A stretch of 64,000 bases of DNA from Amycolatopsis sp. cg9. Lineage in GTDB: Bacteria > Actinomycetota > Actinomycetes > Mycobacteriales > Pseudonocardiaceae. The position numbers and the translations under genes were made by a program. The stretch lies in assembly GCF_041346945.1 (NCBI RefSeq), contig NZ_CP166850.1, positions 124,001 through 188,000 on the forward strand, in the 5' to 3' direction. Below, piece after piece: positions 1-64,000 of this stretch. The first letter of the stretch is position 1. Every line of letters begins with the position of its first letter. The notes beneath the pieces are model-generated. The model was not told the DNA's origin. It ran no database searches and saw only the letters and a list, made by a program, of their open reading frames with translations.

Positions 1-813
1 CTCGACCGGCTGCTTGTTCGGCTCGTCGCCGGCGTTGAGCAGCGTTTCCAGCGCCGGGAGCGCCGCGCCGACGCCGGCCAGGATCGGCTGCGCCGGCGTC
101 GGGAACACCGCGGCGAGCGCGAACAACGCCGTGATCGTGCCGAGGTCGGCGACGGCCGAGCCGCGCTCCTTCATCGCCGCGTACATCTTTTCCGCGATCG
201 AGTGGACGTCCTCGCGCGCCTTCGCCCAGATCTCCTTCTCCCCGAGCAGCGTCACGCCGGCGAGCAGCGCGACGGCGTACTGGCCGTGGAGGACGGTCGG
301 CAGCGGGGTGCAGAAGTTCTGGTCGAACGCGAAGATCGTGGCGCCGCGCATGTTCTCGCCGCCGATCTTCTCCTGCAGGTAGCCGACGGTGTCCAGGGCG
401 GCGTTGCCGACCGCGCTGACCCGGTCGGCGGCGCTGGTCAGCGACACGGACCAGGCGGCGTCGCGGACCTGGTCGAGGTAGTCGTCGAAGGCCGCCGGGT
501 CGGGGATCGTCCGCCACGGGCGGAACAGCTCGCGGACGGTCGTCTCGAAGTGGCCGTAGACCAGCGAGCCCGCGTTCTCGCCGGCGCCGTACTCGAAGCC
601 GTCGTAGTAGCCGGGCATGCCGCTCCGGAGCACCTGGCCGCCCGACGTCCGCGAAGGGCTGCCGGGCGGGGTGATCTCGGAGCCGTCGCCGCCCGGCCAC
701 TGTTCGTAGTTGCCGTTCATGTTGAGCTGCCAGCCGCGTGAGGCCATGAAGAACTTGATCGCCTCGTCGATGATCCGCTCGACCATCTCGTCCAGCTGCT
801 CCGCGAACCCCAT
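1..813 (-). CDS. Hypothetical protein, C-terminus cut by window edge
   Basis: The reading frame opens with ATG at 813 behind a GGAGAGGA ribosome-binding site and stays open to base 1, giving at least 271 residues of an unfinished protein. The N-terminus (MGFAEQLDEMVERIIDEAIKF) is helical and has no signal peptide. A Gly/Ser/Pro-rich stretch follows at about residues 35-60, then mostly helical sequence. A hydrophobic Ala/Leu/Pro-rich segment near residues 235-260 could be a membrane contact. I do not recognise the family. Its overall look, with a helical N-terminus and no catalytic motif, resembles accessory proteins near WXG100 secretion genes, but nothing in the window confirms this. No neighbour appears to be co-transcribed. 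Confidence 0.7.
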   Translation of the reverse strand, partial: MGFAEQLDEMVERIIDEAIKFFMASRGWQLNMNGNYEQWPGGDGSEITPPGSPSRTSGGQVLRSGMPGYYDGFEYGAGENAGSLVYGHFETTVRELFRPWRTIPDPAAFDDYLDQVRDAAWSVSLTSAADRVSAVGNAALDTVGYLQEKIGGENMRGATIFAFDQNFCTPLPTVLHGQYAVALLAGVTLLGEKEIWAKAREDVHSIAEKMYAAMKERGSAVADLGTITALFALAAVFPTPAQPILAGVGAALPALETLLNAGDEPNKQPVE

Positions 814-935
814 CGCCGTCCTCTCCGTGCCGTGCCAGGTCACGACGACCACGCGTGACTGGGCCGAATGGTTTAGCGCGGACCGGTCAGGAATCGAGAA
901 GCGCCGGTGAGCGGTGCGGACCTAGCGTTACCGGC

Positions 936-1562
936 ATGACGAACATCGACACCATCACCCTCGAGGTGGCCGACCCCGCGGCCGCCGAGCGCTTCCACAC
1001 CGCCGCCTTCGGGCCCGCCGTCCCGCTGCGCTTCCGTGCTTCGCAGGAGCCGTCCACCGGCTTCCGCGGCTTCACCCTCTCCCTGGTCGTCGCCCAGCCC
1101 GCGGACGTCGACTCCCTGGTCGCCACGGCCGTCGAGGCCGGCGCGACGACGCTCAAGGCACCCGCGAAGTCCATGTGGGGCTACGGCGCGGTCGTCCAGG
1201 CCCCGGACGGGACGATCTGGAAGCTCGCGACGTCGGCGAAGAAGAACACCGGCCCGGCCACCCGCGAATTCGGCCAGGTCGTGCTCCTGCTGGGCGTCGC
1301 CGACGTGGTGGCGAGCAAGAAGTTCTACACCGACCACGGGTTCACCGTCGGCAAGAGCTTCGGCCGGATGTACGTGGAGTTCGACAGCGGCTCGAGCCCG
1401 GTCAAGCTGGCGCTGTACCGGCGCAAGGCCCTGGCGAAGGACGCGGGCGTGTCGCCCGAGGGCACGGGTTCGCACCGCATCGCGGTCGGCGGCGGAGCCG
1501 AGGCGTTCACCGACCCGGACGGCTTCGCATGGGAGACGACCGCGGCGGCCGAGCTGTCCTGA
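936..1562 (+). CDS. Glyoxalase/VOC superfamily protein (two-domain)
   Basis: This 208-residue protein has two vicinal-oxygen-chelate halves. The first, about residues 1-105, begins with ITLEVADPAAAERFH and ends with PDGTIWKLA. The second, about 113-208, begins FGQVVLLLGVADVVASKKFY and ends with TDPDGFAWE. This is the usual paired beta-alpha-beta3 layout of small actinobacterial VOC proteins. Family members bind a divalent metal and act as dioxygenases, isomerases or resistance proteins; the substrate cannot be read here. ATG at 936 is preferred over an in-frame upstream GTG because homology-like sequence starts there. It stands alone between a divergent hypothetical gene and a methyltransferase gene. 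Confidence 0.8.
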   Translation: MTNIDTITLEVADPAAAERFHTAAFGPAVPLRFRASQEPSTGFRGFTLSLVVAQPADVDSLVATAVEAGATTLKAPAKSMWGYGAVVQAPDGTIWKLATSAKKNTGPATREFGQVVLLLGVADVVASKKFYTDHGFTVGKSFGRMYVEFDSGSSPVKLALYRRKALAKDAGVSPEGTGSHRIAVGGGAEAFTDPDGFAWETTAAAELS

Positions 1563-1690
1563 CGCTTTCCCCGATGGGGCAACGGTTTTCACCCCGTCGA
1601 GTTCACCTCGGGCCCTGCACTGGCGACTCCCCCAGCCGGCGGTCGAAGATCATCTTCAGCCCTGATCGTCGACCCCCGAGGTGCGCCCGC

Positions 1691-2416
1691 ATGCCCGAAG
1701 CGACGTTCGACCCGATCGCCGAGCTGTACGACCGGTTCGCCGATCTCAGCCACTCCAGGTACCGGGAGTGGCTGGCCGGCGTCCTGCCCGCGGGCGGCGG
1801 GCGCGCGGTGGACCTGGGCTGCGGCGCGGGCCGGTTCCTGGACCTGCTCGCGGACCGCTACGACGACGTCCTGGCGGTCGACGCCGCACCCCGCATGATC
1901 GAGCTGGCCCGCGCGCGGCACGCGGACCCGGCCATCCGGTACCGCGTCGACGACCTGTGGGAGGTCACGCCGGACCGGGACGGCGCGTTCGACCTCGTGT
2001 TCAGCGTCAACACCCTCCACCACCTGGGCCCGGACCCGCAGCGGTACCTGCCGCACGTACGGCGGCTGGTCCGGCCCGGCGGACGGCTCGTGGTCGTCGA
2101 CTGCGTCCGCCACACCCCGGAGTGGGCGACGAACGCGGTGGCCTACCGGGTCTACCGGGCGTCCCGCACGGTGGCGGGAGCGGTGCGCGCGGGGGTTTCC
2201 GGACGGTCCGTGGCAGACGCGATGGCGAGCTACCGGCTGCGGCGGCACCCGCGCTGGCAGAGCCTGGCCGCGGAGGCACCGGCGCTGACGAGGGCGGAGT
2301 TCCACCGCGAGTACGCGGCGGCGTTCCCCGGAGCTTCGTTCACGGACACGCTGGACGCGTCGGTGTGCGCGGTGACGGCGCCGGTCCCGGCGGAGGCCGG
2401 GCAGCCGGCGGGCTGA
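1691..2416 (+). CDS. Class I SAM-dependent methyltransferase
   Basis: The 241-residue product has the class I SAM-binding signature. Motif I (VDLGCGAGRF) lies at about residues 40-49, an acidic ribose-binding residue in LAVDAAP near 64, and a post-motif FDLVFSVNTLHHL loop near 100-112. It resembles UbiE/Methyltransf_11 small-molecule methyltransferases. The acceptor is unknown. The 128 bp before it show no regulatory signal, and the frameshifted gene downstream starts 41 bp later, so the two could share a transcript. Start is the ATG at 1691, where the conserved N-terminal FDPIAELYDRFA begins shortly after. Confidence 0.85.
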   Translation: MPEATFDPIAELYDRFADLSHSRYREWLAGVLPAGGGRAVDLGCGAGRFLDLLADRYDDVLAVDAAPRMIELARARHADPAIRYRVDDLWEVTPDRDGAFDLVFSVNTLHHLGPDPQRYLPHVRRLVRPGGRLVVVDCVRHTPEWATNAVAYRVYRASRTVAGAVRAGVSGRSVADAMASYRLRRHPRWQSLAAEAPALTRAEFHREYAAAFPGASFTDTLDASVCAVTAPVPAEAGQPAG

Positions 2417-2457
2417 GCGGTGGTAATGAGCGGAGCGGGAAACCCGACTACCTGCTC

Positions 2458-2989
2458 ATGCCGTACGTTGCCTTGCCCGGCGAGTGTCGCGCGATCCCGG
2501 TCGACCCGGCCCGCTGGGCGGCCCGGCTGCCACCGGGAACGTGGCCGGGGGACTTCGCCCTCAGCGGCGCGGTCTGGCGCGCCGAGGTGTTCGCGCTCGC
2601 GGACCGCTGGCGGGCGCGGGACGTCTCGGCCACGCAGTTCACCGCCGGCGTGCTGGCTTGGGGTCACGGCGTCCGCGGCTACGGGCCATACCGGACCGCC
2701 CGTGTCCTGGCGCAGCGAGACGCGGCCGGACGCCTGGAAACGGCGCTGGCCGGGCTCCGGGCGGACGTCACCCCGGACTGGGGGCGTCCAGCCGCTGATC
2801 TTCGACCGGGTCGTGGCGCGGCGGCTGCCCGAAGAAGCGGGCCCGGCCTCGAAGTACGGCACGGCGTGGTGGACCAGCACCTGGTCGGGCTACCTGCGCC
2901 GGGCGGCGGAGCAGGCCCGGCGCCCGGAGTACGGCAACGAACCGGACCACGTCGAGGTGGCCCTGTTCACCGGCGCGTGGACGCCCTGA
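2458..2989 (+). pseudogene. OGG-fold-like small protein gene, interrupted by a +1 frameshift
   Basis: Two halves of one protein lie in different frames. From ATG 2458 to about 2780 the frame encodes MPYVALPGECRAIPVDPARW through LAGLRADVTPDWG. The natural continuation (VQPLIFDRVVARRLPEE to HVEVALFTGAWTP) is in the next frame and stops at 2989. Reading one fewer G in the run of five at 2780-2784 gives one continuous protein of about 176 residues. The segment VLAWGHGVRGYGPYRTARVLA recalls small actinobacterial proteins described as 8-oxoguanine glycosylase OGG-fold; I am not certain of that family. An Fpg/Nei DNA glycosylase follows 39 bp downstream. The lesion may be a real inactivation or a homopolymer base-calling error. 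Confidence 0.6.
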
Positions 2990-3028
2990 CTTCTGCGAAC
3001 CCCCGCCCCAGTAGGCAGACTGGACCGC

Positions 3029-3823
3029 GTGCCGGAACTGCCCGAAGTGGAACTCGCCCGTCAAGTCCTCGCCGGTGCGCTAGGGCGGAAGATCCGCGAC
3101 GTCGACGACCACGACGACTGGGTCTGCCGCCCGCACGCGCCCGGGGACATCCGCACCGCGCTGCGGGGTGGCAAGCTCACCGAAGCGCACCGGCGCGGCA
3201 AGACCCTGTGGTGCGAAACCGAAAGCGGCCGCGGCAAAGCCGGCCCCACGCTCGGCCTGCACCTCGGGATGGCCGGGCAGCTGCGGTTCGGCGACGAGAG
3301 CGGGCCGCCGCGGCGGCGGCGCGACCGGGACGAGAAACCCGAATGGTTCCGGTTCGCCATCACCTTCGCCGACGGCGAACAGCTGCGGTTGTTCGACACC
3401 CGGCGGCTGAGCCGGGTGCGGCTCGACCCCGATCTCGACGCGCTCGGGCCGGACGCCGGGGAGATCTCGCGCCAGGACTTCCGCGAGCGCGTCGGGCGGG
3501 GGCGGGCGCCGCTCAAGGCGCGGCTGCTGGACCAGTCCGTCGTCGCCGGGATCGGGAACCTGCTGGCCGACGAAACCCTCTGGCAAGCCGGGCTGAACCC
3601 CGCCCGGCCGGTCAACGACTTGGCCGGTGACGAGCTCACCGACCTCCACAAGGCGCTGCGGAAGGCGTTGCGCGCCGCGATCAAGCACGGTGGCGTGCAC
3701 ACCGGCGAGATCATCGGCCACCGCCGGGCCGGCGACCACTGCCCGCGGTGCGGTGCCGAAATGACGCACGGCACCGTCGGCGGGCGGTCGACCTGGTGGT
3801 GCCCCGAAGAACAAGCCGGCTAG
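3029..3823 (+). CDS. Fpg/Nei-family DNA glycosylase/AP lyase
   Basis: The protein (264 aa) begins PELPEVE, placing the catalytic Pro2 and Glu3 after removal of the initiator encoded by GTG 3029. Lys58 in RRGKTLW is the conserved beta-hairpin lysine. The helix-two-turn-helix (LDQSVVAGIGNLLADE) lies at about 167-182. Family members excise oxidised bases and cleave the abasic site. The C-terminal zinc finger keeps three cysteines (C238, C241, C258), but the expected fourth position reads PEEQ, so the finger is incomplete and residues just after it are missing. The usual loop between strands carries an insert rich in Arg (PRRRRDRDEK, about 94-103). It overlaps the convergent DinB gene by 4 bp. 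Confidence 0.88.
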   Translation: MPELPEVELARQVLAGALGRKIRDVDDHDDWVCRPHAPGDIRTALRGGKLTEAHRRGKTLWCETESGRGKAGPTLGLHLGMAGQLRFGDESGPPRRRRDRDEKPEWFRFAITFADGEQLRLFDTRRLSRVRLDPDLDALGPDAGEISRQDFRERVGRGRAPLKARLLDQSVVAGIGNLLADETLWQAGLNPARPVNDLAGDELTDLHKALRKALRAAIKHGGVHTGEIIGHRRAGDHCPRCGAEMTHGTVGGRSTWWCPEEQAG

Positions 3824-4302
3824 CGCGGCCCCAGCCCGGTGCGGCCGTCGAGCAGCTCGCGCACCACGTCGAGGTGACCGGCGTGGCGGGCCGTCTCCTC
3901 GATGACGTGCAGCACCACCCCGCGCAGGTCGGTGATCTCCTCGCCCAGCGGGCCGGGGTGGCGCGCTCGCGGGCGCGCGGACAACGGGGTCGCCGCGAGC
4001 ACCTCGTCGGACCGGCGGCACTGCTCGCGGTAGAAGGCGAAGACGACGTCCGGCCGCCGTGGCGTGGTCAGCGGCCGGTCGTCGTCCGGCCAGGGCAGGG
4101 GATCCGCCGCGCCGGTGACGATCTCCTGGAACCAGTGCCGCTCGGCGCACCCGAGGTGCTCGACCATGCCGAGCGGCGTCCAGCCGGACGGCAGGACCGG
4201 TCTCCTCAGCTCCTCCGCCCCGAGCCCGTCGAGGATCGCCAATGCGCTTTCGCGCTGCGCCCGCAGGAACATCCGCAGCGTGCTCTTCTCGTCGTCGGCC
4301 AC
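3820..4302 (-). CDS. DinB/DUF664 family protein
   Basis: With GTG 4302 as start the protein is 160 residues. It has the four-helix DinB/DUF664 pattern: SGWTPLGMVEHLGCAERHWF puts one metal-ligand histidine near residue 49, and HVIEETARHAGHLD near 132-145 supplies the others. DUF664 proteins in actinobacteria are metal-dependent and several are thought to use mycothiol as thiol donor; the substrate here is unknown. The frame is open further upstream, but that extension (Ser/Pro/Thr-rich) reads into the divergent PIG-L promoter and start region, so the shorter form is chosen. It converges with the Fpg/Nei gene and diverges from the PIG-L deacetylase gene over about 85 bp. Confidence 0.8.
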   Translation of the reverse strand: MADDEKSTLRMFLRAQRESALAILDGLGAEELRRPVLPSGWTPLGMVEHLGCAERHWFQEIVTGAADPLPWPDDDRPLTTPRRPDVVFAFYREQCRRSDEVLAATPLSARPRARHPGPLGEEITDLRGVVLHVIEETARHAGHLDVVRELLDGRTGLGPR

Positions 4303-4387
4303 GATCGGGGACGCTAGCGGCACCCACCGACGAGAACCGCACGGCGGCGAGCGGTTTTTGTCGGACCCTTTCGGTAGCGTCGCGGAC

Positions 4388-5182
4388 ATGGCAACACTGG
4401 TCACCTTCCACGCCCACCCGGACGACGAGTGCCTCCGCACCGCGGGCGTCATGCGCAAAGCCGTCGAAGACGGGCACCGGGTCGTGCTCGTCGTCGCCAC
4501 CAAGGGCGAAGTCGGCGAGGTACCCGACGGCTTCCTCGCCGATGGGGAAAAACTCGAGGACCGGCGGGTCCAGGAGTCCCACGCGGCCGCGGCGATCCTC
4601 GGCGTCGAGCGCGTCGAGTTCCTGGGCTACCGCGACTCCGGGATGATGGGCGAGCCGACGAACGACGACCCGGCGTGCTTCTGGCGCGCCGACGTCGAGA
4701 AGGCGGCCGAGCAGCTCGCGGCGATCCTGCGCGAGGAGTCGGCCGACGTCCTGACGGTCTACGACGACAACGGCGACTACGGCCACCCGGACCACATCCA
4801 GGTCCACCGCGTCGGCATCCGCGCGGCCGAGCTGGCCGGCACGGGCCGGGTCTTCCAGGCGACGTTCAACCGCGAATTCATGCAGCGCGGCTTCGAAGCC
4901 GCGGTCGAGCAGGGCCTGATGCCCCCGGAGGCGGCACCGAAACCCCCGGAGAACGTCGAGTTCGGCAAGCCGGAAGCGGAGATCACCGCGGCGGTCGACG
5001 TGGCGGAGTACGCGCCGGTGAAGCGGGCGGCGATGCGGGCGCACCCCAGCCAGATCAGCGAGGAGATGTTCATGCTGGCCATGCCGGACGACGCGTTCGC
5101 GTTCGCCTTCGGCACGGAGTGGTTCATCCGGTGGGGGCAGGGCCCGGGGATCACGGAAACGGACCTGATGGCGGGTCTCTGA
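4388..5182 (+). CDS. PIG-L family deacetylase (Mca/MshB-like)
   Basis: The 264-residue protein carries the zinc site AHPDDE at residues 9-14 and the second histidine motif GHPDHIQVH near residue 140, hallmarks of LmbE/PIG-L N-acetylglucosamine deacetylases. In actinobacteria this family includes MshB of mycothiol synthesis and Mca, which cleaves mycothiol S-conjugates. The N-terminal architecture and the internal segment RAHPSQI fit the Mca/MshB branch, but the protein is shorter than either is usually, so no symbol is given. It is transcribed away from a DUF664 gene, a plausible link to thiol metabolism. The start is the ATG immediately before the first beta strand. Confidence 0.85.
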   Translation: MATLVTFHAHPDDECLRTAGVMRKAVEDGHRVVLVVATKGEVGEVPDGFLADGEKLEDRRVQESHAAAAILGVERVEFLGYRDSGMMGEPTNDDPACFWRADVEKAAEQLAAILREESADVLTVYDDNGDYGHPDHIQVHRVGIRAAELAGTGRVFQATFNREFMQRGFEAAVEQGLMPPEAAPKPPENVEFGKPEAEITAAVDVAEYAPVKRAAMRAHPSQISEEMFMLAMPDDAFAFAFGTEWFIRWGQGPGITETDLMAGL

Positions 5183-5189
5183 ACGGTCG

Positions 5190-5588
5190 TCAGTCCAGCG
5201 CGGCCGTCACGTCCAGCTCCACCAGCTGGCCCGGGTACCCCAGCTGGGCGACTCCCAGCAAGGTGCTCGCCGAGCTGAACGCCTCGCCGATCGGGGACTC
5301 CGCCAGCCGCGCCCACACCGCCGACAGCGTCTCGCGGTCCGTCGTCACCACGTAGATCACCGTGCGCACGACGTCGGCCGGTCCGGCGCCGGCGAACTCC
5401 AGCGCGGCCGCCGCGTTGGCGATCACCTGGTCGGCCTGGGCGAGCACGCCGCCCTCGACGACCGAGCCGTCCGCGGTGAGCGGGCACTGGCCGGCCAGGT
5501 GCACCGTGCGGGTCGCCGAGGTCACCGTCACGTGGTGGTAGCCCGGCGGCGTGTGCAGGCCGGGCGGGTTCTGCCGTTCAATGGTCAC
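5190..5588 (-). CDS. RidA family enamine/imine deaminase-like protein
   Basis: From GTG 5588 the product is 132 residues, the usual RidA length. The sequence includes an N-terminal NPPGLHTPPGYHHVTV strand, the mid-segment AGAGPADVVRTVIYVVTTDR, and the C-terminal LVELDVTAA strand typical of the YjgF/YER057c/UK114 fold. Classical RidA hydrolyses reactive enamines made by PLP enzymes. The invariant arginine of the deaminase subgroup is not clear here, so the catalytic role is uncertain. It is divergent from mtnA across 46 bp and ends a few bases beyond the PIG-L gene. Confidence 0.8.
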   Translation of the reverse strand: MTIERQNPPGLHTPPGYHHVTVTSATRTVHLAGQCPLTADGSVVEGGVLAQADQVIANAAAALEFAGAGPADVVRTVIYVVTTDRETLSAVWARLAESPIGEAFSSASTLLGVAQLGYPGQLVELDVTAALD

Positions 5589-5634
5589 AGCCGCATCTTC
5601 ACCACCGCGGCAACCGGATTTCACGGGAGGGTTC

Positions 5635-6600
5635 GTGCGCAGGACCATCGACTGGGCGGACGGCGCCATCGTCATCATCGACCAGACGGCGCTGCCCGGC
5701 GACTACCGGCTGCTCGAGCTGCGGACGGTCGGTGAGCTCGTCGACGCCATCAAGCGGCTCGCCGTCCGCGGGGCGCCCGCGCTGGGGGCCGCCGGGGCGC
5801 TGGGGGTGGCGCTGGCCGCCCGGCTGGGCGGCGACGTCGAGGCGGACGCCGAGCTGATCGCGCACGCGCGCCCGACCGCGGTCAACCTCGCCTGGGGTGT
5901 CCGGCGGGCGCTCGCCAAGCTCGGGCAGGGCGCCGACGCCGTCCTCGCCGAGGCGCAGGCCCTGCTCACCGAGGACGAGGAACTCAACAAGACCGCCTCC
6001 GCGCACGCCGCCGAGATCGTGCTCGCCGAGTGCCCGGGGCGCCCGTTGCGGCTGCTGAGCCACTGCAACGCGGGGCGCCTCGCGACCGTCGGCTGGGGCA
6101 GCGCGCTCGGGGTCGTCTGGCACCTGCACGAACGCGGGCTCGTCGAGGAAGTGCTCGTCGACGAGACGCGCCCGCTGCTGCAGGGCGCCCGCCTGACGGC
6201 GTGGGAGCTGGCGCAGGCCGGCGTCCCCCACCGCGTCCAGCCCGACAGCGCGGCCGCGGCCGCCATGGCGCGCGGGATGGTCGACTGCGTGCTCGTCGGC
6301 GCCGACCGGATCGCCGCGAACGGCGACGTCGCCAACAAGATCGGCACCTACGGCCTGGCGATCGCCGCGCGGCACCACGGCGTCCCGTTCGTCGTGGTCG
6401 CGCCTTCGTCCACTGTGGACGAGCAGCTCGCGGACGGCGCGGGCATCGCGATCGAAGAACGCGATGCCCGCGAACTCACCGAGTACAGCGGAACCCCGGT
6501 CACGCCGCCGGGCACCGAGGTGTTCAACCCCGCGTTCGACGTCACCCCGTTCGGCCTGATCACGGCCGTGGTGACCGAACGGGGGCGCCTGGTTCCCTAG
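5635..6600 (+). CDS. mtnA: S-methyl-5-thioribose-1-phosphate isomerase
   Basis: The protein (321 aa) matches MtnA, which converts methylthioribose 1-phosphate to methylthioribulose 1-phosphate in methionine salvage. The catalytic cysteine is in LLSHCNAGRLA (C144) and the catalytic aspartate in VGADRIAANGDVANKIGTYG (D224). RLAVRGAPALGAAGALG near 41-57 is the phosphate/ribose-binding N-terminal motif. It starts at GTG 5635 behind GGGAGGG; the frame is open further upstream but that part overlaps the divergent RidA gene. The other salvage genes are not in the window. A TetR gene follows 63 bp downstream. Confidence 0.93.
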   Translation: MRRTIDWADGAIVIIDQTALPGDYRLLELRTVGELVDAIKRLAVRGAPALGAAGALGVALAARLGGDVEADAELIAHARPTAVNLAWGVRRALAKLGQGADAVLAEAQALLTEDEELNKTASAHAAEIVLAECPGRPLRLLSHCNAGRLATVGWGSALGVVWHLHERGLVEEVLVDETRPLLQGARLTAWELAQAGVPHRVQPDSAAAAAMARGMVDCVLVGADRIAANGDVANKIGTYGLAIAARHHGVPFVVVAPSSTVDEQLADGAGIAIEERDARELTEYSGTPVTPPGTEVFNPAFDVTPFGLITAVVTERGRLVP

Positions 6601-6663
6601 GCCGGGTTCCGGCGGGGCGTGGCACACTTCGTCGATCACGATGCCAGCCAGGGAGCACGACGC

Positions 6664-7272
6664 ATGACCGAGCGGCCGACCAGGCGAACGCAGGACCAAC
6701 GACGCGCCGAGACCGAGCGGCGCGTGCTGGACGCGGCGATGGCGCTCATCGCGCGCAGCGGGTCCCGGGCCGTCACGCTCGCCGAGGTCGGGGAAGCCGC
6801 CGGCTACAGCCGCGGCATCGTCTACCACCACTTCGGCAGCCGGGAACGGCTGCTGGAAGCCGTGCTCGACGAGGCGCAGCGGTTCGACGTCCCCGACTAC
6901 CGGGGAGACGGCCTGGACCACCTGGTGCGGATCGTCGAGGCGTACCTGCGCAACGTCGTGCGGCGGACACCGTCGGCGCGCGCGTTCCTGCAGCTGTGGG
7001 GCGAGGCGATCGCGGCCGACCCCGCGCTGGCCCCGCTGTTCGCCCGCCGGGACGCCGACTTCCGGCAGCTGCTGGCGAACGTGGTCCGCCAGGGCGTCGC
7101 CGACGGGACCGTCCGGCCCGACGCGAACCCGGCCGCGGCCGCCGTACTGGTCGTCGCCCTGGTCCGCGGGACCGGGCTGCAGCTCATCGCCCAGCCCCCG
7201 GTGCGCAACGTCCCCGCGCTCATCCGGGAGGCGACGCGCTCGGTGCGCGCGGCCTTCGCCCGCACGCCGTAG
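6664..7272 (+). CDS. TetR-family transcriptional regulator
   Basis: The 202-residue protein has a TetR DNA-binding domain at about residues 15-65: AETERRVLDAAMALIARSG, then the helix-turn-helix VTLAEVGEAAGYSRGIVYHHFGSRERLLEA. The C-terminal ligand domain (about 75-200) is helical and anonymous. A long inverted repeat lies between this gene and the alpha/beta hydrolase gene downstream, so it probably represses that gene in response to a small molecule. Start is ATG 6664, with a GGGAG ribosome-binding site ahead of it. Confidence 0.88.
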   Translation: MTERPTRRTQDQRRAETERRVLDAAMALIARSGSRAVTLAEVGEAAGYSRGIVYHHFGSRERLLEAVLDEAQRFDVPDYRGDGLDHLVRIVEAYLRNVVRRTPSARAFLQLWGEAIAADPALAPLFARRDADFRQLLANVVRQGVADGTVRPDANPAAAAVLVVALVRGTGLQLIAQPPVRNVPALIREATRSVRAAFARTP

Positions 7273-7313
7273 CTTCCGGCCGTGGTCGGCCCGCACTGGC
7301 CGCTGCTACACTT

Positions 7314-7335
7314 ACTTGCGTACATGCACGCAAGT
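7314..7335. promoter_or_regulatory. Inverted-repeat operator, probable TetR site
   Basis: ACTTGCGT (7314-7321) and ACGCAAGT (7328-7335) are perfect inverted repeats separated by six bases. Allowing one mismatch pair, the symmetry extends to 7311-7338. The site lies 42 bp after the TetR stop codon and 13 bp before the hydrolase start, the usual place for an operator occluding RNA polymerase. Assignment to the adjacent TetR protein is inference. Confidence 0.65.
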
Positions 7336-7347
7336 TAGGAGTGGAAA

Positions 7348-8109
7348 ATGACCGTTCCCCTGGTACTCGTGCACGGCAATCCGGAGAACTCCGGCGTGTG
7401 GGGACCGCTGATCGCGGCGCTCGGCCGGGACGACGCGGTGACGCTGTCCCCGCCCGGCTTCGGGGTTCCAGCGTCAGAGGGCTTCTCCGCCACCGTCGAG
7501 GGCTATCGCGATTGGCTCGCCGCGCGGCTGGAGCAGTTCAAGGAGCCCGTCGACCTCGTCGGCCACGACTGGGGCGGCGGGCACGTGGTCCGGATCGCGA
7601 TGGCCCGCCCGGACCTGATCCGCAGCTGGGCGTCGGACGCACTCGGCCTCTACGCCCCGGACTACGTCTGGCACGCGCGGGCCCAGGTGTGGCAGCAGGA
7701 AGGGGCGGGCGAGGCCTCGGTGAAGGAGATCTTCGGCGGCACCTTCGAGCAGCGGCTGGCGGTCGTCACCGCGCTCGGGATGACCGGCCCGGTCGCGGAA
7801 CGCGTGGCCGCCGGCATGGACGACGAAATGGGGCGGGCGGTGCTCTCGCTCCTGCGGTCGGCCGCCCAGCCGGTGATGGCCGACGCGGGCCGCGGCCTCG
7901 CGAAGGCGCGACAGCGGCCCGGCCTGGCCTTGGTCGCCCTCGCCGATGTCGACCAGGCCAGCGGAACGCCCGCGCAGCACCGGGCCGCGGCCGAAGCCGC
8001 CGGTGCCGAGATCGCCGAGCTACCCGGCACCGGGCACTGGTGGCCGGTGACCGACCCGCACCCGGTGGCGCGCGCCCTGACCGCGTTCTGGTCCCGCTTG
8101 GACGGTTAG
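7348..8109 (+). CDS. Alpha/beta-fold hydrolase
   Basis: The 253-residue protein has the alpha/beta-hydrolase core: oxyanion-hole HGNPENSG at residues 9-16, nucleophile elbow GHDWGGGH at 72-79 with Asp74 in the nucleophile position, and catalytic histidine in GTGHWWPVTDP near 230. An Asp nucleophile in GHDWGG is typical of epoxide hydrolases and haloalkane dehalogenases, so ether or halide hydrolysis is more likely than esterase activity. Which one cannot be decided, since halide-binding residues are not evident. ATG 7348 follows AGGAGTGGAAA. It is preceded by a TetR-type operator and TetR gene, suggesting substrate-induced expression. Confidence 0.87.
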   Translation: MTVPLVLVHGNPENSGVWGPLIAALGRDDAVTLSPPGFGVPASEGFSATVEGYRDWLAARLEQFKEPVDLVGHDWGGGHVVRIAMARPDLIRSWASDALGLYAPDYVWHARAQVWQQEGAGEASVKEIFGGTFEQRLAVVTALGMTGPVAERVAAGMDDEMGRAVLSLLRSAAQPVMADAGRGLAKARQRPGLALVALADVDQASGTPAQHRAAAEAAGAEIAELPGTGHWWPVTDPHPVARALTAFWSRLDG

Positions 8110-8140
8110 CCCGGCGATCGCCGCGGGGTCTGCCCCGGGC

Positions 8141-8356
8141 CTAGGGCCGCGGGCCGATCTCGCGGCCGCCGTCGGTCACCGTGATCGCCATCGCCGGGCA
8201 CGAGTCCGCGGCGTCGAGCACCGTTTCGTCGCCGTCGACGGACGACGTCACCGTGTGGGCGACAGCGCCCTCGAGCACGAACACCTCCGGCATCAGGGCG
8301 GCGCACATCCCCGACCCGATGCAGGTGTGTTCGTCGATCCGCACTTCCCAGCTCAT
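8141..8356 (-). CDS. 3Fe-4S ferredoxin, P450 redox partner
   Basis: This 71-residue ferredoxin has Cys12 and Cys18 (CIGSGMC) and Cys53 in SCPAMAI, the three-cysteine pattern of [3Fe-4S] ferredoxins that deliver electrons to actinobacterial P450s. It starts three bases after the P450 stop codon; in-frame GTG and ATG codons overlapping that stop would add one to three residues. The acidic surface residues and the tight coupling to the P450 gene indicate a dedicated electron carrier. No ferredoxin reductase is present, so one must be supplied from elsewhere. Confidence 0.88.
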
Positions 8357-8358
8357 CG

Positions 8359-9549
8359 TCACCATCCGATCGGCATCGACCGCGGTCCGCGGACGAGCAT
8401 CTGCGTCTTCCACACGATATCGCCGGCCAGGTGCAGGCCCGGCAGTTCGGTGACCAACGCGCGCAGCGCCTCCTGCAGTTCGAGCCGCGCGAGGGGCGCG
8501 CCGAGGCAGTGGTGGACGCCGTGGCCGAAGCCGAGGTGGTGGTTGTCGCCGCGGTCGAAGCGCAGCTTCTCGGCGTCGTCGAACTGCAGGCCGTCGCGGT
8601 TGGCCGCGCCGACCGCGACCAGCACCGGCTCCCCCGCGCGCACGAGCACCCCGCCGACCTCGACGTCTTCGGTGGCGTAGCGGGCGAACCCGGCGCCCGC
8701 GCCGAGCGGGACGAACCGCAGCAGTTCCTCGACCGCGGCCGGGATCAGGTCCGGGTCGGCGACCAGCCGGTCCCAGTGCTCGTGCTGGTCCTGCAGCGCG
8801 TAGACGAAGTTGGGGATCTGGCTCGCGGTCGTCTCGTGGCCGGCGACGAGGATGCCGACGCACAGGTCGACGAGTTCCAGCTCGGTCAGCCGGTCGCGCA
8901 CGTCGCGGGCCTCGATCAGCGCGGTCATCAGGTCGTCCTGCGGCGCCGCGCGGTGCTCGGCGATCAGGCCGCGCATGTAGTCGCGCAGCTCCTCGCGGTT
9001 GCGCTCGAACTCCTCGGGCGTGAGCCCGCTGGTGGACAGCGCGGCGTCGCTCCAGACGCGGAACTTCGGCCGGTCGGCGACCGGGACCCCGAGCAGCTCG
9101 CAGATCACCGCGACCGGGATGGGCAGCGCGTAGGCGTCGACGAGGTCGGCGGGCGCCCCGGCCGCCTTCATGTCCGCGATCAGCTCCGACGCCAGCGAAG
9201 CGACCCGCGGCCGGAGGAGCTCGACACGGCGCATGGTGAACGCCTTCGCGACCAGCGTCCGCAGCCGGGTGTGGTCCGGCGGGTCCATCTGCAGGATCCC
9301 GCCGTCCCGCTGCACGGGCATGCGCCGCGGCGCGTCCTTCTCCTTCTCCATCGCCCGCGAAAACCGGCGGTCGCCCAGCACGAGCCGGGCGTCGGCGTAC
9401 CGGGTGGCCAGCCATGCCGGCTCCCCGTAGGTCATCTTCACCCGGACCATGCCCTCGCCTTCCCGGGCGGCCGCGTAGGCCTCGTTGAGGTCGAGGCCCG
9501 CCTCCTCGTTGAAGGGGTACGAGAGCGGCTCGGTGTGGGTGACTGTCAT
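8359..9549 (-). CDS. Cytochrome P450
   Basis: A full-length bacterial class I P450 (396 aa). The I-helix oxygen-activation motif AGHETT is near residue 236, the K-helix ExxR is EELLR near 288, and the heme-binding loop [10 protein letters not shown] has Cys348 as proximal ligand. The B-C region [15 protein letters not shown] is typical of CYP105/107-like secondary-metabolite or xenobiotic oxidases. Substrate is unknown. It is co-transcribed with the ferredoxin gene behind it and preceded by a perfect 20-bp palindrome that is probably its operator. Confidence 0.95.
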
Positions 9550-9571
9550 GCGGAACCCCCGTGCTCCAGGT

Positions 9572-9591
9572 TTGTAAGCAGCTGCTTACAA
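9572..9591. promoter_or_regulatory. Perfect 20-bp palindromic operator upstream of P450
   Basis: TTGTAAGCAGCTGCTTACAA is a perfect dyad located 23-42 bp upstream of the P450 start codon. Its length and symmetry suit a TetR-family dimer. The nearest TetR gene is the one at 11.7 kb, beyond the second P450 module. Which regulator binds is inference. Confidence 0.65.
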
Positions 9592-9704
9592 CGCTACACA
9601 CGACCGAGGCTCACGTCGAGCGCCGATCCGGCCACGAGCAGTCACCGCGATAACGGAAAGTTTCCGTCCACCTGTCACCGTGAGCCATTGCCGGGTCACC
9701 GAGC

Positions 9705-9725
9705 CCTAGGTTACGGTGACCTAGG
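9705..9725. promoter_or_regulatory. Inverted repeat overlapping the PadR start codon
   Basis: CCTAGGT (9705-9711) and ACCTAGG (9719-9725) form a 7-bp inverted repeat with a 7-base spacer ending on the first base of the PadR start codon. It could be an autoregulatory operator. No ribosome-binding site separates it from the start, so the mRNA may be leaderless. Confidence 0.4.
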
Positions 9726-10234
9726 TGTGGATCGAGATCCTCCTGCTGTCGAAGCTGGCCCGCGAACCGATGCACGGCTACGAACTGCGCAAAGCCGTGG
9801 AGGCGTCGACCGGGCACACCTTGTCGAACAACTCGCTCTACCCCACGCTTCGGCGCTTCGTCGACGCCGGTGCGGTGAGCCGCAGTGCCGAGGAGCAGGA
9901 GGCCAAGCCGCCGCGGCACGTCTACACGATCACCGACGTCGGGCGGGAGCTGCTGCACGACATGCTCGCGGACTTCCCGCCCGAGCTGGCGCTCGGCGAG
10001 GAGGAGTTCCTGGCGCGCGTCGGGAACTTCGGGTGGCTGCGCCCGGAAGAGCGGGCGCGGGTGCTCGAAGTCCGGGAACGGGCGCTGACCGCCGAGCGCG
10101 GACGGCTCACCGCGCTCGCCGCCGGGCAGGCCGATCCGTGGAGCCGCGCCGCGCTGCGGCACGTGCTCGGGCGGTTCGACGCCGAACTCCGCTGGCTTTC
10201 CGATCTGAACCGCGACCCCAGGAGCGACGCATGA
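9725..10234 (+). CDS. PadR-family transcriptional regulator
   Basis: The 169-residue protein has a PadR winged helix at about residues 1-85: [37 protein letters not shown], and the wing [17 protein letters not shown] helical C-terminal domain with [24 protein letters not shown] probably mediates dimerisation. Its stop overlaps the start of the second P450 by ATGA (10231-10234), so regulator and enzyme are translationally coupled. It likely represses this operon and perhaps the divergent P450 module, with release by a hydrophobic ligand. GTG 9725 is used because the domain begins immediately. Confidence 0.88.
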
Positions 10235-11445
10235 CCACCACCGAACAGCCGCCCCGGCTCCCCTTCACCCGCGGCAACGCGCTCGAGATCGCCCCGGACT
10301 ACGAAGCGCTCCGGCGGCAGGCGCCGGTGAGCCGCGTGCTCACCCCCGCCGGCGACCCGGCCTGGCTCATCACCTCGTACGAGGAAGCCAAGGAGGTCTT
10401 CCGCGACCGGCGCTTCGGGCGGTCGCACCCGGCCCCGGAGCAGGCGTCGCGGATCTCCTACGCCGCGGTGCAGGACGGGCCGAGCGGGGACTTCGAAAGC
10501 GAAGAGCGGGAACACAAGCGGATGCGCCGGATGCTCGCGCCCGCGTTCTCGGCGCCGCGCATGCGCGCCCTCGGCGACCGGATCGCCGAGCTGACCGACC
10601 GCTGCCTCGACGATCTGCAGGCCGCGCGGGACGCCGACCCGGGTGCGCCGGTCGACCTGACCGACTTCCTCGCGTTCCCCCTGCCCGTGCTGGTGATCTG
10701 CGAGCTGCTCGGCGTCCCCTACGAGGACCGCGAGAAGTTCCGGGGCCTGTCCGAGCGGATCGCCAGGATGGACGGCGGCGAGGACGCGCAGGCCGCGATG
10801 ACCGAGTTCAAGGCCTACATGACGGAGCTGGCCGAGGCCAAGCGCGCGGACCCGCGGCCCGACGTCATCTCCGACATGGTCGCCGTCCAGGCCGACGACC
10901 CGACGTTCACCGACGACGACCTCGCCCGGATGGGGGCCGGGCTGCTGTTCGCCGGCCACGAGACGACGTCGACGCGGATCGCGATGGGCACGCTGTTCCT
11001 GCTCACCGACACCGCCCGCCGCGACCGGTTCGCCGCCGACCCCGAAGGTCAGGTGGCGCAGACCGTCGAGGAGATCCTGCGGCTGACCGCCACCAGCGGC
11101 ACCGGCCTGCTGCGGTACGCGCACGAGGACGTCGAGATCGCGGGCACCCGGATCGCCCGCGGCGACGCCGTCCTCATCTCCAGCGACGCGGCCAACCGCG
11201 ACGCGGCGGTGTTCGCCGACCCCGACGAGTTCGACCCGGACCGGACGCCGAACGTGCACCTCGCCTTCGGCACCGGCGCGCACGTCTGCATCGGCGCCAA
11301 CCTGGCCCGCACCGAGCTGCGGACGGTGTTCCCGAAGCTGTTCCGGCGCTTCCCCGGCCTGCGGCTCGCGGTCGGGATCGACGACATCCCGGTCCGCACC
11401 AACCGCGTCGCCGGCGGCGTCGACCGCGTCCCCGTGGAGTGGTGA
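10231..11445 (+). CDS. Cytochrome P450 (second)
   Basis: A 404-residue P450 with [10 protein letters not shown] in the I helix (near residue 250), EEILR in the K helix, and the heme loop [15 protein letters not shown] with Cys353. The N-terminus [29 protein letters not shown] is of the CYP105/CYP107 style common in natural-product and xenobiotic oxidation. It differs clearly from the first P450, so the two are not a recent duplication. Translation is coupled to padR upstream (ATGA) and to the ferredoxin downstream (GTGA). Confidence 0.95.
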
Positions 11446-11648
11446 GCCCGGTGAAGATCACCGCCGACACCGGCAGCTGTGTCGCTTCCGGACAGTGCGT
11501 GCTGCTCGCGCCGGGGACGTTCGACCAGGACGAGGAGACCGGCACGGTCGTCCTCCTCGCCGAGGAACCGGCGCCGGGCGAGGAGGACGCGGTCCGGCAG
11601 GCCGAGCTGACCTGCCCGGCCGCCGCGATCCGGCTCACCGGCGCGTAG
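11442..11648 (+). CDS. 3Fe-4S ferredoxin (second)
   Basis: The 68-residue protein has CVASGQC (Cys13, Cys19) and CPAAAI (Cys58), the [3Fe-4S] pattern of P450-linked ferredoxins. The acidic centre ([16 protein letters not shown]) fits docking to a basic P450 surface. GTG 11442 overlaps the P450 stop as GTGA; GTG at 11439 or 11451 are alternatives. It completes a PadR-P450-ferredoxin operon and mirrors the P450-ferredoxin pair on the other strand. Confidence 0.85.
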
Positions 11649-11670
11649 GCGGGCGCACGCGCGTCCGGTT

Positions 11671-11686
11671 TGCCGGTTAACCTGCA
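11671..11686. promoter_or_regulatory. Near-palindrome before TetR gene
   Basis: TGCCGGTTAACCTGCA is symmetric except for one base pair and contains the perfect dyad GGTTAACC. It ends three bases before the TetR start codon. It may be an autoregulatory site, but a single imperfect dyad is weak evidence. Confidence 0.3.
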
Positions 11687-11689
11687 CCG

Positions 11690-12253
11690 GTGAGCGAACA
11701 GCCCGGCCGGAAGCGGGACGCGGCCGCGACGCGGCTGGCGTTGCTCGACGCCGCCGCGAAGCTGTTCGCCGAACGCGGCTTCGACCGGACGACCGTGCGG
11801 GACATCGCCAAGCTGGCCGGGGTCAACCAGTCGCTGCTCTTCCGCTATTTCGGCAGCAAGGAAGCGCTGTTCGAGGCGGTCATCGCGCGCAACGGGCGTG
11901 AACAGCTGGCCGCCACGCCGCCCGAGCGGCTCTTCAGCGCTTCCTTGCTCAGCATGCTGGCGCCGGACGGCGCGGGGAACCGGACACTGGAGACGTACCT
12001 GCGCTCCTCGGGCAGCGACGGCGTCGCGGCCGCGATCCGGCAGGAGATCGGCGAGGAGTACGCGCGGGTGCTGGCCACGCTGACCGACGCCCCGGACGCC
12101 GAGCTGCGCGCCGACCTGGCGCTGGCGTGGCTGATGGGCATCGCGCTGGTCCGCGAGATCTCCGGCAAGGAGCCGCTGGCCAGCGCCGACCCCGAGGAGG
12201 TCTGCCGGCTCGTGCTCACCGCGACGCGGACGCTGCTGGAGCGCAGCGAATAA
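11690..12253 (+). CDS. TetR-family transcriptional regulator
   Basis: A 187-residue TetR protein. The DNA-binding domain is at about 12-60: TRLALLDAAAKLFAERGFDRTTVRDIAKLAGVNQ, then SLLFRYFGSKEALFEAV. The C-terminal part (LADRI-type helices; TyrR-like region around 150-187 TRTLLER) is helical. It begins 41 bp after the ferredoxin gene on the same strand and is the nearest TetR to the palindrome in front of the first P450, so it is a candidate regulator of the P450 modules. GTG 11690 is the only start that leaves the ferredoxin intact. Confidence 0.87.
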   Translation: MSEQPGRKRDAAATRLALLDAAAKLFAERGFDRTTVRDIAKLAGVNQSLLFRYFGSKEALFEAVIARNGREQLAATPPERLFSASLLSMLAPDGAGNRTLETYLRSSGSDGVAAAIRQEIGEEYARVLATLTDAPDAELRADLALAWLMGIALVREISGKEPLASADPEEVCRLVLTATRTLLERSE

Positions 12254-12283
12254 CCGCTGGACGCCCGCCCTACCGTCGAGGTC

Positions 12284-13186
12284 ATGGTGCCCTTCCCGCC
12301 CGCGGCGACCGAGGCCGAGTTCGCCGCGCTCACCCGCGCCGGCCTGCTGCCCGCGGTCACCGGCCTGCTGGGCCGCGACGACGTCGTGCCGTTCACCGAA
12401 GGCTCGCTGCCGGTGTACGCCGTCGGCGACGACCTGGTCCTCAAGCTGTACCCGCCGCTGTACCGCGACGAGATCGTCACCGAACGCACGATGCTCGAGG
12501 TGCTGCCCGGCACGGTGCCGGCACCGGCGCTGAAGGACGCGGGCAAGCGCGACGGCTGGGGCTGGCTGCTGATGGAACGCCTGCCGGGCCGGACGCTCAA
12601 GGAAGCCTGGCCCGCACTGTCCACTGCGGACAAGCGACGGCTGATGCCGGAGCTGGGTGCGCTGCTGGCCACGCTGCACGCCGTCGACGACCCGCGGCTG
12701 GCCGCCCTGGCGCCGGACGACTGGGCCGAGTTCGTCGCGAGGCAGCGGGCGAAGGTCGTCGAGCACCACCGCCGGACCGAAGTGGACGAAGCCTGGGTGA
12801 CGCAGATCCCGGCGTTCCTCGACGCCGTCGACCTCGGGACGCCGCCGGTCGTGCCGCTGCACACGGAGTTCATGCGCGACCACGTCATGATCGACGACGA
12901 GCGCATCACCGGCCTGTTCGACTTCGAACCCGCGATGCGCGGCGCCGCGGAGTACGACTTCGTGGCGGTGGGCCTGTTCGTGACGAGCGGCGACGGCGAT
13001 CTCCTGCGCCGGTTCCTCGACGGCTACGGGCAGCCGATCGACGAACGCCGTTGCCTGGCGTACGCACTGCTGCACGTCTACAGCAACTTCCGCTGGTACT
13101 TCGAGGAACTGCCCGCTCCCCCGGAGCCGACGCTGGACGCGCTGGCGAGGGCCTGGTGGGGCTCAGGGCAACGCGCGGCGCAGTAG
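12284..13186 (+). CDS. Aminoglycoside phosphotransferase/kinase-like protein
   Basis: The 300-residue protein has an APH/choline-kinase fold. VLKLYPP near residue 52 carries the ATP-binding lysine, WGWLLMERLPGRTLKEAW is the hinge region, and GLFDFEPAMRGAAEYDF supplies the DFE metal motif. The usual catalytic HGD is replaced by LHTEFMRDHVMI: HTE keeps the histidine but not the aspartate, while RDH follows. Such variants occur in hygromycin-B-kinase-like families. The substrate is unknown, and resistance should not be assumed. The 3' end overlaps the convergent FAD/Fe-S gene by 24 bp. Confidence 0.8.
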   Translation: MVPFPPAATEAEFAALTRAGLLPAVTGLLGRDDVVPFTEGSLPVYAVGDDLVLKLYPPLYRDEIVTERTMLEVLPGTVPAPALKDAGKRDGWGWLLMERLPGRTLKEAWPALSTADKRRLMPELGALLATLHAVDDPRLAALAPDDWAEFVARQRAKVVEHHRRTEVDEAWVTQIPAFLDAVDLGTPPVVPLHTEFMRDHVMIDDERITGLFDFEPAMRGAAEYDFVAVGLFVTSGDGDLLRRFLDGYGQPIDERRCLAYALLHVYSNFRWYFEELPAPPEPTLDALARAWWGSGQRAAQ

Positions 13187-15898
13187 TTCCGCCAGGTGCA
13201 CCGGGCGGCGGCCCGACTCCTGCTCGATCTGCGTCCGGCAGCTGAAGCCGTCCGAAACCACCACCGTGTCCTCCGAAGCCGCGCGGATCGCCGGGAGCAT
13301 CCGGTCCTCCGCCACCGCCTTCGAGACGTCGTAGTGGCCGCGCTCGAAGCCGAAGTTGCCCGCCAGGCCGCAACAGCCGGAGTCCAGCGTCGTGTTGCGG
13401 ATGCCCGCGGCCGCCATCGCCGACTCGTCCGCGCCGAAGCCGAGGACCGCGTGCTGGTGGCAGTGCACCTGCGTGATGGTGTCGACGTCCAGTGCCGCGA
13501 ACGGGATCGGCGCCCGCTCCAGCAACTCCGCGAAGGTGAACGTGCGCGACGCCAGCAAGGAGGCCCGCTCGTCGCCCGGCATCAGCGCGGGCAGGTCGCC
13601 GCGGAACAGCGCCGTGCAGCTCGGTTCCAGCCCGGCCACCTCGCAGCCGTCCTCGAGGTACGGCGCGAGCACGCTCAGGGTCCGGTCCAGCACGCGCCGG
13701 GCGACACCGAGCTGGCCGGTCGACACCCACGTCAGTCCACAACAGACTCCGCGGTCCGGGAGCACGACGTCGTAGCCCGCCGCGGTGAGCACCTCGTACG
13801 CGGCGTCGAGCACCGAAGGCGTCAGGTAGTTGTTGAACGAGTCCGGCCACAGCACCACCCGGCGCTCGCCCGAAGCCCGGCGGCGGAGATCGGCGCGGCT
13901 ACGCGTGAACGGCGATGGCGCGAACGACGGCAGGTCGCGTTCCCGCGCGATCCCGCCGAGCCGCTTCACCAGGCCGGCCAAGCGGGAGCGCCCGACCGCG
14001 TTGGCCAGCCGCGGCGCCCGCGCGCTGAGCCGCAGCCACAGCGGCAGCCAGCCCATCGAATAGTGCGACGCCGGGCGCAGCCGGCGGCGGTAGTGCTGGT
14101 GCAGGAACTCCGCCTTGTACGTCGCCATGTCGACGTCGACCGGGCAGTCCGACAGGCATCCCTTGCAGGACAGGCACAAGTCCAGCGCGTCGTGCACTTC
14201 GGCCGACCGCCAGCCGTCCGTGATCACTTCGCCGTTGATCATCTCGGCGAGCAGGTGCGCCCGCCCGCGTGTGGAGTGCTGTTCCTCGCGAGTGGCCCGG
14301 TAGCTCGGGCACATCACCCCGCCGCCACTGGTGTTGCGGCACTTCCCGACGCCGACGCAGCGCCGCATCGCCTGGCCGAAACTCCCCCGGTCCTCGGGGT
14401 AGGCCAGTGCCGTGACGTCCTCGATGGACAGTGGGGCCCGGCGCACGCGCAGGTCCGCGTCGACCGCCCGGGGCGCCACCAGGATGCCGGGGTTCATCCG
14501 CCCGGCCGGGTCGAAGATCCCCTTGAACCGCGCGAAAACGGCCATCATCTCCGGGCTGTACATCCGGGACAGCAGTTCGGAGCGCGCCTGGCCGTCGCCG
14601 TGCTCACCCGACAGCGAGCCCCCGTGCTTCGCGACGAGGTCCGCGGCCTCCTCCAGGAACCGCCGGAACCCCGCTACGCCGGACGTCGACAGCAGGTCGA
14701 AGTCCAGCCGCAGGTGCAGGCAGCCTTCCCCGTAGTGGCCGTAGACGACGCTGCGCCGCCCGTGCGCCCGCATGAGCTCCTTGAACTCGCGCAGGTACGC
14801 GCCCAGTCGTTCGGGCGGGACGGCGGCGTCCTCCCAGCCGGGCCACGCCTCCGAGCCGTCGGCGAGCCGCGTCGCCAGCCCGGCGCCCTCCTCGCGGATG
14901 CGCCACAGCCCGCGCTGCGCGGCCGGGTCGTCGACGATCGCGAACCCGGTGAGGTCGAGCGACGCGGCCAGCGCGCGGGCCCGCTCGGCCGGCTCGTCGC
15001 CGGCCAGCTCCACGAACAGCCACGCGCCGCCCGGCGGCAGGTCGCCGGCCCGGCCCGGCAGCATCGCGACCAGCTCGGCGTCCACGCCCTCGACGGTCAG
15101 CGGCGACCACGGCAGGATCGCCGGAACCGCGTCCGCCGCCGCGATGTCGGACGGGAAACCCAGCACCGCCAGCACCTTGCGGTCCGGCAGCCGGGCGAGC
15201 GAGACGGTCGCCTCCAGGATCGTCACGCACGTGCCCTCGCTCCCGACGAGCGCCTTGGCGACGTCGAACCCGTTCTCCGGCAACAGGTGCTCGAGCCCGT
15301 ACCCGGAGACGCGGCGCGGCCACGTCGAAAGTTCCTTGCGCAGCAACGCCAGGTTGTCGCGCACGAGCGCGCGCAGCTCGTCGAAGATCCGGCCCTCGGT
15401 CGGCTCGTCCGGCCCGACCCGCAGCCGCGTGCCGTCGTAGAGCAGCACCTCCAGCGAGCGGACGACGTCGACCGTGCGCCCCCACGCGACCGAGTGCGAA
15501 CCGCACGCGTTGTTGCCGATCATCCCGCCGAGCGTGCAGCGGCTGTGCGTCGACGGGTCCGGCCCGAACCGGAGCCCGTGCGGGGCCGCGACCGCCTGCA
15601 GGTCGTCGAGCACCGTGCCGGGCAGCACCCGCGCGAGCCGGGTCTCCGGATCCAGCGAGAGCACCCCGCCGAGGTGGCGGGAGGTGTCGATCACCAGCCC
15701 GGGCCCGCACGCGTTCCCGGCGACGCTCGTGCCGCCGCCGCGCGCGATCACCGGCAGGTCCCGGGCGCGGGCCTCGGCGACCGCCGCGACGACGTCGTCG
15801 ACGGTCTCCGGCAGGACCACGCCGCGCGGCACGTGGCGGTAGTTGGACGCGTCGGTGGTGTAGAGCGCGAGCGTGCCGGCGTCGGTGAGGATCTCCAC
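13163..15898 (-). CDS. FAD-linked oxidase fused to Fe-S/CCG-domain oxidoreductase
   Basis: A 911-residue fusion of a GlcD-like and a GlcF-like part. The FAD-binding PCMH domain (about 25-240) includes RGGGTSVAGNACGPGL and LGGMIGNNACGSHS. A FAD-oxidase C-terminal domain with YGHYGEGCLHLRLDFDL and SGEHGDGQARSE follows. Two 4Fe-4S clusters sit in CVGVGKCRNTSGGG and CLSCKGCLSDCPVD, and two CCG cysteine motifs (VCCGLTW, SGCCGLAGNFGF) end the protein. This is the layout of D-2-hydroxyacid dehydrogenases (D-lactate, D-2-hydroxyglutarate) passing electrons to the respiratory chain. GTG 15898 is chosen; TTG 15910 is possible. It is divergent from the GAF histidine kinase gene. Confidence 0.9.
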   Translation of the reverse strand: MEILTDAGTLALYTTDASNYRHVPRGVVLPETVDDVVAAVAEARARDLPVIARGGGTSVAGNACGPGLVIDTSRHLGGVLSLDPETRLARVLPGTVLDDLQAVAAPHGLRFGPDPSTHSRCTLGGMIGNNACGSHSVAWGRTVDVVRSLEVLLYDGTRLRVGPDEPTEGRIFDELRALVRDNLALLRKELSTWPRRVSGYGLEHLLPENGFDVAKALVGSEGTCVTILEATVSLARLPDRKVLAVLGFPSDIAAADAVPAILPWSPLTVEGVDAELVAMLPGRAGDLPPGGAWLFVELAGDEPAERARALAASLDLTGFAIVDDPAAQRGLWRIREEGAGLATRLADGSEAWPGWEDAAVPPERLGAYLREFKELMRAHGRRSVVYGHYGEGCLHLRLDFDLLSTSGVAGFRRFLEEAADLVAKHGGSLSGEHGDGQARSELLSRMYSPEMMAVFARFKGIFDPAGRMNPGILVAPRAVDADLRVRRAPLSIEDVTALAYPEDRGSFGQAMRRCVGVGKCRNTSGGGVMCPSYRATREEQHSTRGRAHLLAEMINGEVITDGWRSAEVHDALDLCLSCKGCLSDCPVDVDMATYKAEFLHQHYRRRLRPASHYSMGWLPLWLRLSARAPRLANAVGRSRLAGLVKRLGGIARERDLPSFAPSPFTRSRADLRRRASGERRVVLWPDSFNNYLTPSVLDAAYEVLTAAGYDVVLPDRGVCCGLTWVSTGQLGVARRVLDRTLSVLAPYLEDGCEVAGLEPSCTALFRGDLPALMPGDERASLLASRTFTFAELLERAPIPFAALDVDTITQVHCHQHAVLGFGADESAMAAAGIRNTTLDSGCCGLAGNFGFERGHYDVSKAVAEDRMLPAIRAASEDTVVVSDGFSCRTQIEQESGRRPVHLAELLRRALP

Positions 15899-15982
15899 AC
15901 CCCCATTCAAGTCGACCGGGCGCCCGCGTACCTCTCCAGCCGGGTATGTCCGAAACCACAGTCCGTGTGCGATCGTGGGCGC

Positions 15983-17122
15983 GTGACGGCAAAGGAGCAC
16001 GTCGCCGAGTACAGCGCGGTGCTGGGCGAGCTGCTGCGCGAGCGCGAAAAGCTGCTCGGCACGCTCGACCGCGTCGCCGCGCTGCACGGGACCGCGCGCC
16101 TGATCCGCGAGGCGGTCGGGGCGAAGGCCGGGTTCGTCGGCGAGCTCACCGAGCCGGGCCGGGCCGTGATCCGCTGGATGTCCGGCAACCGCACGGACGC
16201 GCTGCAGGACCTCGAGGTGCCGACCGGTCAGGGCGTCGGCGGGCGGGTGCTGGCGCTGGGCCGGCCGGTCCGGGTCGCCGACTACGTCAGCGCGCCGACG
16301 ATCACCCACCACTTCGACGCCCAGGTGCGCGGGGAAGGCCTGGCCGCGCTGCTCGCCGTGCCGATCATCGCGCGCGGCGAGACCGTCGCCATCGCGTACG
16401 CGGCCATGCGGGAGCCCGCCGACTTCGGCGACGACGCCGTCCGGCGGCTGGAGGAGGTCGCCTCCCAGGCCGGGACGGCGTTGCACCTGGCCAGGGTGGC
16501 CGAGACGGACCGCGCGGCCGCGGTCGCCGGCGAGCGCCTGCGGATGCAGAGCGCGCTGCACGACTCCGTGGGCGCGCTGCTGTTCTCCATCGGGGTCCAG
16601 GTGCGCGACCTGACCACGGACGCGCGCGGGAACCCGGCGCTGGAGGCGCGGCTGCGGCGGCTGGAAGGGGACGTCTCGGCGGCCGCCGGGGCGCTGCGGG
16701 AATCGCTGCTCGCGTTGTCGGAGTCCAGCCCCGAGCGGGCGCTGCCGGTCGAACTGGCCGAGCACTGCCGCTCGTTCCAGGCGCGCTGCGGCGTTCCGGC
16801 GCGGTTCGTGCAGCTCGCGGCGGTGCCGCCGCTCGACGCCGAACGCACGGCGCTGCTGGTGTCCGCCGTCCGCGAAGGGCTGCTCAACGTCGAGAAGCAC
16901 GCGCGGGCGTCGTCGGTGATCGTCAGCCTCCTGCCCAGCGAAGACGGGGTCCAGGTGGTCGTCGCCGACGACGGCACCGGCTCACCTGCCGTCCCCGGCA
17001 CCGGCGTCGGCCTGCGGACGCTCGCCGGGCGCGCGCTGCGGCTCGGCGGCCGCGTCAGCCTGGTCCGCGACGAAGACGACGGCTGCACGCTGCGCGCGTG
17101 GGTCCCGCTGGTGCGGCCGTGA
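15983..17122 (+). CDS. GAF-domain sensor histidine kinase
   Basis: The 379-residue protein has an N-terminal coiled coil (AEYSAVLGELLREREKLLGTLDRV), a GAF domain at about 30-175 (ending with RRLEEVASQAGTALHLARV), a HisKA_3 dimerisation helix with phosphoacceptor His193 in ALHDSVGALLFSIG, and a HATPase domain with REGLLNVEKHARAS and DDGTGS...GVGLRTLAGRA. There is no membrane segment, so it senses a cytoplasmic signal. Start GTG 15983 follows a divergent 84-bp spacer, and the stop overlaps the response regulator start as GTGA. Confidence 0.88.
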   Translation: MTAKEHVAEYSAVLGELLREREKLLGTLDRVAALHGTARLIREAVGAKAGFVGELTEPGRAVIRWMSGNRTDALQDLEVPTGQGVGGRVLALGRPVRVADYVSAPTITHHFDAQVRGEGLAALLAVPIIARGETVAIAYAAMREPADFGDDAVRRLEEVASQAGTALHLARVAETDRAAAVAGERLRMQSALHDSVGALLFSIGVQVRDLTTDARGNPALEARLRRLEGDVSAAAGALRESLLALSESSPERALPVELAEHCRSFQARCGVPARFVQLAAVPPLDAERTALLVSAVREGLLNVEKHARASSVIVSLLPSEDGVQVVVADDGTGSPAVPGTGVGLRTLAGRALRLGGRVSLVRDEDDGCTLRAWVPLVRP

Positions 17123-17742
17123 CGCCCGCGACCGTGTTCGTCGTCGACGACCACCCGGTGGTCCGCGACGGCGTGACGCTGCTGCTGCGCTCGGACCCGT
17201 GCCTGCAGGTGGCCGGTTCGGCGGAGTCCGGGCGGGCGGCGATCCAGCGGGTCGCGCAGCTGCGGCCCGACCTCATCCTGCTCGACCTGCGGCTGCCGGA
17301 CATGCTCGCGCCCGAGGTGATCGCGGAGCTGCGGCACGTGCACCCGGCGGCGCGGATCGTGGTGTTCACCGCGCACGGCGACCACCAGGGCGTGCTGGCC
17401 GCGCTGGACTCGGGCGCGCACGGCTGCCTGCTCAAGGACGTCGCGGGCACCGACCTCGTGGCGGCGCTGCGGCGGGTGCTGCGCGGTGAACGCGTCGTCG
17501 ACCCGCGGATCCTGCCCGACGCGGGGCAGCGGTCGGACGCGCTGGCCCGCAGCGGCCTGACCCGCCGGGAGTACGAGGTGCTGCGGCTGGCCGCGCAAGG
17601 CCAGACGAACCCGGAGATCGCGGAGTCCACCGGGCTGGCGCGCAACACGGTGAAGACGTACCTGCAGTCGGCGCTGCACAAGCTGGGCGCGCGCAACCGG
17701 GTCGAGGCGATCGGCAAGGCGAGCGAAGCCGGGCTGCTGTGA
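17119..17742 (+). CDS. NarL/LuxR-family response regulator
   Basis: A 207-residue two-domain regulator. The receiver domain (about 4-120) has acidic residues in VVDDHPVVRDG, phosphoacceptor Asp56 in LILLDLRLPD, Thr in FTAHGD, and Lys in CLLKDV. The LuxR-type helix-turn-helix (about 145-200) reads LTRREYEVLRLAAQGQTNPEIAESTG, then ARNTVKTYLQSALHKLGARNR. GTG 17119 overlaps the kinase stop, so the pair is a translationally coupled two-component system. Targets are unknown; the divergent FAD/Fe-S oxidase is one possibility by position. Confidence 0.92.
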   Translation: MTPATVFVVDDHPVVRDGVTLLLRSDPCLQVAGSAESGRAAIQRVAQLRPDLILLDLRLPDMLAPEVIAELRHVHPAARIVVFTAHGDHQGVLAALDSGAHGCLLKDVAGTDLVAALRRVLRGERVVDPRILPDAGQRSDALARSGLTRREYEVLRLAAQGQTNPEIAESTGLARNTVKTYLQSALHKLGARNRVEAIGKASEAGLL

Positions 17743-17755
17743 GATCGTCCCCCGG

Positions 17756-18571
17756 GTGACGATCGACCTGCACGCGCACAGCACGGCGTCCGACGGGACG
17801 ACGCCGCCGTCGGAGCTGCCCCGGCTGGCCGCCGAAGCCGGGCTGGCGGTGCTGGCCCTCACCGACCACGACACCCTCGCCGGCCTGGCCGAGGCGTCCG
17901 CCGCGGCGGACATCGAGCTCGTCCCCGGCGTCGAGATCTCCTGCCGCCTCGACGACGCCGAGGTGCACCTGCTGGGGCTGTTCGTCGATCCCGGGCACGC
18001 GGCACTGGGCGCCGAGCTGGAGCTGATCCGCACCGACCGGGACCGGCGCGGGGTGCGGATGGTCGAGCGCTGCCGCGAGCTGGGCGCGCCGATCACCCTG
18101 GAACAGGTGCGGGCGATCGCGGGCGGCGCACCGCTCGGCCGCCCGCACATCGCCGCGGCGCTGGCCGCGGCGGGCATCACCGACGCCTTCACCCCGGAGT
18201 GGATCGCCGACGGCGGCCGGGCGGACGTGCCCAAGCACGTGCTGGCCACGGCGGCCGCGATCGGCCTGGTCCGGGCAGCGGGCGGGGTCGCGGTGCTGGC
18301 CCACCCGCGGTCGGTGAAGCGCCGCGCTTCGGTGTCGGACACCCAGCTGGCCACGCTGGCCGAGGCCGGGCTCGCCGGGATCGAGGTGGACCACCCCGAG
18401 CAACCCCCGGAGGTCCGCGCCCAGCTCCGTGCCGTGGCCGCTTCACTCGGCCTGCTCGCGACCGGCTCCAGCGACTTCCACGGCGACCGCAAGCCGGTCC
18501 GCCTCGGCGAGTGCACGACTTCCCCGGAGGTGTACGCCGCGCTCCGGGAGTCCGCCGTGTCCGTTTCGTAG
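17756..18571 (+). CDS. PHP-domain metal-dependent phosphoesterase
   Basis: The 271-residue protein has the full PHP motif set: DLHAHSTASDGTTPP at residues 4-18, ALTDHDTLAGL near 39-49, GVEISC, VAVLAHPRS near 180, and TGSSDFHGD near 240. These ligate two or three metal ions. The family (RNase AM/YciV-like) hydrolyses nucleoside 3',5'-bisphosphates or the 5' ends of short RNAs. Start GTG 17756 lies 14 bp after the response regulator. The genes may share a transcript, although no functional link is apparent. Confidence 0.85.
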   Translation: MTIDLHAHSTASDGTTPPSELPRLAAEAGLAVLALTDHDTLAGLAEASAAADIELVPGVEISCRLDDAEVHLLGLFVDPGHAALGAELELIRTDRDRRGVRMVERCRELGAPITLEQVRAIAGGAPLGRPHIAAALAAAGITDAFTPEWIADGGRADVPKHVLATAAAIGLVRAAGGVAVLAHPRSVKRRASVSDTQLATLAEAGLAGIEVDHPEQPPEVRAQLRAVAASLGLLATGSSDFHGDRKPVRLGECTTSPEVYAALRESAVSVS

Positions 18572-18637
18572 CCAGGGGGGTCTCCACGTGGGGGTGTCCG
18601 AGGGCCGCGGGTGAACGCAGGATGACCGCCACTGACC

Positions 18638-18651
18638 GTGACTCAGGTCAC
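18638..18651. promoter_or_regulatory. Short palindrome upstream of branched-chain ABC operon
   Basis: GTGACTCAGGTCAC has 5-bp arms around a 4-base centre and lies 38 bp before the first gene of the ABC operon, in the only gap (118 bp) where its promoter can be. It may be an operator. Confidence 0.3.
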
Positions 18652-18689
18652 ACGAGTGGAGGAGGCCTCTTGCGTCCTGGAGTGAGTAC

Positions 18690-19499
18690 GTGCTGACCGT
18701 GCGTGGTCTCCGGGTGCGGTACGGCCGGTCGACGGCCGCCCTGCACGGTGTCGACCTCGACGTCTCCGCCGACGGCGTGCTGGCCGTGCTCGGCAGCAAC
18801 GGCGCCGGGAAGTCCACTTTGCTCAGAGCCGTCTCGGGCACCCTCCGCATGCACCGGGGCGCGATCGACGGCGGCGAAATCCGCTACGCCGGGCACGCGC
18901 TCGGCAAGCTCGACCCCGCCCGGATCGTCCAGCTCGGCGTCGTCGGCGTCCCCGAGGGGCGGCAGGTCTTCGCCCGGATGACCGTCGAGGAGAACCTGCG
19001 CGCCGGCGGCATCGGGGCGCGCACGGCGGCCGAACGCACCGCCGCCCGCAAGCGGGTCGACGAGCTGTTCCCGGTGCTCACCGAACGCGCCAAGCAGCGC
19101 GCCGGGCTGCTGTCCGGCGGCGAGCAGCAGATGCTGGCGATCGGCCGCGCGCTCATGTCCGCGCCGAAGCTGCTGCTGCTCGACGAGCCCTCGCTGGGAC
19201 TCGCGCCGAAGGTCGTCGAGCAGATCGGCCGCACCATCCGGGAGATCCACGAGCAGGGCACCGCCGTCGTGCTGGTGGAGCAGAACGCCGTGATGGCGCT
19301 GAACGTCGCCGACCACGCCGTGGTGCTGGAGGTCGGCCGGGTGGCGCTGGCCGGGACGGCGGCCGAGCTCGCCGCCAGCCAGGACGTCCAGCGGCTCTAC
19401 CTCGGCGGGCACGCCGAGTCGCAGGAGACCGCCGACGCCGAGGCGGAACGGGCGCGCGAGCAGCTCGCCGGCCGGACCCTGTCGAGGTGGGCCGGATGA
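18690..19499 (+). CDS. livF: Branched-chain amino acid ABC transporter ATPase, LivF type
   Basis: A 269-residue ABC ATPase with Walker A GSNGAGKST (35-43), signature LSGGEQQML, Walker B LLLLDEPSLGLAP and H-loop VLVEQNA, matching LivF of the high-affinity branched-chain amino acid (HAAT) family. It has an extra Ala/Glu-rich C-terminal tail (SQETADAEAERAREQLAG). It heads an operon with a LivG-type ATPase, two permeases and a binding protein, each overlapping the next. Start GTG 18690 gives MLTVRGLRVRYG. The exact substrate (branched-chain amino acids, urea or amides) cannot be fixed from sequence. Confidence 0.88.
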   Translation: MLTVRGLRVRYGRSTAALHGVDLDVSADGVLAVLGSNGAGKSTLLRAVSGTLRMHRGAIDGGEIRYAGHALGKLDPARIVQLGVVGVPEGRQVFARMTVEENLRAGGIGARTAAERTAARKRVDELFPVLTERAKQRAGLLSGGEQQMLAIGRALMSAPKLLLLDEPSLGLAPKVVEQIGRTIREIHEQGTAVVLVEQNAVMALNVADHAVVLEVGRVALAGTAAELAASQDVQRLYLGGHAESQETADAEAERAREQLAGRTLSRWAG

Positions 19500-20269
19500 C
19501 GCCGCCGGAACTGCGCGTCGAAGACGTCTCCCTCCGGTTCGGCGGAATCCGCGCGCTCGACGAGGTGAGCTTCACCGTCGCCCCCGGCTCGCTGCACGCG
19601 CTGATCGGGCCGAACGGCGCCGGGAAGTCCAGCTGCTTCAACGTGATCAGCGGCCTGTACCGGGCGAACGCCGGCCGGGTGCGGCTCGGCGACACCGACC
19701 TCACCGGGCTCGCGCCGCACAAGCTCGCGGGCCTCGGCGTGGGCCGGTCGTTCCAGAACGCCGCGCTCTCCCCCGGCTCGACCGTGCTGGACAACGTCAT
19801 GCTCGGCAGGCACGCGCTGACCCGCGGCGGGTTCCTCGAGATCGGGCTGCGGCTGCCGTGGACGGTCCGCGCCGAACGGCGGCACGCCGAACGCGCACGG
19901 GAGATCTGCGCGTTCCTCGGCCTGGGCCCGGTCGTCGACACCCCGGTCGGCGCGCTGCCCTACGGCGCCGTCAAGCGCGTCGACCTCGCCCGCGCGCTCG
20001 CCGTCGAACCCGTGCTGCTCCTGCTCGACGAGCCCGCGGCCGGGATGAACGCGTCCGAAACCGCGGAACTGGCCGGCACCATCAGCGAAGTCCGCGCCGA
20101 GCTGGGGATCTCGATCCTGCTCGTCGAGCACGACATGGGCCTGGTGATGGGCATCGCCGACCGGGTCACCGTGCTCGACTTCGGCCGCCGCATCGCCGAC
20201 GGCACCCCCGCGGAAGTCCAGTCCGACCCGGACGTCATCAAGGCCTACCTGGGCACGGAGGCGGCGTGA
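19496..20269 (+). CDS. livG: Branched-chain amino acid ABC transporter ATPase, LivG type
   Basis: The 257-residue ATPase has Walker A GPNGAGKSS (38-46), Walker B LLLLDEPAAGMN and the LivG-specific H-loop segment ISILLVEHDMGLVMGIADRV. The ABC signature is degenerate: LPYGAVKRVDLARAL replaces the usual LSYGQQRRLEIARAL. It overlaps livF by ATGA at 19496 and the next permease by GTGA. Together with livF it powers import through the two permeases. Confidence 0.88.
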   Translation: MTPPELRVEDVSLRFGGIRALDEVSFTVAPGSLHALIGPNGAGKSSCFNVISGLYRANAGRVRLGDTDLTGLAPHKLAGLGVGRSFQNAALSPGSTVLDNVMLGRHALTRGGFLEIGLRLPWTVRAERRHAERAREICAFLGLGPVVDTPVGALPYGAVKRVDLARALAVEPVLLLLDEPAAGMNASETAELAGTISEVRAELGISILLVEHDMGLVMGIADRVTVLDFGRRIADGTPAEVQSDPDVIKAYLGTEAA

Positions 20270-21144
20270 ACACATTCCTGCAGCTCGTGGTGAACGGCCT
20301 CGGCAAGGGCGCGGTGTTCGCGTTGCTGGCGCTGGGGTTCGTCATCATCTTCAAGGCCACCGAGGTGGTCAACTTCGCGCACGGCTCGCTCGTGCTCTTC
20401 GGCGGCTACCTCGTCGTGGTGACGCGGGACGCGCTCGGCTGGGTCGGCGCTTCGCTGGTCGGCATCGTTTCGGCCGGGCTGCTCGGCCTGGTCGTGGAAC
20501 GGCTGCTGCTGTCCCGGTCCCGGCACGCCGACGCGAACAGCCTGGCGCTGCTCACCATCGGCGTCGACGTGATCGTCACCGAGGAGATCGTGCGCCGCCT
20601 CGGCGTCACGCTGCCCTTCCTCGGCGACGCCTGGGACGCCAAGCCGTTCCAGCTCGGCGGGATCACGCTCTTCCGCACCCACCTGGTCGCACTCGGCGTG
20701 GCCGCGGTGCTGATCACGGCGTTCTGGCTGGCCTTCAAGTACTCGAACTGGGGCGTGGCCATGCGGGCGCAGGCGGAGAACCGGGAAGCCGCCGCGCTGA
20801 TGGGCATCCGCAGCTCCCGCGTGACGGCGACGGCGTGGCTGGTCGCCGGGGTGCTGGCCGGCGTGGCCGTGCTGTTCATCGCGACGCAGGACTTCTCCGG
20901 CGCCGGGCTGTCCCGCGGGACGCACTCGATCGCGCTGGCCGCGTTCCCGGCGGCGATCCTCGGCGGCCTCGACTCGACGGCGGGCGCGGTGGTCGGCGGT
21001 TTGGTCGTCGGCCTGGTGGAAGCGCTGTCCGCGCAGTACGTCTCGTTCGACTTCTCCAAGAGCGCGGTGTTCCTGGTGATGCTGGTCGTCCTGGTGGTGC
21101 GGCCTTCGGGGCTGTTCGGCACGAGGGAGCGAACGCGTGTCTGA
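20266..21144 (+). CDS. livH: Branched-chain amino acid ABC permease, LivH type
   Basis: A 292-residue membrane protein with about eight hydrophobic helices. GLGKGAVFALLALGFVIIFKATEVVNFAHG near the N-terminus is the LivH hallmark, and the cytoplasmic EAA-like loop NREAAALMGIRSSRVTATAW contacts the ATPases. The C-terminal half includes AAFPAAILGGLDSTAGAVVGG. GTG 20266 overlaps the LivG stop, and its own end overlaps livM by 8 bp. Confidence 0.88.
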   Translation: MNTFLQLVVNGLGKGAVFALLALGFVIIFKATEVVNFAHGSLVLFGGYLVVVTRDALGWVGASLVGIVSAGLLGLVVERLLLSRSRHADANSLALLTIGVDVIVTEEIVRRLGVTLPFLGDAWDAKPFQLGGITLFRTHLVALGVAAVLITAFWLAFKYSNWGVAMRAQAENREAAALMGIRSSRVTATAWLVAGVLAGVAVLFIATQDFSGAGLSRGTHSIALAAFPAAILGGLDSTAGAVVGGLVVGLVEALSAQYVSFDFSKSAVFLVMLVVLVVRPSGLFGTRERTRV

Positions 21145-22300
21145 CAGCGCCGTGTCCGAAGTGGACGCTCCACCCGAGCCGCAGGCACCGCCGCGGCCCC
21201 GCCGGAACCTGGCCAAGCTCGTGCGCACGGCGGCGTGGCTCGCGCTGCTGGTGGTCCTGCTCGCGCTGCCGCTCTACCTCGACGCGGCTTGGCTGAAGGC
21301 CGGGCAGTACATGATGATCGGCGGCGTCGGCGCGATCGGGCTGACGCTCGTGGTCGGGCAGGCCGGGCAGCTTTCCCTGGCCCACGCCTTCTTCCTGCTC
21401 GCCGGCGGCACGGCCTACACCGTCCTGTCCGGACCGGCCGGCGACGACCGCGTGATCGGATTCGGCCTCGACCCGGGATTGTCGTTGCTCGGCGCGGTGG
21501 CCGTCGCGGCCTTGCTGGGCCTGGCCTTCGCCCCGGTCGCCGGGCGGCTGCGCGGGATCTACCTCGGCGTCGCCTCCCTCGCGCTGGTGTTCCTCGGCCT
21601 CTACTTCGGGCAGTCGGCCGAAGAGCTCACCGGCGGGACGTCGACCGGGCGCACGCCGGCGCCGTTCTCGCTGTTCGGCTTCCCCTTCACCAACGACGGC
21701 CCCGAAATCACCCTCCTCGGCGTGCCGATCCGGCAGGCCGAGCGCACGTGGTACCTGTTCCTGCTGCTGACCGTGCTCGCGTTCGTGATCGCCCGCGGCG
21801 CTGTCCACGGCCGGGTCGGGCGGTCGTGGCGGGCGGTGCGCGACAACGAAGCCGCGGCCGCGGTCATGGGCGTCAGCGTCATGCGCGCGAAGGCGGGAGC
21901 GTTCGCGGTCTCCTCGGCGTACGGCGGCCTGGCCGGCGCGATGACCGTGCTGTGGTTCGACATCCTCAAGCCGGACGAGAGCGAGTTCGGCACCTACGGC
22001 ATCAACGTGTCCATCGCCTTCCTGGCGATGGTCATCATCGGCGGGCTCGGCTCGGTGCCCGGCGCGCTGGTCGGCGCGCTGATCGTCAACGGCCTCCCGC
22101 AGGTCCTCGCCCTGTACTCCGCCGACCTGGGCTGGTTCTCCGGCACCGGCGACGGCGCGCTGACCCCCGTCCTCGTCAGCTCGTTCGTGTACGGCGCCGC
22201 GATCGTCCTCGTCGTGCTCTTCGAGCCCGGCGGGCTCGCCGCGATCGGCCGCCGGCTCACCCAGCGGCGGTTTCGCCGTCAACCCCCGGAGGAGAAATGA
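21137..22300 (+). CDS. livM: Branched-chain amino acid ABC permease, LivM type
   Basis: The 387-residue protein has a Pro-rich cytoplasmic N-terminus (VDAPPEPQAPPRPRRN) and about nine hydrophobic segments. It shows the LivM signature YMMIGGVGAIGLTLVVGQAGQLSLAHAFF, the loop WRAVRDNEAAAAVMGVSVMRAKAGAFAVSSAYGGLAG, and the C-terminal AMVIIGGLGSVPGALVGALIV. It pairs with LivH. The gene starts at GTG 21137 inside the end of livH and its stop overlaps the binding-protein start as ATGA. Confidence 0.88.
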   Translation: MSDSAVSEVDAPPEPQAPPRPRRNLAKLVRTAAWLALLVVLLALPLYLDAAWLKAGQYMMIGGVGAIGLTLVVGQAGQLSLAHAFFLLAGGTAYTVLSGPAGDDRVIGFGLDPGLSLLGAVAVAALLGLAFAPVAGRLRGIYLGVASLALVFLGLYFGQSAEELTGGTSTGRTPAPFSLFGFPFTNDGPEITLLGVPIRQAERTWYLFLLLTVLAFVIARGAVHGRVGRSWRAVRDNEAAAAVMGVSVMRAKAGAFAVSSAYGGLAGAMTVLWFDILKPDESEFGTYGINVSIAFLAMVIIGGLGSVPGALVGALIVNGLPQVLALYSADLGWFSGTGDGALTPVLVSSFVYGAAIVLVVLFEPGGLAAIGRRLTQRRFRRQPPEEK

Positions 22301-23547
22301 AACGCACACACCTGGCGGCGGCGCTGGCGGCCGTCCTCGTCCTCTCGGCGTGCAGCACGAAGGCCGGTGACTCCGGCTCGTCCGGCTCGGACAGCTCCGG
22401 CGTCAAGACCGGCAAGGGGGTGACGGCGACCGAGGTGACGCTCGGCGTGATGACCGACAAGTCCGGCGTGTTCAAGAACCTCGGCCTCGGCGTCACGCAG
22501 GGCAACGAGCTGTGGGCCAAGGACTTCAACGCCGCCGGCGGCGTCTGCGGCCGGCAGGTGAAGCTCGAAGAGGTCGACCACGGCTACAAGGCCGACACCG
22601 CGAAGACGCTGTACCCGCAGATCGAGCCGAAGGTGCTCGGGTTCGTGCAGCTGCTCGGCTCGCCGGTGGTGGCCGCGCTGAAGCAGAACCTGGCCACCGA
22701 CAAGACCGTCGCCGCGCCCGCGTCGTGGTCGTCCGAGCTGCTCGACAACCCGTACGTGATGATCGTCGGCACCACCTACGACCTGGAGATCATCGACGGC
22801 CTGTCGTACCTGCAGGAGCAGGGCCTGATCAAGGACGGCGACGCGATCGGGCACGTCTACATCGACGGCGAGTACGGCAAGAACGGCCTGCGCGGCTCGC
22901 AGTTCTACGCCAAGAAGCACAGCCTGACGGTCAAGGAAGTGAAGATCACCTCGACCGACAGCGACCTGACCAACGTCGTCACCGGCCTCAAGGGCGCCGG
23001 GGTCAAGGCGATCGTGCTGACCACCACGCCCGCCCAGACCGGGTCCGCGGTCGCGACGAACAAGGCGCTCGGGCTGAACGTGCCGGTGCTGGGCAACAAC
23101 CCGACGTTCGACCCGGCGCTGCTGAAGAGCCCGGCCGCCGGCGCGCTCGACAAGCTGACGATCGTCGCCAGCAGCGTGCCGTTCTCCGCGGACCTGCCGA
23201 AGGCCAAGGACGTCGCGGCCAAGTTCAAGGCCGCGTACAAGGAGACGCCGAACGGCGGTGTCCCCTACGGCTACGCGGTCGGCGAGGTCTGGGGCGCGGT
23301 GCTGAAGAAGGCCTGCGACAACAAGGACCTCACCCGCGACGGCATCGCCGCGGCGCTGAAGCAGACGACGTCGGCGAGCACGGACAACCTGGTCGCGGCG
23401 CTCGACTTCTCCAAGCCGGGGACGCCGGCGACGCGCCAGGTGTACGCGGCCACCCCGGACGCCTCCGCCGAGGGCGGCGTCAAGTACGTCAAGCCGCTGT
23501 TCGAGGCTCCCGAGGCTAAGGAATACGTGGCACCGCACCAGAAGTGA
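22297..23547 (+). CDS. ABC transporter substrate-binding lipoprotein
   Basis: This 416-residue protein starts with a lipoprotein signal: KRTHLAAALAAVLVLSAC with Cys19 as the lipidated residue, followed by a Gly/Ser linker (about 22-36). The rest is a Peripla_BP_6 fold beginning VTLGVMTDKSGVFKNLGLGV. It would capture the ligand outside the membrane and deliver it to LivHM. The binding-protein gene is the last of the operon rather than the first, as is more usual. Its end overlaps the convergent dehydrogenase gene by 32 bp. It could bind amino acids or amides; valine/leucine is favoured because the next gene is a valine/leucine dehydrogenase. Confidence 0.88.
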   Translation: MKRTHLAAALAAVLVLSACSTKAGDSGSSGSDSSGVKTGKGVTATEVTLGVMTDKSGVFKNLGLGVTQGNELWAKDFNAAGGVCGRQVKLEEVDHGYKADTAKTLYPQIEPKVLGFVQLLGSPVVAALKQNLATDKTVAAPASWSSELLDNPYVMIVGTTYDLEIIDGLSYLQEQGLIKDGDAIGHVYIDGEYGKNGLRGSQFYAKKHSLTVKEVKITSTDSDLTNVVTGLKGAGVKAIVLTTTPAQTGSAVATNKALGLNVPVLGNNPTFDPALLKSPAAGALDKLTIVASSVPFSADLPKAKDVAAKFKAAYKETPNGGVPYGYAVGEVWGAVLKKACDNKDLTRDGIAAALKQTTSASTDNLVAALDFSKPGTPATRQVYAATPDASAEGGVKYVKPLFEAPEAKEYVAPHQK

Positions 23548-24547
23548 GCCGCCGTTCGGCCAGCGCGGCCGCCTCGTGCGACGGGGTGGTCGCGTTGGCC
23601 TCCGCGGCCGTCAGGAGGTCCGTGACGGTCCGCTCGATCGTCCCGACGCGAGCGAGCGCGGCCTCGTGGTCCAAGCCCTCCGCTTCACGGGCGAGCGTGT
23701 AGAGGATCCCTCCGGCGCTCGCCACGTAGTCGGGGATCCAGCGGACGCCGCGGGCGGCCAGGGAGTCGGCGACGCTGTCGTCGGTGAGCTGGTTGTTGGC
23801 GGGGCCGACGACGAGCGGGGTGTCGAGCCGGGCCACCGTCTCGGGGCTCAGCACCCCGCCGACCGCCGCGGGGATCACCACGTCGGCGGTCAGGGTGAGC
23901 GCTTTCTCCGGCTCGGTCCAGGTGAGCCCGCTCTGCTCGGCCTCGGCGCGCTTGGCCGGGTCGATGTCGGAGACGACGACGTCGGCGCCGGCCGCGTGCA
24001 GGCTCGCCGCGAGGTGCGCGCCGACCGAGCCGTAGCCACTGATCACCACCCGGCGGCCGGCCAGGTCCGCCGGGCCGGCCGCCCGGAGCGCGGCGAGCAC
24101 GCCGACGGCGGTCGGGCCGCTGGAGGAACCGGTTCCGCCCGCCGATTCGGGCGTGCAGAACGCGTACGGCGAGGCCTCCCGGAGCACCAGCATGTCGGCC
24201 GGGCCGGTGCCCACGTCCGGGCCGGCCCGGTACGCGCCGCCGAACTCGGCGATCAGGTCGGCGTGGTCGAGCAGGACGGCCCGGCGCTCCTCGGGGGCGA
24301 GCACGCGCCCGGGCTCCGGCGCGATGACGCTCTTGCCGCCGCCGAACGCGAGCCCGGCGACGGCGCACTTCGCCGTCATGGCCGCCGAGAGGCGCAGGAC
24401 GTCGCCGACGGCTTCTTCGAGCGTGGCGTAGGGCTTGAAGCGGCAGCCGCCGACGGCGGGGCCGAGCGCGGTCGAATGGATCGCGACCATCGTGGTGATG
24501 CCGGATCGACGGCCACGGCGGGCGACGAGGTGCTCATGTGCGGTCAT
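23516..24547 (-). CDS. vdh: Valine/leucine dehydrogenase (Glu/Leu/Phe/Val family)
   Basis: The 343-residue enzyme has VGGCRFKPYATLEEA, the lysine-bearing segments AAMTAKCAVAGLAFGGGKSVI (Lys60 and Lys72), GPDVGTGPADM, and the NAD-binding fold with VVISGYGSVGAHLA. These are features of NAD-dependent branched-chain amino acid dehydrogenases, which oxidatively deaminate valine, leucine or isoleucine to 2-oxo acids. Streptomyces Vdh is the closest functional precedent. It is divergent from an Lrp-type regulator across 77 bp with an inverted repeat, and convergent with the ABC operon, which together suggest coordinated uptake and catabolism. Confidence 0.88.
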   Translation of the reverse strand: MTAHEHLVARRGRRSGITTMVAIHSTALGPAVGGCRFKPYATLEEAVGDVLRLSAAMTAKCAVAGLAFGGGKSVIAPEPGRVLAPEERRAVLLDHADLIAEFGGAYRAGPDVGTGPADMLVLREASPYAFCTPESAGGTGSSSGPTAVGVLAALRAAGPADLAGRRVVISGYGSVGAHLAASLHAAGADVVVSDIDPAKRAEAEQSGLTWTEPEKALTLTADVVIPAAVGGVLSPETVARLDTPLVVGPANNQLTDDSVADSLAARGVRWIPDYVASAGGILYTLAREAEGLDHEAALARVGTIERTVTDLLTAAEANATTPSHEAAALAERRLTSGAVPRIP

Positions 24548-24570
24548 GGCAGCCGAAGTTAGAGTGATCG

Positions 24571-24594
24571 TCGGCGTCGTGGATTCGACGCCGA
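24571..24594. promoter_or_regulatory. Inverted repeat between vdh and lrp-type gene
   Basis: TCGGCGTCG (24571-24579) and CGACGCCGA (24586-24594) are perfect 9-bp arms with a 6-base spacer, centred in the divergent 77-bp intergenic region. It is a good candidate operator for the adjacent Lrp/AsnC protein controlling both genes. Confidence 0.5.
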
Positions 24595-24624
24595 ACGAAA
24601 TTCGGCTCCGACCGGGAGGTCACG

Positions 24625-25083
24625 GTGCTCGACGAACTTGATTCGGCGATCGTGCGGCACCTGCAGGAAGACGCGCGGCAGACCAACCGGGACATCGCCC
24701 GCAAGGTCGGCATCGCCCCCTCGACGTGCCTCGAGCGCATCCGGCTGCTGCGTGAGCGCGGCGTCATCCGCGGCTACCACGCCGACATCGACCTGGCGAG
24801 CCTCAACCGCGGCGTCCGGGCGCTGGTCACGGCGCAGGTGCGGCCGCTGAGCCGGGCGGTCATCGACTCCTTCCAGCGGTCGATCGCCGAACTGCCGGAA
24901 GTGCTCTCGGTGTACGTGACCGCGGGGAGTGACGATTTCCTGATCGAAGTCACCACCCCGGACATCGACGCGCTGCACGCTTTCCTCACCGACCGCCTGG
25001 CGCTGCGCCGGGAGATCGTCGGGTTCCGCACGTCGATCGTTTTCCGCCACCTGCGCAAGACGACGCTTGAACCGCTGCCTTAG
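24625..25083 (+). CDS. Lrp/AsnC-family transcriptional regulator
   Basis: A 152-residue Lrp/AsnC protein. The N-terminal helix-turn-helix (about 5-55) reads LDSAIVRHLQEDARQTNRDIARKVG, then PSTCLERIRLLRERGVIRGYHADIDL. The C-terminal RAM ligand-binding domain (about 65-145) includes VLSVYVTAGSDDFLIEVTTPDIDAL. It is divergent from the valine/leucine dehydrogenase gene, an arrangement known from Streptomyces-type Vdh and BkdR regulation. It most likely senses an amino acid and controls vdh. GTG 24625 follows GGGAGGTCAC. Confidence 0.9.
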   Translation: MLDELDSAIVRHLQEDARQTNRDIARKVGIAPSTCLERIRLLRERGVIRGYHADIDLASLNRGVRALVTAQVRPLSRAVIDSFQRSIAELPEVLSVYVTAGSDDFLIEVTTPDIDALHAFLTDRLALRREIVGFRTSIVFRHLRKTTLEPLP

Positions 25084-25088
25084 GGGTA

Positions 25089-25105
25089 TCCGGGGATCAC
25101 CCGGA
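25089..25105. terminator. Weak hairpin after lrp-type gene
   Basis: TCCGGG and CCCGGA form a 6-bp stem with a 5-base loop, six bases after the regulator stop codon. It is followed by A residues rather than T on the plus strand, so a terminator role is doubtful. Confidence 0.25.
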
Positions 25106-25221
25106 AAAAGCGCGACACACCCCCCTACGTGCACCCCTGAAATACCCGGGTTCGCACGCTGAGAGGCGGAAACTGTCGGTGGTGAGGCGTCTAATGGGCA
25201 CGACGGGAAGGAGGCGCCGCC

Positions 25222-25479
25222 ATGATCACCGAATTGAACCATCGTGAGCGGGCCACGTTGAGAGCCGTGGCCGGGGGCCACGCCGAGATCAGCTGCAGCT
25301 GCGAGCCCGACCTGTTCATCGACGGCTTGAGCTGCTGCGACCAGTCCACCGCGCACCGGCTCGCGCGGCTCGGCCTGATCGCACCCGCACACCCCGGCAA
25401 GTGCGGCGACCGCGTGCCCGCGCTGCTGACCGAGGCCGGGGCGTCGGTGCTCGGCGAGGGCCTCGCCGTCGCCGCGTAA
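25222..25479 (+). CDS. Small cysteine-rich hypothetical protein
   Basis: An 85-residue protein with ATG 25222 behind a strong GGAAGGAGG ribosome-binding site. It has Cys residues in ISCSCEPDLF, LSCCDQS and GKCGD, five in total, spaced as in a possible metal site. The segment DQSTAHRLARLGLIAPAHPGKCGDRVPALLTEAGASVL looks like a small winged-helix end. I do not recognise the family. Coding status rests on the ribosome-binding site, GC3-rich codons and lack of overlap with other genes. Confidence 0.6.
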   Translation: MITELNHRERATLRAVAGGHAEISCSCEPDLFIDGLSCCDQSTAHRLARLGLIAPAHPGKCGDRVPALLTEAGASVLGEGLAVAA

Positions 25480-25519
25480 TTTCGTTGCCACGCACTGGGG
25501 TCACTGCCAGCATCACCCG

Positions 25520-26086
25520 ATGCACGTATTCCTCGAAACCGAGCGGCTGATCTTCCGCCGGTTCACCGAGAACGACGCGGACGCGCTCTTCGAGCTGTAC
25601 GACGACGCGGACGTGATGAAGTACCTCAATGGGGGCCTGCCGGCCGACCGCACGGAGATCGCCGAAAAGGATCTCCCCGCGTTCCTCGGTTACTACGAGC
25701 GTTTCCCCGGTTACGGGTTCTGGGCGGCGATCGAGAAGCGGACCGGCGATTTCCTGGGGTGGTTCCACTTCCGCCCGCGCCCGCAGGACCCGCCGGACGA
25801 GCCGGAGCTGGGGTACCGGCTGCACCGGAAGGCGTGGGGCCGGGGCTACGGCACCGAGGGCTCGGCGGCGCTGCTCGCGAAGGGGTTCACCGACCTGGGG
25901 GTCACCCGCGTGACGGCGTCCACCATGAAGGTGAACGAACGCTCGTGGCGCGTGATGGAGAAACTGGGGATGACGTTCGTCCGCTCGTACTTCGAGGAGT
26001 TCCCCGAGCACGAGCGGGCCCCGGGCAGCGAACACGGCGAAGTCGAGTACGCCATCACCCGAGAGCAGTGGGCCGCGCGGTCGTGA
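25520..26086 (+). CDS. GNAT-family N-acetyltransferase (RimJ/RimL type)
   Basis: The 188-residue protein starts LETERLIFRRFTENDADALFEL, as in RimJ/RimL acetyltransferases. The acetyl-CoA-binding P-loop region is LGYRLHRKAWGRGYGTEGSAALL (motif A, RGYGTEG near 112-118). ASTMKVNERSWRVMEKLGM is motif B. It transfers an acetyl group from acetyl-CoA to an amine; ribosomal protein, antibiotic or metabolite targets are all possible. Its stop codon lies inside a long hairpin shared with the convergent mannosidase gene. Confidence 0.87.
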   Translation: MHVFLETERLIFRRFTENDADALFELYDDADVMKYLNGGLPADRTEIAEKDLPAFLGYYERFPGYGFWAAIEKRTGDFLGWFHFRPRPQDPPDEPELGYRLHRKAWGRGYGTEGSAALLAKGFTDLGVTRVTASTMKVNERSWRVMEKLGMTFVRSYFEEFPEHERAPGSEHGEVEYAITREQWAARS

Positions 26087-26127
26087 GTGTGAAACAGGGT
26101 TGGAACCCTGTTTCACACTCACGACCG
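26078..26127. terminator. Long perfect hairpin between convergent genes
   Basis: Bases 26078-26101 and 26104-26127 are perfect 24-bp inverted repeats around a 2-base loop (core GTGTGAAACAGGGTT). The hairpin covers the last codons of the GNAT gene and ends 5 bp before the mannosidase stop, so it can work as a bidirectional transcription end. Such an exceptionally perfect stem is likely a repeated element in the genome. Confidence 0.75.
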
Positions 26128-26132
26128 GCCGG

Positions 26133-28844
26133 TCAGCGGTAGACCTCGAACTCGTAGATCCGGGCCGCGCCGTTGCCGTTGTTGGTCGGTGTGGTGAGGT
26201 TCAGCTTCACGTACCGCGCCGATCGGGTCGTGATCGGGTGGTACGTGCGGCTGGCCCGCGAGCCGGACACCGACGCGACCGTCGTCCACGTCGAGCCGTC
26301 GGTCGACGTCTGGATCGTGAAGGCGCCGGTGTTCCAGCCGGTCGTCTCACCGCCCAGGCCGGCGTGTTTGACCACGAACGAGGACACGTTCTGCGCCGAC
26401 CCGAGGTCGATCTGGAGGAACTTCGTCGCGGCGGTGCTGCAGAACTTGCTGTTGTTCGCCAGGCTGCCGTCGACGGCCTTGTCCGCGCTCTCGGCCGAGT
26501 TGCACGAGGCCGAGCCCGACGCCGCCTTGCCCTGCGCCAGGTTCGTGCCGAGCTCCGGCGCGGCCGGCGGGGGCGTGAACCCGTCGTTGTACGACGGCGG
26601 GACGTCCGCGGTGCTCGTGCCCCAGGCGCTCGGCGACGAGCCCATCGTGTAGTTCAGCGCCGCCGCGCCCGCGATGTCGCCGTAGCGGATCCACGACTTG
26701 GTCGTCGCGGTCCCGTTGACGCTCAGGCTCTGCACGTACTGCGCGCCCTGGCCCGCGCCCGAGCCGGTGATCTGGATCGTGCCGCTCGGGCGGACGATCG
26801 AGACCGCCGGGAACAGCGGCCCGTGCAGCGCCAGGACGTCCGCGCCCGGCGTCGCCGGGTACATGCCCAGCGCGGCGAAGACGTACCACGCCGAGGTCGC
26901 GCCGAGGTCGTCGTTGCCGGGCAGGCCGCCCGCGCCGGTGGTGAACGACTCGTTCATCACGCGCCGCACCGCCGAGCTGGTGCCCTGCGGGTAGGCCGCG
27001 TAGTTGTACGCCCACGGCACGCCGTGCTCGGGCTCGTTGCCGATGTAGAAGTACGGCTGGGTGAGACCGCCGTTGAGCTGGGTGAAGTGGTGGTCCAGCC
27101 GCTGGACGGCGGTCTTGCGGCCGCCCATCAGGTTGATCAGGCCCTGGTAGTTGTACGGCACCATCCAGGTGTACTGCGACGGGTTGCCCTCGGTGTAGCC
27201 GCTGTCGCTCGACGGCACGACCGGCCACGCCCAGTTCCCGTCGCTGCCGCGCGGCTGGACGTAGCCCGAGTCGGCGCCGAACACGTTCTGCCACCACTGG
27301 GCGCGCTGCATGTAGGTGGTGTACTTCGCGGTGTCGCCGACGGCCTTCGCGAACTGCGCCACCGCGAAGTCCGACGCCGAGTACTCGAGCGAATCCGACG
27401 GGTCTTCGTAGACGTAGTGCCGGCTGAGGTAGCCGCTCTCCCGGCCGCGGATCGCCTGTCCCTGCGCGGTACCGCCGTTGGAGCTCTTGTCCATCAACGT
27501 GAGCGCCGCGGCGGTGTCGAAGCCGCGGACCCCGAAGGCGTACATGCTGCCGACGACGATCGGCCCGGGGTCACCGGTCATCACGAAGTGCTCGTTGCTG
27601 TTGTGCGACCACTTGGGCAGCAGGCCGCCCTGCTGGCCGTCCAGCACCATCGACTTCGCGATGTCGCTCGCCTCGTTCGGGGCGAGCAACCCGATCAGCG
27701 CCGCCCACGACCGGTAGATGTCCCAGCCTGAGTAGTTCTGGTAGACGGTGTGGGACGCCGTGTGGATCGCCTGGTCGAACCCGCGGTACTGGCCGTTGGT
27801 GTCGCTGGCGATGTTCGGGTTCTGGAACACGTGGTACAGCGCCGTGTAGAACTTCTGCAGGTCCGCGGCCGCACCGCCGGTCACCTGCACGCGGTTCAGG
27901 ACGTCGTTCCAGCTCGTGTCGGCCGCACCGCGGACGCCGGCGAAGTCGAAGCCGGGGTTCTCGGCGGCGAGGTTCGCCTGCGCGTTGGCCAGGCTGACGA
28001 ACGAAATGCCGACCTTCGCCTGCACAACTGCGTTGCTGGAGGTGTCGAAGGTGACGTAGCCGCCGGAGTTCGTGCCGCTGGCGCTCGCGGACCCGGCGCT
28101 CACCGTGCCGCCGAGCCAGGTGCCGAACCCGCTGGGCACGCGGTCGAACTGGATCACGTAGAAGATCTGGTACGTCTTGCCGGACCCGCAGAAACCACCG
28201 CCGGTCACCGAACCGGTGAGCTGGCTGCCGCTGATGCTGATGGACCCGGTGCGGCTGCCGGTGGCGCTGCGGCCGGTGTTCACGAGCAGCCGCGCGGACG
28301 TCGTGTTCGGGTAGGTCAGCTTCATCGAGCCGGACCGCTTGGTCGCCGACAGCTCGACGGTGGTGTTGTAGTTGTCGAGCTTGTTCTTGTAGTAGCCGGG
28401 CGCGGCCGATTCGTTCGCCTTGGTGTAGCGCCCCGCGTACCCGGTCCAGCCGGTGCCCGGCGAAGTGCCGATGGCGCCGGTGATCGGCAGCAGGCCGAGG
28501 TCTTCGTTGTTGGGGCAGCCGGCGCCGTTGAAGTGGGTGAGGCTGAATTCCTCGATGCCGGTGTCGCTGTACCGGTACCCGGACGGCGACGCGGTCGGGG
28601 TGTCCGGGCTGAACTGCACCATCCCGAACGGCACGACGGCGCCCGGGTACGTGCTGCCGCCGGCACCGCCGGGCACGGGGTTCGGCGAGTTGCTGTTGTC
28701 CGTGCCGATGAAGGGATTCACGTACTGCGTAAGGGCTGACGTGGCGCCTTCGGCGGGCATTGCGGCGAGCCCCGCGCCGACGAGCGCGACCGCGAGCAGA
28801 ACCGCGCGCACCCGTCTGCGCATCCTCGGGAGTGGTCCGGACAT
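26133..28844 (-). CDS. Secreted GH92 alpha-1,2-mannosidase with F5/8C domain
   Basis: A 903-residue exported glycosidase. The signal peptide (about 1-33) has RMRRRVRAVLLAVALVGAGLA and an Ala-x-Ala-like end. The GH92 catalytic part starts YVNPFIGTDNSNS and includes PNIASDTNGQYRGFD. The motif NEPEHGVPW (near 602) holds the probable acid glutamate, and GNDDLGATSAWYVFAALGMYP (near 642) holds the aspartates that position water; GH92 needs calcium. The C-terminal 140 residues (NLAQGKAASGSASCNSAESA to IYEFEVYR) are an F5/8 type C/CBM32 carbohydrate-binding module. It probably trims alpha-mannosides of environmental glycans. Tandem LacI-type operators precede it. Confidence 0.93.
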   Translation of the reverse strand: MSGPLPRMRRRVRAVLLAVALVGAGLAAMPAEGATSALTQYVNPFIGTDNSNSPNPVPGGAGGSTYPGAVVPFGMVQFSPDTPTASPSGYRYSDTGIEEFSLTHFNGAGCPNNEDLGLLPITGAIGTSPGTGWTGYAGRYTKANESAAPGYYKNKLDNYNTTVELSATKRSGSMKLTYPNTTSARLLVNTGRSATGSRTGSISISGSQLTGSVTGGGFCGSGKTYQIFYVIQFDRVPSGFGTWLGGTVSAGSASASGTNSGGYVTFDTSSNAVVQAKVGISFVSLANAQANLAAENPGFDFAGVRGAADTSWNDVLNRVQVTGGAAADLQKFYTALYHVFQNPNIASDTNGQYRGFDQAIHTASHTVYQNYSGWDIYRSWAALIGLLAPNEASDIAKSMVLDGQQGGLLPKWSHNSNEHFVMTGDPGPIVVGSMYAFGVRGFDTAAALTLMDKSSNGGTAQGQAIRGRESGYLSRHYVYEDPSDSLEYSASDFAVAQFAKAVGDTAKYTTYMQRAQWWQNVFGADSGYVQPRGSDGNWAWPVVPSSDSGYTEGNPSQYTWMVPYNYQGLINLMGGRKTAVQRLDHHFTQLNGGLTQPYFYIGNEPEHGVPWAYNYAAYPQGTSSAVRRVMNESFTTGAGGLPGNDDLGATSAWYVFAALGMYPATPGADVLALHGPLFPAVSIVRPSGTIQITGSGAGQGAQYVQSLSVNGTATTKSWIRYGDIAGAAALNYTMGSSPSAWGTSTADVPPSYNDGFTPPPAAPELGTNLAQGKAASGSASCNSAESADKAVDGSLANNSKFCSTAATKFLQIDLGSAQNVSSFVVKHAGLGGETTGWNTGAFTIQTSTDGSTWTTVASVSGSRASRTYHPITTRSARYVKLNLTTPTNNGNGAARIYEFEVYR

Positions 28845-28881
28845 GGAACCCTTCCTCTCCTTGCCGCACGCTTTCGCCGGG

Positions 28882-28944
28882 CGACAACGTTGTCGGGCGT
28901 CGTGACAACGATGTCAGGTCGGCGGGTGCCGCGCTGACAACGTC
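28882..28944. promoter_or_regulatory. Cluster of LacI-type operator sites
   Basis: Three TGACAACG-like sites lie upstream of the mannosidase gene. CGACAACGTTGTCG (28882-28895) is a perfect palindrome, TGACAACGATGTCA (28903-28916) a near-perfect one, and TGACAACGTC (28935-28944) a half-site. TGACAACGTTGTCA-type dyads are typical of LacI-family carbohydrate regulators in actinobacteria. The regulator gene is not in the window. Confidence 0.6.
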
Positions 28945-29134
28945 GAGGGGATCGAAGTGGTACCGGAACTCGGTGGCAGGACATGGTGCCACGGCGGGAC
29001 CCTCCCGCGGAAGCACCGAAAGTTCGTTGTGCGCCAAGCGATCCGCGGACCGGACCAGTCAGGGACGGTGGACCACTCGGTGGCCGCCGAATCCGACTGC
29101 ACCCCCCGGGCCGGACGGGCGCGAGGTCGCGAAC

Positions 29135-29193
29135 GACTCATTCGGGACCACCAACGCCGCCAATGACCCATTCGCGACCCCAGCCCGAGCACG
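29135..29193. repeat. 59-bp direct repeat, copy 1
   Basis: This 59-bp stretch is identical to 29275-29333. It contains GACTCATTCGGGACC and ATGACCCATTCGCGACC segments, derivatives of the palindromic unit GGTCGCGAATGA/TCATTCGCGACC seen again at 47.1 kb. No gene was found in the 29000-29351 gap; the repeats occupy most of it. Confidence 0.85.
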
Positions 29194-29274
29194 CACCCCG
29201 CGACACTCAGGACCACCCGGCGGCCGCCCGGTATGCACCCCCACTCCCAGCCGACCGCACGCAACGTCCCCAGT

Positions 29275-29333
29275 GACTCATTCGGGACCACCAACGCCGC
29301 CAATGACCCATTCGCGACCCCAGCCCGAGCACG
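29275..29333. repeat. 59-bp direct repeat, copy 2
   Basis: Exact second copy of the 59-bp unit, offset by 140 bp from the first. The 81 bp between copies (29194-29274) are GC-rich, with no recognisable coding content. The YigZ gene ends 18 bp further on. Confidence 0.85.
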
Positions 29334-29351
29334 AACACGCCCGGCGCCCGC

Positions 29352-29984
29352 TCAGGAACCCCGGACCACCCAGTGGTCGCCGAGCGCGGTCGTCGTCGCT
29401 TCGCCGTTCGTCAGGTCCGCCAGCCAGCTCTCGAAGGCCGGCGCCTCCCCCGGCGCCAGTCCGATCTCGAAGCGGGCCCGCTCGTCGAACCGCGTGGCGT
29501 GGAGCAAGTACGGCGACGCGCGCAAGTCGTTCTCGAGGCGGCCCGCGCGGTCGTAGCTCACCGCGACTTCCACCAGCGCGAGACGCCGGTGTTCTAGTAC
29601 ACCAACAACTTCCAGTGCCTCCGAAACGGACTGTCCGTACGCGCGGATCAGTCCGCCCGCTCCCAGCAGCACCCCGCCGAAGTAGCGGGTCACCACCGCG
29701 ACCGCGTCGGTGACCTCGCGGCGGCGCAGCACTTCCAGCATCGGCGTGCCCGCGGTGCCCGCCGGTTCGCCGTCGTCGCTCGAGCGCTGGGTCCGGCCGT
29801 CGGGGCCGAGAACGAAGGCGTGGCAGTGGTGTCGTGCCCCCGGTTCGGCGCGCCGGCGGCCCGCGATGAACTCGCGCGCGGCCTCTTCCGACGTCACCGG
29901 GGCGAGCGCGCAGAGGAACCGGGAGCGCTTGATCTCGATCTCGTGGACCCCGGATCGAGCCACGGAGAGATAACGATCAGTCAT
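29352..29984 (-). CDS. YigZ/IMPACT (UPF0029) family protein
   Basis: The 210-residue protein has the IMPACT N-terminal domain: EIEIKRSRFLCALAPVTSEEAAREFI, then HHCHAFVLGPDG, SDDGEPAGTAGTPMLEVLRR and AVVTRYFGGVLLGAGGLIRAYG, the family signature. A small DUF1949 C-terminal domain follows (about 135-200). YigZ proteins are linked to translation or RNA binding, but their biochemical role is unsettled. ATG 29984 is chosen over a longer open frame because MTDRYLSVARSGVHEIEIKRSRF is the normal start. Confidence 0.88.
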   Translation of the reverse strand: MTDRYLSVARSGVHEIEIKRSRFLCALAPVTSEEAAREFIAGRRRAEPGARHHCHAFVLGPDGRTQRSSDDGEPAGTAGTPMLEVLRRREVTDAVAVVTRYFGGVLLGAGGLIRAYGQSVSEALEVVGVLEHRRLALVEVAVSYDRAGRLENDLRASPYLLHATRFDERARFEIGLAPGEAPAFESWLADLTNGEATTTALGDHWVVRGS

Positions 29985-30111
29985 CGGACGAGTCCGCCAT
30001 GCCCCCAGCTTCCCACCTCGGCACGGCCTCCCAGCACGTGCCCCAGGCCACTTGGGACGAACGTTTCCGCAGGTCAGAGCACACACAGACCGGCACTCGG
30101 GAGCCACAGCC

Positions 30112-30185
30112 CGACATATGGGACTACCCCCGGGCACGTCAACGTAAGCGTGGCATTTCCCACCCGGGGGCAACGACGTATGTCG
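30112..30185 (+). promoter_or_regulatory. Nested inverted repeat in gltB leader
   Basis: Outer arms CGACATA (30112-30118) and TATGTCG (30179-30185) enclose inner arms CCCCCGGG (30127-30134) and CCCGGGGG (30163-30170). The arrangement could fold as a stem with internal loops. Orientation relative to gltB makes a cis-regulatory RNA or a terminator of an upstream small RNA possible; no known RNA family is recognised. Confidence 0.4.
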
Positions 30186-30239
30186 ATAACAGCGAATTCA
30201 CACTATCGTCATAAGACCCGGCGAACCCGGGAGTAACAC

Positions 30240-30284
30240 CGCGCGCTCCGGCCGGCCCCCACCACAGTGGCCGGTCTGCGCGCG
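30240..30284 (+). promoter_or_regulatory. Hairpin in gltB leader with C-rich loop
   Basis: CGCGCGC (30240-30246) pairs with GCGCGCG (30278-30284), and CCGGCC (30248-30253) with GGCCGG (30269-30274), enclosing a 15-base loop that contains CCCCC. It lies 55 bp after the nested repeat and 233 bp before gltB. Confidence 0.4.
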
Positions 30285-30517
30285 CACGCAGCACCCGACA
30301 TGTTCGGCTGCCCAGTGTTGTGCGGCCTCCCAGATGCCCTGCGTCCGGTTTCCGAGCATCGACGCCCGGCCGGCGCCTCGCGGCATCTTGCACTTCGACA
30401 ACAGCATCTGTTCTCGACTGACCATCGCGGTACCGGACCACTTCGTTAACCGGTTCAGCTAGAACCACACGATGGAGTGAGTACCGGTCGCGCCAACGCC
30501 TTGGGAGGCGGCCAGCC

Positions 30518-33500
30518 GTGACCCACCGTGCCAATTCCCTGCCCCCGTCCGGGGAGCAGTTCAGCAACGCCGAGGCCGAGGGCCTCTACCGGAGCGACTA
30601 CGAACACGACGCCTGCGGTGTCGCCTTCGTCGCCGACCTGACCGGGCGCCGAGACCACGCCATCGTCGCCAAAGCCCTGGTCGCGTTGCGCAACCTGGAA
30701 CACCGAGGGGCGCGGGGTGCCGAACCGGACACCGGGGACGGCGCGGGACTGCTCATCCAGGTCCCGGACGAGTTCTACCGCGAAGTCGTCGACTTCGAGC
30801 TGCCCGAGCCGGGCACCTACGCCGTCGGCACCGCTTTCCTGCCGCAGGACGAAAAACGCCGCGGCCGGGCCATGACGACCATCGAGCGCATCGCCGCCGA
30901 AGAGGACATGCGCGTCCTCGGCTGGCGCGAGCTGCCGGTGCACACCGAGCACTGCGGGCCGACCGCCGCCGAGACCATGCCGCACTTCACGCAGCTGTTC
31001 CTCACCGCGCGCCGCCCGAAGCCGGAGCACTCGGACCCGCTGCACATCGAGCGCAGCGCCTTCTGCGTCCGCAAGCGCGCCGAGCACGAACTCGTCGAGG
31101 ACGACGTGTACTTCCCGTCGCTGTCCTCGCGCACGATCGTCTACAAAGGAATGCTCACCGAGCCGCAGGTCGAGCGCTTCTTCGCCGACCTCACCGACGA
31201 GCGCGTCACCAGCGCCATCGGCCTGGTGCACTCCCGCTTCTCCACCAACACCTTCCCGTCGTGGCCGCTGGCGCACCCGTACCGGTACGTCGCGCACAAC
31301 GGCGAGATCAACACCCTGCGCGGCAACCGCAACTGGATGGACGCCCGCGAGGCGCTGCTCGAGACCGACCTGGTGCCGGGTGACCTCAAGCGGATCTACC
31401 CGGTGATCACCCGCGGCGCCAGCGACTCGGCGTCGTTCGACGAGGTGCTGGAGCTGCTCCACCTCGGCGGCCGCTCGCTGCCCCACGCCGTCCTGATGAT
31501 GATCCCGGAGGCCTGGGAGAACCACCAGGAGATGGACCCGGCCCGGCGCGCGTTCTACGAGTTCCACTCGACGCTGATGGAACCGTGGGACGGCCCGGCG
31601 CTCGTCGCCTTCACCGACGGCTCCCAGATCGGCGCGGTCCTCGACCGCAACGGCCTGCGCCCCGGCCGCTACTGGGTCACCGACGACGGCCTCGTCGTGC
31701 TGGCCTCCGAGGTCGGCGTGCTCGACATCGACCCGGCGACGATCGTCCGGAAGGGACGCCTCGAACCCGGACGGATGTTCCTCGTGGACACCGCCGAGGG
31801 CCGGATCGTCGAAGACGACGAGGTCAAGACCGAGCTGGCCACCGCGCACCCGTACGACGAGTGGGTCGAGGCCGGTCTCCTGCACCTGGAGGACCTGCCC
31901 GAGCGCGACCGCGAAGTGCCGCTGCACGCGGCGCTCGTCCGCCGCCAGCAGGCGTTCGGCTACACCGAGGAAGAGCTCGACGCCATCCTCGAGCCGATGG
32001 CCCGCACCGGCGCGGAGCCGATCGGCTCGATGGGCAACGACTCGCCGATCGCGACGCTGTCCAGCCGGCCGCGGCTGATCTTCGACTACTTCATCCAGCT
32101 CTTCGCCCAGGTGACGAACCCGCCGCTGGACGCCATCCGCGAGGAGCTCGTCACCGCGCTCGGCACGCAGATCGGTGCCGAGCCGAACCTGCTGGTGGGC
32201 AACGCGGCGTCCTGCCGCCGGATCGTGCTGCCGTTCCCGGTGCTCGACAACGACCAGCTCGCCAAGCTGGTGCACGTCAACGACGACGGCGACCTGCCGG
32301 AGTTCCAGGCCGTCACGGTGCTCGGCCGCTACAACGTCCACGGCGGCGGCGAGGCGCTGCTCAAGCGCCTCGACGAGATCCGCGCCGAGGTGTCGGAGGC
32401 GATCGAGGACGGCGCGCGGCTGATCGTGCTGTCCGACCGCGGGGTCGACGAGGACCACGCGCCGATCCCCTCGCTGCTGCTGACCGGCGCGGTGCACCAC
32501 CACCTCGTCCGCGAGAAGACGCGCACGCAGGTCGGCCTCATCGTCGAGGCCGGCGACGCGCGCGAGGTGCACCACATCGCGCTGCTCATCGGCTACGGCG
32601 TCGCCGCGGTGAACCCGTACCTGGCGATGGCGACCGTCGAGGAGCTGGCCCACCAGGGCCAGATCCCGGGCGTCACGCCGAAGGAAGCGACGGCCAACCT
32701 GATCAAGGCGCTCGGCAAGGGCGTCCGGAAGACGATGTCCAAGATGGGCGTCTCGACCGTCGCGTCCTACACCGGCGCGCAGATCTTCGAAGCGATCGGG
32801 CTCGGCGACGAGGTCATCGACACCTGCTTCACCGGCACGACGTCCCGCCTCGGCGGCGTCGGCTTCGAGACCCTCGCCGACGAGGTCGCGAAGCGGCACA
32901 AGTACGCGTTCCCGGCCGACGGCGTCCGGGCGTCGCACCGCGAGCTCGAAACGGGCGCGGACTACCAGTGGCGCCGCGAAGGCGAGCCGCACCTGTTCAA
33001 CCCGCAGACCGTCTTCAAGCTCCAGCACTCCACGCGGTCCGGGAAGTACGAGATCTTCAAGGAGTACACGAAGTCCGTCGACGACCAGGCCGAGAAGCTG
33101 CTGACGCTGCGCGGGCTGTTCGACTTCAAGTACGGCAAGCGCGCGCCGGTGCCGATCGAGGAGGTCGAACCGGTCTCGGAGATCGTCAAGCGGTTCGCCA
33201 CCGGCGCCATCTCCTACGGCTCGATCTCGATGGAGATGCACCAGACCCTCGCCGTCGCGATGAACCGCCTCGGCGGCAAGTCGAACACCGGTGAGGGCGG
33301 CGAGGACGCCGAGCGGCTCTACGACCCGGAACGGCGCAGTGCTGTCAAGCAGGTCGCGTCCGGCCGGTTCGGCGTCACGAGCGAATACCTCGTCAACGCC
33401 GACGACATCCAGATCAAGATGGCGCAGGGCGCGAAGCCCGGCGAAGGCGGGCAGCTGCCCGGCGCGAAGGTGTACCCGTGGATCGCGAAGACGCGGTTCT

Positions 33501-35089
33501 CGACGCCGGGCGTCGGCCTGATCTCACCGCCGCCGCACCACGACATCTACTCGATCGAGGACCTGGCGCAGCTGATCCACGACCTCAAGAACGCCAACCC
33601 GAACGCGCGCATCCACGTGAAGCTCGTGTCCGAGGTCGGCGTCGGCACGGTCGCGGCGGGCGTGTCCAAGGCGCACGCGGACGTCGTGCTCATCTCGGGC
33701 CACGACGGCGGGACGGGCGCGTCGCCGCTGTCGTCCATCAAGCACGCCGGTGGCCCGTGGGAGCTCGGCCTGGCCGAGACGCAGCAGACGCTGCTGGCCA
33801 ACCGGCTGCGCGACCGGATCGTGGTGCAGACCGACGGCCAGCTCAAGACCGGCCGCGACGTCATCGTCGCGGCGCTGCTCGGTGCCGAGGAGTTCGGCTT
33901 CGCGACCGCGCCGCTGGTGGTGTCGGGCTGCATCATGATGCGCGTCTGCCACCTCGACACCTGTCCCGTCGGGGTCGCGACGCAGAACCCGAAGCTGCGC
34001 GAGAAGTTCAGCGGCAAGGCCGAATACGTCGTCAACTTCTTCGAGTTCATCGCCCAGGAAGTGCGCGAGTACCTGGCGGAGCTCGGTTTCCGGTCGATCG
34101 CCGAGGCGGTCGGGCACGCCGAGTTCCTCGACAAGCGCAAGGCGATCGAGCACTGGAAGGCCGCCGGGCTGGACCTGTCGCCGATCTTCCACGTGCCCGA
34201 CACGGCCCCGGCCGGGCTGCGGCTGCAGCAGACGCTGCAGGACCACGGCTTGGAGAAGGCGCTCGACAACACGCTGATCCAGCTCGCCGAGGGCGCGTTG
34301 AACTCCGGCGACAAGGTGCGGCTGGAACTGCCCGTCCGCAACGTGAACCGGACCGTCGGCACCATGCTCGGCTCGGAGCTGACCAAGCGGTGGGGCGGCG
34401 AAGGCCTGCCCGACGACACCATCGACGTCACCTTCACCGGCACCGCGGGCCAGTCGTTCGGCGCGTTCGTGCCCAAGGGCATCACGCTGCGGCTCTACGG
34501 CGACGGCAACGACTACGTCGGCAAGGGCCTCTCCGGCGGCCGGCTGATCGTGCGCCCGCCGAAGGAGGCGCGGATCGCCGCCGAGGACCACATCATCGCC
34601 GGCAACGTCATCGCCTACGGCGCCACGAGCGGCGAGATCTTCATCCGCGGCAAGGTCGGCGAGCGGTTCTGCGTGCGCAACTCGGGCGCGCTGGCCGTCG
34701 TCGAGGGTGTCGGCGACCACGGCGGCGAGTACATGACCGGCGGCCGGATGGTCGTGCTCGGCCCGATCGGGCGGAACTTCGCGGCCGGCATGTCCGGTGG
34801 CATCGCCTACGTGCTCGACCTGCCCGCGCACCGCGTCAACCCGGAGATGGTCGACCTCGACCCGCTCGACTCCGAGGACGCGGACTTCCTGCGCGAGACG
34901 CTGGAAAAGCACTACGACGAAACGGAATCCGCCGTGGCGCGGGAACTGCTGGCCGACTGGGACGCGGGCGTCGACCGCTTCGGGAAGGTCATGCCGAAGG
35001 ACTACAAGCGCGTGCTCGCCGCCCAGGTGCAGGCCGAGCGCGACGGGCGCGACGTGAACGAGGCGATCATGGAGGCCGCACATGGCTGA
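30518..35089 (+). CDS. gltB: Glutamate synthase (NADPH) large subunit
   Basis: A 1523-residue GOGAT alpha subunit. After a propeptide the class II glutaminase nucleophile is Cys33 in [13 protein letters not shown]. The glutaminase domain runs to about residue 430. A central domain follows, then the FMN/2-oxoglutarate synthase barrel (about 830-1200) with [22 protein letters not shown] and [18 protein letters not shown]. The [3Fe-4S] cysteines are in [15 protein letters not shown] near 1138. The C-terminal beta-helix has GGRLIVRPP and [21 protein letters not shown]. It makes two glutamates from glutamine and 2-oxoglutarate. Start GTG 30518; it overlaps gltD by 8 bp. Confidence 0.97.
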
Positions 35090-36530
35090 CCCCAAGGGCT
35101 TTCTGACCACCACGCGGGAAGAACCGAAGCGCCGTCCCGTCGACCTCCGGCTGCTGGACTGGCGAGAGGTCTACGAGGACTTCGCCACGACGAAGCTGGA
35201 GAAGCAGGCCGGCCGCTGCATGGACTGCGGCATCCCGTTCTGCCACCAGGGCTGCCCGCTCGGGAACCTCATCCCCGAGTGGAACACGCTGGTGTGGCGG
35301 GACGACTGGCGCCAGGCCATCGACCGGCTGCACGCGACGAACAACTTCCCGGAGTTCACCGGCACGCTGTGCCCGGCACCCTGCGAAACCGCTTGCGTGC
35401 TCGGGATCAACGACGACCCGGTGACGATCAAGCGCGTCGAGATCTCCATCGTCGACCGCGCCTTCGCGGAGGGCTGGATCACGCCCGAGGTCCCGGCGGT
35501 GCGCACGGGCAAGAAGGTCGCGGTCGTGGGCTCCGGCCCGTCGGGACTCGCCGCGGCGCAGCAGCTGACGCGCGCGGGCCACAGCGTCGTGGTCTACGAG
35601 CGGGCCGACAAGATCGGCGGGCTGCTGCGCTACGGCATCCCCGAGTTCAAGATGGAGAAGTCCCGCCTCGACCGCCGGCTCGCGCAGATGGAAGCCGAAG
35701 GCACGGAGTTCCGGGCGTCGGTCAACGTCGGCGCCGACCTGCCGATCGCCGACCTGCTGGCCCACGACGCCGTGGTGCTGGCCGGCGGCGCGACCGACTG
35801 GCGCGACCTGCCGATCTCCGGCCGCGAGCTCGACGGCATCCACCAGGCCATGGAGTTCCTGCCGCCGGCCAACCGGGTCGCCTCGGGCGAGCTGGAGAAG
35901 TCGCCGTTCGACGCTTCGGGCCTGGACGTGGTCGTGATCGGCGGCGGCGACACCGGCGCGGACTGCGTCGGGACGTCGCACCGCCAGGGCGCGCGTTCGG
36001 TGACGCAGCTGGAGATCATGCCCAAGCCGCCGGAGTCCCGGTCGGACGCCCACCCGTGGCCGACGTACCCGATGATCTACCGGGTGTCCTCGGCGCACGA
36101 AGAGGGCGGCGAGCGGCTGTACGCGGTGAACACGCAGGAGTTCCTGGGCGACGAGTCCGGCCGCGTCCGGGCGCTGAAGCTGGTCGAGGTGCGCAACGAA
36201 GGCGGCAAGTTCGTCCCCGTCGAGGGGTCGGAGCGCGAGCTGCCCGCGCAGCTCGTCCTGCTGGCCATGGGTTTCCTCGGCCCGCAGAAGCAGGGGCTGC
36301 TCGAAGACCTCGGCGTCGAGCTGGACGGGCGCGGCAACGTGGTCCGCGACAAGGCGTTCAAGACGAGCCTCGACAACGTGTTCGTGGCCGGCGACATGGG
36401 CCGCGGCCAGTCCCTGATCGTGTGGGCGATCGCGGAGGGCCGCAGTGCCGCGGCCGGCGTCGACGCCTTCCTGACCGGGCGGGACTTCCTGCCCGCCCCG
36501 ATCGCGCCGACGGACCGGCCGATCGCGTAG
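35082..36530 (+). CDS. gltD: Glutamate synthase (NADPH) small subunit
   Basis: A 482-residue GOGAT beta subunit. The N-terminal domain holds two 4Fe-4S sites ([16 protein letters not shown] and [14 protein letters not shown]). The FAD-binding motif [15 protein letters not shown] follows near 143, and the NADPH-binding motif [14 protein letters not shown] near 287. The C-terminal [22 protein letters not shown] closes the FAD site. It passes electrons from NADPH to GltB. ATG 35082 lies inside the end of gltB, so the two are coupled. Confidence 0.97.
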
Positions 36531-36587
36531 AACCCGGCGCCGGCGGAGGTGTCACTGTCGCCACCTCCGCCGGCGCTGTCCCACTCC

Positions 36588-37463
36588 TCAGCCGAAGTAG
36601 TGGCCCTTCTCGACGTCTTCGAGGAGGCCGGGCCGCGTCGGGCGCCAGCTGAGCAGCTCCTGCGTGCGCGCGCTGGCCGACGGCTGGTCGACGGACAGGA
36701 TCAGGCCCAGGAAACCCAGTTCCCCAGCCGGGACCGGCGTGGGCACCAGGTCCAGCCGGGCGCCGATCACCGCGGCGAGGTCGCGGATCGCCACGCCCTC
36801 GTCGCCCACCGCGTGCAGCACCGCACCGGGTCGGGCCTGCTCCAGCGCCAGCCGGAACAGGTGCGCGGCGTCCAGGACGTGCACCGCGGGCCAGCGCTGC
36901 GTCCCGTCGCCGACGTAGGCGGAGACGCCCTTCTCGCGGTCCAGGCCGATCAGCCGGGCGATGAAGCCGTGCCGGTCGCCTTCGCCGTGCACCGACCGCG
37001 GCAGCCGGACGACGGACGACCGCACGCCGCGCCCGGCCATGGCCACGACCGCGCGGGCGATTCCGGTGCGGCCCGCGACCGGCCCGGCGCCGTCCGGGTC
37101 GTCGTCCTCCAGGGACGGGCGGCCGGGCACGACGGGCGTTCCCGACGCGACCACGAAGGGCTTGCCGGCCAGCACCGCACCCATCGCTTCGACCGCGCGC
37201 GCGTCGGTCTCGATCGACTCCTCGATCCGGGTGAAGTCGTGCCCGAAGGCCAGGTGGACGACGCCGTCCGCGCTCTCCGCGGCGGTTTTCAGGGTTTCGA
37301 GGTCGGTCAGGCCGCCGCGTAGCACGTCGGCGCCCATCGCCTCGACCGCGGCCGCCGAGGCGGCCGACCTGGCCAGCCCGACCACCTCGTGGCCCGCGCC
37401 GAGGAGTTCGGGGACCAGCGCCGAGCCGATCCAGCCCGACGCACCGGTGACGAAAACACGCAT
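36588..37463 (-). CDS. NAD-dependent epimerase/dehydratase (extended SDR-like)
   Basis: The 291-residue protein begins MRVFVTGASGWIGSALV, the glycine-rich TGxxGxxG nucleotide-binding motif of atypical/extended short-chain dehydrogenases, followed by ADVLRGGLTDLETLKTAAESADGVVHLAFG. The usual catalytic YxxxK is not obvious; the equivalent region reads GRTGIARAVVAMAGRGVRSSVVRLPRSVHG. Activity is therefore uncertain. It is divergent from a TetR gene across 84 bp that hold two copies of an inverted repeat, so that regulator very likely controls it. Confidence 0.85.
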   Translation of the reverse strand: MRVFVTGASGWIGSALVPELLGAGHEVVGLARSAASAAAVEAMGADVLRGGLTDLETLKTAAESADGVVHLAFGHDFTRIEESIETDARAVEAMGAVLAGKPFVVASGTPVVPGRPSLEDDDPDGAGPVAGRTGIARAVVAMAGRGVRSSVVRLPRSVHGEGDRHGFIARLIGLDREKGVSAYVGDGTQRWPAVHVLDAAHLFRLALEQARPGAVLHAVGDEGVAIRDLAAVIGARLDLVPTPVPAGELGFLGLILSVDQPSASARTQELLSWRPTRPGLLEDVEKGHYFG

Positions 37464-37478
37464 GACGACCTCCGCACA

Positions 37479-37501
37479 GTGATGACACTTGGTGCCATCA
37501 C
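37479..37501. promoter_or_regulatory. TetR-type operator, copy 1
   Basis: GTGATGACAC and GTGCCATCAC are near-perfect 10-bp inverted arms (one mismatch) separated by three bases. It lies 15 bp upstream of the SDR start codon. Confidence 0.7.
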
Positions 37502-37510
37502 CCTAGCACC

Positions 37511-37533
37511 GTGATGACACCGAGTGCCATCGC
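37511..37533. promoter_or_regulatory. TetR-type operator, copy 2
   Basis: GTGATGACAC and GTGCCATCGC repeat the pattern of copy 1, with centres 32 bp apart (about three helical turns). It ends 14 bp before the TetR start codon. Paired sites in a divergent intergenic region suggest cooperative repression of both genes. Confidence 0.7.
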
Positions 37534-37547
37534 CTAAGCTGGGCCGC

Positions 37548-38120
37548 ATGAGCCGCTGGGAGCCGAACACGCGCGAGCGGCTGATGCGCGCCGCGGTGGC
37601 GGAGTTCCTCGACCGGGGCTACGAGAGCGTCACCGTCGCCGAGATCACCGAGCGGGCCGGCCTGACCAAGCGCACGTTCTTCCGCCACTTCGCCGACAAG
37701 CGCGAGGTGCTGTTCGCGGGCCAGGAAATCCTGAGCCGCCTGTTTTCCGACGCGATCGCTTCGGCGCCCGCGGAAGCGACGCCGATCGAGGCGATCGCGG
37801 CGGCGCTGACGGCGACCGGCGAGGTCTTCGGCCCGGAGCGGCGCGAGTGGGCGTGCAAGGTCCAGGCGGTGGTCGCGGGCCACAGCGACCTGCGCGAGCG
37901 CGAACTGCTCAAGCGCGCGAAACTGCGGGCCGCGATGGCCGAAGCGTTGCGGGAGCGCGGAGTCGGCGAACCGGCGGCGAGCCTGGCGGCGGAGATCGGC
38001 GGTCTCGCCTTCACGACGGGCTTCGTGCGATGGGTGGAGCCGTCGAACGAACGCGGTTTCGGCGAGCTTTCCCGGGAGGCTTTGGCCGAACTGGTGGCGG
38101 CGACCGCGTCCCTCGGCTGA
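37548..38120 (+). CDS. TetR-family transcriptional regulator
   Basis: The 190-residue protein has a TetR domain at about 5-60: NTRERLMRAAVAEFLDRGYESVTVAEITERAG, then LTKRTFFRHFADKREVLFAG. The C-terminal domain is helical. The ATG at 37548 is preferred over an in-frame upstream GTG because that codon falls inside one of the two operators. By position it represses the divergent SDR gene and itself. Confidence 0.9.
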   Translation: MSRWEPNTRERLMRAAVAEFLDRGYESVTVAEITERAGLTKRTFFRHFADKREVLFAGQEILSRLFSDAIASAPAEATPIEAIAAALTATGEVFGPERREWACKVQAVVAGHSDLRERELLKRAKLRAAMAEALRERGVGEPAASLAAEIGGLAFTTGFVRWVEPSNERGFGELSREALAELVAATASLG

Positions 38121-38138
38121 GGCAACGGCGAGCGGGCC

Positions 38139-39125
38139 TCAGCTGTCCAGGAGAGCACTTCCCAGCGGCGTCAGCGAGTGCAGCACCGTGTTGCGCTCCC
38201 GGTGCGTGATGATCAGCCCCGCGCGTCGCAGCACCGTCGTGTGCTTGCTGACCGCCGACGGCGTGACCCCCAGCCGGGCCGCCAGTTCCGACGTCGAGCA
38301 GCCGACCGCCAGGACCGTCAGCGCCGCCGCGCGGGTCGGGCCCAGCAGGTCCGCCAGCGCGCCGCCCGGGGTCTTCCGGGCGGCGCGGTCGACGCCGGCG
38401 GTGTGCGCCGCGTGGCGGACGCACGGGTAGAGCAGCCGGGGAACGCCGCCCGGCAACGGCGGCACGAGCGCCGGGCCCACCGAAAAGTACGTCGGGACCA
38501 GCAGCAGGCCGGTGCCTTCCGACGGGAGCGTGCCGGGGAGCCCGTCGTCGGTCTCCAGGACCGGGGCCGTCCAGCGGACCTTGGGGCGCAGGCCGGTCAG
38601 CAGCGCGTCGACGCCGCCGTGGAGCAGCACCTGCGTGCGCATGCCGAGATCCGCGTCCACCTGCGCGCACAGCACGTCCCAGCCCGGTGCGAGGGCCAGG
38701 TCGTGGTACTCCTGCATGGCCTGGACCAACCGGGGCAGGCCGGCGGTGTCGCCGTCGGCGAACGCGGCCGCCCACGGCGGCAGGTCGTGGTCGGCCGGCG
38801 CGGTGCGCAGCGCGGCCTTGAGGCTCACGGAGTCGGCCTTCAGCACCGCCGCGAGCCCCGTCTCGAAGTCGTAGCGGCCGGCCGCGGGTACCAGGAACTC
38901 CGGGATCGGCGCGTCCGGGCGGCAGAGCCACATCAGCACCGCCGCCGAATCCGGCAGGCCCTGCCAGACCCGGTAGCGCCACCGGTTGAACGCCGCCGAA
39001 GCCGCGTTGCGGCCGCCGTCCCGCCGCTGCAGGACCTGCAGGCTCGCGGCCAGCTCCCCCATGGGGTCGGCCGCGGCGGCGAGGCCGACGCGGACGAGGT
39101 CCGGCAACGTCAGTTCGATGCGCAC
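38139..39125 (-). CDS. ArsR-type winged-helix transcriptional regulator
   Basis: With GTG 39125 the protein has 328 residues; an ATG at 39152 would add nine. The C-terminal winged helix (about 255-328) includes LADLLGPTRAAALTVLAVGCSTSELAARLGVTPSAVSKHTTVLRRAGLI, as in ArsR-like regulators. The long N-terminal region (DUF5937-like: IELTLPDLVRVGLAAAADPMGE) is typical of actinobacterial members of this group and may bind a ligand. Targets are unknown. It is convergent with the TetR gene. Confidence 0.82.
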   Translation of the reverse strand: MRIELTLPDLVRVGLAAAADPMGELAASLQVLQRRDGGRNAASAAFNRWRYRVWQGLPDSAAVLMWLCRPDAPIPEFLVPAAGRYDFETGLAAVLKADSVSLKAALRTAPADHDLPPWAAAFADGDTAGLPRLVQAMQEYHDLALAPGWDVLCAQVDADLGMRTQVLLHGGVDALLTGLRPKVRWTAPVLETDDGLPGTLPSEGTGLLLVPTYFSVGPALVPPLPGGVPRLLYPCVRHAAHTAGVDRAARKTPGGALADLLGPTRAAALTVLAVGCSTSELAARLGVTPSAVSKHTTVLRRAGLIITHRERNTVLHSLTPLGSALLDS

Positions 39126-39384
39126 GATCCCCCCGGGTCTTTGCCCCTCCATCGGGTGAAGATCTCGTTCCGTTACACACCTGACCTGCGTTTTTGCCTC
39201 TCCGGGAAATCTTCTCGACGGGGACGGACGGGCCCTGAATGATGGCTTCAGAGACCGCTTTCGGGGGTTCGCGGTCTCGACGAGGGGGATTCGCCGGCAC
39301 GTTCCAGCGCCGGGCCGCGACGGCCTGGCGCCGGTTGCCGCGCGCCTTCGTCGTCAGCACACCGATGATCCGAAAAGGGGAACG

Positions 39385-40017
39385 ATGACGAAGATGAAGC
39401 GCCTGATGGTGACGGTCGCCGCGACCGCGGGCCTGTTCGGCCTGGTCGCCGTGCCGCAGGCCGGCGCCGCGCCCGCCGACGGCAAGGGCACCGCGGTCAC
39501 GTCGCTCGGCCAGCTCAAGCTGCGCCCGGCGAAGGTGGCCGGCGTCCAGCAGAAGAAGTCGACGAACACGATGGCCGCCGCGGCCGTCGACCCGGGCCCG
39601 TACATCATCGAGTCCGCGGCCTTCGGCCGCTGCTGGGACGCCGACCTGAACACCATCAACGCCAACGGCACCAAGGTGCAGCTCTGGGACTGCAACGACA
39701 CCGCCGCCAACCAGGCGTGGTGGCTGACGCAGAACCCGGAGGGCTACTACCGGTTCCAGAACTACCAGAGCGGCCGCTACCTGGACGCCGACGCGAACTC
39801 GATCGGCAAGAACGGCACCAAGATCCAGCTCTGGGACTTCCAGGCCGGTGGCAAGAACCAGTGGTGGAGCCTGACCGAGATCCCCGAGGGCTACCTGCGC
39901 CAGCAGACCCCGGCCAGCCCGCGCTACCTGACCGCCGAGGGCTCGGTGGGCGCCAACGGCACGAAGCTGCAGCTGTGGGACTTCATCGCGGGCGGCAAGT
40001 CGCAGTGGTGGTTCTGA
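39385..40017 (+). CDS. Secreted ricin-type beta-trefoil lectin protein
   Basis: A 210-residue exported protein. The signal peptide (about 1-28, MKRLMVTVAATAGLFGLVAVPQAGA) is followed by a Lys-rich linker and a trefoil (about 73-210) made of three related segments: NGTKVQLWDCN/QAWW, NGTKIQLWDFQ/NQWW and NGTKLQLWDFI/SQWW. These give the QxW-like repeats of RICIN domains. There is no catalytic domain, so it is probably a carbohydrate-binding or cell-wall-associated protein. ATG 39385 follows GGGGAAC; an ATG at 39394 is an alternative. A strong terminator follows. Confidence 0.85.
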   Translation: MTKMKRLMVTVAATAGLFGLVAVPQAGAAPADGKGTAVTSLGQLKLRPAKVAGVQQKKSTNTMAAAAVDPGPYIIESAAFGRCWDADLNTINANGTKVQLWDCNDTAANQAWWLTQNPEGYYRFQNYQSGRYLDADANSIGKNGTKIQLWDFQAGGKNQWWSLTEIPEGYLRQQTPASPRYLTAEGSVGANGTKLQLWDFIAGGKSQWWF

Positions 40018-40030
40018 TCCGCTAGGCAAC

Positions 40031-40062
40031 GGAACGCGGGCCCCGCTCGGGGCCCGCGTTCC
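40031..40062 (+). terminator. Strong hairpin after lectin gene
   Basis: A perfect 15-bp stem (GGAACGCGGGCCCCG with its complement) and a 2-base loop lies 13 bp after the lectin stop codon. It is followed by CCGCTT rather than a long T run, as is common in high-GC actinobacteria. Confidence 0.8.
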
Positions 40063-40116
40063 CGCTTCCGCGTAGTACCTTTGCAGATTGGGAAAAGGTG
40101 CTGCGGAGGGATGGGC

Positions 40117-40902
40117 TTGGACCGGCACGAACGGCTCAGCGCACTGCTGGACATGGTGGGGCAGCGGGAAAAGATCGACGTCGAGGCCTCCGCGGAAGAG
40201 CTCGACGTCTCCCCCGCGACGATCCGGCGCGACCTGGACCACCTGGCGGGCCGCCAGCTGCTGACCCGCACGCGGGGCGGCGCGGTGGCCAGCAACGTGG
40301 CGTACGACCTGCCGCTGCGGCACAAAGCCGCGCGCAACGCCCCCGAAAAGCAGCGCATCAGCGCCGCCGCCGCCCGCCTGGCCGAACGCGGCATGGTGAT
40401 CGGGCTCAACGGCGGCACCACGAGCACCCAGGTCGCCCGCGCGCTCGCGCTGCGCCCCGAACCGCCGGGCCGGGACGGCTCGCCGGCGCTGACCGTGGTG
40501 ACCAACGCGCTCAACATCGCCCACGAGCTGGCGGTGCGCCCGCACATCAAGATCGTGGTGACCGGCGGCGTCGCCCGGCAGCACTCCTTCGAGCTGACCG
40601 GGCCGCTGGCGAGCCTGTTCCTCGACCAGATCACCCTCGACCTGGTGTTCCTCGGCGTGGACGCGTTCGACGCCGAACGCGGCGCGTACGCCCACCACGA
40701 AGGCGAGGCGAGCATCAACCGGCTGATGGCTTCGCGCGCGCGGCACGTGGTGGTGATCGCGGACAGCGGCAAGCTCGGCGGCCACGCGTTCGCCCGCATC
40801 TGCGACACGGCGGCGGTCGACCGGCTGATCACGGACTCGGGCGCGGACCCCGGCCACATCTCGGCTTTCGAAGCGGCCGGGGTCGACGTCCTCCTGGCTT
40901 AG
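40117..40902 (+). CDS. DeoR-family transcriptional regulator
   Basis: The regulator (261 aa from TTG 40117) has a DeoR N-terminal helix-turn-helix: ERLSALLDMVGQREKIDVEASAEELDVSPATIRRDLDHLAGRQLLTRTRGGA, about residues 4-55. The DeoRC sugar-phosphate sensor domain includes IGLNGGTTSTQVARAL, VVTNALNIAHELA, VFLGVDAFDAERGAYAHHE and ADSGKLGG. GGAGGG ends directly at an ATG (40111), too close to use, but is 7 bp from the TTG at 40117, so the TTG is favoured. It converges with a ROK kinase gene, overlapping by 4 bp, which fits a sugar-metabolism role. Confidence 0.87.
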   Translation: MDRHERLSALLDMVGQREKIDVEASAEELDVSPATIRRDLDHLAGRQLLTRTRGGAVASNVAYDLPLRHKAARNAPEKQRISAAAARLAERGMVIGLNGGTTSTQVARALALRPEPPGRDGSPALTVVTNALNIAHELAVRPHIKIVVTGGVARQHSFELTGPLASLFLDQITLDLVFLGVDAFDAERGAYAHHEGEASINRLMASRARHVVVIADSGKLGGHAFARICDTAAVDRLITDSGADPGHISAFEAAGVDVLLA

Positions 40903-41804
40903 GCGTCGAGGAGGTCGAACGCGAGCAGGCCGGCGCCGAGGCGGCCGGCTTCGTCGCCGAGCTTCGCGATGCGCAGCTCCGGCATCTGCTGGAACGTCAG
41001 GTGCGCCGCCAGCCACTCGCGCACCGGCTCCAGCACGTAGTCGGCCGCCGTGAACAGGCCGCCGCCCAGGACGATCACCTCCGGGCCGAGCAGCGTCAGC
41101 AGCGTCCGGATGCCGTGGCCGAGGCCGTCGAGGGCGTCCTGGACCACCGCCACCGCGACCTCGTCGCCGCCGCGGGCCAGCTCCACGACTTCGCGGGCGC
41201 CGTCGGCCGGGCGGCCGGTGCGCTCGGTGTAGCGGCGCGCGATCGAGGCCGCCGACGAGATCGCCTCCAGGCAGCCGGTCGCCCCGCAGCCGCACTTGCC
41301 CGGGTGGCCGACGTCGATGTGGCCGACCTCGCCCGCCTGGCCGTGCGCGCGGTGGATCCGGCCGTCGAGCAGCAGCGCGGCCGCGATCCCGGTGCCGACC
41401 GGGATGAACGCCGCGTTCGTGGCACCCTGCCCGGCGCCGACCCGGAACTCGGCGATGCCGCCCGCGGTGACGTCGTGCCCGAACGCCACCGGCAGCCCGA
41501 GCCGCCCTTCCAGCAGCTCCCCGAAGTGGACTTCGCGCCAGTCGAGGTTGGCGGAGAAGTGGCAGATCCGGGTCTCCTCGTCGACGATCCCGGGCACCAC
41601 GACGCCGACGGCGGCGGGCCGCCCGGTGCCCGCCTGCTCCGTCAGCGCGGCCACGATGTCGACGACCTGCGCCGCCAGCGCCGTCCCGTCCGCGCTCCGC
41701 GCCGTCTCCGCCCGCAGGGCCGCCTGCGGCCGCAGCTGCTCGTCGAGCAACGCCGCCTTGATCGTCGTACCGCCCACATCGAGGGCCGCCACCATTCGAG
41801 TCAC
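40899..41804 (-). CDS. ROK-family sugar kinase (glucokinase-like)
   Basis: The 301-residue protein has the ROK layout: ATP-binding AALDVGGTTIKAALLD near the N-terminus, VGVVVPGIVDEETR, a sugar-binding HDVTAGGIAEF, IPVGTGIAAALLLDG, and the zinc motif with GHIDVGHPGKCGCGATGCLEAISS. Family members phosphorylate glucose, N-acetylglucosamine or mannose; which one is not evident. GTG 41804 is used; ATG 41795 three codons later is equally possible. It converges on a DeoR regulator and is divergent from the cobalamin riboswitch. Confidence 0.85.
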   Translation of the reverse strand: MTRMVAALDVGGTTIKAALLDEQLRPQAALRAETARSADGTALAAQVVDIVAALTEQAGTGRPAAVGVVVPGIVDEETRICHFSANLDWREVHFGELLEGRLGLPVAFGHDVTAGGIAEFRVGAGQGATNAAFIPVGTGIAAALLLDGRIHRAHGQAGEVGHIDVGHPGKCGCGATGCLEAISSAASIARRYTERTGRPADGAREVVELARGGDEVAVAVVQDALDGLGHGIRTLLTLLGPEVIVLGGGLFTAADYVLEPVREWLAAHLTFQQMPELRIAKLGDEAGRLGAGLLAFDLLDA

Positions 41805-41854
41805 CGCGGCATTGTCACATTGACTCGCCCCGAACGGCGGACCTACGCTCAACC

Positions 41855-41950
41855 GGCCAGACGAGGAGATTCCGGAACGCGGTGCAAGTCCGCGCGGTCG
41901 CGCCACTGTGACCCCCGCCAGGGGGAAGCCAGACCCGGACCCTCGTGACC
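41855..41950 (+). promoter_or_regulatory. Cobalamin riboswitch
   Basis: The conserved aptamer elements are in order: GGTGCAAGTCCG (41881-41892), GCCACTGTGAC (41902-41912) and AAGCCAGAC (41926-41934). They are closed by the outer pair ACGAGG (41861-41866) with CCTCGT (41941-41946). It precedes cbtB by about 40 bp, so cobalamin probably turns off cobalt uptake at translation or transcription. Confidence 0.92.
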
Positions 41951-41990
41951 GACCCCGATGAGGCCGCGAAAGCCCGAGGAGGCCACGCTC

Positions 41991-42200
41991 ATGTCCCACA
42001 CGGCAGCTCCCGCCGTCCCGCTCCCGATCCGCATCCCGATCCGTGAGATCGTGCCGTGGGCGGTGTTCGTGGTGCTCCTCGCGCTGATCGCGCTGTACTT
42101 CGTGAGCGCCGAGCAGGGCGCCACCGCGGTGTTCGCGAACATGTACGTCCACGAGTTCGTGCACGACGGCCGGCACCTGCTGGCCTTCCCCTGCCACTGA
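41991..42200 (+). CDS. cbtB: CbtB-type cobalt transporter subunit
   Basis: A 69-residue protein with one hydrophobic helix (IVPWAVFVVLLALIALYFV) and a C-terminal histidine-rich tail (HEFVHDGRHLLAFPCH) that could bind cobalt. It matches CbtB, the small subunit of the predicted CbtAB cobalt transporter. The start is ATG 41991 after CGAGGAGG, immediately behind the cobalamin riboswitch, and cbtA follows 19 bp later. Confidence 0.9.
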   Translation: MSHTAAPAVPLPIRIPIREIVPWAVFVVLLALIALYFVSAEQGATAVFANMYVHEFVHDGRHLLAFPCH

Positions 42201-42219
42201 TCGGCGGGCACGTACTCCC

Positions 42220-42975
42220 ATGATGAAGACCCTGCTGGTCCGCGGCATGCTCGCGGGCCTGATCGCCGGTGTGCTCGCGTTCGGGTTCGCCTACGCCTTC
42301 GGTGAGCCGTCGGTGAACACCGCCATCGGCCTCGAAGAGTCCGGCGGCCATTCCCACTCGCACGGCGCGGGCGCCGAGCCCGCCCCCGCCGAAGAGCACG
42401 ACGAGGAGCTCGTCCCCCGGGACGTCCAGAGCACCGTCGGGCTGCTCACCGGCGTCCTCGTCTACGGCGTGGCGATCGGCGGCCTGCTCTCGCTCGCCTT
42501 CGCGTTCGCCCAAGGCAGGCTCGGCAACCTGCGCCCCCGGGTGACGGCGTTGCTGCTCACCGCGGGCGCGTTCGCCGTGGTGTTCCTGGTGCCGTTCCTC
42601 AAGTACCCGGCCAACCCGCCCGCGGTGGGCCAGCCGGGCACGATCGGCTCGCGCACCGAGCTGTACTTCGGCTTCGTCGCGGTGTCCCTGCTCGTGGGCA
42701 TCTTCGCCACGGTGTTCGGCCGCAAGCTGGCCGACCGCTTCGGCGCCTGGAACGGCTTCCTCCTCGCGGCGGCGGGCTACCTCGTCGTGATCGGCGTGGT
42801 GGCCTGGCTGATGCCGGCGGTCGACGAGGTGCCGGCGGAGTTCCCGGCGTCGACGCTGTGGAGCTTCCGCACGGCTTCGGTCGGCACGCAGGTGACGCTG
42901 TGGCTGGCGCTGGGGCTGGCTTTCGGTGCTTTCGCGGAGAAGGCGTTGACGAAGAAGGCCGCGGTCGCCGCCTGA
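42220..42975 (+). CDS. cbtA: CbtA-type cobalt transporter
   Basis: The 251-residue membrane protein has about five hydrophobic helices and a histidine-rich loop after the first (SGGHSHSHGAG plus an acidic EEHDEE), a likely cobalt-binding region. This is the CbtA pattern. It is co-transcribed with cbtB under the cobalamin riboswitch and would supply cobalt for corrin-ring synthesis by neighbouring cob genes. It ends four bases before the convergent cobQ stop. Confidence 0.9.
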   Translation: MMKTLLVRGMLAGLIAGVLAFGFAYAFGEPSVNTAIGLEESGGHSHSHGAGAEPAPAEEHDEELVPRDVQSTVGLLTGVLVYGVAIGGLLSLAFAFAQGRLGNLRPRVTALLLTAGAFAVVFLVPFLKYPANPPAVGQPGTIGSRTELYFGFVAVSLLVGIFATVFGRKLADRFGAWNGFLLAAAGYLVVIGVVAWLMPAVDEVPAEFPASTLWSFRTASVGTQVTLWLALGLAFGAFAEKALTKKAAVAA

Positions 42976-42979
42976 CCGT

Positions 42980-44461
42980 TCAGGGCGCGCCCGGCGGGAC
43001 GAACGGAAGCCCGCCGGGGGCGCCCCGCTCCAGCAGGCCGAGCAGGGTCGCCGCGTCCAGGTGCTCCTCGACGGCGTCGGCCAGCTTGTCGAGCATTTCC
43101 TCGCGCAGGGCGCCGAATCCGGGCGCGTCCGGCGCCGGGGTCCACGCCACGCCCGCCTGGGCCGCCGCTTCGGTGAGCCACGCCCGGCGGAAGGCGTCGT
43201 TTTCGAAGGCGCCGTGCCACATCGTGCCCCAGACCGGTCCCACGCGCACACCGTCCAGAAAGGACTCCAGATCCGCCGGCGCGGTCACCGACCCGTGGTG
43301 GATCTCGTAGGCGTGGACCGGGTTCCCGCGCCACTCGCCGGCCGGACGGGCGAGGACCTTCTCCGCGGCGAACGCCACCCGCGCCGGCAGCAGACCCAGG
43401 CCGGGAACCGCGCCGGCGCCGGATTCCACGTCGTCCACAATGGACTCGGCGAGCATCTGGTAGCCACCGCAGATGCCCAGCACCGGCCGCCCGGCCGCGG
43501 CGCGGGCCGCCACCGCCGCGGCGAGGCCGCGGTCGCGCAGCCAGGCGAGGTCGGTCACCGTGGCGCGCGAACCGGGCAGCACGACGACGTCCGCGGCCAC
43601 GACCACGTCCGGGTCGGCGGTCAGCGTGACGGTGACGCCGGGTTCGGCGGCGAGCGCGTCGACGTCGGTGGCGTTGGACGCGCGCGGGAACCGGACGACG
43701 GCCACGCGCAGGCCACCGCCGTGGGCCTCCCGGCGCCAGCCCGCGGCCGCCAGCGCGTCCTCCGAGTCGATCCACACCCGGTCGAGCCAGGGCAGCACGC
43801 CCAGCACGGGCCGTCCGGTGACCTTCTCCAGGCTGTCCAGGCCCGGGCGCAGCAGGCCGACGTCGCCGCGGAACTTGTTGACCACCCAGCCCGCGACGAG
43901 CGCCTGGTCCTCGGGTGAGAGCAGCGCGAGGGTGCCGAACATCGCGGCCAGCACGCCACCGCGGTCGATGTCGCCGACGACCAGGACCGGCAGGCCGAAC
44001 CGCCGCGCGAGCCCCATGTTGACGTAGTCGCCGCCGCGGAGGTTGATCTCCGCCGGGCTGCCGGCGCCTTCGCAGACGACGACGTCGTAGCGGGCGCTGA
44101 GGTCCTCGTACGCACCGAAGGCGATCTCCGCGAGCCCGGCCCGGCCGGTGGCGTACTCGCCCGCTTCGAGGGTGCCGAACGGCTTCCCGAGCGCGACGAC
44201 GTGGCTGCGCCGGTCGCTGCCGGGCTTGAGCAGCACGGGGTTCATGGCGGCTTCGGGCTCGACGCCGGCGGCGCGCGCCTGCACCCACTGGGCCCGGCCG
44301 ATTTCCGCGCCGTCGCCGCAGACCATGGAGTTGTTGGACATGTTCTGGGCCTTGAACGGCGCCACGCGAACCCCGCGGCGCGCGAGCCACCGGCAGATCC
44401 CGGCGGTGACCAGGCTCTTCCCGGCGTCGGACGTCGTCCCGGCGACCAGCAGGCCGCTCAC
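42980..44461 (-). CDS. cobQ: Cobyric acid synthase
   Basis: The 493-residue amidotransferase amidates four side chains of adenosylcobyrinic diamide using glutamine and ATP. The N-terminal synthetase domain starts [25 protein letters not shown] (P-loop-like). It includes [13 protein letters not shown] and [11 protein letters not shown]. The C-terminal glutaminase domain has [11 protein letters not shown] with the nucleophile cysteine near 330 and the histidine in [13 protein letters not shown] 44461 overlaps the stop of cobD by GTGA, so they form one operon. Confidence 0.95.
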
Positions 44462-45381
44462 CGGGCCACCCCCGCGGCGACGACCACGGCGGCCAGTCCG
44501 ACCCACCTCGACAGGCGCACCGCCCGCCGCAGGTCGACCGGCTCCGGATCGCGGCCCTCGCCCAGCCGGGCCCGGCTCTCGACCTCGCCGCCGTAGCTGT
44601 TCGTCCCGCCGAGGCGGATGTCCAGCGCGCCCGCGAAGGCCGCCTCGACCTGGCCCGCGTTCGGGCTGGGGTGCCGCGAACCGTCGCGGCGCCACACCCG
44701 CCACGACGCCCGCGCCCGATCGCCCGCGCACACCACCGTGAGCGCCGCGCCGAGCCGCGAAGGCAGCAGGTTGACCACGTCGTCGGCCCGCGCCGCGGCC
44801 CAGCCGAAGTTGCGGTAGCGCGCGGAGCGGTAGCCGACCATCGCGTCGAGCGTGTTGAGCGCCCGGTAGCCCAGCAGCCCCGGCAGCCCGGCGACCGCAC
44901 CCCAGAACAGCGGCGCGACCACGGCGTCCGACGTGTTCTCGGCGATCGACTCGGTGGCCGCGCGGGCCAGCTCGGCGGTGTCGAGCGTCGTCGCGTCGCG
45001 CGCGCAGAGGTGCGAGAGCCGCTGACGTGCTTCGGGCACTTCGCCCGCTTCGAGCAGTCTGGCCATTTCGGCGCCTTCGGCCGCGAGACCGCGTCCGCCG
45101 AGCACGACCCAGGTGGACGCCGCTGTCAGCACGAAGCGCGCGAAGGGGCTTCGCCGTGAAGCGGCCTGAAGCGCGACGCCCAGGCCTACGGCGGCGAAGG
45201 TGCACAACCCCGCGTACGCGACTCCGCGCGGCTTCGAGTCCGCCCACAGCCGGTGTTCCAGCCGGGCCGCGGCACTCCCGAACAGGGCGACCGGGTGCCC
45301 CTGTCGGGGGTCACCGAACAGAGCGTCGGCGCCGTATCCGGTAACGAGTCCGGCAGCGGTTGTCCCTAGACGGAGTGGCAC
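44458..45381 (-). CDS. cobD: Adenosylcobinamide-phosphate synthase (CobD/CbiB)
   Basis: The 307-residue membrane protein attaches the aminopropanol arm to cobyric acid. Family motifs are present: [28 protein letters not shown] at the start, [61 protein letters not shown], and [21 protein letters not shown]. Four to five hydrophobic segments fit CbiB. GTG 45381 is chosen (a GTG nine bases upstream is possible). It is divergent from cobU across about 36 bp and is coupled to cobQ. Confidence 0.93.
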
Positions 45382-45417
45382 GTGGCGCACGGTAGCGCGT
45401 GCACCACAATGCCGGGT

Positions 45418-46020
45418 ATGACCAAGCTGACCTACCGGCTCGCCGGGTACCTCGAGACCCTGGCACGCGCCCTCCGCCGGTACGGACGCGACGAAGGCAA
45501 GGTGCTCGTCCTCGGCGGTGTCCGCTCGGGGAAGTCGCGGCACGCCGAGCGGCTCGTCGCCCGCCACCCGCACCTCGTCTACGTCGCGCCCGGCCTGCCC
45601 GCGGGCGACGACGACCCCGAATGGGCCGCGCGGGTGGCCGCGCACCAGGCGCGCCGGCCGGCGCACTGGAAGACCGTGGAGACCACCGACCTCGCCGGCA
45701 CCCTGCGCACGGCCACCGAGCCGCTGCTCATCGACTGCCTCGGCACCTGGCTGTCCCGCGTGCTGGACGACGTCGGCGCCTGGCGGCAGCAGCCGGGCTG
45801 GGAGCACCGGCTCGACGACCGCCTCGAAGAGTTCCTCGCCGCGTGGGCCGCGGCGCGGGTGCCGGTGGTCGCGGTCAGCAACGAGGTCGGCAGCGGTGTG
45901 GTGCCCGCAACGTCGTCCGGACGGCTGTTCCGTGATGTGCTGGGCGCACTCAACAACCGGGTGTCCGCCGACGCCGACCGGGTCGTGCTGGTCGTCGCGG
46001 GCCGGGCGCTCGACCTGTAG
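45418..46020 (+). CDS. cobU: Adenosylcobinamide kinase / GTP:adenosylcobinamide-phosphate guanylyltransferase
   Basis: The 200-residue enzyme phosphorylates adenosylcobinamide and transfers GMP. The P-loop VLVLGGVRSGKSRHAERL is near residues 30-47, the guanylylation histidine is in AHQARRPAHWKTVE, and LIDCLGTWLSR and VSNEVGSGVVPATSSGRLFRDVLG match the family. An N-terminal extension of about 28 residues (MTKLTYRLAGYLETLARALRRYG) precedes the P-loop. It begins a cobU-cobT-cobS run; cobT starts 12 bp later. Confidence 0.93.
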   Translation: MTKLTYRLAGYLETLARALRRYGRDEGKVLVLGGVRSGKSRHAERLVARHPHLVYVAPGLPAGDDDPEWAARVAAHQARRPAHWKTVETTDLAGTLRTATEPLLIDCLGTWLSRVLDDVGAWRQQPGWEHRLDDRLEEFLAAWAAARVPVVAVSNEVGSGVVPATSSGRLFRDVLGALNNRVSADADRVVLVVAGRALDL

Positions 46021-46032
46021 CTGGAGGCGCCC

Positions 46033-47046
46033 GTGTTCGACGTACCCGTGCCCGACCCCGCCGCCCGCGCCGCCGCGCTGGAGCGGCTCGACGGCCTGGT
46101 CAAACCGCTCGGCGCGCTCGGCAAGCTGGAGGAGCTCGCCGCCTGGCTGTCGGCGGCGCACGGCAGCGTGCCACCGCGCCCGCTCGACGACGTCCGCGTG
46201 GTGGTCTTCGCGGGCGACCACGGCGTCTCGGCGCTCTCGGCGTACCCGCGCGAGGTCACCGCGGCGATGGTCCGGGTGTTCCTGGCGGGCAAGAGCGGCG
46301 TGAACGTGCTGGCGGCGCAGGTCGGCGCGAAGGTGCGGGTGGCCGACCTCGGCGTGGATTGGGACGGTTCGGACGTACCGGCCTCGGTGACGGCCCACAA
46401 GATCCGCCGCGGCTCGGGCTCGATCGACGTCGAGGACGCCCTGGCCCCGGGCGAAGCGCGGGCAGCGTTCGAGGCGGGCCGCGCGATCGCCGGCGAAGAA
46501 GGCGACGCGGACCTGCTGATCCCGGGCGACATGGGGATCGGCAACACGGCGGTGTGCGCGGCGGTCGTCGCGGCTTCGCTGGGCCTGCCGGCGGCCGAGG
46601 TGGTCGGCACGGGCACGGGCGTGGACGCGGCGGGCCTGTCTCGGAAGACTTCGGCGGTAACGGCAGCTTTGTCGCGGGCCGCCGGCCGCGTCGAAGACCC
46701 GTTCGACCGCCTGACGACGCTGGGCAGCGCGTGCCTCGCGGCGACGGCGGGCTTCCTGGTCGAAGCGGCCCTCCGGCGCATCCCGGTCCTGCTGGACGGC
46801 GTGTTCTCCGGCGCGGCGGCCCTGGTCGCGCGGGACATCGCGCCGGGGGCGGAGCAGTGGTGGCTGGCCGGGCACCGGTCGACGGAACCGTCGCAGGCGT
46901 TCGCGCTGAAGGCACTGGGGCTGGAACCGATCCTGGACTTCGGGCTGAGGCTGGGCGAAGGCAGCGGCGCGGTACAGGCGGTGCCGGCGCTGCGAGCGGC
47001 GCGGGCGATCCTGGCGGACATGGGCCTGCTGGCGGACCTGGCGTGA
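46033..47046 (+). CDS. cobT: Nicotinate-nucleotide-dimethylbenzimidazole phosphoribosyltransferase
   Basis: The 337-residue enzyme activates 5,6-dimethylbenzimidazole as alpha-ribazole phosphate. Recognisable motifs are LDGLVKPLGALGKLEELAAWL, VVVFAGDHGVSALSAYPREVT, PGDMGIGNTAVCAAV, GTGTGVDAAGL, and the catalytic glutamate in LRLGEGSGAVQAVP near the C-terminus. The substrate base is probably made by BluB, encoded at 58 kb. GTG 46033 follows CTGGAGGCGCC. A 315-bp repeat-rich stretch separates it from cobS. Confidence 0.96.
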   Translation: MFDVPVPDPAARAAALERLDGLVKPLGALGKLEELAAWLSAAHGSVPPRPLDDVRVVVFAGDHGVSALSAYPREVTAAMVRVFLAGKSGVNVLAAQVGAKVRVADLGVDWDGSDVPASVTAHKIRRGSGSIDVEDALAPGEARAAFEAGRAIAGEEGDADLLIPGDMGIGNTAVCAAVVAASLGLPAAEVVGTGTGVDAAGLSRKTSAVTAALSRAAGRVEDPFDRLTTLGSACLAATAGFLVEAALRRIPVLLDGVFSGAAALVARDIAPGAEQWWLAGHRSTEPSQAFALKALGLEPILDFGLRLGEGSGAVQAVPALRAARAILADMGLLADLA

Positions 47047-47060
47047 AGCCGGCCCGAGGC

Positions 47061-47113
47061 GCGCCCGGGCCGGGCACACGCCCAGGCCGGGCACCACGCC
47101 CGAGCCGGGCTCC
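47061..47113. repeat. Three imperfect tandem repeats of about 18 bp
   Basis: Units at 47061-47077, 47078-47095 and 47096-47113 share the core CGCCC(A/G)(G)GCCGGGC. They start 15 bp after the cobT stop codon. Confidence 0.5.
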
Positions 47114-47141
47114 GCGCGTGCGGCGGTCGGCGCGGCAGCGA

Positions 47142-47196
47142 GGTCGCGAATGACTCATTCGGGACGTCCCAGGTCGCGAATGAGTCATTCGCGACC
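47142..47196. repeat. Two palindromic repeat units (GGTCGCGAATGA type)
   Basis: The unit at 47172-47196 is a perfect palindrome: GGTCGCGAATGA, one central base, TCATTCGCGACC. The unit at 47142-47166 is the same with two changed bases in the right arm. Degenerate copies occur at 29.1-29.3 kb. They lie between cobT and cobS and could act as transcription terminators or as protein-binding sites. Confidence 0.8.
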
Positions 47197-47283
47197 ATCG
47201 GGCGACCGTCGACCCGGCCCACACGACTCGCTCCGCTCCCGCGAAACGGCTGCGGCACCGGAGGCCAGGCCTCCGCGCCCCAA

Positions 47284-47346
47284 GGCGGCCTTGGCTGCGT
47301 CGCACGCGCCCAAGGCCGCCTTCGGTGCGTCTCACGCACCGAAGGC
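47284..47346. repeat. Two adjacent hairpin repeats (CCAAGGCCGCC type) before cobS
   Basis: GGCGGCCTTGG (47284-47294) pairs with CCAAGGCCGCC (47310-47320), and GCCTTCGGTGCGT (47318-47330) pairs with ACGCACCGAAGGC (47334-47346). Both enclose very small loops and share the GCCGCC boundary, so they are alternative or stacked hairpins. They end 15 bp before the cobS start codon and no ribosome-binding site is evident there. Confidence 0.75.
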
Positions 47347-47361
47347 CACATTGGGGCGCTC

Positions 47362-48096
47362 ATGAGCCGCTGGGTCGACTCCGCGCGGCTGGCCGTCGGC
47401 ACCCTCACCACCATCCCGGTCCCGGCGCCGCGCGTCATCGACCGCCGCACAGCCGGCGGCGCCATGCTCCTCGCCCCGATCGCCGCCGTTCCCCTGGCCC
47501 TCGCCGCCGGGCTCGTCGTCGCCGCCGGCCACGCACTCCACCTCCCCACCCTCGCCACCGCCGCCCTCGCCATCGGCGCCGTCGCGCTCGGCAGCCGCGG
47601 CCTCCACCTGGACGGCCTCGCCGACACCGCCGACGGCCTCGGCGCCTCCTACGACCGCGCCAAAGCCCTCGACGTCATGCGCCGCGGCGACGCGGGCCCC
47701 ACCGGCGTCGCCACCCTCGTCCTCACCCTCCTCGTCCAAGCCGGCGCCCTCACCGACCCGTACTCAGCGTTCGCCGCCGTCCTCATCGGACGGTGCACGC
47801 TCTCCATGTCCTGCGCGAAAGGCGTCCCCTCCGCCCGCCCGGAAGGCCTCGGCGCGACCGTCGCGGGCTCGGTCCCCCGCACCGCCGCGATCGCCGTCGG
47901 CCTGGCCGCGGCCGCACTCGCCACGCTGCTGCCCGGCCTCACCTGGTGGCGCGGACCGCTCGCCGTGCTCCTCGCCTACGGAGTCACCGCCCTCCTCCTC
48001 AAACGGTGCACGACCAGGCTCGGCGGCATCACCGGAGACGTCCTCGGTGCCGGGGTCGAGGTCGCCGTCGCGGCCGCGCTGCTCGCGCTCGCCTGA
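47362..48096 (+). CDS. cobS: Adenosylcobinamide-GDP ribazoletransferase (cobalamin synthase)
   Basis: The 244-residue membrane protein joins adenosylcobinamide-GDP and alpha-ribazole (phosphate). Family signatures are LHLDGLADTADGLGASYDRAKALDVMRRGDAGPTGV near residues 82-117 and GGITGDVLGAGVE at the C-terminal end. About seven hydrophobic segments fit CobS. The gene runs in the same direction as cobT but is separated from it by repeat DNA, so coupling may have been lost. Confidence 0.95.
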   Translation: MSRWVDSARLAVGTLTTIPVPAPRVIDRRTAGGAMLLAPIAAVPLALAAGLVVAAGHALHLPTLATAALAIGAVALGSRGLHLDGLADTADGLGASYDRAKALDVMRRGDAGPTGVATLVLTLLVQAGALTDPYSAFAAVLIGRCTLSMSCAKGVPSARPEGLGATVAGSVPRTAAIAVGLAAAALATLLPGLTWWRGPLAVLLAYGVTALLLKRCTTRLGGITGDVLGAGVEVAVAAALLALA

Positions 48097-48128
48097 AACT
48101 GTCGTACCCCGCCCCTAAAGTCGGCCGC

Positions 48129-48818
48129 GTGAACCGCACCGATCGCTTGTACGCGCTCGTCGAAGAGCTCCGCGCCGTGGCACCCAGGCCGCGCAGCGCG
48201 CGCTGGCTCGCGGCCAGGTTCGAGGTCAGCGCCCGCACCGTGGAGCGGGACATCGGCGCGCTGCAACAATCCGGCGTCCCGATCTACGCCGAACCCGGCC
48301 GCACCGGCGGGTACTGCCTCGACCGGACGCACACGCTGCCGCCGGTCAACCTCACGCCGGGCGAAGCCGTCGCGATGGCGCTCGCGCTGCGCCGGCTGGA
48401 CGGCACGCCCTTCCGCGCCGAAGCCGGCTCGGCGCTGCGCAAGCTCGTCGCGGCGATGCGGCAGGACGACGCCGTCGCGGCGCAGGACCTCGCTGCCCGC
48501 GTCCACCTGCTCGGCGACGGTGGCAGCCCGCCGCCGCTGCCGCAGGTGCTCGACACCCGCCGCGTCCTGCGCATCGGCTACCGCGATCGGGCGGGAGCCG
48601 TGACGCGGCGGGACATCGAGCCGCTCGGTTACGTCGGCAAGCCCGGCCACTGGTACCTGGTGGCCTGGTGCCGGCTGCGCGAGGAGATCCGCGCGTTCCG
48701 CACCGACCGGATCACCTCGGTCGCCGCGACCGCCGAGGTGCCCCCGCCCCGCCCGTTGCGGCGCGAGGACCTCGACATCCCTTACGGCGTCGTCGAACAG
48801 CTCACTTTGGCGGGGTGA
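48129..48818 (+). CDS. WYL-domain transcriptional regulator
   Basis: A 229-residue regulator with an N-terminal HTH_11 winged helix (TDRLYALVEELRAVAPRPRSARWLAARFEVSARTVERDIGALQQSGVPI, about 4-52) and a WYL ligand domain (about 133-225) with LGYVGKPGHWYLVAWCRLREEIRAFRTDRI. WYL domains often bind nucleic acid or nucleotide ligands and control stress or defence genes; here the target is unknown. It begins 33 bp after cobS and overlaps the convergent VOC gene by 17 bp. Confidence 0.88.
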   Translation: MNRTDRLYALVEELRAVAPRPRSARWLAARFEVSARTVERDIGALQQSGVPIYAEPGRTGGYCLDRTHTLPPVNLTPGEAVAMALALRRLDGTPFRAEAGSALRKLVAAMRQDDAVAAQDLAARVHLLGDGGSPPPLPQVLDTRRVLRIGYRDRAGAVTRRDIEPLGYVGKPGHWYLVAWCRLREEIRAFRTDRITSVAATAEVPPPRPLRREDLDIPYGVVEQLTLAG

Positions 48819-49158
48819 AAACGGAAAAATGGTTGCCGGCGGGATCGAGCAGGTGCGCGAAGGTGACGCCGACGGGGTTGACGACCGGGGCCCGCTGCAC
48901 CCGGCCCCCGGCGGCTTCCGCGCGCTCGCACGCGGCCTGGACGTCCTCGACGAGCACGGTGAAGATCGCGTAGTCCTCGGTTCCCGTGGCGAGCCCGCCG
49001 CGCGAACCACCGGTGTCGATGACCCGGTATGCCGGGTCGGGGCTCGCCGACTCGTCCTGGACGGCCTTCCAGCCGAAGACGTCGCCGTAGAACCGTTCGG
49101 CGGCCGCCGGGTCGGTGGCGCCGATCTCGAACCAGGCGACGTCGTTGAATCCGGGCAT
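48802..49158 (-). CDS. VOC-family (glyoxalase/bleomycin resistance-like) protein
   Basis: A 118-residue single-domain VOC protein: DVAWFEIGATDPAAAERFYGDVFGWKAVQDE, AIFTVLVEDVQAACERAEAAGGRVQRAPVV and FAHLLDPAGNHFSVFTP. It should dimerise to make the metal site. Substrate is unknown. The gene lies downstream of cobC on the same strand with an 81-bp gap, and its end overlaps the WYL regulator gene. Confidence 0.85.
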   Translation of the reverse strand: MPGFNDVAWFEIGATDPAAAERFYGDVFGWKAVQDESASPDPAYRVIDTGGSRGGLATGTEDYAIFTVLVEDVQAACERAEAAGGRVQRAPVVNPVGVTFAHLLDPAGNHFSVFTPPK

Positions 49159-49239
49159 GCTGTTCCTTTCGCTGCCACGCCGGGTGTTTCCCGGCTCCGC
49201 CCACTGTGGGCGGTGGCGGCGACAGCCCCCTGTCGGTGT

Positions 49240-50256
49240 TTAGCGAACTTCTTTCAACGCCGTCAGGAACGCGTCCGTCGTCGCGCGGTCGCGGACGGCC
49301 AGCCGCAGGTGGTCCGGGCCGAGGCCGGGGAACGTGTCCCCGCGGCGGACCGCGTAGCCGGCGTCCCGCAGCCGCTCCCGCACTCCCGCGCCGCCCGGGA
49401 TCCGGACCAGCACGAACGGGCCGCGCGGGTCGCCCAGCACCTCGGCACCCGCCTCGGCCAGCCGCGAAACCAGGTATTCGCGGTCGTCCTCCGCGGCTAC
49501 CGCCAGCTTCTCGGCTTCTTCCAAAGCGGCCGGCCGGCAGCAGGCCACCGTCGCGACCGCGGCCAAGGTGGACACCGACCACGGCACCTGAACCGCCCGC
49601 AGCCGCTCGACGACCTCGGGTTCGGCGAGCACGTACCCCGCCCGCAGCCCGGCCAGGCCCCACGTCTTCGTCAGGCTGCGCAGCACGACGACGCCCGGGT
49701 GTCCGGCGGCCAGGCTTTCGCCCTCACCGGGCACCGCGTCGAGAAAGGCCTCGTCCACCACCAGCAGCCGCCCGGGCCGCGCCAGCGCCCGCAACGCGGC
49801 CGCGGGGTGCAGCACCGAGGTGGGGTTGGTCGGGTTGCCCACGAACACCAGGTCCGCGCCGGCCGGGACCAGTGCCGGGTCGAGGACGAAACCGTCCTTT
49901 TCGGACAGGACGACCCGCTCGACGTCGTGCCCGGCGGCCCGCAGCGCGGCCTCGGGCTCGGTGAACTGCGGGTGCACGACGACCGCCCGGCGCGGCTTCA
50001 TCGCCGAAGCCAGCAGCGTGAACGCCTCCGCCGCCCCGGCGGTGACCAGGACGTCCGCCACCGCACGCCCGTGCCGCGCGGCCACCGCCGCGGCGGCTTC
50101 CCCGGAAGAAGGGTAGGCGGCCAGCGAGTCCAACGCGGACACCAGCTCGGCACGCAGCCAGGCCGGGGGCCGGGGCAGTCGGACGTTCACCGCGAGGTCC
50201 ACCAGCCCCGGCCCGACCTCGCGGTCGCCGTGGTGGTGGAGGTCGTAGTCAGGCAC
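49240..50256 (-). CDS. cobC: CobC/CobD-type PLP-dependent aminotransferase fold (L-threonine-P decarboxylase-like)
   Basis: The 338-residue PLP enzyme has the fold-type I aminotransferase pattern: FVGNPTNPTSVLHP, VVDEAFLDAVPGE, and the PLP lysine in LRSLTKTWGLAGLRAGY. It follows cobB with an 8-bp overlap and would provide (R)-1-amino-2-propanol phosphate for the lower ligand arm, as proposed for CobC/CobD. Histidinol-phosphate aminotransferase is the look-alike alternative; the genome context favours the cobalamin role. Confidence 0.85.
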   Translation of the reverse strand: MPDYDLHHHGDREVGPGLVDLAVNVRLPRPPAWLRAELVSALDSLAAYPSSGEAAAAVAARHGRAVADVLVTAGAAEAFTLLASAMKPRRAVVVHPQFTEPEAALRAAGHDVERVVLSEKDGFVLDPALVPAGADLVFVGNPTNPTSVLHPAAALRALARPGRLLVVDEAFLDAVPGEGESLAAGHPGVVVLRSLTKTWGLAGLRAGYVLAEPEVVERLRAVQVPWSVSTLAAVATVACCRPAALEEAEKLAVAAEDDREYLVSRLAEAGAEVLGDPRGPFVLVRIPGGAGVRERLRDAGYAVRRGDTFPGLGPDHLRLAVRDRATTDAFLTALKEVR

Positions 50257-51580
50257 GGGCCCGCATCCGGGCGGCGAACCGGTGGGCCAGCTCGGGGTAC
50301 CCGGCCCAGTGGACGTGCAGGTAGGACGCGTGCAGCGTCGGCGACGCGAAGCCGTCCAGCTGCCGGTCCCAGCCCCAGGCCGCCGTAGGGCCGTGCGAAG
50401 GCGTCACCTCGGTGCGGTGGAACTCGTGCCCGGTGACGCGCTGCCCGGCCGCGGCCAGGAGGTTGTCCTCCACGGCCACCGCGCGCCGGTAGCCGAGCTT
50501 GCCGCGGGCGGTCATCTTCGCGTCCGCGGGCACCGCACCGACCATCGGGAGGCCGTCCAGGGACTGACACAGGTAGAGGAGCCCGGCGCATTCGGCGCTG
50601 ACCGGCATCCCGTGCTCGATCGCCGAAGCGACCTGCGCGCGCAACGCCGTGTTCGCCGACAGCTCGGCCGCGTGCACCTCGGGGAAGCCGCCGCCGAAGT
50701 ACAGCCCGGCGCACCCCTCGGGCAGCGCTTCGTCGCGCAGCGGGTCGACGTCCACGACGTCGACCCCGCAGGCGGCGAGCAGCTCGACGTTCTCGGTGTA
50801 GCGGAAGGTGAACGCCGCACCACCGGCGGCGGCGACCGTCACCCGCGGACCGTCCACACCGGACGGTTCCCACGGTGGCGCCGAAAGCCGCGGTGCCGCG
50901 GAGGCGATCCGGACGATCGCCTCGAGGTCGACGCCCTCGGTGACCCACGCGGCCAGCGCGGGCAGCACGTGCTGCGCTTCCGCGGCCCGTTCGGCCGCTG
51001 GGACGAGCCCGAGGTGCCGGCTCGGCGCGTGGATCTCCTCGTTGCGGTACAGCGCGCCCAGCAGCGGGACGCCGGTCGCTTCCAGTGCGGAGGCGATCTC
51101 GTCGAGGTGCCGCTGCGAGCCGAGCTTGTTGAGGATGACGCCGGCGAGCCGCACGCGGTTGTCGTAGTGGGCGAACCCGAGCACGGTCGCGGCGACGCTG
51201 CGCGAAGCGGCCGAAGCGTCGACGACCAGCACGACCGGCGCGTCGAGCAGCCGGGCGACGTGCGCGGTCGAGGCGTAGCCCTCGGTGCCGAGCGCGCCGT
51301 CGAACAGGCCCATCACGCCCTCGATCACGGCGATGTCGGCACCGGCGGAACCGTGCCGCAGCAACGGGATCAGCCGGTCCTCGCCCTGCAGGAAGGGGTC
51401 GAGGTTGCGCGCGGGCCGCCCGGTGGCGAGCGCGTGGTAGCCCGGGTCGATGAAGTCCGGCCCGACCTTGTGCCCGGACACGCGGTGCCCGGCCGCGCGC
51501 AGTGCCGCCATCAGCCCGGCGGCGATGGTGGTCTTGCCGTGCCCGGAGCCGGGCGCGGCGATCACCACGCGCGCTACCAC
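50249..51580 (-). CDS. cobB: Cobyrinic acid a,c-diamide synthase (hydrogenobyrinic acid)
   Basis: A 443-residue amidotransferase: P-loop VVIAAPGSGHGKTTIAAGLMAAL at the N-terminus, KVGPDFIDPGYH, EGVMGLFDGALG, and the glutaminase cysteine in SAECAGLLYLCQSLDGL near 331. It amidates the a and c side chains before cobalt insertion in the aerobic route. GTG 51580 overlaps the cobO stop by 7 bp; the frame extends further upstream into cobO but those residues are not homologous. Confidence 0.95.
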   Translation of the reverse strand: MVARVVIAAPGSGHGKTTIAAGLMAALRAAGHRVSGHKVGPDFIDPGYHALATGRPARNLDPFLQGEDRLIPLLRHGSAGADIAVIEGVMGLFDGALGTEGYASTAHVARLLDAPVVLVVDASAASRSVAATVLGFAHYDNRVRLAGVILNKLGSQRHLDEIASALEATGVPLLGALYRNEEIHAPSRHLGLVPAAERAAEAQHVLPALAAWVTEGVDLEAIVRIASAAPRLSAPPWEPSGVDGPRVTVAAAGGAAFTFRYTENVELLAACGVDVVDVDPLRDEALPEGCAGLYFGGGFPEVHAAELSANTALRAQVASAIEHGMPVSAECAGLLYLCQSLDGLPMVGAVPADAKMTARGKLGYRRAVAVEDNLLAAAGQRVTGHEFHRTEVTPSHGPTAAWGWDRQLDGFASPTLHASYLHVHWAGYPELAHRFAARMRARA

Positions 51581-52188
51581 TCGATCCCCCGCTGGCCCTT
51601 CTGGCCGGCATCCATCGGGTGCTTGACCTTGGTCATCTCGGCGACCAGGTCGGCGGCTTCGATCAGCTCCGGCGGCGCGTACCGGCCGGTGATGACGACG
51701 TGCTGGTGCCCGGGCCGCGAGACCAGGGTGGACACGACGTCGTCGACCTCGAGCCAGCCCCACTTGAGCAGGTAGGAGAACTCGTCGAGGACGTAGAAGC
51801 CGTGCGCCTCGGCGGCGAGCCGGCGCTTGATCTCCGCCCAGCCCTCACGCGCGTTCGCGGCGTGGTCGTCCTCGGTGCCGGACTTGCGCGCCCAGCTCCA
51901 GCCCTCGCCCATCTTGTGCCACTCGACCGGGCCGCCTTCGCCGGTGTCGTCGTGCAGCTTGCCCAGCGCCTTGAAGGCGGCTTCCTCGCCGACGCGCCAC
52001 TTCGCCGACTTGACGAACTGGAACACGCCGATCGACCAGCCCTGGTTCCAGGCCCGCAGCGCCATCCCGAACGCGGCCGTCGACTTGCCCTTCATCTCGC
52101 CGGTGTGCACGGCGAGCAGCGGCCGGTTGCGGCGCTGGCGCGTGGTCAGCCCGTCGTTCGGGACGGTTTCCGGTTTGCCCTGCGGCAT
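51574..52188 (-). CDS. cobO: Cob(I)alamin/cob(I)yrinate adenosyltransferase
   Basis: The 204-residue enzyme transfers the adenosyl group from ATP to Co(I). P-loop: VHTGEMKGKSTAAFG with GEMKGKST at 30-37. VLDEFSYLLKWGWLE is the Walker B region, followed by HVVITGRYAPPELIEAADLVAEMTKVKHP and the C-terminal GQKGQRGIEW typical of CobO/BtuR. ATG 52188 overlaps the chelatase stop by ATGA, so the minus-strand operon is chelatase-cobO-cobB-cobC. Confidence 0.95.
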   Translation of the reverse strand: MPQGKPETVPNDGLTTRQRRNRPLLAVHTGEMKGKSTAAFGMALRAWNQGWSIGVFQFVKSAKWRVGEEAAFKALGKLHDDTGEGGPVEWHKMGEGWSWARKSGTEDDHAANAREGWAEIKRRLAAEAHGFYVLDEFSYLLKWGWLEVDDVVSTLVSRPGHQHVVITGRYAPPELIEAADLVAEMTKVKHPMDAGQKGQRGIEW

Positions 52189-54149
52189 CAGGCGACCCTT
52201 CCGGTCCGGGCGCGGACGGCGCTCGCCAGCGATTCGGCGGCGACGTCGGCCAGGGGAACGTGTTCCGCACCCAGGTGGGCGGCGAGGTCGGCGGCCAGGC
52301 CGAGCCGCATCTTGCCGCTCTCGCAGTCCATCACGATCGTCGTGACGCCGGTCAGGAGCCCGGCCGCGGCCTGGGCGCGCGCGACGGCGTCCGGGCCGCT
52401 GGTGGCGCGGCCGTCGGTGACGACGACGAGCAGCGGACGGCGGCGGGGGTCGCGGATCTCTTCGACGCGCAGCACCCGAGCGGCCTCCAGAAGCCCTTCC
52501 GCCAGCGGGGTCCGGCCGCCGGTGGGCAGGCCTTCGAGGCGGGACGCGGCGGCGTCGACGCTGATCGTCGGCGGCAGCGCGAGTTCGGCTTCGGCGCCGC
52601 GGAACGTGACGAGCCCGACCTTGTCGCGACGCTGGTAGGCGTCGAGCAGCAGGGACAGCACCGCCGTCTTGACCTCGCGCATGCGGGCCTTGGCCCCCAT
52701 CGAACCGGACGCGTCGACGCAGAACAGCACGAGGTTGCCTTCGCGACCTTCCCTGAGCGCGTACCGCAGGTCTTCGGGGCGCAGCTTCAGCGCGGCGCCG
52801 TCGCGGCCGCGGGCTTTCTGGTGCGGTGCCGCGGCTTTGACCGTCGCGACCAGGTGCGGCCGCCCGTCGCGGACGCTCGGGGGCTGGACGCCGATGGTGC
52901 GCCCGCTGTCGGTGATCGCACGCGACCGCCGTCCGCGTTCGCCCTCGCCCGTGCCCTTGACGCGGAAGACCTTCGCCTTGAACGTTTCCCCGGCGCCGAC
53001 GGTCTTCTGCTGCCCGCCGTTCTGCTGCTGCTGGGGCTGCTGCCGCTGCGGCGCGTCGCCCGGCGGAACCTCCTGCGGGGCCTCCTCCGGCGTCGAGCCC
53101 GAGCCGGGACCGTCGTCCTCGGGACCCGGCTCGGGCGGCTGCGCGTCCTGAAGCGCCTGCTCCAGCTGCTCTTCCGAGATCCCGGGCGCGTCGAACGGGT
53201 TGCGGCGGCGGCGGTGCGGCAGCGCGAGCCGCGCGGCGACGCGGACGTCTTCGGTGGTGACCTCGTCGCGGCCGGCCCAGGCCGCGTGCGCGACCGCCGT
53301 GCGGGCGGTCACGATGTCCGCGCGCATGCCGTCGACCTCGAAGGACGCGCAGACCTCGGCGATCTGGCGGAGGGCGTCGTCGGGCAGTTTCACCGCCGGC
53401 AGAAGCCGTTGCGCCGCCTCGATTTCCGCGGCGAGCCGGGCGTCGTCTTCGGCGTACTGCGCGGCGAAACCGTCGGGGTCGGCTTCGTAGGCCAGGCGGC
53501 GCCGGACGACCTCGACGCGCTGCTCGGGGTCGCGGCTGGAGGCGACCTCGACGGTCAGCCCGAACCGGTCCAGCAGCTGCGGGCGCAGCTCGCCCTCTTC
53601 CGGGTTCATGGTGCCGATCAGCACGAACCGCGCGGCGTGCGAGACGGAGACGCCCTCGCGTTCGACGGTCGCGCGGCCCATCGCGGCGGCGTCGAGCAGG
53701 GTGTCGACGAGGTGGTCGTGCAGCAGGTTGACCTCGTCGACGTAGAGCAGCCCGCGGTGCGCGGCGGCCAGCAGGCCCGGCTGGAAGTCCGTGACGCCTT
53801 CGGCGAGCGCGCGTTCGAGGTGCAGCGACCCGATGACGCGGTCTTCGGCCGCGCCGACCGGCAGCTCGACCAGCTTGGCGGGCCGCCGGTGACCGCTCGC
53901 GCCGTCGTGCGGGCCGTCCGGGCAGAGCGGGTCGGGCGCGGCGGGATCGCAGGAGAAGCGGCAGCCGTCGACGACGTCGACGCCCGGCAGCAGGCCCGCG
54001 AGCGCGCGGACCATGGTCGACTTCGCGGTGCCCTTTTCGCCACGCACCAGCACCCCGCCGACGGCGGGCGAGATCGAGGACAGGACCAGGGCGAGGCGCA
54101 GGTCCGGCAACCCGACTACGGCGGTGAACGGGTAGGGCTTCAACAGCAC
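52188..54149 (-). CDS. Fused ChlI-ChlD-type (cobalto)chelatase AAA/VWA subunit
   Basis: A 653-residue protein that combines two chelatase subunits. The N-terminal AAA+ part (about 1-330) has Walker A VRGEKGTAKSTMVRAL, LYVDEVNLL, and GTMNPEEGELRPQLLDRFGL. A Pro/Glu/Gln-rich linker (about 340-390, with a poly-Gln run) is followed by a VWA domain with MIDAS motif VDASGSMGAK near 470 and TPLAEGL, VTDGRATSG. Such fusions work with CobN to insert cobalt by the aerobic route; cobN is not in this window. It is divergent from cobL across 62 bp. Confidence 0.88.
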   Translation of the reverse strand: MLLKPYPFTAVVGLPDLRLALVLSSISPAVGGVLVRGEKGTAKSTMVRALAGLLPGVDVVDGCRFSCDPAAPDPLCPDGPHDGASGHRRPAKLVELPVGAAEDRVIGSLHLERALAEGVTDFQPGLLAAAHRGLLYVDEVNLLHDHLVDTLLDAAAMGRATVEREGVSVSHAARFVLIGTMNPEEGELRPQLLDRFGLTVEVASSRDPEQRVEVVRRRLAYEADPDGFAAQYAEDDARLAAEIEAAQRLLPAVKLPDDALRQIAEVCASFEVDGMRADIVTARTAVAHAAWAGRDEVTTEDVRVAARLALPHRRRRNPFDAPGISEEQLEQALQDAQPPEPGPEDDGPGSGSTPEEAPQEVPPGDAPQRQQPQQQQNGGQQKTVGAGETFKAKVFRVKGTGEGERGRRSRAITDSGRTIGVQPPSVRDGRPHLVATVKAAAPHQKARGRDGAALKLRPEDLRYALREGREGNLVLFCVDASGSMGAKARMREVKTAVLSLLLDAYQRRDKVGLVTFRGAEAELALPPTISVDAAASRLEGLPTGGRTPLAEGLLEAARVLRVEEIRDPRRRPLLVVVTDGRATSGPDAVARAQAAAGLLTGVTTIVMDCESGKMRLGLAADLAAHLGAEHVPLADVAAESLASAVRARTGRVA

Positions 54150-54211
54150 TCCTCCAGGTCGGCGACCGGCCGATCATCGCACAGCGGCCGCCTCGCTTAG
54201 GGTGGGAAATC

Positions 54212-55363
54212 GTGCGCGAAAAATCACGGTTGACGGTGGTGGGGATCGGAGCTGACGGGTGGTCCGGCCTGTCGGAGCAAGCCCAAGCACTCGTCCTCGG
54301 CGCCGACGTCGTGCTGGGCGCGCCGAGGCAGCTCGCGTACCTGCCGCCGGAGGTCGGCGGGGTGCCCTGGCCGTCGCCGCTGCTGCCCGCGCTCGACGCG
54401 TTCATCGCGGAGCACGAAGGGCAGCGGATCTGCGTCCTGGCCAGCGGGGATCCGTTTTTGTCGGGGGTCGGCACTACCCTGGTGGCACATGGATACGAGG
54501 TCGACGCGTTCCCCGCGCTCTCGTCGGTGACACTGGCCCGGGCCCGACTGGGCTGGTCCGCCGAAGAGACCGAGGTGGTGACGATCGTCGGCCGCTCGTC
54601 GGCCCGGGTCGCCCGGGTGCTGGCCCCGCGGCGGCGGGTGCTCGTCCTGGGTGCCGACGCACCGGCTCTGCGCTCCCTCCTCACCGTGCGGGGGTATGGC
54701 GAGAGCGAGCTGTTCGCGCTGGAGAACCTGGGCGGCCCCGAGGAGCGCATCACCGACGGCTGGGCCGGCGAACCCGGCCCGCTGACGGTGTTCGCGCTGA
54801 CGTGCGTGGGTCCGGCGCTGCCCCTGATCGGCATCCCGGACGACGTGTACGCCCACGACGGCCAGCTGACGAAGCGCGACCTGCGGGTTTCGGCCCTGTC
54901 GAGGCTCGCGCCGAGCCCCGGCGAGCTGCTGTGGGACGTCGGTGCGGGCGCGGGCAGCGTCGGCATCGAGTGGTCGCGGCTGCACGGGCTGAACCGGGCG
55001 GTCGCGATCGAGCGGGACGCGGAACGCGCGGAGCGGATCGGCCGCAACGCGGTGGACCTGGGAGTACCGGAGCTGGAGGTGGTGACGGGAGAGGCACCGG
55101 AGGTGCTGGGCGCGCTGCCCGCCCCGGACGCGGTGTTCATCGGCGGCGGGGTGACGGTGCCGGGAGTGCTGGCGACCTGCGTGGCCACGGGCGCACGCGT
55201 GGTGGCGCACGGGGTGACGATGGAGGCGGAGCAGGTGCTGGCGAGGGCGTACGAGGAGCACGGCGGTGAACTGGTGCGGATCGGGGTCGAGCGAGCGGCC
55301 CCGCTGGGCGGCTTCACCGGCTGGACACCGGCCCGGGTCGTGACGCAGTGGAGCAGCCGATGA
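54212..55363 (+). CDS. cobL: Precorrin-6Y C5,15-methyltransferase (decarboxylating)
   Basis: The 383-residue fused enzyme carries out two methylations and a decarboxylation. The N-terminal CobE-like methylase (about 6-190) has VVGIGADGWSGL, VLASGDPFLSGVG and EVVTIVGRSS. The C-terminal CbiT-like SAM domain (about 225-383) includes LLWDVGAGAGSVGIEWSRLH and AVAIERDAERAERI. Its end (WSSR) coincides with the first copy of a 16-bp sequence that recurs at the cobM start, an odd junction described below. GTG 54212 is the start. Confidence 0.95.
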   Translation: MREKSRLTVVGIGADGWSGLSEQAQALVLGADVVLGAPRQLAYLPPEVGGVPWPSPLLPALDAFIAEHEGQRICVLASGDPFLSGVGTTLVAHGYEVDAFPALSSVTLARARLGWSAEETEVVTIVGRSSARVARVLAPRRRVLVLGADAPALRSLLTVRGYGESELFALENLGGPEERITDGWAGEPGPLTVFALTCVGPALPLIGIPDDVYAHDGQLTKRDLRVSALSRLAPSPGELLWDVGAGAGSVGIEWSRLHGLNRAVAIERDAERAERIGRNAVDLGVPELEVVTGEAPEVLGALPAPDAVFIGGGVTVPGVLATCVATGARVVAHGVTMEAEQVLARAYEEHGGELVRIGVERAAPLGGFTGWTPARVVTQWSSR

Positions 55364-55366
55364 CCG

Positions 55367-55488
55367 CGCCCCGCCCCAGCGGGCCGAAGGGGACTTTCCT
55401 CCCACCGGACGCGACGAAAGCGCCCTTCAGCTCATGTCATGCGCTGAAAGCGCCCTTCAGCACGAGCCAGGAGAGCAGCCGATGACCG
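55367..55488. repeat. Small repeat-bearing insert between cobL and cobM
   Basis: GAGCAGCCGATGACCG occurs at 55351-55366 (cobL end and ATGA) and again at 55473-55488 (cobM start). The 106 bp between them carry two exact copies of GAAAGCGCCCTTCAGC (55416-55431 and 55446-55461), a palindrome-like GAAGGGGACTTTCC (55385-55398), and no gene. The layout looks like a small non-coding element with a 16-bp target duplication. Confidence 0.6.
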
Positions 55489-56243
55489 TGCACTTCATCG
55501 GGGCCGGGCCGGGGGCCGCCGATCTCATCACCGTGCGGGGGCGGGATCTGCTCGCCCGCTGCACCGTCTGCCTCTACCCCGGCAGCATGACCCCGCCCGA
55601 CCTCCTGCGGTACTGCCCGCCCGAGGCCGAGCTCGTCGACACGGCGAACCTCGCGCTGGAAGCGATCGTCGCGAAGCTCGTCGAAGCCCATCGCGGCGGG
55701 CACGAGGTCGCGCGGCTGACGTCCGGCGATCCTTCGCTCTACAGCGCCGTCGCCGAGCAGATGCGCCGGCTCGACGCGGAAAACGTGCCGTACGCGGTCG
55801 TCCCCGGCGTACCCGCCTTCGCCGCATCGGCCGCCGTCCTCCAGCGCGAGCTCACCGTGCCCGAAATCGGGCAGAGCCTGGTCATCACGCGGGTCCAGGC
55901 GCGCTCCACGAAGATGCCGCCGGGCGAAACGCTCGCCGCCTTCGCCGCCACCGGGGCGACGCTCGCGCTGCACCTCGCGATCAACCACGTCGAGCGGGTG
56001 GCCGGGGAACTCGTCCCGCACTACGGCGCCGGCTGTCCGGTCGCCGTCGTCGCGCTCGCGACCCAGTCCGGGGAAACCGTCGTGCGCGGGGTGCTCGGCG
56101 ACCTCCCCGCCCTCGTCCGGGAAGCCGGGATGACCCGCGCGGCCACGATCTTCGTCGGGCGGGTGCTCGGCGCCACGAACTTCCCCGACAGCTTCCTCTA
56201 CTCGAGTGCCCGGGACCGGGCGGACCAACCGGAGTCGTTGTGA
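55482..56243 (+). CDS. cobM: Precorrin-4 C11-methyltransferase
   Basis: A 253-residue tetrapyrrole methylase: VHFIGAGPGAADLITVRGRDLLARC at the start, LTSGDPSLYSAVAEQMRRLD near 87, VPGVPAFAASAAVLQREL, and RAATIFVGRVLG. It methylates C11 of precorrin-4 in the aerobic route. ATG 55482 follows CCAGGAGA. Its end overlaps the oxidoreductase gene by GTGA. The region in front has an insert that separates it from cobL. Confidence 0.95.
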   Translation: MTVHFIGAGPGAADLITVRGRDLLARCTVCLYPGSMTPPDLLRYCPPEAELVDTANLALEAIVAKLVEAHRGGHEVARLTSGDPSLYSAVAEQMRRLDAENVPYAVVPGVPAFAASAAVLQRELTVPEIGQSLVITRVQARSTKMPPGETLAAFAATGATLALHLAINHVERVAGELVPHYGAGCPVAVVALATQSGETVVRGVLGDLPALVREAGMTRAATIFVGRVLGATNFPDSFLYSSARDRADQPESL

Positions 56244-57256
56244 CGGAACTGCGCTGGGGCCTGCTGGCCGCCGGGACGATCGCCGGGCACTTCGCCGCGG
56301 GTGTCGACGAAAGCAAGCACGGCACGCTCGCCGCCGTCGGCGCGCGCGATGCCGGGCGGGCGCGGGAGTTCGCCGCGCGGTTCGACATCCCGAAGGCGTA
56401 CGGCAGCTACGAAGACCTCCTCGCCGACCCGGACGTCGACGCCGTCTACGTTTCGACCCCGCACGCCCTCCACAAGGAGTGGGCGATCGCCGCCGCCGAA
56501 GCGGGCAAGCACGTGCTGTGCGAGAAGCCGCTGACCCTCACCGCGGCCGACGCCGAAGAAGTCATCGCCGCCGCCCGGGCGCACGACGTCTTCCTCATGG
56601 AAGGGTTCATGTACCGGCTGCACCCGCAGACCCGGCGGCTGGTCGAGCTCATCTCGGCCGGCGCCATCGGCGAGGTCCGCGCGGTCGACACCACGTTCTC
56701 CTTCGACAGCAACCCCGAGGAGACCGCCCGGCTCGGCGATCCGGCGCTCGGCGGGGGCGGGATCCTCGACGTCGGCTGCTACTGCACGTCGCTGGCCCGG
56801 CTGGTCGCCCAGGCGGCGACCGGCGAAGCCGTGGTGGAACCGGCCGAGGTCAGCGGGATGGCCCGGCTGAACGCGGACGGCGTCGACGAGTACGCGACCG
56901 GCCTGCTGCGGCTGCCCGGCGACATCCTCGCGACGATCTCGTGCGGCATCCGGCTGACCCGCGAGGACGGCATCCGCGTGTACGGCTCGCGCGGGCACCT
57001 CCACGTCCCGCGCCCCGCGTGGATCCACCCGCTGCGGACGCCGGGCACGTCGCAGATCATCCTGACCCCGGCCGGCGGCGAGCCCGAGGTCATCGAGGTC
57101 GAAGCGACCCAAGGCGTTTTCGCACGCGAAGCCGACCACGTCGCCGCGCACGTCGGCGACCGGCAGGCACCCGAGCTCACCTGGGCGGAAACCCTCGCCA
57201 ACCTGCGGACCCTCGACCGGTGGCGCGAGGCCGTCGGGTACGGACGCCCCCGGTGA
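56240..57256 (+). CDS. Gfo/Idh/MocA-family oxidoreductase within the cob operon
   Basis: A 338-residue NAD(P)-dependent oxidoreductase. The Rossmann segment starts RWGLLAAGTIAGHFAAGV, followed by VYVSTPHALHKEWAIAAAEAGKHVLCEKPLTL with the conserved EKP lysine motif. The C-terminal domain has GGGGILDVGCYCTSLARL. Substrates are usually sugars or polyols. The gene overlaps cobM upstream (GTGA) and cobK downstream (GTGA), so it is a true member of the operon, yet no corrin step needs it. It may be a hitchhiker or an unassigned function. Confidence 0.88.
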   Translation: MTELRWGLLAAGTIAGHFAAGVDESKHGTLAAVGARDAGRAREFAARFDIPKAYGSYEDLLADPDVDAVYVSTPHALHKEWAIAAAEAGKHVLCEKPLTLTAADAEEVIAAARAHDVFLMEGFMYRLHPQTRRLVELISAGAIGEVRAVDTTFSFDSNPEETARLGDPALGGGGILDVGCYCTSLARLVAQAATGEAVVEPAEVSGMARLNADGVDEYATGLLRLPGDILATISCGIRLTREDGIRVYGSRGHLHVPRPAWIHPLRTPGTSQIILTPAGGEPEVIEVEATQGVFAREADHVAAHVGDRQAPELTWAETLANLRTLDRWREAVGYGRPR

Positions 57257-57972
57257 TCCTCATCCTCGGCGGCACCGGCGAAGCACGGCAACTCGCCGAA
57301 GACCTGACAGCGTGCGAAGTCCGCGTTGTCTCTTCGCTCGCTGGACGCGTCGCGCGGCCACGCCTGCCCGCCGGCGAAGTGCGCGTAGGTGGCTTCGGCG
57401 GCCCGGAAGGGCTCGCGGCCTGGCTACGCGAGAACGCCGTGCAAGCCGTCGTCGACGCCACGCACCCCTTCGCCGAACGCATCGGCGCCAACGCGGCGAA
57501 AGCGGCGGAACTCACCGGCACTCCCCTCCTGCGGCTCGCGCGGCCCGGCTGGCAGCCGGGCCCCGAGGACGTCTGGCACTGGGCGGACGACCTCGCCGAC
57601 GCCGCGCGCCAGCTCCCCGACCTGGGGAAACGCGTGTTCCTCACCAGCGGCCGCCAGGGGTTGCCCGCCTTCGCGCACCTCGACGACCTGTGGTTCCTGA
57701 TCCGCTGCGTCGACCCGCCCGAGCCGCCGCTGCCGCGCCACCACGAGCTGATCCTCGCCCGCGGGCCGTACGAGGTGGCCGCCGAGCGCGAGCTGCTCGG
57801 CCGCGTGGACGTCCTGGTCACCAAGGACTCCGGCGGCGGGCAGACCAGCGCGAAGCTGACCGCGGCCCGGGAGCTGGGGAAGCCCGTCCTGGTCGTCCGG
57901 CGCCCGCCGCGGCCGGCCACCGAGACCGCCGCGACCGTCCCCGAAGCCGTCGAATGGGTACTGCACCGATGA
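57253..57972 (+). CDS. cobK: Precorrin-6A reductase
   Basis: A 239-residue NADPH-dependent reductase: ILILGGTGEARQLAEDL at the N-terminus, VDATHPFAERIGANAAKAAELTGTPLLRLARP near 75-105, FLTSGRQGLPAF, and VTKDSGGGQTSAKLTAARELGKPVLVVRRP near 195-225. These are CobK/CbiJ motifs. It reduces precorrin-6A to precorrin-6B. GTG 57253 overlaps the Gfo/Idh stop and ATGA joins it to bluB. Confidence 0.95.
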   Translation: MILILGGTGEARQLAEDLTACEVRVVSSLAGRVARPRLPAGEVRVGGFGGPEGLAAWLRENAVQAVVDATHPFAERIGANAAKAAELTGTPLLRLARPGWQPGPEDVWHWADDLADAARQLPDLGKRVFLTSGRQGLPAFAHLDDLWFLIRCVDPPEPPLPRHHELILARGPYEVAAERELLGRVDVLVTKDSGGGQTSAKLTAARELGKPVLVVRRPPRPATETAATVPEAVEWVLHR

Positions 57973-58628
57973 TCGAAGAGTTCTACGAAGTCCTGCGCAA
58001 GCGGCGGGACGTCCGCGGCGAGTTCACCGGCGCGCCCATCCCCGAAGCGACCCTGACGAGGGTGCTCGAAGCCGCGCACGCGGCGCCCAGCGTCGGGCTC
58101 ACCCAGCCCTGGGACTTCGTGCTGGTCGACGACCACCCGACGCGCGAGAGGTTCGCGAAGCACGTCCATGAAGAACGCGAGGTGTTCGCCGCGCAGCTCA
58201 GCGAGGACCGCGCCGGCACCTTCGCGAACATCAAGATCGAGGGCATCCTCGGATCGAGCCTCGGCATCGTCGTCACGTACGACCCGGCCCGCGGCGCGCC
58301 CGACGTCCTCGGCAGGCACGCGATCGCCGACGCCGGCCTCTACTCGGTGTGCCTGGCGATCCAGAACCTCTGGCTCGCCGCCACCGCGGAAGGCCTCGGC
58401 GTCGGCTGGGTGAGCTTCTACCGGGAGCCGTTCCTGAGCGAGCTGCTCGGCATCCCGGACGGCGTCCGGCCGGTCGCGTGGCTCTGCGTCGGCCCGGTGA
58501 GCCGGCTCGAGACCGTGCCGGACCTGGAGCGCCACGGCTGGCGCAACCGCCGTCCCCTGACGGAGGCGGTCCACCACGGCCGGTTCACACCGCGTGATCC
58601 GGGGGCTGCGTCAGCCGCCGGCCGCTGA
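57969..58628 (+). CDS. bluB: 5,6-dimethylbenzimidazole synthase
   Basis: The 219-residue flavin destructase has KRRDVRGEFTGAPIPEATLTRVLEAAHAAPSVGLTQPWDFVLV (nitroreductase-like FMN-binding N-terminus), EDRAGTFANIKIEGILGSSLGIVVTYD, and GVGWVSFYREPFLSELLGIPDGVRPVAWLCVG. BluB breaks reduced FMN with oxygen to make the lower base of cobalamin, which needs an aerobic lifestyle. It pairs with CobT, which uses the base. ATG 57969 overlaps cobK by ATGA. Confidence 0.94.
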   Translation: MIEEFYEVLRKRRDVRGEFTGAPIPEATLTRVLEAAHAAPSVGLTQPWDFVLVDDHPTRERFAKHVHEEREVFAAQLSEDRAGTFANIKIEGILGSSLGIVVTYDPARGAPDVLGRHAIADAGLYSVCLAIQNLWLAATAEGLGVGWVSFYREPFLSELLGIPDGVRPVAWLCVGPVSRLETVPDLERHGWRNRRPLTEAVHHGRFTPRDPGAASAAGR

Positions 58629-58646
58629 CCCGTTAGCGTTGCGCCG

Positions 58647-61600
58647 ATGCGTCTGATTGCCGTAGCGCTGGGGTTGCTCTCGGCCTTGTGCGCGCTGGCT
58701 TTCCCCTTCCTGCCGGTGGTGCAGGACACGGCGGAGGTCGTCTGGCCGACCGGCAGCGACACCCGCTCCGTCAACGCGCCCTTGACCGGGTACTGGGCCC
58801 AGGACCTGCGCGCCGAACTGCCGTGCGCGGCGATCCGCTCGGTCGACGCCCGCACGAACGGCCCGGGCCTGCTGTTCGCCACCGTGCCGGACGGCCGCAC
58901 CGACCCGAAGTCGGGCAACGGCGTCGGCATGCAGCTGCGCGTCGACAACGGCGTGCTGCTCGCCTCCAGCCAGGGCCAGCAGATCGCCCAGCAGCCGCTG
59001 CCGGCCGAGAAGTGCGACGTCGAGCTGGACGTCGACGCGACGCAGATGACCCTCGCCGTCGCCGGGACGCCGATCTTCCACGCGGGCGGCGACGTCCGGC
59101 CCCGCGTGGTCGGCATCTACTCCTCGATCAACTCGAGCAAGGACCCGATCGCCGGGCTGCACGTCTCGGTCGTGCCGGACACGCGCTACCAGACGTCGCC
59201 GACCACGCTGAAGATCGTCGTCGGCGTGGTCGCCATCCTGTCGCTGATCGGCTGCATGATCGCGGTCTGGCGGCGCGACTCCGGCTTCGCGCGCCGCGCC
59301 CCGCGCTGGGCGCCGGTCGGCTGGTGGCGGCTGACGCTGCGGGACGCCACGGTGATCGCCGCGCTCGGCGCCTGGGTCTTCATCGGGCCGGTGACCTCGG
59401 ACGACGGCTACATCCTCACGATGGCCCGGGTCACCGAATCGACCGGCTACCTGACGAACTACCACCGCTGGTTCGGCGTCGCCGAGGCGCCGTTCGGCTG
59501 GTTCTACCACGTCTTCGAGCTGATGACGCACGTCAGCACGGTGCCGCCGTGGATCCGGCTGCCGTCGTTCCTGCTCGGCGTGCTCAGCTGGCTGCTGATC
59601 AGCCGCGAGGTGATGCCGCGCCTCGGCACCCAGATCCGCACCAGCCGCCCGGCCAGCTGGGCCGCCGCGACGGTGTTCCTGATCTGGTGGATGCCCTACA
59701 ACAACGGCGTCCGGCCGGAACCGGTGGCCGCGCTCGGCTCGCTGCTGGCCATCTGCGCGGTCGAGCGCACGCTGGTGACGCGGCGGCTGCTGCCGCTGTG
59801 CCTCGGCCTGACCGCGGCCGGGTTCACCCTGGCCGCGACGCCGACCGGGCTGATCGCGGTGGCGCCGTTCCTGGTCGCCGCGCGGCCGCTGTTCAAGCTG
59901 GTGCGCCAGCGCGCGAACGACAGCGGCTGGCTGCCGGTGCTGGCGCCGGTCGCCGCGGCCGGGCTGCTCGTGCTGGTCGTGGTGTTCGCCGACCAGACGT
60001 TCGCGACCGTGCAGGAGGCCACCCGGATCCGCACCCAGGTCGGCCCGAACCTGTCGTGGTTCCAGGAGCTCGCGCGCTACCAGCTGCTGTTCGAAAGCCT
60101 GCCGGACGGCTCGGCGCCGCGCCGGTTCCCGGTGCTGCTGGTCGTGCTGTGCACGGCCACCTGCCTGGTGATGCTGCTGCGCCGCGGCCGCATCCAGGGC
60201 GCGTCGCTCGGCCCGGCGCGCCGCCTGATCGGCACGACGGCGCTGTTCTTCCTGCTGCTGGCCCTGACGCCGACGAAGTGGACGCACCACTTCGGCGCGT
60301 TCGCCGCGGTCGGCGCGTCGATGGCGGCGCTGACCGCGCTCGCGACCAGTTCGACGGTGCTGCGGTCCAAACGCAACCGCGCGGCCTTCCTGGCCGGGCT
60401 GCTGGTCGTCGCCGCGCTGGCCGCGACCGGCCCGAACACGTACTGGTTCGTCTCGCGCCTCGGCGTCCAGTGGACGAACGTGGCGCCGTCGATCGGCGGC
60501 ATCGGCCTGTCCACGATCCTGCTGGTGGCGGCGGCGATCGCCGGGGTGTACGCGTTCGTCGAGAACGTCCGCGCGCACCGGCCGGGCTTGCCGGCCCAGC
60601 CCCAGGAAGGCCGGCTGCGCGCGCTGCGGCTCGGGTCGCTGTCGCTGGTGGTGGTCTGCGGCCTGGTGGCGGCGGGCGAGTTCGTCACGATGGCGTGGGC
60701 GATCCACAACCAGGCCGGCAGCTACAGCCTGGGCGCGGCGAACGTCGGGCACCTGTTCGGCAAGAGCTGCAACCTCTCCGACCACGTGATGGTCGAGCGC
60801 GACGCGGCGACGAGCATCCTGCACACGCAGTCCGAGCAGCGGACCGTCGCGGAGAAGCCGCAGGAGAACTCGCCCCTGCCGAACCCGGAGCAGGACAACG
60901 GCCGCGTCCAGACCGGCTTCCACACCCGCCCGGTCGACGACAAGGACCCGCTGGCCGAGCCGCCGCACGGGTTCACCCCGGACAAGGTCCCGATGTGGTC
61001 GAGCTTCCTCGACCCGGAGACGCGCGCCGGACGGCTGCGCAGCGACTGGTACGCGCTGACGGAGAAGCCGGCGGACGGCCAGATCGTGGTGGCGACCGCG
61101 GGCGCGCCCCGCCGTCCGACGTCGGTCAGCCTCGACTACGGCCACAACACCCCGGACGGCGTGAAGATCGTCCGCAGCCAGTTCATGCTGCCCCCGGGCG
61201 CGGGCACCGGCGGCTGGAACGACACCCGCATCAACCTGCGCGACCTCCCCCCGGAGACGGACGCGGTCCGCATCAACATCGTCGACAACGACCTCACGGA
61301 GGACGGCTGGATCGCGGCGTCCGCCCCCCGCGTCCCGACGTTCACGACACTGACGGACCGCATCGGCTCGAAGCCGGTCTACGTGGACTGGCCGGCGTCG
61401 TTCGTGTACCCGTGCGTCCAGCCGGTGACGTCCCACGACGGCATCTCCCAGGTCCCGGCCTACCGCATCACGGCGGGCGGCTTGGCCGACGAGGCGCAGT
61501 GGGCATCCTCGACGAACGGCGGCCCGATCGGGTGGCTGGAGGAGCTGGCCGAGGAGCCGGAGGTCCCGAGCTACCTGATCGGGCAGCCGAGCCAGTCATG

Positions 61601-61736
61601 GGGCCAGCTGCTGCAGATCGAGCCGTTCACGGAGGGCATCGCCCCGACGGTGGTGCACGGCGAGAAGACGGTGCCGGGCTGGTGGTCACCGGGCCCGGGA
61701 CCGCGGCAACCGAACGGCAAGGACCCGACACGCTGA
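58647..61736 (+). CDS. EmbA/B/C-type arabinosyltransferase
   Basis: A 1029-residue membrane glycosyltransferase. An N-terminal hydrophobic helix (LIAVALGLLSALCALAFPFLPVV) is followed by an extracytoplasmic domain (about 25-180), then at least ten transmembrane segments from about 187 to 680, with the catalytic acidic loop TSDDGYILTMARV near 250. A large soluble C-terminal domain (about 690-1029) resembles the carbohydrate-binding end. Emb proteins use decaprenyl-phosphoryl-arabinose to extend arabinan of cell-wall arabinogalactan or lipoarabinomannan. Without its siblings, EmbA/B/C cannot be told apart. It follows bluB by 18 bp. Confidence 0.93.
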   Translation: MRLIAVALGLLSALCALAFPFLPVVQDTAEVVWPTGSDTRSVNAPLTGYWAQDLRAELPCAAIRSVDARTNGPGLLFATVPDGRTDPKSGNGVGMQLRVDNGVLLASSQGQQIAQQPLPAEKCDVELDVDATQMTLAVAGTPIFHAGGDVRPRVVGIYSSINSSKDPIAGLHVSVVPDTRYQTSPTTLKIVVGVVAILSLIGCMIAVWRRDSGFARRAPRWAPVGWWRLTLRDATVIAALGAWVFIGPVTSDDGYILTMARVTESTGYLTNYHRWFGVAEAPFGWFYHVFELMTHVSTVPPWIRLPSFLLGVLSWLLISREVMPRLGTQIRTSRPASWAAATVFLIWWMPYNNGVRPEPVAALGSLLAICAVERTLVTRRLLPLCLGLTAAGFTLAATPTGLIAVAPFLVAARPLFKLVRQRANDSGWLPVLAPVAAAGLLVLVVVFADQTFATVQEATRIRTQVGPNLSWFQELARYQLLFESLPDGSAPRRFPVLLVVLCTATCLVMLLRRGRIQGASLGPARRLIGTTALFFLLLALTPTKWTHHFGAFAAVGASMAALTALATSSTVLRSKRNRAAFLAGLLVVAALAATGPNTYWFVSRLGVQWTNVAPSIGGIGLSTILLVAAAIAGVYAFVENVRAHRPGLPAQPQEGRLRALRLGSLSLVVVCGLVAAGEFVTMAWAIHNQAGSYSLGAANVGHLFGKSCNLSDHVMVERDAATSILHTQSEQRTVAEKPQENSPLPNPEQDNGRVQTGFHTRPVDDKDPLAEPPHGFTPDKVPMWSSFLDPETRAGRLRSDWYALTEKPADGQIVVATAGAPRRPTSVSLDYGHNTPDGVKIVRSQFMLPPGAGTGGWNDTRINLRDLPPETDAVRINIVDNDLTEDGWIAASAPRVPTFTTLTDRIGSKPVYVDWPASFVYPCVQPVTSHDGISQVPAYRITAGGLADEAQWASSTNGGPIGWLEELAEEPEVPSYLIGQPSQSWGQLLQIEPFTEGIAPTVVHGEKTVPGWWSPGPGPRQPNGKDPTR

Positions 61737-61774
61737 CGGCGGAAAGGGCCTCCATCCCGTGACAGGATGACGCC

Positions 61775-63484
61775 ATGGTGGTCAAGCTCCGAAGCATGGA
61801 ACTGCAGTCCGGTGAAGAGGTGGAATTCGCCGACGGCCTCACGGTCATCGTGGGGCCGAACAACGTCGGCAAGAGCGTCCTGCTCCGCGAACTAGGCGGT
61901 CAGCTTGGACTTCAGGGATCACAGGAAGCGCACCCACCGAACAAGATCCTCCGGCGCGTCGCTATCGACTCCTCCCCAAGGCGTGAGGACTTCCTGGCCT
62001 GGATCCGACGTACCTACCCTGTTCAGAAGGGCGATTCGGTCGGGGCCGAAGATCAGATCAGGACGAACTCAGGCGTGGTTCTGACGCTTGGCCAGATCGA
62101 GAACCTATGGAGTCTTCTGCAGCAATTCCCTGGGAGGCTGGGAGCACTGTCCGCGATTCTCGTCCTCCAGCTGGATGCTCAGGGTCGCCTTGGCCAACCA
62201 CTCGGCGGGCAAGCCTTCAACCCGTTCAAGGAGCCAGCCGTCGGGATGGCCCAATTACTGTTCCAGGATCGGGACTTCGAGCGACAGATGAGCGACCTGC
62301 TGCGCCGCGCGTTCGGTGAGCCGCTGGCTGTGAACCGGTACGCAGCATCCGAGATCACGCTGCACGTGGGCGAGGTGACGGCACCCGAGTCGGCGCCACC
62401 CGTAAGCCACGAGTACTTGCGGCAGCTCGACGAGCTGCCGCACCTGACCGAACAGGGCGACGGGTTCAGAGCATTCGCCGGGATACTCTTCGCCCTGAAG
62501 ACCTCCCGCTACCCCATCGTGCTCATTGACGAGCCCGAGGCATTCCTGCACCCGCCGCAGGCATACCTGCTGGGTCAGTTCCTCGCCGAGGAGCACGCCG
62601 CCGGGTCTCAGGTAATCGTCGCAACCCACAGCGCCGACATCATCAAGGGCATCACCTCGGTACGAGCGGACTACGACGTCGCGATCACCAGGCTGACCCG
62701 TGCGGGCAAAGTCAACCACGTTGCTGGCATCGCGCCGGAAAAGGTACGCAAGCTGTACGACGACCCACTCGTGAAGTACTACCCGATCGTCGATGGCCTG
62801 TTCGCCCGGGGCGTGATCGTCTGCGAAGCAGAATCCGACTGCACCTACTATCGCGCGGTCTTGGAGGAGACATCGGCCGGAGCGACGAACATCCACTTCA
62901 CCCACTGCAACGGCAAAGCCCGCGTCGGCCGAGCCGTCGATGCGTTGCGCTCGGCCAAGGTGCCGGTCGCCGCGCTCCTCGACATCGACTTCCTCCGCGA
63001 TGACAAGGATTTCTCCGAGGTCGTCCGTGCTCAGGGCGGCGCCCCTGAGAACTTCGCGACCGCTCGCGCGGTCATCGAGAACGCGGTGCAGTCATGGGGC
63101 CGGAAGCCCGACCGCACCGCCGCGAAAGCGCTCGTCGATGCTCAATTCGCCAGAAGCAAGGCGACCACCTTGAGCAACCGGGAGATCGCCAAGATCAAGG
63201 AGGCCGTCAGCCCGGTGAGCGGCTGGCGTGAGCTCAAGAAGTACGGCGTGCACCACCTCTCAGGTGATGCCGTGACTGCCTTCGCGGACCTCGACAGAGG
63301 CTTGCGGGAGCTGGGAATCTTCGTTGTGCCGTGCGGCGAGCTGGAACGCTTCCACCCCGACGTCTCAGGCGACAACAAATCCGAGTGGCTTCGAACGGTG
63401 CTCGAGACGGGGAGGTACCGGAACTCGGCAGCCGCGCGAGACTTTGCACTCGCGGCTGCCGAGTTCATCTCCGGTCATCAGTAA
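61775..63484 (+). CDS. OLD-family ATPase/TOPRIM nuclease (candidate defence gene)
   Basis: A 569-residue protein joining an ABC-type ATPase to a TOPRIM nuclease. Walker A GPNNVGKS is at 27-34. GDGFRAFAGILFAL takes the signature place, Walker B is IVLIDEPEAFLHPPQ near 248-262, and the H-loop is VIVATHSADII. The TOPRIM part starts VIVCEAESDCTYY (Glu near 350) and has ALLDIDFLRDDKDF (Asp403, Asp405) for metal. OLD nucleases act in phage resistance and DNA processing. No UvrD helicase is adjacent, so it is a stand-alone OLD, not Gabija. Base composition is visibly less GC-rich, with rare codons including TTA at 62255 and several CTA, suggesting transfer. Confidence 0.88.
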   Translation: MVVKLRSMELQSGEEVEFADGLTVIVGPNNVGKSVLLRELGGQLGLQGSQEAHPPNKILRRVAIDSSPRREDFLAWIRRTYPVQKGDSVGAEDQIRTNSGVVLTLGQIENLWSLLQQFPGRLGALSAILVLQLDAQGRLGQPLGGQAFNPFKEPAVGMAQLLFQDRDFERQMSDLLRRAFGEPLAVNRYAASEITLHVGEVTAPESAPPVSHEYLRQLDELPHLTEQGDGFRAFAGILFALKTSRYPIVLIDEPEAFLHPPQAYLLGQFLAEEHAAGSQVIVATHSADIIKGITSVRADYDVAITRLTRAGKVNHVAGIAPEKVRKLYDDPLVKYYPIVDGLFARGVIVCEAESDCTYYRAVLEETSAGATNIHFTHCNGKARVGRAVDALRSAKVPVAALLDIDFLRDDKDFSEVVRAQGGAPENFATARAVIENAVQSWGRKPDRTAAKALVDAQFARSKATTLSNREIAKIKEAVSPVSGWRELKKYGVHHLSGDAVTAFADLDRGLRELGIFVVPCGELERFHPDVSGDNKSEWLRTVLETGRYRNSAAARDFALAAAEFISGHQ

Positions 63485-64000
63485 CTCCGCGGGGTCCAGA
63501 CGATGCCGTTCTCCGCTCGAGTCCGCGACGAGCCCACGATCAGCAGGCAGCGCATGTCCACTGTGGACGGATCCAGCTCACCCAGGGTCGTGATCCGGAT
63601 GTCCTCCTCCGGCCCACCCACATCCCGCGCCACGACCACCGGCGTCTCGGAAGAACGGTGGCGGAGCAAGACAGAGCGGGCGTCAGCCAGCTGGGTCGTC
63701 CGAGTGCGCGAAGCCGGGTTGTACAGCGCCAGCACCAGATCCGCCGCTCCCGCCGCGTCCAGGCGCTTCTCGATGATCTCCCACGGCTTCAAGCGATCCG
63801 ACAGCGACAGCACGCAGTAGTCGTGCCCCAGCGGCGCGCCCACCCGGGACGCCGCCGCCTGGGCCGCCGTCACACCCGGGACGATGCGGACCTTCACCCC
63901 GGTGCCGTGCCCAGCGGCCACCTGCTCCAGGACCGCCGACGCCATCGCGAAGACTCCCGGGTCGCCCGAAGACACCACCGCCACCCGGGCACCGGCGGCA
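63478..64000 (-). CDS. cobJ: Precorrin-3B C17-methyltransferase (CobJ domain), truncated by window edge
   Basis: At least 174 residues are visible, open at the right edge. The sequence has VAVVSSGDPGVFAMASAVLEQ, VRIVPGVTAAQAAASRVGAPLGHDYCVLSLSDRLKPWEIIEKRL and DLVLALYNPASRTRTTQL, diagnostic of CobJ/CbiH. The C-terminal part is PVVVARDVGGPEEDIRITTLGEL followed by CLLIVGSSRTR. In many actinobacteria this domain is fused to CobI; the missing N-terminus leaves that open. Its stop overlaps the OLD gene end by 7 bp, so these convergent genes share 3' sequence. Confidence 0.92.
   Translation of the reverse strand, partial: AAGARVAVVSSGDPGVFAMASAVLEQVAAGHGTGVKVRIVPGVTAAQAAASRVGAPLGHDYCVLSLSDRLKPWEIIEKRLDAAGAADLVLALYNPASRTRTTQLADARSVLLRHRSSETPVVVARDVGGPEEDIRITTLGELDPSTVDMRCLLIVGSSRTRAENGIVWTPRSY

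Follow-up and report, generated by a model that had tools for sequence, protein, structure and literature searches.

Mycobacterial interspersed repetitive units (MIRUs), reportedly described by Supply et al. in 1997, are the closest known kind of element to the inserts described here. The review PMC12548453 describes MIRUs as entering at start codons, where a 4-nt overlap then couples them. In PMC10666635, a spacing of about 20 nt almost abolished coupling in six native gene pairs, and distances from -8 to +10 nt are treated as predictive of coupling. Other constructs kept coupling at +25 nt or lost it gradually from +50 to +350 nt (reviewed in PMC12548453), and the distance rule of coupling is therefore disputed.

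The locus lies in a window of 64,000 nt, meaning the whole stretch of DNA analysed, in the 10.6-Mb genome of Amycolatopsis sp. cg9. The genes, ORFs, and 16-bp repeat copies of the window given below with both end positions are on the forward strand. Two neighbouring genes, which we take by position and homology to be cobL and cobM, both tetrapyrrole methylases (PF00590), are separated there by an insert. The cobL gene (54212-55363) matches PF00590 and its product ends with ...WSSR, the stop codon being inside an ATGA. The cobM gene (55482-56243, PF00590) is an in-frame part of a longer ORF at 55434-56243, with the start set by comparison. A 16-bp repeat, GAGCAGCCGATGACCG, is present at 55351-55366, where it spans the cobL end, the cobL stop and the start of an ORF hereafter called the bridge, and again at 55473-55488, where it covers the bridge stop and the cobM start and has an SD-like AGGAG at its 5' edge. 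The copies are 106 nt apart and can be extended to 24 nt at 88%. Duplicated units between them, pointed out in the preliminary description, are two exact copies of GAAAGCGCCCTTC (55416-55428 and 55446-55458), to which a third, diverged and inverted copy at 55386-55398 can be added. An array of about 84 bp with three 30-nt palindromic units (55381-55464, no strand assigned, borders by eye) lies within the bridge ORF. The 16-bp duplication and the insert, both reported before, are real and beyond chance, because the close relatives G025 and G048 have a single copy of the repeat and no insert, that is, an empty site.

The insert had been described as non-coding, which does not hold. It is crossed by an open frame of 41 codons (55360-55485), running from the ATG at 55360 in the first ATGA to the TGA at 55483-55485 in the second one and encoding the peptide MTAPRPSGPKGTFLPPDATKAPFSSCHALKAPFSTSQESSR. 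The gene order is thus cobL-ATGA-ORF-ATGA-cobM, and as the bridge ORF overlaps its neighbour by 4 nt at both ends, the architecture is that of termination-reinitiation. Rfam gave nothing above the gathering score for 55200-55700 of the window, the only hit being a sub-threshold Cis52_sRNA with 16 bits vs. 56, and folding of the insert RNA was not significant (z -0.33). Very short ORFs of 6 and 5 codons linked by NTGA between coding-like frames were also seen at 17739 and 5601 of the window, and these may be due to chance.

When 80 Amycolatopsis genomes were searched, 78 usable cobL/cobM junctions were obtained; G005 and G072 were left out for having weak matches only. The genes are joined by a direct NTGA overlap in 56 genomes and separated by an insert in 21, and one genome (G004) has neither form, its stop being a TAG followed by a gap of 12 nt. 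The inserts sit at the NTGA overlap, are 20-401 nt long and mostly unrelated in sequence, and fall into 17 homology groups. All 21 are crossed by ORFs chained via 4-nt NTGA overlaps up to cobM, CTG being accepted as a start in the chain tests. Nineteen bridges are single ORFs of 7-134 codons and two are double, with 23 and 21 codons in G040 and 15 and 60 codons in G077. A quick gene tree puts the changes of insert state at no fewer than ten, and even the well-supported sisters G069 and G047 differ, the former having a 68-nt insert and the latter an empty site. The alignment of these junctions across the genus, proposed in the preliminary description, thus revealed the empty-site form in G025, G048, and others. 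The direct ATGA join assumed there as the earlier state agrees with the commonest form (56/78), as judged by commonness.

Other cob junctions of the operon had been regarded as direct overlaps. This applies to cobM/oxidoreductase, oxidoreductase/cobK, and cobK/bluB, but not to cobU/cobT, which has a TAG stop and a short spacer, nor to cobT/cobS, which has an insert of 319 nt. The cobT/cobS junction (47043-47365) did not appear among the features first noted in the window, and has two chained ORFs with palindromic repeats. Its upstream gene is an ORF at 46033-47046, presumably cobT, in line with comparison. The first bridge ORF (47043-47153, 36 codons) has a GTG overlapping the cobT stop; the second (47150-47365, 71 codons) has ATGA at both ends and contains palindromic repeats, a tandem 30-nt unit, and predicted hairpins that are very strong. 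Downstream is cobS (47362-48096, PF02654). A strong fold is predicted for the cobT/cobS insert (z -8.08) but not, as given above, for the cobL/cobM insert, so structure is not common to both.

In the 78 genomes, cobT/cobS is direct in 38, bridged in 34, and neither in six. There are 30 single bridges, three double, and one triple; the inserts are 35-1002 nt long and form 10 homology groups, and the state changed at least nine times on the quick gene tree. If CTG starts are disallowed, 33 junctions are bridged and 35 direct, as such starts underlie one bridge (G058) and three of the direct junctions. The six remaining junctions comprise four short ones, G054, and G063. G054 counts as bridged, by an ORF of 86 codons whose overlap is longer, only under a looser test, used after the fact and on six exceptions only; G063 has a long and truly unbridged insert.

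A third junction, cbiB/cobQ, could be assessed in 55 of 64 genomes, with 49 direct forms, four bridges, and two long gaps after a TAG stop. Of these gaps, that of G065 is crossed by a bridge under the looser test and that of G062, with GGGAGG before cobQ, is not. Among the 78 genomes, cobM/oxidoreductase is an empty NTGA in 61, offset in start assignment in five, and missing in 12; oxidoreductase/cobK is empty in 13, offset by one or a few codons in 38, and missing in 27; and cobK/bluB is empty in 30, offset or cut by the locus end in five, and missing in 43. No inserts were seen by eye among the offset junctions of these three kinds. In G073, where the oxidoreductase is absent, a 34-codon bridge containing another palindromic repeat joins cobM and cobK. 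The 384 nt from cobM to cobK in G059 hold a chain of 74, 2, and 52 codons, which is a doubtful case and was not counted as a bridge. Outside the pathway, argC/argJ, argJ/argB, and the junction upstream of hisB, each represented by 30 loci taken from 60 genomes searched, had no inserts and were direct in 30/30 cases each (90/90). A crude and noisy scan of 20-kb loci for bridges outside cobM and cobS gave no excess, with 35 real cases vs. 38 and 31 mock ones. Growing junctions thus seem to be few and, as far as these controls and the scan reach, placed in cobalamin operons, and the proposed generality of bridges is kept to cob genes.

In the family outside Amycolatopsis, 40 genomes gave 37 usable cobL/cobM junctions. 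Direct overlaps were present in 29 and bridges in five (G080, G088, G089, G094, and G190); G106 has a long unbridged insert with GGAGG, one junction is of another short form, and the doubtful G100 was set aside. Bridge counts for other genera omit chains passing through real cobM, cobO, or cobS, the G100 rows, and those rows of cobT/cobS whose starts are uncertain (G093, G098, G111, G119, and G161). Bridges thus turn up again and again, at different junctions and also outside the genus.

The insert is, with good probability, a translational bridge, and selection for stop-start coupling would force grown junctions to stay translated. A ribosome would end cobL at the first ATGA and re-initiate on the overlapping ATG, translate the 41-codon frame, whose peptide would be irrelevant, stop at the second ATGA, and re-initiate on cobM. 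The junction would have grown by duplication of the stop-start region including the start site, with repeat DNA taken in later, and growth would be kept only where the frame as a whole remains open and finishes precisely at the next start codon, coupling thereby being preserved. Bridges were found in 21/21 inserts at cobL/cobM vs. 5.6 expected with random lengths, in 34 genomes at cobT/cobS vs. 5.3 expected likewise, and in four at cbiB/cobQ. From these patterns we infer that ribosomes follow the bridge path and that selection removes the loss of coupling. Whether a sequence-free rule applies to actinobacterial cobalamin operons, by which any DNA may grow between coupled genes if one ORF, or several linked in series, crosses it and ends on the next start, is evenly balanced between belief and doubt.

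Start signals differ between the two downstream genes. No SD-like 4-mer precedes cobS in 37/38 direct forms and in 31/34 bridged ones, so initiation on cobS should depend on coupling. Before cobM, an SD-like 4- or 5-mer is present in 20/21 bridged and 54/56 empty forms, and cobM could thus also start alone and may depend less on coupling. The clear unbridged inserts are those of G063 (cobT/cobS), G062 (cbiB/cobQ), and G106 (cobL/cobM, other genus). A purine-rich SD-like stretch was seen by eye upstream in these three and in G004, and at the clear unbridged inserts it would fit selection on the ribosome path. Against the translational bridge are the own SD-like stretch of cobM, the unbridged inserts, the constructs that tolerate longer spacing, and three bridge pairs with low pN/pS. 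The 12.5/21 bridges reached by shuffled letters at the actual lengths, the absence of an excess in the 20-kb scan, and the insert-free arg and his junctions weigh on the same side.

Translation protects RNA from Rho-dependent termination, and it is possible, though on balance doubtful, that the frame is kept open because translating ribosomes shield the spacer RNA from Rho, the exact overlaps being secondary. The inserts are GC-rich and, with up to 1002 nt, long enough for this to matter, and any translation would protect them. Shielding, however, needs no exact NTGA at both ends, and the chain test was passed by 21/21, 34/36, and 4/6 long inserts at cobL/cobM, cobT/cobS, and cbiB/cobQ, respectively; inserts of only 20-56 nt obey the rule as well. 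Rho protection and coupling may also both be at work together.

As to how the junctions grew, the 12 nt upstream of the second NTGA at cobL/cobM are identical to those upstream of the first at 8.9 positions, with 3.6 expected by chance, and the sequences downstream of the two NTGAs at only 4.3, with 3.4 expected. The signal is weaker at cobT/cobS, with 5.6 vs. 3.8 upstream and none downstream. As the likeness is mainly upstream, the cobL end was probably duplicated together with its SD-like stretch and the stop-start overlap. The 16-bp repeat of the window would accordingly reflect duplication of a start site and not of an insertion target, and both copies are probably needed, one to end cobL and the other to start cobM. 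Duplication of the junction is legible by eye at cbiB/cobQ of G040, with the peptide MSGLFTAGTMSGVAR, and at chl/cobO of G102 (L234), which has two nearly identical 24-codon ORFs in series. In Paractinoplanes pyxinae (L355, 9557-9956), cobL/cobM has tandem 99-bp units, each made of a cobL end and a cobM start, and the array is read through as one ORF of 141 codons. Two further duplicated junctions, also read by eye, consist of tandem micro-cistrons, in which each unit ORF has its own stop-start overlap: at cobM/cobK of G083 (L221), 17-nt units form an array of 6-codon ORFs, and the final one reads into the start of cobK, and cobU/cobT of G122 (L248) has 14-nt units with three ORFs of five codons and one of 10.

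The palindromic repeat of the window insert, with 30-nt units of the GCTGAAGGGGAC-TTTC type, is dispersed in the genome (e.g., L002-L038), which fits the small repeat element of the preliminary description, and its unit pattern has 78 exact matches genome-wide vs. one for a reversed-pattern control. The cobL/cobM bridges of G069 and G030 (L098 and L067) have palindromic repeats of other families, namely the GTGAGTGTTTATG and GTGAGTGAGAAACAG types. The dispersal and the empty sites in G025, G048, and other relatives speak for insertion of a mobile repeat at cobL/cobM that duplicated 16 bp of its target, a behaviour ascribed to MIRUs. In 22 other repeat loci, a subset of the genome copies with three units in 18, two in three, and one in a single locus, flanking direct repeats exceeded the maximum of their own random-position control in 0/22, and again in 0/22 when the array borders were better set; the 10-nt flanking repeat of L007 merely equals its control maximum. 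Moreover, the 16-bp copies do not adjoin the repeat array, and unrelated inserts in relatives are bracketed by the same start-site duplication. A mobile origin with target duplication is thus unlikely, and the non-coding mobile element originally proposed was rejected in view of the open frame, the 0/22 flanked copies, the unrelated inserts, and the upstream-biased duplication. Replication slippage, given there as the second option, or a junction duplication fits better. Within the framework of a duplicated junction the dispersed repeat would then have entered the window insert, an order of events that we infer.

With respect to the peptides, pN and pS were computed for 24 hand-picked and partly overlapping bridge pairs. 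When pooled, the pairs of 45 nt or longer whose DNA identity exceeded 68% gave pN 0.232, pS 0.293, and a ratio of 0.79, while the ratio for cobM in 11 pairs was 0.14 (0.034/0.241). Purifying selection of the kind expected for a functional small protein was accordingly not seen in the pooled bridges. Single values of all 24 pairs range from 0.44 to 1.38. In 11 bridge pairs of at least 70% identity with a cobM comparison, 17 of 19 indels were multiples of three, which in pairs with one indel is demanded by the frame rule itself. The G+C contents by codon position are 0.72/0.79/0.81 in cobL/cobM bridges and 0.73/0.70/0.74 in cobT/cobS bridges, vs. 0.74/0.52/0.93 in cobM. Above the Pfam cut-off, there was no match for the three window bridge ORFs, nor for any of eight Amycolatopsis bridge peptides (0/8); a Pentapeptide_4 hit below the cut-off in one repetitive peptide and a weak DUF7857 hit in another were the only traces. 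The bridges appear to keep the frame and hardly the peptide, whose drift looks nearly neutral.

The same slot is occupied by a real gene elsewhere. Of 80 named loci, 76 were usable for cobL/cobM, with 26 direct, 40 chained, five long other, and five short other forms; three of the chained loci, L319, L326, and L338, were left out as they repeat the already counted G078, G037, and G080. In 28 of the 40 chained loci (within L344-L397), an ORF of CobE size, 109-136 codons, lies upstream of cobM and overlaps at both ends. These rows were sorted by size and by motifs by eye, and the one tested by Pfam matched CbiG_C (PF01890, 2e-28). In L372, the CobE-like sequence is in two pieces between cobL and cobM. 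Eight other chained loci remain, including Streptoalloteichus hindustanus, Paractinoplanes, Geodermatophilus, and three rhizobia with 10 codons. A real gene in one phylum and what appears to be filler in another therefore share this position.

It is accordingly conceivable, although very unlikely, that the bridge ORF encodes a genuine small protein that evolves fast, or is what is left of cobE, the gene between cobL and cobM in many Proteobacteria. The 28 loci with the same slot and the same double overlap, the CbiG_C domain of the tested one, and the pN/pS below 0.5 in three of the 24 bridge pairs point that way; the lack of Pfam matches for the three window ORFs, the mostly non-homologous and, when pooled, near-neutral inserts, the bridges being without coding-type GC periodicity, and a slot that is empty in 56 of the 78 Amycolatopsis point the other way. 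A degenerate cobE as the identity of the bridge was rejected, with no domain found by Pfam. That GC-rich DNA has few stops and open frames across inserts are unremarkable is hardly credible: shuffled letters at the actual lengths do bridge 12.5/21 cobL/cobM and 10.2/34 cobT/cobS inserts, but this count takes the frame-preserving lengths as given, random lengths bridge only 5.6/21 and 5.3/34 (shared descent being ignored in all four figures), and the 30 single cobT/cobS bridges (2556 codons) have 35 and 27 stops in the other forward frames, so stops are not rare there, vs. none in the bridge frame, by definition.

If the translational bridge is correct, ribosomes are relayed through one to several throw-away cistrons, some of them of five to six codons in tandem, and the bridges would let evolution itself put coupling to the test. 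It is usually argued from reporters, which disagree on the spacing that coupling tolerates, whether overlapping stops and starts persist for the sake of coupling or of genome compactness. Repeated unrelated growth with the relay kept and the peptide nearly free would separate selection on the ribosome path from selection on the product, and empty-site sisters, such as G047 for G069, make up a natural set of variants. The bridges suggest a steady supply of translated random sequence and could be a nursery, in which random DNA kept translated might become new genes. They are also a warning that such frames should not be annotated as proteins, nor such spacers as non-coding.

In the literature covered, which included few subscription papers, MIRUs and Rickettsia palindromic elements (RPE) were found as relatives, and nothing on unrelated frame-locked bridges at the same junctions. 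The cob inserts, like MIRUs as described, sit at an NTGA overlap and have an ORF overlapping both neighbours. A MIRU, however, is described as a mobile repetitive element, and the cob inserts, likened to it by description, are mostly unrelated between species, with several types of palindromic repeats; they are not copies of one element (17 groups at cobL/cobM and 10 at cobT/cobS), but junction duplications and tandem expansions, and there were no target duplications at the 22 other repeat copies. The cobE gene of Proteobacteria resembles the bridges in its place between cobL and cobM and in its double overlap, and differs in the conserved CbiG_C domain of the one tested, the tested actinobacterial bridges being without such a domain. 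RPE (PMC10969869) likewise keep the frame and are tolerated within translated sequence, as are the repeats of the cob bridges, but they are inside host proteins and have a conserved peptide, whereas the cob bridges are between genes and their peptide is nearly free. The termination-reinitiation described for NTGA overlaps (PMC10666635 and PMC6728339) involves the same 4-nt overlap as each link of a bridge; the published pairs link two genes (PMC10666635), and the cob bridge adds an apparently product-free frame between them.
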